Source: Gammaproteobacteria bacterium
GTDB taxonomy: Bacteria; Pseudomonadota; Gammaproteobacteria; Immundisolibacterales; Immundisolibacteraceae
Assembly: GCA_003526065.1 (NCBI GenBank)
Contig: DQBD01000086.1
Location: 2,653-22,743 of the forward strand
Length of the DNA: 20,091 nt
Reading direction: 5' to 3'
Position numbers and translations under genes: made by a program. Below the pieces are notes generated by a model. The model made no database searches. It saw only the letters and a program-made list of their open reading frames with translations, and was not told the origin of the DNA. Shown in pieces: positions 1 to 20,091 of the stretch (position 1 is the first letter of the stretch; each line of letters opens with the position of its first letter).

Positions 1-1535
1 ATGCGCACGAAGGCCATGGTGGTGGAGATGTCGCGGTCGCCGCTGCCTTCCAGGCTCTTGGCGAAGGCATCCAGGCCCGGCACGGTCAGGCGCGGGGCAT
101 GGGCGCGGCGCGCCGGCAGATAGCCGCCGAGGGCCTCGCGCCGGGACCGCAGGTACTGCATTTCGGGGCTGTCTTCGGCCGGCTTGTAGTAGGGGATCTC
201 GGCCAGCTTGTCGTCGGGCACCGGGATGCGGAAGCGGTCGCGGAAGGCGCGCACCTGCTCGTCCGTCATCTTTTTCTGCTGGTGGGTGATGTTCTGGCCC
301 TCGCCGGCGGTGCCCATGCCGTAGCCCTTGACGGTCTTGAACAGGATGACCGTCGGCTGGCCGCGGTGACGCACGGCGGCGTCGAAGGCGGCGAAGATCT
401 TCAGCGGGTCGTTGCCACCGCGACGCAGGCGGTAGATGTCGTCGTCCGACAGGTGCTCGACCAGGCGCAGCAGTTCCGGGTACTTGCCGAAGAAGCGCTC
501 GCGCGTGTACTCGCCGCCGCGTGCCTTGTAGGCCTGGTACTCACCGTCGACGGCCTCCTCCATGCGCTGGCGCAGCAGGCCGCTGCGGTCGCGCTCGAGC
601 AGGTCGTCCCACTCGGTGCCCCAGACCACCTTGATGACGTTCCAGCCGTTGCCGCGGAACTCGCCTTCGAGTTCCTGGATGATCTTGCCGTTGCCGCGTA
701 CCGGGCCGTCCAGGCGCTGCAGGTTGCAGTTGACGATGAAGATCAGGTTGTCGAGCTTCTCGCGTCCGGCCACCGCCAGCGCGCCGCGTGACTCGGGCTC
801 GTCCATCTCGCCGTCGCCGAGGAAGGCGTAGACCTTGCGATCGTTCATGGGCGCCAGGCCGCGACGATCCAGGTAGGCCATGAAACGGGCCTGGTAGATG
901 GCCATCATCGGCGCCAGACCCATGGACACCGTGGGCAGGCTCCAGAACTCCGGCATCAGCCACGGGTGCGGGTAGGACGACAGGCCGCCGCCGTCGGCCA
1001 GTTCCTGGCGGAAGTGGTCCAGGTCACGCTCGCTCAGGCGGCCTTCCAGGAAGGCGCGGGCGTACATGCCCGGCGAGGAATGGCCCTGGAAGAACACCAG
1101 GTCGCCGTCGGCGCCGTCGGTCGAGGCGCGGAAGAAGTGGTTGAAGCCGACTTCGTAGATGGTGGCCAGCGAGGCGTAGCTGGCGATGTGGCCGCCCAGC
1201 TCGGTCGATTCGCGGTTTGCCCGGGTCACCATGGCCATGGCATTCCAGCGCAGCGCGGCGCGAATGCGGCCTTCGATCTGCTGGTCGCCCGGGTACGGCG
1301 GCTGCTGGCTGGCCGGTATGGTGTTCAGGTAGGCGGTGTGCAGGCCCTGGGGCAGGTCGAGGCCCAGGCGGCGGGCTTCGTCGAACAGGGTTTCGAGGAT
1401 GAAGCGGGCGCGCGCCTCGCCTTCCACGGCAGTCAGCGAGCGCAGGGCGTCGAGCCAGTCACGCGTTTCGAACGGGTCTACGTCGTGCGCGACTCGGCCG
1501 GCCGCGCCGGACAGGCCGCTGTCCGGTTTATTCAT
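1..1535 (-). CDS. aceE: Pyruvate dehydrogenase E1 component, homodimeric type (N-terminal 511 residues, runs off the left edge)
   Basis: The E1 subunit of the pyruvate dehydrogenase complex decarboxylates pyruvate with thiamine diphosphate and passes the acetyl group to the lipoyl domain of E2 (aceF, expected further left). The frame is open from the ATG at 1535 to the window edge, giving about 511 of the roughly 885 residues usual for the family. The thiamine diphosphate/Mg motif is clear: GDGEMDEPES at residues 240-249 and NCNLQRLDGPV starting near residue 269. The N-terminal block with GGHIASYAS and FFQGHSSPGMYAR is also typical of bacterial homodimeric E1. The start is supported by a GGAGAT ribosome binding site just upstream (near 1542-1547 on the opposite strand) and by the usual distance to the first conserved block. 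No frameshift is visible. The gene diverges from pyrC across about 180 bp. Confidence 0.97.
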   Translation of the reverse strand, partial: MNKPDSGLSGAAGRVAHDVDPFETRDWLDALRSLTAVEGEARARFILETLFDEARRLGLDLPQGLHTAYLNTIPASQQPPYPGDQQIEGRIRAALRWNAMAMVTRANRESTELGGHIASYASLATIYEVGFNHFFRASTDGADGDLVFFQGHSSPGMYARAFLEGRLSERDLDHFRQELADGGGLSSYPHPWLMPEFWSLPTVSMGLAPMMAIYQARFMAYLDRRGLAPMNDRKVYAFLGDGEMDEPESRGALAVAGREKLDNLIFIVNCNLQRLDGPVRGNGKIIQELEGEFRGNGWNVIKVVWGTEWDDLLERDRSGLLRQRMEEAVDGEYQAYKARGGEYTRERFFGKYPELLRLVEHLSDDDIYRLRRGGNDPLKIFAAFDAAVRHRGQPTVILFKTVKGYGMGTAGEGQNITHQQKKMTDEQVRAFRDRFRIPVPDDKLAEIPYYKPAEDSPEMQYLRSRREALGGYLPARRAHAPRLTVPGLDAFAKSLEGSGDRDISTTMAFVR

Positions 1536-1590
1536 TGCAGGATCTCCGCAGGATGGTTGAGCAACCGGAGCGGGTTCGGCGGCCTGTGTC

Positions 1591-1636
1591 TGCCGCCACC
1601 CGCAAGCCGGCCGGGGGGTGACCCCGACTGGCGGCA
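1591..1636. repeat. Inverted repeat between aceE and pyrC
   Basis: TGCCGCCA at 1591-1598 is matched by its exact reverse complement TGGCGGCA at 1629-1636, with 30 bases between. A short inner stem (CGGGG/CCCCG around 1612-1626) could stack inside it. The element lies upstream of aceE in the divergent aceE/pyrC spacer. It has no T-run, so a terminator is unlikely. It may be a leader structure or a regulator site. The same 7-base arms GCCGCCA/TGGCGGC recur as a tight palindrome at 14861-14876, but GC-rich DNA makes this easy by chance. Confidence 0.35.
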
Positions 1637-1681
1637 AGTTTAGCAGCGCCTCCGGCTGCTCCGGCGTGCCCCGGCTGGCGG

Positions 1682-1687
1682 GATAAT
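1682..1687 (+). promoter_or_regulatory. Candidate -10 element for pyrC
   Basis: GATAAT matches TATAAT in five of six positions in otherwise GC-rich DNA. It would place transcription start about 25 bases upstream of the pyrC ATG. No good -35 hexamer sits 16-18 bases upstream, so this is only suggestive. Confidence 0.3.
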
Positions 1688-1717
1688 GGGGAGACTCACT
1701 GCCACGATGCCCGGACC

Positions 1718-2749
1718 ATGGATACGCTGACACTGACGCGCCCCGACGACTGCCACCTGCACCTGCGTGACGGGCCGGCGCTGGCGGCCGTGCTGGGCGA
1801 CAGCGCCCGGCGGTTTGCGCGGGCGGTGGTGATGCCGAATCTGCGCCCACCGCTGACAACGGTGGCGGCGGCGCAGGCTTACCGGGAACGCATCCTGGCA
1901 GCGCTGCCGGCGGGCTCCGACTTCGAGCCGCTGATGACGCTGTACCTGACCGAGGCCACGCCGGCGCGGGAACTGGAGGCGGCCAAGGCCGCCGGCATGG
2001 TTGGCGTCAAGCTCTATCCGGCCGGTGCGACCACGCATTCGGACGCCGGGGTGCGGCGGGTGGAGGCGATCTACCCCCAGCTGGAGACGATGCAGGCCAT
2101 CGACCTGCCGCTGCTGGTGCACGGCGAGGTCACCGACCCGGCGGTCGACGTGTTCGACCGCGAGGCGGTGTTCATCGAACGCCATCTGGCGCCACTGGTG
2201 GCGCGGTTCCCGGGCCTGCGTGTGGTGCTCGAGCACATCACCACGCGCGAGGGGGTCGCGTTCGTGCGCGCCGCACGGCCCGGGGTGGCGGCCACCATCA
2301 CCCCGCAGCACCTGTCGATGAACCGCGGCGCGTTGTTCGAGGGCGGCCTGCGCCCGCATCACTACTGTCTGCCGGTACTGAAACGTGAGGAGCACCGCGC
2401 GGCGGTGCTGGCGGCAGCGCTCTCGGGCGATCCGAAGTTCTTCCTGGGCACCGACAGCGCCCCGCACCCGCGCGGCGACAAGCACAGCGCCTGCGGCTGC
2501 GCCGGCATCTACAGCGCGCATGCGGGTATCGAGCTGTATGCGGAGGCGTTCGAGCAGGCCGGTGCGCTGGACCGGCTCGAGGCGTTCGCCAGCCATCACG
2601 GTGCCGACTTCTATCGCCTGCCGCGCAACACCGGTACGCTGACCCTGCGTCGGGCACCGCAGGCGGTGCCGGAAAGCCTGCCGTTCGGCGACGACCGGCT
2701 GGTGCCGCTGCGCGCCGGCGGACAACTCGCCTGGCGGCTTGTCGAGTGA
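1718..2749 (+). CDS. pyrC: Dihydroorotase, class II
   Basis: The enzyme catalyses the reversible cyclisation of N-carbamoyl-L-aspartate to dihydroorotate, the third step of de novo pyrimidine synthesis, in the cytoplasm. At 343 residues it matches the roughly 345-residue class II enzymes such as E. coli PyrC. The dinuclear zinc site is complete: H13 and H15 in CHLHLRDG, the lysine that becomes carboxylated (K98 in GVKLYPAG), H135 in LVHGEV, H173 in LEHIT, and D246 in [20 protein letters not shown] and [11 protein letters not shown] are also family signatures. The start ATG lies right before the first beta strand, and no longer extension carries homology. It is the first gene rightward of aceE and is followed after 35 bases by a phosphatidyltransferase, probably co-transcribed. 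Confidence 0.97.
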
Positions 2750-2784
2750 TCGTGATTCGTTATCGATGAATGGGGAGACCAAGC

Positions 2785-3378
2785 ATGTTCGAGAGCCTTC
2801 GAGAACGCTGTGAACCTGCAGTGCGGGAGCGCCTGCAGCCGTTGGTCGACCGTTTGGCGGCGCGCCAGGTAACGCCCAATCAGGTGACGGTGGCGTCCCT
2901 CGGTGTCTGCCTGTTGGCGGCGCTGTGCATTGCCGGTGGCGGTTTGCGCCTGGGGGCGCTGGTGTTGTTGCTGGCTGCCGTCGGTGACGTGATCGACGGC
3001 ATGCTGGCGCGCCAGACCGGGCAGGCGACGCCATTCGGTGCGTTCTTCGACTCCACGCTCGACCGCATCGGCGAGGGCGCCATCCTGGCGGCCCTGGCCT
3101 ATCAGTTCGCCGTCACTGGCCGACCGACCGTGGTGGCGGTGACGGTGCTGGCGCTGCTGGGATCGCTGCTGGTCAGCTATACACGCGCCCGCGCCGAGGC
3201 GCTGGGCCTCGAGTGCAAGGTCGGCCTGATGAGCCGCGCCGAACGGGTGGCCTTGCTGGTCGTGGGTCTGCTGATCGGGCTGCCGGGTGTGGCCGTGCTG
3301 GTGCTGGCGGCGTTGTCGTTCTACACGGTCGGCGAGCGTGTCCTGCATGTGCGTCGGACGCTGGCCGACAGCGCGTGA
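2785..3378 (+). CDS. CDP-alcohol phosphatidyltransferase, inositol-phosphate (AIP/PIP synthase) type
   Basis: This integral membrane enzyme of 197 residues transfers a diacylglycerol-phosphate group from CDP-diacylglycerol to an alcohol. The family motif is complete with four aspartates: D68, D71-G72, A75-R76, G85, D89 and D93. The flanking residues FGAFFDSTLDR, SYTRARAE (131-138) and KVGLMSRAER (145-154) resemble archaeal archaetidylinositol-phosphate and actinobacterial phosphatidylinositol-phosphate synthases more than ordinary PgsA. The likely acceptor is therefore inositol phosphate (inference). About five or six hydrophobic segments fill the rest. The ATG at 2785 is chosen over one at 2772-region overlap because a GGGGAGA ribosome binding site at 2772-2778 precedes it by seven bases. 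An ino1 gene lies about 7.4 kb downstream. Glycerol phosphate as acceptor is the alternative. Confidence 0.88.
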   Translation: MFESLRERCEPAVRERLQPLVDRLAARQVTPNQVTVASLGVCLLAALCIAGGGLRLGALVLLLAAVGDVIDGMLARQTGQATPFGAFFDSTLDRIGEGAILAALAYQFAVTGRPTVVAVTVLALLGSLLVSYTRARAEALGLECKVGLMSRAERVALLVVGLLIGLPGVAVLVLAALSFYTVGERVLHVRRTLADSA

Positions 3379-3395
3379 GCGTCGCGCCGGCCGCA

Positions 3396-3425
3396 TTGCC
3401 AATGCCGGCGGGCTGCGCCTACCAT
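3396..3425 (+). promoter_or_regulatory. Candidate sigma-70 promoter of the 3.5-6.7 kb cluster
   Basis: TTGCCA at 3396-3401 (five of six to TTGACA) is followed after 18 bases by TACCAT at 3420-3425 (four of six to TATAAT). Transcription would start near 3433, inside the dyad at 3429-3446 and about 35 bases before the ATG at 3469. An alternative -10, TATATT at 3448-3453, would leave almost no leader before the ribosome binding site and is less likely. Confidence 0.42.
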
Positions 3426-3428
3426 TCG

Positions 3429-3446
3429 GTGTAAGACTGCATACAC
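3429..3446. promoter_or_regulatory. 18-bp dyad, possible operator
   Basis: GTGTA at 3429-3433 and TACAC at 3442-3446 form an inverted repeat with an 8-base spacer, centred on the predicted transcription start of the NicX-like gene. The size and position suit a dimeric repressor such as a TetR or GntR family protein, but no regulator gene is adjacent. AT-rich arms in a GC-rich context make it stand out. Confidence 0.4.
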
Positions 3447-3468
3447 ATATATTCGAGGAGGCTGACCC

Positions 3469-4626
3469 ATGGGTACCCTGGAACGTTTGTCGGTGAATCC
3501 GGCCCCGCGCCGTTATTCCGAGGACGACGTGAGGCGTGCCGCACGCAACATGCTTGTGGGCGGGTGCGGCATGAAGGCCGGCGACGAGGTGCTGATCCTG
3601 AACGAGAACGGCATCACGGAAGCGGCGGTGTCGGACGTCATCGAGGACGAGGCGCGCAAGCTCGGTGGGCGCGTCCACGTGATGTGGACCGACACGGTCA
3701 AGGGGCCGGAGGACATGCCGCCGTCGGTGGTGAAGGCCTTCGAGTCGCCGGATGTGACGGTGTTCAACCACATGATCGCCGGCGTGCTGCGGATGGTTCC
3801 GTTCAACGGTCGCGGCATGAAGATGCTGAATTTCCTGCAGACCTGGGATCAGCTCGGGTCGCCGTTCGGGCAGGTGCCGTACACCGTCTGGTTGGAGGTG
3901 CTCAAGAACCTGGGGCCACGCCTGGGACAGGCCAGACAGTGGCGTATCACGTGTCCGCTGGGCAGTGATTTCAGCGGGACCATCGCGCCGCCCGGGCAGT
4001 CGCCGAAGCCGGCCAAGGCCGATGCGCCGAAGGCGGAAGACGCCAAGGCGACCGGGGACGGTTTCACCCTGCGCACCTTCCCGCTGGGAGTGTGTCAGGT
4101 GTTCGACAGCATGCAGGCCAGTGGACGTCTGGCGGTGCGCTGGCTGACGCCGTCGGGTATCCATGTGTTCGAGCCCAACGGCATTGCGCTGCCCAGCCCG
4201 GTCATGATCGAGATCGAGAACGGCCGCATCACCGGTTTCGACGGCGATGCCGAGGCGGTGTCGCAGTTGCGCGCCTACATGGAAAAGTGTGGCGGCGAGA
4301 TGGGCAAGGAGCCCTACCTGGTCAACTCCTGGCACGCCGGCATCAATCCTCGCTGCGGCGTCACCGCGGGTCCGGATCAGGGGCTCGACCAGTGGATGTA
4401 CATGGTGCACGCCAATCCGCGGATCGTGCATTTCCACACCATCGGCGCCGTGCAGCCGGGCGAGATGTCGATTCCGGTGGTCGATCCGACCATTGAGTTC
4501 GATGGCGAGAAGCTGTGGGACAAGGGGCGCTTCGTGTTCCTGGACCAGCCCGCGCTGCGCGAGAAAGTGCGCGCTCACGGTGATCCGGATTTCGCCTTCG
4601 AGCACGAACTCGAGATTGGCGTCTGA
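3469..4626 (+). CDS. NicX-like / aminopeptidase T (M29)-like metalloenzyme of unknown substrate
   Basis: This 385-residue soluble protein resembles NicX, the iron-dependent 2,5-dihydroxypyridine 5,6-dioxygenase, which shares its fold with M29 aminopeptidases. Matching blocks are GSDFSG (165-170), PVMIEIENGRITGFDG (244-259) and NSWHAGINPR (286-295), followed by a C-terminal IPVVDPTIEFDG (335-346). Comparing from memory, the three NicX iron ligands (His, His, Asp) fall on S287, E332 and S334 here. Nearby H289, H314, H321, H323 and E332 could supply a different metal site. A Lys/Ala/Pro-rich linker at about 174-198 is an insert. The start is firm: GAGGAGG at 3455-3461, seven bases from the ATG. 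It heads a cluster with a DszB-like protein, a flavin reductase and an SRPBCC protein. The substrate is unknown; a hydrolase rather than a dioxygenase is possible. Confidence 0.75.
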   Translation: MGTLERLSVNPAPRRYSEDDVRRAARNMLVGGCGMKAGDEVLILNENGITEAAVSDVIEDEARKLGGRVHVMWTDTVKGPEDMPPSVVKAFESPDVTVFNHMIAGVLRMVPFNGRGMKMLNFLQTWDQLGSPFGQVPYTVWLEVLKNLGPRLGQARQWRITCPLGSDFSGTIAPPGQSPKPAKADAPKAEDAKATGDGFTLRTFPLGVCQVFDSMQASGRLAVRWLTPSGIHVFEPNGIALPSPVMIEIENGRITGFDGDAEAVSQLRAYMEKCGGEMGKEPYLVNSWHAGINPRCGVTAGPDQGLDQWMYMVHANPRIVHFHTIGAVQPGEMSIPVVDPTIEFDGEKLWDKGRFVFLDQPALREKVRAHGDPDFAFEHELEIGV

Positions 4627-4670
4627 GACGCTCCGTTACCGCACCAACTTTTTCAAGGAAGCTAGACCGC

Positions 4671-5723
4671 ATGTCCCGCACCATCTGGTACACCCGCTGT
4701 CCGGTGCCGACCGCCTCGGGCGTCGCCTACCAGCTCAAGCTGTTCGACAGCGAGTTTGCCGGCACCGATTGCGCGGTGCGCAACATCAAGGAACTGGGTC
4801 GCGAGCAGGCGAATACCCACTTCGCCCACACGCTGGCGGACTCCTTTCGCGAGGGGGGCGGGTCACCGCCGGTGTGGGCGCGCTCGCGTGGTGCGGACAC
4901 CTCGCTGCTGGGTATCAGCTTCGTCGAGGAAACACTGGGACTGTTCGTGCGTGCGGATGATGCCATCGACTCGGTGCGTGATCTGGCCGGCAAGCGGCTG
5001 GCGCTGCCCGTGTGGCCCGATCTGATCATGAACTTTTTCCGCTTCGCCGCGCAGAAGGCCTTTGTGTCGGCGCTGGAGCTCCACGGCTTGGGTGAAGGGG
5101 ACGCACAGTTTGTGGATGTGGTGGAGACCGGCGACCACCATGACCTGATCAACCCCGGCTTCGCAGACGCCCAGACCCGGCAGCAGCCGTCGTATTACCA
5201 CTGTCAGCTGCGCGCGCTGCTCGACGGCAAGGTGGACGCGTTCTTCGCCAAGGGCGGCGAGATCGCGGCCATGCAGCGTGAGTCCGGCGGCGGCATTCGC
5301 ATGCTGTACAACCTGATCGAGGCCAAGCCGCTGTGGGCCAAGGTCAACAACGCCACGCCGCGGTTGCTGACGGTCAGCAACTCGTTGGTGCGCGAGCGCC
5401 CGGACGCGGTCGTGCGCTATGCGCGCATCCTGCTGAAGGCCGCCACCTGGGCGGCGCAACCGCAGAACACGGCGGAGGCCACTGCCGCCATGGCGCGCGA
5501 GACCGGCGTCACGCCGGCCGATATCGACACCTACTACACCGCCGATATTCACCAGAAACTGAAGCCGGAACTGAGTGTGCGGCTGATCGAGACGCTGGAG
5601 GTCATGAAAAGCTTCCTGCACTCGCATGGCTTCATCGAGCAGAACTTTTCGACCCGGGACTGGTTGGCCACCGACCTGCTGCGCGAGGCGTACGCGGCCG
5701 AGGGCATCCCCTGGGTCGATTGA
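4671..5723 (+). CDS. DszB-like protein (2'-hydroxybiphenyl-2-sulfinate desulfinase homologue)
   Basis: This 350-residue protein has the periplasmic-binding-protein-like fold of the NrtA/SsuA/DszB superfamily. It has no signal peptide, so it is likely a cytoplasmic enzyme rather than a transport protein. It matches DszB (about 365 residues), which removes sulfite from an aryl sulfinate. YTRCPVP at the N terminus mirrors the DszB segment holding catalytic Cys27. H50 in THF and R60 in SFREGGG sit ten apart, as His60 and Arg70 do in DszB. LLGISFVEETLGLFVRADD and DLAGKRLALP also align. The Cys-His-Arg set is thus present as C10, H50 and R60. An AAGGAA ribosome binding site lies ten bases before the ATG, and the preceding gene ends 44 bases upstream. 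The true substrate is unknown; desulfination is inferred from homology. Confidence 0.8.
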   Translation: MSRTIWYTRCPVPTASGVAYQLKLFDSEFAGTDCAVRNIKELGREQANTHFAHTLADSFREGGGSPPVWARSRGADTSLLGISFVEETLGLFVRADDAIDSVRDLAGKRLALPVWPDLIMNFFRFAAQKAFVSALELHGLGEGDAQFVDVVETGDHHDLINPGFADAQTRQQPSYYHCQLRALLDGKVDAFFAKGGEIAAMQRESGGGIRMLYNLIEAKPLWAKVNNATPRLLTVSNSLVRERPDAVVRYARILLKAATWAAQPQNTAEATAAMARETGVTPADIDTYYTADIHQKLKPELSVRLIETLEVMKSFLHSHGFIEQNFSTRDWLATDLLREAYAAEGIPWVD

Positions 5724-5761
5724 TCACCTCATTTCCTCCACAGCACGATCAGGGAGCCAGC

Positions 5762-6250
5762 ATGACCAGTCCGCTCGACCCCAAGGCCCTGCGCCAGGTG
5801 TTCGGCCAGTTTTGCACCGGGGTCACCGCGGTGTGTGCCAGTGATGCCGACGGTCGGCGTTACGGCATCACCGTCAACTCGTTCAGTTCCCTGTCGCTGG
5901 ATCCGCCGCTGGCGCTGTTCGCGCTGGTGCGCGAGTCCGAGACGCTGAAAGTCATTCAGGCCGCGGGCACTTTCAGCGTCAACATCCTGGCGCAGTCGCA
6001 GCAGGACGTCTCGAACGGTCTGGCCAAGAAGGGCGGTCCGGAGAAGATGGACGCGGTGCCGACCCGCACGGGCGTCACCGGCGCGCCCATCATCGAGGGC
6101 ACCATCGGCTATCTGGACTGCACGTTGTACGCCGAGTACGACGGTGGCGATCACGTCATCGTGGTTGGCGAGATCAAGCAGGCGGCGGTGGGTGAGGCGC
6201 TGCCGCCGCTGCTGTATTTCCGCAGCGGCTACCAGACGTTGCCGGCCTGA
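5762..6250 (+). CDS. Flavin reductase-like, FMN-binding domain protein
   Basis: A 162-residue protein of the HpaC/DszD-type flavin reductase family, which uses NAD(P)H to reduce free FMN or FAD, usually for a partner two-component monooxygenase. Family features seen are the opening FGQFCTGVTAVCA, the flavin-binding NSFSSLSLDPPLALFAL, TFSVNILAQSQQ, and the C-terminal GDHVIVVGEI followed by LLYFRSGY. It starts 38 bases after the DszB-like gene with AGGGAG ahead of the ATG, so it is almost certainly in the same operon. In the dibenzothiophene system a flavin reductase also serves beside DszB, but there the partner monooxygenases DszA and DszC are needed. No such monooxygenase is in this window, so the partner is either elsewhere or the reduced flavin serves another enzyme of the cluster. 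Confidence 0.93.
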   Translation: MTSPLDPKALRQVFGQFCTGVTAVCASDADGRRYGITVNSFSSLSLDPPLALFALVRESETLKVIQAAGTFSVNILAQSQQDVSNGLAKKGGPEKMDAVPTRTGVTGAPIIEGTIGYLDCTLYAEYDGGDHVIVVGEIKQAAVGEALPPLLYFRSGYQTLPA

Positions 6251-6271
6251 GCCGGCACGCCGGAGGCGGCG

Positions 6272-6718
6272 ATGGGGGCGGCAAGCGTGTCCGAAACCAT
6301 CGACGTCGCCGGGTCGCCCGACAGGACGTGGGCGCTGGTTGGCGATTTCGCCGGTCTGGTCAGCTGGTTCCCGGCGGTGGCCAGAAGTGAGGTCGAGGGT
6401 ACGGGTGTCGGCGCGTTGCGTCATCTGACGCTGCCCGACGGCGCTTCGCTGACCGAGCGCCAGGAATTTCGCGACGAAAAGGCGCGCTGCTACGAGTACA
6501 CTGCCATCGCCGGCGTCCTGCCGTGCGAGGACTACCGGTCACGCATAGCAGTGACGCCGTCGGGCAGCGGTTCTCGCATCACCTGGACGGCCACGTTCAC
6601 CACGTCGGCGGGTGCGCCGGTCGATGCAGAGGCCTTTATCCGCGAGGTGTACCGTGAGGGGTTGGCCTCGGCCAAGGCGAAGCTGGAAGGTGGCGGCACG
6701 CCAGGAGCCGTTGCGTAG
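6272..6718 (+). CDS. SRPBCC family protein (polyketide cyclase/dehydrase-like)
   Basis: A 148-residue soluble protein of the START/Bet v 1-like SRPBCC superfamily, which binds small hydrophobic ligands in a deep cavity. Typical features are the N-terminal VSETIDVAGSPDRTWALVGDF, the turn LVSWFPAVARSEVEG, the strand pair GALRHLTLPDGASLTERQEF, and a long C-terminal helix ending ...REVYREGLASAKAKLEG. It begins 21 bases after the flavin reductase with GGAGG six bases before the ATG, so it is the last gene of the cluster. Proteins of this family act in binding, cyclisation or dehydration of aromatic intermediates; which applies here cannot be told. The gap of 105 bases before manC marks the likely end of the operon. 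Confidence 0.88.
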   Translation: MGAASVSETIDVAGSPDRTWALVGDFAGLVSWFPAVARSEVEGTGVGALRHLTLPDGASLTERQEFRDEKARCYEYTAIAGVLPCEDYRSRIAVTPSGSGSRITWTATFTTSAGAPVDAEAFIREVYREGLASAKAKLEGGGTPGAVA

Positions 6719-6748
6719 TCGGTCTCAGACCGGACGCACATCGCGGGC

Positions 6749-6754
6749 TACAAT
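6749..6754 (+). promoter_or_regulatory. Candidate -10 element for the manC cassette
   Basis: TACAAT matches the -10 consensus in five of six positions and lies about 70 bases before the manC ATG. No convincing -35 is at the right distance; TCAGAC with an 18-base spacer is the best. A short palindrome CGGTCT-C-AGACCG at 6720-6732 precedes it. Confidence 0.35.
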
Positions 6755-6823
6755 CGCCGGCAGGCCTCGTGCGCTTGCGCTCGAATGCGACGCAATCCCT
6801 TCCCACCTCGCCGAACTGCGCCG

Positions 6824-8248
6824 ATGATCATTCCCGTCATTCTGTCTGGTGGTGCCGGTACGCGGCTTTGGCCCCTGTCGCGCGAGTTGTACCCGAAGCA
6901 GTTCCTGCCGCTGGTGGCCGAGCGCAGCCTGTTGCAGGAGACGGCGTTGCGGCTGCGTGGGCTGCCCCAGGCGCAGGCCCCGCTGGTGGTGTGCAACGAG
7001 GAACACCGTTTCCTGGTCGCCGAGCAGTTGCGTCAGGTGGATGCGGGCGGCGGCCACATTCTGCTCGAGCCGGCGGCCCGCAACACCGCGCCCGCGGTGG
7101 CGCTGGCCGCGTTGCACGCCCAGCGCCAGGGTAACGGTGATGCCCTGCTGCTGGTGCTGCCGTCGGATCATGTGATCGCTGACCCGGCGGCCTTGCAGCA
7201 GGCCGTACTGGCGGGCGAGCCGTCGGCGCGCGACGGTGCGTTAGTGACGTTTGGTGTCGTTCCCACGCGTGCCGAGACCGGCTACGGGTATATCCACGTC
7301 GGAGATCCGCTGACGCCCGGCGGCCCGGCGAAGCAGGTACGGGCGTTCGTGGAAAAACCGGATGCCACGCGTGCCGCGGGATATCTCGCCAGCGGCGAGT
7401 ACTTGTGGAACGGCGGCATGTTTCTGTTCACCGCGGGCGCCTACCTGACGGAACTCGAGCGCCACGCACCGGCTATTTTGGCTGCCTGTCGCGCGGCCTG
7501 TGATGACCTGCAAGCGGATCTCGACTTCGTGCGCGTGGCGCGCGAGCCGTTCCTGACGGCGCCGACCGATTCGGTCGACTATGCCGTCATGGAGCACACC
7601 GATCGGGCCGTCGTTGTGCCGCTGGATGCGGGCTGGAGCGACGTAGGCTCCTGGGATGCCTTGCTCGATGTGCAGGCGGCCGATGCGGGCGGCAATGTGA
7701 TTCGTGGCGATGTGCTGGCCGAGGACGTCAGTGGCAGCCTCATTCACAGCGAGTCGCGGCTGGTCGCGGCACTGGGTGTGCGTGACCATGTGATTGTGGA
7801 AACCGCCGACGCGGTGCTGGTTGCCGACCGTGCACGCGCGCAGGACGTCAAGCGCCTGGTGGAACGCCTGAAGGCGCAGCGACGGGACGAGTCGATGGTG
7901 CATCGCCAGGTGCTGCGGCCGTGGGGATCCTATGAAGGGCTGGTCCGTAGTGAGCGGTTCCAGGTCAAGCGGATCGTGGTGCGTCCGGGCGCCAGCCTGT
8001 CCTTGCAGATGCATCATCACCGCGCCGAGCATTGGGTCGTGGTCAAGGGGACCGCGCGGGTGACCTGCGCCGACCAGGTGCGGATGCTGTCCGAGGACCA
8101 GTCCACCTACATCCCCATCGGTTCGGTGCACCGGTTGGAGAATCCCGGTCGCATCGACCTGGAGATCATCGAGGTGCAGTCCGGCAGCTACCTGGGCGAG
8201 GACGACATCGTGCGGCTCGAGGACCACTACGGTCGAAGCGGGGCCTGA
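6824..8248 (+). CDS. manC: Mannose-1-phosphate guanylyltransferase / mannose-6-phosphate isomerase, bifunctional
   Basis: This 474-residue type II enzyme makes GDP-mannose from mannose 1-phosphate and GTP, and its C-terminal cupin domain interconverts fructose and mannose 6-phosphates. The N-terminal nucleotidyltransferase shows the pyrophosphorylase signature at residues 9-20 (GGAGTRLWPLSR), EPAARNTAP at 82-90 and FVEKP at 175-179. LWNGGMF follows. The isomerase part, from about residue 345 to the end, has RPWGSYE, a KRIVVRPG strand and the metal-binding QMHHHRAEHW. Length fits E. coli ManC and Pseudomonas AlgA. An in-frame ATG 13 codons upstream (6785) exists, but the family begins at MIIPVILSGG, so 6824 is chosen although the ribosome binding site is weak. 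GDP-mannose would feed the glycosyltransferase downstream; the two genes overlap by one base. Confidence 0.96.
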   Translation: MIIPVILSGGAGTRLWPLSRELYPKQFLPLVAERSLLQETALRLRGLPQAQAPLVVCNEEHRFLVAEQLRQVDAGGGHILLEPAARNTAPAVALAALHAQRQGNGDALLLVLPSDHVIADPAALQQAVLAGEPSARDGALVTFGVVPTRAETGYGYIHVGDPLTPGGPAKQVRAFVEKPDATRAAGYLASGEYLWNGGMFLFTAGAYLTELERHAPAILAACRAACDDLQADLDFVRVAREPFLTAPTDSVDYAVMEHTDRAVVVPLDAGWSDVGSWDALLDVQAADAGGNVIRGDVLAEDVSGSLIHSESRLVAALGVRDHVIVETADAVLVADRARAQDVKRLVERLKAQRRDESMVHRQVLRPWGSYEGLVRSERFQVKRIVVRPGASLSLQMHHHRAEHWVVVKGTARVTCADQVRMLSEDQSTYIPIGSVHRLENPGRIDLEIIEVQSGSYLGEDDIVRLEDHYGRSGA

Positions 8249-9366
8249 TGGCGCGATCTGCTCCGGTGTGCCGGGTTCTGCACCTGTGTCCTGACCCGTA
8301 TTACCTGACAGAGCTGTACGGGCTGTATCGGGAGGCTCTGGATCAGCCGCCGTTCGAGAGCACGCTGATGTTTCTGCGCGGCGCGCCCGATCCTGCCCTG
8401 GCGGCTGCAGCAGGGCCGCGTACGCACTTTCTGAATCTGCCACGCGAGGCGCTCGAGGGCTTGCGCCTGCCCGCGTTGTGGCGTGTGTGGCGGGCGTGTG
8501 CGGGGCAGCGTTTTGACCTGATTGTGGCGCATCGCTACAAGGCTCTCACCCTCGCGCTGGCGCTGCGGCGGCTGCACGCGGCGCGTCACGTGTTCGGTGT
8601 GGTGCACGAAATCGGCCAGTTCGAAGGGCGCCGGCGCGGCGTGATCAAGCGTGCCCATGCCACGCCGTTGACGCTGCTCGGTGTTTCCGACGCAGTGCGC
8701 GCGGACCTGGTGGCCCGTTTCCCCCGCCTGCCAGCATCGCAGGTGCAAAGCTTGCCCAACGCCGTCAGCGATCATTCGCTGCTTAGCCCGGCGCGGGCGC
8801 GTGCGGTGCTGCGGCTGGCGCCACACAGGTTCTGGTTCGGTTCGGTGGGGCGGCTGGTGCCGGTCAAGGGCCATGACGTGTTGTTGCGCGCATTCGCGCC
8901 GCTTGCCAGGCAGCACCCCGGTGTCGGCCTGGCGCTGGTCGGCAGCGGGCGCGAGGAGGCGGCGCTGCGGGAGCTCAGCCACAGCCTGAAGATTGCCGAG
9001 CAGGTGGCGTTTTGTGGCTGGCGTGCCGACGTGCGGGCACTGTTGAGTGCCTTCGAGGTGTGCGTGTTTCCGTCGCGTGAAGAGGGCTTTGGGCTGGCGA
9101 TCGCCGAGGCCATGGCGGCGGCACGTCCGATAATCGCATCCGACACGGGGGGCGTGCCGGCGGTGCTGGGCGGCCAGGGTGTGCTGGTGCCGCCGGCGGA
9201 TGAAGCCGCCCTGACGGCGGCGCTCGAGCGTCTGTATCGGTCGGCGGAAGCGCGCGCGCGGGTGGCGGCGGCGCTGCGTGCGCGTTGGGCGTCGCAATTT
9301 TCGCCGCCGCGCTTTTTTGCCCATCTGCAAACACTGGCGCGCGGTGCCATCGGAGATGTTCAGTGA
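8248..9366 (+). CDS. Glycosyltransferase family 4
   Basis: A 372-residue GT-B fold retaining glycosyltransferase, likely acting at the cytoplasmic membrane face on a lipopolysaccharide or lipid-linked glycan. The C-terminal donor-binding half is clear: FGSVGRLVPVKGHDVLLRAF, LALVGSGREE, VAFCGWRADV, and the EX7E motif with E279 and E287 in EEGFGLAIAE, then DTGGVPAVL. The N-terminal half begins with VLHLCP rather than the GGXG loop seen in many GT4 enzymes. The ATG at 8248 overlaps the manC stop (TGATG), which implies translational coupling, and its own stop overlaps the next start. Donor and acceptor cannot be read from the sequence; GDP-mannose is a reasonable guess from the neighbour. Confidence 0.92.
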   Translation: MARSAPVCRVLHLCPDPYYLTELYGLYREALDQPPFESTLMFLRGAPDPALAAAAGPRTHFLNLPREALEGLRLPALWRVWRACAGQRFDLIVAHRYKALTLALALRRLHAARHVFGVVHEIGQFEGRRRGVIKRAHATPLTLLGVSDAVRADLVARFPRLPASQVQSLPNAVSDHSLLSPARARAVLRLAPHRFWFGSVGRLVPVKGHDVLLRAFAPLARQHPGVGLALVGSGREEAALRELSHSLKIAEQVAFCGWRADVRALLSAFEVCVFPSREEGFGLAIAEAMAAARPIIASDTGGVPAVLGGQGVLVPPADEAALTAALERLYRSAEARARVAAALRARWASQFSPPRFFAHLQTLARGAIGDVQ

Positions 9367-10598
9367 CCGAGGCGACGCGCTGGGCCCGTTGGCGTCGGCA
9401 CGGACCGGAGCGGCTGACGCCCGCTCTGGCGGTAGTGCTCGCGTGTTTCTTCCTTGTGCCCAGCGGCAAGGGGCTGAACAACAGCTATTACGCGCTGGTG
9501 TTGGCTCCGGCGCTGTTGATGGTGCGCTTTCGGGACTGGTCGTGGCTGGCCGGCCAGCGTTTGGGGATGGCGGTCGTGGCCCTGCTGGGGTACCTCACCG
9601 TCAGTGGCTGGTGGAGCGTGGGCGTGAGTGCCGGCGAATGGTGGCACGAGGCCAAGGCGTTGCCTTACCTGCTGGTCTATCTGGCGACGCTGGCCTGCGT
9701 CGTCGCTCGACGGCCCGACAGCTGGGAGCGGGCGTTGCGGTTTGTGATGCTCGCCGCCGCGGCCGGCACGCTCATTTCGATCGCGCTGTTTTATCAGGGT
9801 CAGCCTTGGAGCGCGCGGCTGCGCTATCACGGGCCGGTATACAACCCCAACGAGGCCGCGATGATGTTGGGTGTGTGCCTGCTGGTGGTGGTGTTTCACG
9901 TGTTGCCTGCGGCCCGCCAGCGCGTGATGTGGGTGGGGGTGGCGTTGATTCTGTTCGGGGGCGTGGTGTTGACCGGCAGTCGCATGCCGCTGGCGGCCGT
10001 GCTGGCCAGTGCCGGCCTCGGCGGGGTTCTGCTCGGCCGCTGGCGGCTGCTGGCCGGCGTTACGGCGGCAACGCTGGCGGTCGTGACGCTCCTGCTGGTG
10101 AGCGGACACGGTGTCGAGCGGCTGTTGCAGCGCGGCGATTCGTATCGGCTGGCCGTGTGGCAGTCGGTCGCGGAGCGCATTGCGCAGCGGCCGTGGTCGG
10201 GCGAGGGGGCGCTGACCGACGACAGCGTGCAGGTGCCTGCCCGTGCGCCGCGCCGGGGCATGTACCTGGTCGAGCATCCACACAACATCTACCTGTCCAC
10301 CACCTTGTACGGTGGCGTGCCGGCGCTGGCGCTGCTGATATGCGTGCTGTTGTTCGCCGCCCAGACGGCATGGGGTCTGGCCGCCGGGGGGCGGCCGGCC
10401 TGGCTGCTGGCGCTGACCTTCAGCGCCCTGTGCATGATGACCGACGGGGCGCGGCTGCTGAACTCGCCGCAAGGGATCTGGTTCTATTTCTGGCTGCCGG
10501 TGGGGGTCCTGCTGGGATATCGCCTGCGGCCGGCTATCGGCGGCGCGAGCGATGCGGCCCCGGGTGCTTGGCCGGCGTCGGTCGATCGCTCAGAATAG
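9363..10598 (+). CDS. O-antigen ligase / Wzy-family membrane protein
   Basis: A 411-residue polytopic inner-membrane protein with about ten to twelve hydrophobic segments and one large periplasmic loop, the layout of the WaaL/Wzy/RfaL (Wzy_C) family. Hallmarks are GPVYNPNEAAMMLG, GGVVLTGSRMPLAAVL in the middle, and HPHNIYLSTTLYGG in the large loop; H305 of HPHN corresponds to the conserved periplasmic His of ligases. It may join a polysaccharide to lipid A-core or to another acceptor, or polymerise repeat units. The start is a GTG at 9363 whose bases overlap the glycosyltransferase stop (GTGA, four bases), so it is translationally coupled. It ends the manC cassette. Confidence 0.88.
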   Translation: MTEATRWARWRRHGPERLTPALAVVLACFFLVPSGKGLNNSYYALVLAPALLMVRFRDWSWLAGQRLGMAVVALLGYLTVSGWWSVGVSAGEWWHEAKALPYLLVYLATLACVVARRPDSWERALRFVMLAAAAGTLISIALFYQGQPWSARLRYHGPVYNPNEAAMMLGVCLLVVVFHVLPAARQRVMWVGVALILFGGVVLTGSRMPLAAVLASAGLGGVLLGRWRLLAGVTAATLAVVTLLLVSGHGVERLLQRGDSYRLAVWQSVAERIAQRPWSGEGALTDDSVQVPARAPRRGMYLVEHPHNIYLSTTLYGGVPALALLICVLLFAAQTAWGLAAGGRPAWLLALTFSALCMMTDGARLLNSPQGIWFYFWLPVGVLLGYRLRPAIGGASDAAPGAWPASVDRSE

Positions 10599-10611
10599 CG
10601 CGCCCGTTCTT

Positions 10612-10684
10612 GCGTCTGCGCAGCGCAGACCGGGGACGAATCGGGTGAAACTGAACGCTGGCGGGATGGCGGCGACGCAGACGC
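10612..10684 (+). repeat. Competing hairpin elements in the ino1 leader region
   Basis: GCGTCTGCG at 10612-10620 can pair with CGCAGAC at 10624-10630 (seven pairs within a 3-base loop) or with CGCAGACGC at 10676-10684 (nine perfect pairs across about 55 bases). The two pairings exclude one another. There is no T-run, so the near hairpin is a poor intrinsic terminator; it may also be a DNA palindrome for a regulator. It fills the 138-base gap between the ligase and ino1 genes. Confidence 0.35.
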
Positions 10685-10736
10685 CGTCACACTGCAAGTT
10701 GCCATAACGACATGACCATTCAGTGACGAGGCCCAG

Positions 10737-11909
10737 ATGCGAGAAAAAATCAGGATCGCGATCGTAGGTGTCGGCAATTGCGCCAGTTCGCTGGTGCAGG
10801 GTGTTCAGTACTACCGCAGCCGGGATCCTGAGCAGGCCATCGGCCTGATGCACTGGGACATCGGTGGTTATGCACCGGGCGACATCGAGGTGGTGGCGGC
10901 GTTCGATATCGACAGTCGCAAGGTGGGTCGCGACGTGTCCGAGGCGATCTTTGCGCCGCCCAACTGCACCACTGTTTTCTGCAGCGAGGTGCCCCCCACG
11001 GGCGCCATCGTGCGCATGGGGTGTGTGCTGGACGGGTATTCGGAGCACATGGCCGAGCATCCGCCGGAGCGCACGTTCGTGCCGGCTGACGCGGCGCAGC
11101 CCAGTCAGGCCGAGGTGGTGCGGGTCCTGCGCGAATCCGGCGCCGAGATGGTGCTCAATTACCTGCCGGTCGGCTCCGAGGAGGCCACGCGCTTCTATGC
11201 CGCCTGTGCGCTTGAGGCCGGGTGTGGCTTCGTCAACAACATTCCGGTGTTCATCGCCAGTGACCCGCAGTGGGCCGCCCGTTTCGAGCAGGCCGGCCTG
11301 CCGATCATCGGTGACGACATCAAGGCGCAGCTGGGGGCCACCATCACCCACCGGGCGCTGACCGACCTGTGCCGCAAGCGTGGCGTGACCATCGATCGCA
11401 CCTATCAGCTGAACACGGGCGGCAACACCGACTTTCTGAACATGCTCAACCTGAGCCGGCTGAAGTCGAAAAAGCGCTCCAAGACCGAGGCCGTGCAGTC
11501 GGTGGCGGCGAGTCGCTTCGACGACCAGAACATCCACGTCGGCCCGTCCGACTACGTGGCCTGGCAGAACGACAACAAGGTGTGTTTTCTGCGTATCGAG
11601 GGGCGCATGTTCGGCGACGTGCCGTTCAACCTGGAACTTCGGCTGTCGGTGGAGGACTCGCCCAATTCGGCCGGGGTCGCCATCGACACCATCCGTTGCT
11701 GCAAGCTGGCGCTGGATCGTGGCGAGGGCGGCGTGCTGCACCCGCCGTCCGCGTTTTTCTGCAAGCACCCGCCGGTGCAGTACACCGATGATGATGCCTA
11801 TCGCCTGACCGAGGCCTTCATCGACGGCACCTGGAAGGAGAAGCTGGCCGAGGTGGCCGCCCAGCGCGGCGCGGGCGCCGCGGCCCAGGCAACCACCGGC
11901 AGCCGCTGA
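10737..11909 (+). CDS. ino1: myo-Inositol-1-phosphate synthase, actinobacterial type
   Basis: The enzyme converts glucose 6-phosphate to 1D-myo-inositol 3-phosphate with bound NAD+, the only known de novo entry to inositol. At 390 residues it fits the short prokaryotic form rather than the ~510-residue eukaryotic one. Recognisable blocks are the NAD-binding GVGNCASSLVQG near the N terminus, AAFDIDSRKVG, NYLPVGSEEATRFYA, VFIASDPQWA, IIGDDIKAQLGATITHR, QLNTGGNTDFLNML, KKRSKTEAVQS, HVGPSDYVAW, EGRMFGDVPFNLE and DSPNSAGVAID. These match Mycobacterium-type Ino1 closely. GAGG precedes the ATG by a few bases. It follows the glycan cassette by 138 bases and converges with the Rid-family gene. Its product could supply the phosphatidyltransferase at 2785-3378. 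Confidence 0.95.
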   Translation: MREKIRIAIVGVGNCASSLVQGVQYYRSRDPEQAIGLMHWDIGGYAPGDIEVVAAFDIDSRKVGRDVSEAIFAPPNCTTVFCSEVPPTGAIVRMGCVLDGYSEHMAEHPPERTFVPADAAQPSQAEVVRVLRESGAEMVLNYLPVGSEEATRFYAACALEAGCGFVNNIPVFIASDPQWAARFEQAGLPIIGDDIKAQLGATITHRALTDLCRKRGVTIDRTYQLNTGGNTDFLNMLNLSRLKSKKRSKTEAVQSVAASRFDDQNIHVGPSDYVAWQNDNKVCFLRIEGRMFGDVPFNLELRLSVEDSPNSAGVAIDTIRCCKLALDRGEGGVLHPPSAFFCKHPPVQYTDDDAYRLTEAFIDGTWKEKLAEVAAQRGAGAAAQATTGSR

Positions 11910-11922
11910 CCCGGGGGATGCT

Positions 11923-12315
11923 TCAGGCCGACGCGTCGATGATGGCGTCGGCCTCGATCTCTACCAGCAGATCCGGCTCGAACAGTGCGTTCACACCGAT
12001 CAGGCTGCTGGCCGGTGGGTGTTCGGCGAACGCCTCGCAGTGGGCGCGGGCGATGGCCTCCCACTCGGTCATGTCGATGATGAACACCCGCGTGCGGATC
12101 ACGTCCGCCAGGCTGCCGCCGAGTGCCGCCAGTGCCGTTTGCAGGTTCTCGATGGCCTGGCGCGTTTGCGGGTAGGCGCCGCCCGGCACGATGCGTCCGT
12201 CGGCGGTGCGTCCGGTACTGCCGGACAATGCGACATAGGCGCCGCGGCGCACCGCCTGACAGAAGCCGAAGGCTTCCTCACCGACGCTGCCGACGGTGTA
12301 GCGGGTCACGTGCAT
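11923..12315 (-). CDS. Rid family protein (YjgF/YER057c/UK114) lacking the deaminase arginine
   Basis: A 130-residue protein of the Rid superfamily, whose RidA members hydrolyse reactive enamines and imines. Features are YVALSGSTGRTADGRIV, the helix QTRQAIENLQTALAALG, RTRVFIIDMTEW and the C-terminal LLVEIEADAI. In RidA the C-terminal motif is P-A-R-S, with the Arg holding the substrate carboxylate; here it reads PPASSLIGV, so the Arg is a Ser. That points to one of the Arg-less Rid subgroups, with another or unknown activity. The ATG at 12315 has GGAG nine bases upstream. It follows alr by only four bases, so the two are co-transcribed; alanine racemase uses PLP, the source of enamine by-products in related enzymes. 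Confidence 0.9.
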   Translation of the reverse strand: MHVTRYTVGSVGEEAFGFCQAVRRGAYVALSGSTGRTADGRIVPGGAYPQTRQAIENLQTALAALGGSLADVIRTRVFIIDMTEWEAIARAHCEAFAEHPPASSLIGVNALFEPDLLVEIEADAIIDASA

Positions 12316-12319
12316 GGCA

Positions 12320-13438
12320 CTACTCCGGCTGCTGGCCCTCAGCGGCATGGTAGCGCCGTCGGCACAGCCGGCCCAGATGGGTCAGCAACTCGTAACCGAT
12401 GGTACCGGCGGCGTCGGCCAGGGCGTCGATGTCATGTCCGGGACCGAGCAGTTCCGCCTGGTCGCCGGGGGATGGCTGATCCGCAGGCAGTGTGCCGACG
12501 TCGAGCGTCAGCAGGTCCATCGACAGCCGTCCGATCAGCGGCACACGCCGGCCGCGCAGCATGGCGTGGGCACGGTTGCCGGCGGCGCGTGGATAGCCGT
12601 CGGCATAACCGCAGGCCACCGTGGCGATCCTGCCGGGTGCCGGCGTGCGGTAGGTGGCGCCGTAACCGACACTGACGTCGCTGGCCACGCTGCGCACCTG
12701 AAGCACCGGGGCGTGCAGGCGTACGACCGGGCGCAGCGGGTTGGCGTCCGCCGGTCGCGGGTTCAGGCCGTACAGGCCGGCGCCGGGGCGCACCAGGTCG
12801 AAGTGCCACTCGCTCCCCAGCAGTACGCCGGAGGAGTTGGCCAGGCTGGCGCGCGGGCGCCCCAGGGCCTGCCAGGCGGCGCGAAAGCGCGCCAGTTGCT
12901 GCGTGTTCATCGGATGTTCCGGTTCATCCGCGCAGGCGAGATGCGACAACAGCAGGGTGACGGCTCCCGGTCGGCGCCAGCGCGATGACAGGGCGTCGAT
13001 GTCCCGCGTGTCGAGTCCCAACCGGGTCATGCCGGTGTCCAGTTGCAGGGCAGCGGGCGTGCCCGCCGGGAACTGCGCCTCGAACGCCGCCACCTGGGCC
13101 GGTGCATTCAGCACGGGCGTCAGGTTGGCGTCGCGCAACAGCGATTGTTCGCCCGGCAGGAAGCCGTTCAGGACGTAGATCAGTGCCCGCGGCAACAGTT
13201 GCCGCAGCGCGGTGCCCTCACCGGCCGTGGCGACGAAGAATTCCCGACAACCGGTGTCCCACAGTGTCCGGGCGACCGGTGCCAGGCCCAGGCCGTAGGC
13301 ATCCGCCTTGACGCAGGCAGCGCAGGCCGCTGGCGCGGCGCGCTGCGCGAACCAGAGATAATTGGCGGCGATGGCGTCGAGGTCGACGCTCAGCGTGGCG
13401 GCCCGCGACGGCAGGTCGGCGGGAGGGCTTGGATCCAT
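12320..13438 (-). CDS. alr: Alanine racemase
   Basis: PLP-dependent enzyme that interconverts L- and D-alanine, giving D-Ala for peptidoglycan. Length 372 residues, slightly above the usual ~360 because of a short N-terminal Pro/Ser-rich tail. The PLP lysine is K44 in CVKADAYGLG, and the second catalytic base is Y259 in SVGYGATYR. Other marks are LDTGMTRLG, the substrate-pocket RPGAGLYGLNPR, ACGYADGYPRA and GRLSMDLLTLDV. The start at 13438 (MDPSPPADLPSR) is chosen because the first strand (ATLSVDLDAIAANY) follows directly; the ribosome binding site is weak and a longer in-frame extension up to 13534 would overlap the divergent hydrolase gene. It reads away from the hydrolase across 71 bases and into the Rid gene. 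Confidence 0.96.
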   Translation of the reverse strand: MDPSPPADLPSRAATLSVDLDAIAANYLWFAQRAAPAACAACVKADAYGLGLAPVARTLWDTGCREFFVATAGEGTALRQLLPRALIYVLNGFLPGEQSLLRDANLTPVLNAPAQVAAFEAQFPAGTPAALQLDTGMTRLGLDTRDIDALSSRWRRPGAVTLLLSHLACADEPEHPMNTQQLARFRAAWQALGRPRASLANSSGVLLGSEWHFDLVRPGAGLYGLNPRPADANPLRPVVRLHAPVLQVRSVASDVSVGYGATYRTPAPGRIATVACGYADGYPRAAGNRAHAMLRGRRVPLIGRLSMDLLTLDVGTLPADQPSPGDQAELLGPGHDIDALADAAGTIGYELLTHLGRLCRRRYHAAEGQQPE

Positions 13439-13509
13439 GGCGCTCAGCCGGTGGGGCGAGCGCGCATTTTGCCACTGCCAACCTCCGTTCCGGCGAGCAA
13501 GAGACACCG

Positions 13510-14415
13510 ATGAGCATCCCGGCCAGACCCGCATTCGAGATCAACTGGCTGACGGCCGGGGACGGTGGGGCGCTGCGGTGCGGGCATTGGCGCCCGGCTG
13601 GGTGCGTGCGCGGGCGCGTGCTCGTGCTGCAGGGATTGTCGGAGTTCCTGGAGAAGTACACCGAGGTGGCGAGCGGACTGACCGCGCGCGGGTTCGAGGT
13701 GATGAGCTTCGACTGGCGCGGTCAGGGGCATTCGCCGCCGGGTGACGGCGACCCGGCGATGGTGTTCGAGCGGCACCTGGCGGACCTGGCCGAGGTGCTG
13801 GACAGTGCGTGGCTTGGCGGGCCGCCCCTGTTGCTGGCTCACTCCATGGGCGCCCACCTGGCGCTGCGCCACCTGCAGCGCCGGCCGCGAGCAGTCGCTC
13901 GGGCGGTCTTGTGCGCGCCGATGATCGGGATCCGTACCGGTGGCACGCCGGTTCGGCTGGCGCGGGCACTGGCGCGGCTGATGATCGGTCTGGGACTGGG
14001 CCAGCGCTGGTTGCCGGGGCGGCGGCATTACACGCCGTTGCGCATCCCGTTCACCGTCAATCCATTCACCTCGGACCGCGCCAGTTACGAGCGCCTGCGC
14101 CGGCGCATCGAAGCCGACCCGCAACTCGCCTTTGGCCGGGTCGACTGGTACTGGCTGGCGGCCGCGTTCAGGTCGGTGGATCGGCTGCACGCGCCGGGCG
14201 TGGCGGCGTCCATCACCACCCCACTGACGCTGCTGCTGGCCGGCCACGACCAGGTCGTGGACAGTCGTGCGGCGCAGGCCTTCGCGTCCGGCCTGGCGCA
14301 GGCCGAGGTGCGGTGGATAGACGGTGGCCGGCACGAGCTGTTGCAGGAGGCGCCGGCCATTCAGGCGCAGGTGTGGGCGGCGATCGATCGAGCCTTTCTG
14401 GGTCAGGCGGCCTGA
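13510..14415 (+). CDS. Alpha/beta hydrolase, monoacylglycerol lipase / lysophospholipase (PldB-like)
   Basis: A 301-residue soluble serine hydrolase of the PldB/monoglyceride lipase family (Hydrolase_4). It carries the family pieces VLVLQGLSEFLEKY (oxyanion region), SFDWRGQGHS, a nucleophile elbow at S112, the acid D247 in LLLAGHDQVVD and the base H275 in GGRHELLQE. The elbow reads AHSMG instead of the common GHSMG, a change seen in some proteobacterial members. The probable substrates are lysophospholipids or monoacylglycerols; the true one is unknown. Start ATG 13510 is preceded by AAGAGA-like purines. It diverges from alr, and its last 13 bases overlap the 3' end of the small membrane-protein gene on the other strand. 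Confidence 0.9.
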   Translation: MSIPARPAFEINWLTAGDGGALRCGHWRPAGCVRGRVLVLQGLSEFLEKYTEVASGLTARGFEVMSFDWRGQGHSPPGDGDPAMVFERHLADLAEVLDSAWLGGPPLLLAHSMGAHLALRHLQRRPRAVARAVLCAPMIGIRTGGTPVRLARALARLMIGLGLGQRWLPGRRHYTPLRIPFTVNPFTSDRASYERLRRRIEADPQLAFGRVDWYWLAAAFRSVDRLHAPGVAASITTPLTLLLAGHDQVVDSRAAQAFASGLAQAEVRWIDGGRHELLQEAPAIQAQVWAAIDRAFLGQAA

Positions 14416-14831
14416 GCGGCGCCGTCGCGCGGGAACAGCGCCCGCCAGGCGGCCACCGCCCAGGCGATCCACACCACGTGGATGACCACGGTGACGATGC
14501 CCATCCAGGCCACCTCGTGGCTCCAGATGATGCTGTACAGGTCCCACAGGCCGTCGACCACCTCGGTCACGATGACCACCGGAATCACCGCGGCATAGCG
14601 GTGCGGGTCGCGGGCCCCCCACAGTGCCACCAGGCCGATGGCGCCCAGCTGGATGCCGACGATGATCCAGGCGTCCTGCAGCAGCTGGAAGATCGGCTCG
14701 CCCATGTGCAGGTCGACACCCGGATACATGGTGCCCAGGAAACCGGCGGTCGAGAACGGCAACGTGCCGAGAAAATTGAACACGGCATAGAAGATGCCGA
14801 TGCCGATGAAGAAGGCGCGGGCGGTTTTCAT
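14403..14831 (-). CDS. Small four-helix membrane protein, possibly BphX-like
   Basis: A 142-residue protein with four hydrophobic segments at about residues 7-30, 53-73, 81-97 and 105-128 and no enzyme motif. The pattern of an Ala-Trp helix start (DAWIIVG), LVALWGARDPHRY, and VTEVVDGLWDLYSI recalls the BphX-like family of unknown function; this is from memory and tentative. The ATG at 14831 is preceded by GGGAG at a good distance, which settles the start against a longer in-frame extension. It runs against the hydrolase gene and diverges from htpG. A heat-shock or stress role is possible only by neighbourhood, and I would not claim it. Confidence 0.8.
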   Translation of the reverse strand: MKTARAFFIGIGIFYAVFNFLGTLPFSTAGFLGTMYPGVDLHMGEPIFQLLQDAWIIVGIQLGAIGLVALWGARDPHRYAAVIPVVIVTEVVDGLWDLYSIIWSHEVAWMGIVTVVIHVVWIAWAVAAWRALFPRDGAAQAA

Positions 14832-14860
14832 GACACTGCTCCCTGTGTGATTCCCGAGGG

Positions 14861-14876
14861 GCCGCCAGATGGCGGC
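14861..14876. repeat. Tight palindrome upstream of the small membrane-protein gene
   Basis: GCCGCCA and TGGCGGC are exact inverted copies separated by GA. It lies 30 bases before the ATG at 14831 on the minus strand and about 60 bases from the htpG sigma-32 promoter. It may be a regulator site or a leader hairpin; there is no T-run. Confidence 0.35.
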
Positions 14877-14932
14877 GTCCGCCCGGCGAGTATGGCAAAC
14901 GCCACTGCCGGCCACCATCCGTCGGCGCCCCC

Positions 14933-14959
14933 CTTGCAACCGGGCGCGGCCGTCCCCAT
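14933..14959 (+). promoter_or_regulatory. Sigma-32 (RpoH) heat-shock promoter of htpG
   Basis: CTTGCAA at 14933-14939 differs from the RpoH -35 consensus CTTGAAA at one base. After a 14-base spacer comes CCCCAT at 14954-14959, a full match to the core -10 consensus. Transcription would start near 14966, about 50 bases before the htpG ATG. The gene downstream being a heat-shock chaperone makes this assignment strong. Confidence 0.8.
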
Positions 14960-15014
14960 TGAGAGGCGATCGGCGTCCGCCGTCCGTCACAGCCAGCATC
15001 GAACGAGGCACACC

Positions 15015-16892
15015 ATGTCACAGGCCGAAACGCTCAGCTTTGCCACCGAAACGCGGCAACTGCTGAAACTGATGATTCATTCCCTGTACAGCAATCGCGA
15101 GATCTTTTTGCGGGAGCTGGTCTCGAACGCTTCGGACGCGCTCGACAAGCTGCGTTTCGAGGGCTATCGCGAGCCCGCCCTGCTGGAGGGCGGCGGCGAG
15201 CTGCGCATCGAGGTGGAGTGTGATCCGCAGGCGCACACCGTGACGGTGCGCGACAACGGCATCGGCATGAGCCGGGAAGAGGTGATCGCCAACATCGGCA
15301 CCATCGCGCGCTCCGGCACGGCCGAGTTCCTGCAGTCGCTGCAGGGTGACCAGACGCAGGATGCACGCCTGATCGGCCAGTTCGGGGTGGGTTTCTACTC
15401 GGCCTTCATCGTCGCCGACCGGGTGACGCTCACCACCCGCCGCGCCAGTGAGCCGCAGGCGCAGGGCGTGCGCTGGCAGTCGGCCGGCGAGGGCGACTAC
15501 ACGCTCGAGACCGTCAGCGCGCCGCGCGGCACCGAAATCGTGCTGCACCTGCGCGAGGACGCACACGAGTTTGCCGACCCCTGGCGCCTGAAAACGATCA
15601 TCCGCACCTACTCCGATCACATCACCTTCCCGGTGCGGATGCCGGGCGAGCCGGCGTCGGACGACGACGCGGCGGCGGACGCCGACAGCCCGCCCGCCTG
15701 GGAGACGGTGAATCAGGCCACCGCGCTGTGGGCCCGGCCGCGCAGCGAAATCGGCCAGGACGAATACGACGCCTTCTACAAGCAGCTCAGTTACGACATC
15801 GAGCCGCCGCTGGCGCAGCTGCACAGCCGCATCGAAGGCACCCACGAGTACACGGCGCTGCTGTTCGTGCCGGCGCGCGAGCCGTTCGACCTGTGGGACC
15901 GCGAGCGCCGCCATGGCGTGCGGTTGTATGTGAAGCGGGTGTTCATCATGGATGACGCAGCGCACCTGCTGCCGGCCTACCTGCGCTTCGTGCGCGGGGT
16001 GATCGACGCCGACGACCTGCCGCTGAACGTGTCGCGCGAGATCCTGCAGGGCAGCAAGGTGGTGGACAGCATCCGTGCCGGCAGCACGCGGCGCGTGCTG
16101 GGTCTGCTCGAGGACATGGCGCGCGAGGACACGGAAAAGTACAACCGCTTCTGGGGGCTGTTCGGCCGGGTGCTCAAGGAGGGCGTGGTCGAGGATCACG
16201 GCAACCGCGAGCGCATCGCCGGCCTGCTGCGGTTCGCCAGCACGCGCGAGGCCTCGTCGACGGTGTCACTGGCCGACTACGTGGCACGCATGAAGGACGG
16301 CCAGCAGGCGATCTACTACCTGACCGCCGACTCGGTGGCGGCGGCTGCCGCCTCGCCGCACCTGGAGGGCCTGCGGGCACGCGGGGTCGAGGTGCTGTTG
16401 CTCGGCGATCGCATCGATGAATGGCTGGTCAACAGCCTGCCGAATTTCGACGGCAAACCCCTGCAGTCCGCGGCCGATGGCGATCTCGACCTGGAGGCGC
16501 TCGGCCCGGCCGACAGCGCGCCGACGCCGGTGGCCGATGCCGACTGGGCGCCTACTGTCAGCGCACTGCAGGCGGCGCTCGCCGGCACGGTCGAGTCGGT
16601 GCGCCTGTCCGAGCGCCTGACCGAGTCGCCGGCGTGTCTGGTGGCGGGCAAGGAAGCGATGTCCGGCACCCTCGAGCGGTTGCTGAAGTCCGCTGGCCAG
16701 GATGTGCCGGAAAACAAGCGGGTACTTGAAATCAACCCGAGACACCCGCTGCTGGCGCGGGTCAAGGGCAGCGAGCAGATCGACGACTGGGCGCAGCTTC
16801 TGTACGACCAGGCCCTGCTTGCAGAGGGTGGGCAGCTGGAGCAGCCGGCGCAGTTCGTGCAGCGCCTGAACCGCCTGCTGCTGGGCGCCTGA
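15015..16892 (+). CDS. htpG: Chaperone HtpG (bacterial Hsp90)
   Basis: An ATP-dependent dimeric chaperone of the cytoplasm, induced by heat. At 625 residues it is full length for bacterial Hsp90. The GHKL ATPase domain shows E34 in [13 protein letters not shown]80 in RDNGIGM, the lid region IGTIARSGT and [11 protein letters not shown] (121-131). The middle domain has [11 protein letters not shown] and [11 protein letters not shown], with the conserved SREILQ loop. The C-terminal dimer domain is present. GAGG at 15005-15008 precedes the ATG. The frame is open for another 1.2 kb upstream, but that stretch overlaps the hydrolase and the opposite membrane-protein gene and has no homology, so it is not coding. 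The sigma-32 promoter at 14933-14959 explains its control. Confidence 0.98.
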
Positions 16893-16911
16893 GCGCCGGT
16901 GTTCGGAGGGA

Positions 16912-16987
16912 TGGTGCTGGCGGCAGGAGTCGAACCCGCGGCCTGCTGATTACAAATCAGCTGCTCTACCGACTGAGCTACGCCAGC
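16912..16987 (-). tRNA. tRNA-Thr (anticodon UGU)
   Basis: A 76-base cloverleaf folds on the minus strand: 7-bp acceptor stem GCTGGCG/CGCCAGC, D arm GCTC/GAGC, anticodon stem GCTGA/TCAGC with loop TTTGTAA (anticodon TGT), variable AGGCC, T stem GCGGG/CCTGC with TTCGACT loop, and an encoded 3' ACCA. All stems pair, with one G-T in the T stem. It lies between htpG and amtB, as a single tRNA. Confidence 0.97.
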
Positions 16988-16997
16988 ATGGCTGGGC

Positions 16998-17003
16998 ATT
17001 TTA
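16998..17003 (-). promoter_or_regulatory. Candidate -10 element of the tRNA-Thr gene
   Basis: TAAAAT on the minus strand matches the -10 consensus in five of six positions and would start transcription about four bases before the mature tRNA. The -35 region is weak (CTGTAT or similar at a 17-base spacer). Confidence 0.45.
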
Positions 17004-17041
17004 CACAGCGCCGGCCGGTCATACAGGCAGCCTGACGGGCA

Positions 17042-17081
17042 AAGAAAAAGGGCGGGAAGACCCAAGGTCTTCCCGCCCTTT
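17042..17081 (-). terminator. Intrinsic terminator of glnK-amtB
   Basis: A perfect 16-bp stem (17047-17062 with 17066-17081) encloses a 3-base loop. Read on the minus strand it is followed by a T-run interrupted by one C, the classic rho-independent form. It lies 22 bases past the amtB stop. A short T-run in the stem also gives weak bidirectional potential toward the tRNA side. Confidence 0.92.
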
Positions 17082-17103
17082 GCGTGTCGCAGGACGTGCG
17101 TGC

Positions 17104-18420
17104 TTACAGGTTGTAGCCGCGCTCGTCGTGCAGGGCCAGGTCCAGGCCCTCGGTCTCCTGCTCGGCAGTGACGCGCAGGCCGATCACCAGGTCGAGCACC
17201 TTCAGGATCACGTAGCTGACCACGCCGCTGAAGACCACGCTGACCAGCACGCCCTTGAACTGGATCCACAGCTGTGCAGCTATGTTGAGGCCTTCCTGCG
17301 AGCCGCCCAGGCTGGAGGCCGCGAACACGCCGGTCAGCAGGGCACCGATGATGCCGCCGATGCCGTGCACGCCGAACACGTCCAGCGAGTCGTCATAACC
17401 GAAGGCGCGCTTCATCTTGGTGGCGGCCAGGAAGCACAGCACACCGGCCACGGCGCCGATCACCAGCGCACCCATCGGGCCGACGAAGCCGGACGCCGGG
17501 GTGATGGCGACCAGGCCGGCAACCGCCCCGGAGGCGATGCCCAGCACGCTGGGCTTGCCGTGGCTGATCCACTCGATGAACATCCAGCCCAGCGCCGCGG
17601 CGGCGGTGGCGATCTGCGTCACGGCCATGGCCATGCCGGCGGTGCCGTCGGCGGCGACCGCGCTGCCGGCGTTGAAGCCGAACCAGCCGACCCACAGCAT
17701 GGATGCACCAATCAGGGTGTAGCCGAGGTTATGCGGTGGCATGGCAGTGGTCGGATAGCCCTTGCGGGGCCCCATCACGATGCAGGCCACCAGCGCGGCG
17801 ACACCGGCGTTGATGTGCACCACGGTGCCACCGGCGAAATCCAGCACGCCCCAGTCCCACATCAGGCCGCCGTCACCGCCCCACACCATGTGTGCGGTGG
17901 GCGCGTAGACGATGGTGAACCACAGCGCCATGAACCACAGCATGGCCGAGAACTTCATGCGCTCGGCGAAGGCGCCGACGATCAGCGCCGGTGTGATGAT
18001 GGCAAACGTCATCTGGAAGGTCATGAAGACCGTTTCCGGAATCGTGCCGGTCATGCTGTCCACGGTGACGCCACTCAGGAACGCCAGGCCGAGTCCGCCG
18101 ACGAAGCTGCTGAAATTGGTGACGCCGGCTTCCATGCCGGTGGTGTCGAACGCCAGGCTGTAGCCGTAGATCGCCCACAGCACGGACATCAGCGCGGCCA
18201 TGGCAAAGCACTGCATCAGCACCGACAGGACGTTCTTGCTGCGTACCAGGCCGCCATAGAACAGCGCCAGGCCGGGGATGGTCATGAACAGCACCAGCGC
18301 GGTGGCTGTCAGCATCCATGCCGTATCGCCGGAGTTCAGGGTGTCCTCGGCCAGTGCCAGGCCGGGCATGAACAGACCGGCCGTTGCCGCGGCAAGGCCA
18401 TGTCGCTTCAGGGTTTTCAT
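17104..18420 (-). CDS. amtB: Ammonium transporter AmtB
   Basis: A trimeric inner-membrane channel for ammonium, used under nitrogen limitation and blocked by GlnK. It has 438 residues, including a signal peptide likely cut after A24 (ALA-E), followed by about eleven membrane helices. The conserved pore histidines are H202 in VVHINAG and H352 in FGVHGIGG. Other signatures are ALFYGGLVRSKNVLS, GAFAERMKFSAM, NLGYTLIGASMLWVGWFGFN and the cytoplasmic C-terminal tail with GLDLALHDERGYNL. A GAGGGAG ribosome binding site precedes the ATG. It lies 52 bases after glnK and ends at a strong terminator, so the two form one transcript. Confidence 0.97.
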   Translation of the reverse strand: MKTLKRHGLAAATAGLFMPGLALAEDTLNSGDTAWMLTATALVLFMTIPGLALFYGGLVRSKNVLSVLMQCFAMAALMSVLWAIYGYSLAFDTTGMEAGVTNFSSFVGGLGLAFLSGVTVDSMTGTIPETVFMTFQMTFAIITPALIVGAFAERMKFSAMLWFMALWFTIVYAPTAHMVWGGDGGLMWDWGVLDFAGGTVVHINAGVAALVACIVMGPRKGYPTTAMPPHNLGYTLIGASMLWVGWFGFNAGSAVAADGTAGMAMAVTQIATAAAALGWMFIEWISHGKPSVLGIASGAVAGLVAITPASGFVGPMGALVIGAVAGVLCFLAATKMKRAFGYDDSLDVFGVHGIGGIIGALLTGVFAASSLGGSQEGLNIAAQLWIQFKGVLVSVVFSGVVSYVILKVLDLVIGLRVTAEQETEGLDLALHDERGYNL

Positions 18421-18472
18421 CGATTTGCTCCCTCGCCTAAATGAAATTTTTCATGAGTGTCGCCGTGCGGCG

Positions 18473-19033
<561 letters not shown>

Positions 19034-19040
19034 TCACATC

Positions 19041-19055
19041 GCACCGTATTAGTGC
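19041..19055. promoter_or_regulatory. NtrC-like enhancer site
   Basis: GCAC at 19041-19044 and GTGC at 19052-19055 are separated by seven bases, the GCAC-N7-GTGC pattern of NtrC sites. It sits about 70-80 bases upstream of the -24 element, a usual enhancer distance for RpoN promoters. Only one such site is seen. Confidence 0.6.
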
Positions 19056-19130
19056 ATTCGAATTCCTGGCATGCCCCAGTGTGGGGCGCCAGCGTGAACT
19101 TGATAACGGGTATCGCCGGGAGGCCGCGCC

Positions 19131-19361
19131 ATGACCGATTCCCCGTCCTCGCCTCTGCACTGGTTGCACGGCATCGCCAGCGAGCTGGACGGCCTGCGCA
19201 GCCTTGCCACGGAGAACCTGAGTCAACGTCTGGGCCTGCCCAGTCGTGAGCAGTTCGAGGTGCAGCGGGCCCTGCTGGAAGACGCGCGGACGCGACTGGA
19301 TCGGTTGCAGGGGCAGGTCGACGCGCTGGCCGCACGGTTGGCCCAGCAACAGGCTCCCTGA
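19131..19361 (+). CDS. ubiK: Ubiquinone biosynthesis accessory factor UbiK (BMFP domain, YqiC family)
   Basis: A 76-residue protein with an amphipathic N-terminal helix and a C-terminal coiled coil. Family members trimerise and help the soluble Ubi complex in aerobic ubiquinone synthesis. The signature LGLPSREQFEVQRALLEDAR followed by the Leu-heptad LDRLQGQVDALAARL matches the BMFP domain. GGGAGG precedes the ATG. It lies between amtB-glnK and comM, an order I recall from Pseudomonas, which supports both the identity and the chromosomal origin. Confidence 0.9.
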   Translation: MTDSPSSPLHWLHGIASELDGLRSLATENLSQRLGLPSREQFEVQRALLEDARTRLDRLQGQVDALAARLAQQQAP

Positions 19362-19377
19362 AAGCCGGCGCCGTCGC

Positions 19378-20091
19378 GTGTCGCTGGCAGTTCTGCACAG
19401 TCGCGCCCAGTCCGGCATCGACGCGCCACGGGTCACCATCGAGGCGCACCTGACCGGCGGCCTGCCGGCGCTGTCGCTGGTCGGGCTGCCGGAGACTGCC
19501 GTGCGCGAGGCGCGCGACCGCGTGCGCAGCGCGCTGCTGACGAGCGGGTTCGAGTTTCCGGCCCGTCGCGTCACCATCAACCTGGCGCCGGCCGATCTGC
19601 CGAAGGAGGGTGGGCGCTTCGATCTGGGGATTGCCCTGGCCATTCTGGCCGCTTCCGGCCAGTTGCCGCTGGAGTCTCTGGCCGGCTACGAATTCATCGG
19701 CGAGCTTGGTCTGGGCGGCGAACTGCGGCCGGTACGCGGCGTGCTGCCGGTGGCGTTGCAGGCGCAACAGGTTGGTGCGCAGTTGATCCTGCCGCAGGAC
19801 AACGCCGCCGAGGCGGCGCTGGCGCCTGATCTGCCTGTCTACGGCGCAGCCCATTTGCTGGACGTGTGCGCGCATCTGACCGGCAGTGCGCGATTGCCGA
19901 GGGCCAGCCGGCGAGCCGCGCAGGGCGCGGACGACGGGCCCGATCTGGCCGACGTGCGTGGCCAGCCGGCCGCCCGTCGGGCGTTGGAGATCGCGGCGGC
20001 CGGCGGCGGCGAGTACGCGCTCGAATCGACTCGCTGGAGCAACGGGGTGTTCACACACGCCGTCCTGCGCGGACTGTCGACCAAGGCTGCC
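19378..20091 (+). CDS. comM: ComM/YifB-like protein, 5' part joined to a caspase-like tail at the window end
   Basis: ComM is a hexameric AAA+ helicase that drives branch migration in natural transformation. The start is a GTG 16 bases after ubiK, with SLAVLHSRAQSGIDAP as in E. coli YifB. The N-terminal domain is complete: LVGLPETAVREARDRVRSAL, TINLAPADLPKEGGRFDL, EFIGELGLGGELRPVRG and the linker ADVRGQPAARRALEIAAAGG (ending near 20007). There ComM proteins continue HNLLLIGPPGSGKT; here the frame changes to GEYALESTRWSNGVFTHAVL. So the Walker A motif and everything after it are missing as far as the window shows. The frame is open to the last base (238 codons seen). Either the assembly is chimeric or the gene is truly broken. 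Confidence 0.85.
   Translation, partial: MSLAVLHSRAQSGIDAPRVTIEAHLTGGLPALSLVGLPETAVREARDRVRSALLTSGFEFPARRVTINLAPADLPKEGGRFDLGIALAILAASGQLPLESLAGYEFIGELGLGGELRPVRGVLPVALQAQQVGAQLILPQDNAAEAALAPDLPVYGAAHLLDVCAHLTGSARLPRASRRAAQGADDGPDLADVRGQPAARRALEIAAAGGGEYALESTRWSNGVFTHAVLRGLSTKAA
20008..20091 (+). other. Caspase-like (peptidase C14) C-terminal fragment in the ComM frame
   Basis: The last 28 codons (GEYALESTRWSNGVFTHAVL and eight more) resemble the region just after the catalytic Cys block of bacterial caspase-like proteins, where sequences read like S-x-E-x-x-x-W-x-N-G-V-F-T-x-A-L-L-x-G-L. This has no counterpart in ComM. The upstream part of a caspase domain, including its His and Cys, is absent. 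The join falls in GGC repeats at 20002-20010. Confidence 0.7.

Follow-up and report, generated by a model that had tools for sequence, protein, structure and literature searches.

The comM locus at the right end of the window

The window, the whole stretch of 20,091 bases that was analysed, ends on its right side with amtB, glnK, ubiK, and comM, with htpG before them. The genes next to comM are ordinary (the UbiK model match was under its cut-off). The ComM frame opens with a GTG codon at 19378 and continues on the plus strand for 238 codons up to base 20091, where the window ends without a stop codon having been reached. The features of this region are as follows:

16912-16987, minus strand: tRNA-Thr (TGT), detected with ARAGORN and Rfam, between htpG and amtB
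17104-20006: block of amtB (minus), glnK (minus), ubiK (plus), and comM (plus), collinear with congeners, the collinearity ending at the join (blastn)
19378-20007, plus strand: 5' part of comM/yifB, from the N-terminal ChlI-type domain to ALEIAAAGG; ordinary, assigned by PF13541 and by identity to ComM
19999-20007, plus strand: GCCGGCGGC (Ala-Gly-Gly), the word at the join that appears common to both genes; the residues fit both families, and blastn ends at 20006
20008-20091, plus strand: foreign tail, a piece of a caspase-family (peptidase C14) gene taken from past the catalytic Cys, read in frame and in the sense direction; assigned by residue identity to caspase-family proteins and by the E-values of the last 42 residues

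A 238-aa predicted protein (P0003) is listed with a longest contig of 22,743 bp and represents this same frame, ending with base 20091 and without a stop. The window, at 20,091 bases, would accordingly be one part of a longer contig. We infer from this record that the right end of the window is also the end of the contig, which would place the join about 84 bases from the contig end. That distance is less than the length of a typical short read, and contig ends are places where artefacts collect.

The frame begins as an ordinary ComM

The first ~210 residues of the frame constitute a plain ComM/YifB N-terminal domain. The ChlI domain (PF13541) was matched on residues 21-142 with an E-value of 5.9e-44, covering profile positions 1-121 of 121, in agreement with the original prediction that this domain is intact up to ALEIAAAGG. 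Residues 1-210 resemble the ComM/YifB family of Mg chelatase-like AAA ATPases throughout. Among the loci of the genome collection, the closest belongs to an Immundisolibacter metagenome-assembled genome (L001; 83% identity over the best segment), and the nearest listed protein is a full-length ComM of 505 aa (P0005; 90% identity). Within the nearest genus, ComM of the three genomes shares 83-85% identity with the ComM part of the window, and ComM members assigned to Immundisolibacter by name were also among the listed proteins (P0007 and P0024).

The AAA core that follows in this family could not be recognized in the frame. Of the Mg_chelatase profile (PF01078), positions 1-23 of 207 alone were matched, under the Pfam cut-off, which agrees with the predicted in-frame replacement of the ATPase core. 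No Walker A motif is found past AAAGG: the frame reads GGGEYALES, versus GGHSLL..GPPGAGKT in ComM. Whereas the 120 listed ComM/YifB relatives proceed to Walker A, the frame of the window turns to caspase-like sequence after AAAGG. We attribute the missing Walker A motif and AAA core to a chimeric end.

The last codons resemble caspase-family proteins

After ALEIAAAGG, the frame reads G-EYALESTRWSNGVFTHAVLRGLSTKAA, and the stretch from 20005 to 20091 translates as GGEYALESTRWSNGVFTHAVLRGLSTKAA. When the last 42 residues were searched against a database of 5.8 billion proteins, the matches were the frame's own protein, a 132-aa fragment (P0004; E 1.4e-6), and six proteins of 820-1271 aa (P0125-P0130; E 2e-6 to 1.5e-5); this query takes in 13 residues from the ComM side, among which Ala-Gly-Gly also fits caspases. 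The tail is identical to each of these seven caspase-family proteins at 21 of 29 residues, with the qualification that the seven are the matches of the 42-residue searches and hence selected for likeness. Against ComM, identity was 3-7 of 29 residues in 117 proteins of the 120 listed (the pattern used for this comparison missed the other three, which were left unscored), and 5 of 29 in P0005, the nearest ComM. The last codons could thus not be tied to ComM by protein comparison, and the alternative that the tail is ComM was rejected on these counts. A copy from elsewhere in the window was rejected as well, as the tail has only words of 11-12 bases in common with the window beyond itself.

Peptidase C14 (PF00656) is among the domains listed for at least five of the six long proteins. 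Two of the six come with source names, one as “WD40 repeat protein/uncharacterized caspase-like protein” and the other as “WD40 repeat protein”. A match to PF00656 was found in P0129 on residues 553-817 with 61.2 bits (cut-off 21.4), while the fragment P0004 reached only 11.9 bits, on profile positions 161-231 of 233. The 29-residue tail by itself gave no match in Pfam at E-values up to 10. A tblastn search of plasmids with the tail yielded five records at 43-58% identity, each of them annotated “caspase family protein”; owing to the short query (29 aa), their E-values were weak (0.8-8).

In the six long proteins, the motifs FFAGHG and MDTCHSG, which we take to contain the catalytic His and Cys of the caspase family, lie about 125 and 73 residues upstream of the tail, respectively; counted from EYALES, FAGH starts 124-125 and DTC 73-74 residues earlier. 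Since both motifs sit upstream of the region that corresponds to the tail, neither is present in the 29 codons after which the window ends. The similarity is thus to the part of peptidase C14 that follows the catalytic Cys, as was originally proposed with the attribution to the C-terminal part of a caspase domain. Prokaryotic WD40-caspase-family proteins and the last 29 codons agree over this region, but the window holds only ~28 residues of such a protein, past the FAGH and DTC motifs and with no WD40 part. By sequence comparison, the tail belongs with caspase-family genes, in a region downstream of the catalytic Cys, and is not ComM.

The composition of the tail (68% G+C, 83% GC3) shows no clear difference from that of comM (72% and 84%) or from the G+C content of the window (68%), and speaks neither for nor against a foreign donor.

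Homology to congeners ends at the join

Gapped blastn alignments to three loci of the genus Immundisolibacter all ended at base 20006. Two of these (L093 and L094) aligned over 17104-20006 with 80.1% and 80.0% identity, respectively, and L001 aligned in two pieces, with 83.8% identity over 17034-19011 and 79.4% over 19150-20006. When compared in bins of 30 bases, identity to L093 and L094 was 67-90% before the join and 20-40% past it, except for one bin at 33-40% in a linker about 90 bases before ALEIAAAGG; the ungapped bins of L001 were out of register upstream of this linker and are uninformative there. Homology thus ends abruptly close to the presumptive contig end.

All three congener loci continue directly with HSLLMLGPPGAGKT after ALEIAAAGG. 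A comM gene was found in each of the three genomes, as open frames of 555 aa and 529 aa and a third of 300 aa that is cut by a contig end. A Walker A motif (G-x4-GK[ST]) lies directly past the join point in 120 of 120 ComM relatives (the best 120 of 5787), and the same continuation was found in 17 of 80 loci, these being the ones that matched a strict pattern (the other 63 were unscored). The contig of the nearest Immundisolibacter genome (L001, 1-4054) itself ends inside comM, about 250 bases past the join point, with normal ComM sequence.

The Ala-Gly-Gly at the join is encoded by GCC GGC GGC at 19999-20007, and GGC triplets occupy 20002-20010, which confirms that the join sits in a run of such triplets. 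In ComM relatives, the commonest reading at this point is AAAGGH, and in the seven caspase relatives it is [AS]SAGGAEY, so that AGG fits both families. Judging from these protein readings, from which the exact shared length is estimated, the true crossover would lie somewhere within about 19999-20010. The switch itself was thus correctly predicted, with its boundary placed a few bases early at 20002, as ComM sequence is kept to about 20007. No signature of a mobile element was seen at the join, where 84 bases could not show one.

Searches for a second fusion and for a donor

No second join of ComM and caspase sequence was found among candidate proteins of 131-416 and about 597-1898 aa, in a search that reaches proteins with exact shared words of 5 residues; proteins of ~417-596 aa fell outside the tail search. 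The words of the tail were found in none of the 120 listed ComM relatives (the best 120 of 5787).

Within the genus, PF00656 was detected in 0 of 3 genomes, whose completeness is not established (1 of 14 control genomes was positive). The caspase fragment P0004 gave only weak matches in two of these three genomes (E 0.06-0.27), and the tail had no match in the genome of L001, where an empty answer carries no weight. Among 369 genomes of the class, the tail matched two at 52% identity each, within open frames of 1247 aa and 1392 aa; these are too distant to be the donor. No donor was found among plasmids either, where P0129 matched 309 records, all with best matches below 60% identity. An exact search with 24 bases, which covered viral contigs only, returned no matches.

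Origin of the join

From these comparisons, we consider it very probable that the contig end is chimeric, and that comM was joined to a scrap of a caspase gene through an error in a read, an amplicon, or an assembly overlap. In that case, the sequence to about base 20007 would be the correct comM of an Immundisolibacter-like gammaproteobacterium, and what the consensus shows from there on would be a piece of an unrelated gene of the WD40-caspase type, presumably contributed by some other organism in that sample. Such a switch may have come about by a jump at the GC-rich word GCCGGCGGC that formed a chimeric read or amplicon, or by an assembler overlap at that word; since read support is low at contig ends, the wrong molecule could have supplied the last ~84 bases. 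This reading is favoured because homology breaks at the same base in all three congener loci while their comM continues, because all of the listed relatives (the best 120 of 5787) have Walker A after the join point, because the join falls at an in-phase, GC-rich word a short distance from the presumptive contig end, and because the fusion was not encountered a second time and PF00656 was not detected in the three congener genomes. It also conforms to the known artefact of contig ends and reads that are joined at short shared words, with which the window shares the unrelated last tens of bases and the GC-rich word, and from which no differing feature was found. The original prediction, which regarded a chimeric contig end as the likelier cause, is thereby supported.

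Three points count against an artefact: the lack of a difference in G+C and GC3 across the join, the preservation of frame and sense, which by our estimate a random join achieves about once in six, and the donor searches, which gave no exact match. The first two would equally suit a real rearrangement, in which comM and a caspase-family gene, or a piece of one, were joined in frame in the strain or in part of its population, giving a ComM without ATPase and with a caspase-derived tail; it is general knowledge that short shared words also mediate illegitimate recombination. However, the in-frame appearance does not call for selection, since the two genes have their shared Ala-Gly-Gly codons in the same phase. 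With comM continuing normally in the relatives examined, no further case among the proteins searched over the lengths given above, no PF00656 in the three genus genomes, and the join so near to the presumptive contig end, we regard a real rearrangement as very improbable. A continuation of ComM that has diverged or shifted in frame, and that resembles caspases by chance, might explain why the tail has no Pfam match of its own and why the plasmid matches are weak. This we hold to be practically negligible: a chance likeness would have to account for the residue counts in favour of the caspase-family proteins (selected as these were) over the 117 ComM proteins and for E-values of about 1e-6 in a database of 5.8 billion sequences, with a query that includes 13 ComM-side residues. 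In our view, the drop in DNA identity past the join and the tail identity counts may be taken to refute it already.

Within the preferred reading of a chimeric contig end, the assembler could also have taken a wrong branch of the assembly graph at a GC-rich stretch common to two genes, starting from reads that were themselves true and without any chimeric molecule. GGC-type words are common in the window, where GCCGGCGGC occurs 3 times on the plus strand and 2 times on the minus strand, and GGCGGCGGC 9 times and once, respectively (overlaps counted). The word that fits both genes, however, seems to be about 9-12 bases long, which is shorter than the usual assembly k-mers. A chimeric molecule or read therefore fits better, and the wrong branch appears an unlikely route.

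The chimeric end of comM is almost certainly an artefact and not new biology. The original prediction had also raised the loss of ComM, if real, as consequential for transformation and for cell-death systems; this found no support. With a real join, too, the visible part would lie past the His and Cys motifs of the caspase family, and nothing was seen that bears on either process. What follows is a caution only. A predicted protein of 238 residues in the public set (P0003), a “ComM with a caspase tail”, could pass for a domain fusion. Fusion surveys should set aside any join that lies less than about 100 bases from the end of a contig.

Other genes in the window

Listed open reading frames that cross the tRNA-Thr gene at 16912-16987 are likely spurious. 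Further upstream, 3469-6250 contains adjacent, co-directional genes for a 385-aa protein that matched nothing in NCBIfam at E 1e-5, an SsuA-like substrate-binding protein, and an HsaB/HpaC-type flavin reductase, the latter two assigned by matches under the model cut-offs. Our guess is that these are perhaps part of a cluster for the degradation of aromatic compounds or heterocycles. A mannose-1-phosphate guanylyltransferase/mannose-6-phosphate isomerase is encoded at 6785-8248. On the plus strand, 10737-11909 encodes an inositol-3-phosphate synthase-like protein that aligned with the entire mycothiol_INO1 model but stayed under its cut-off, with 439 bits against 638. Our impression is that this protein is unusual company for a region that holds the enzyme at 6785-8248.
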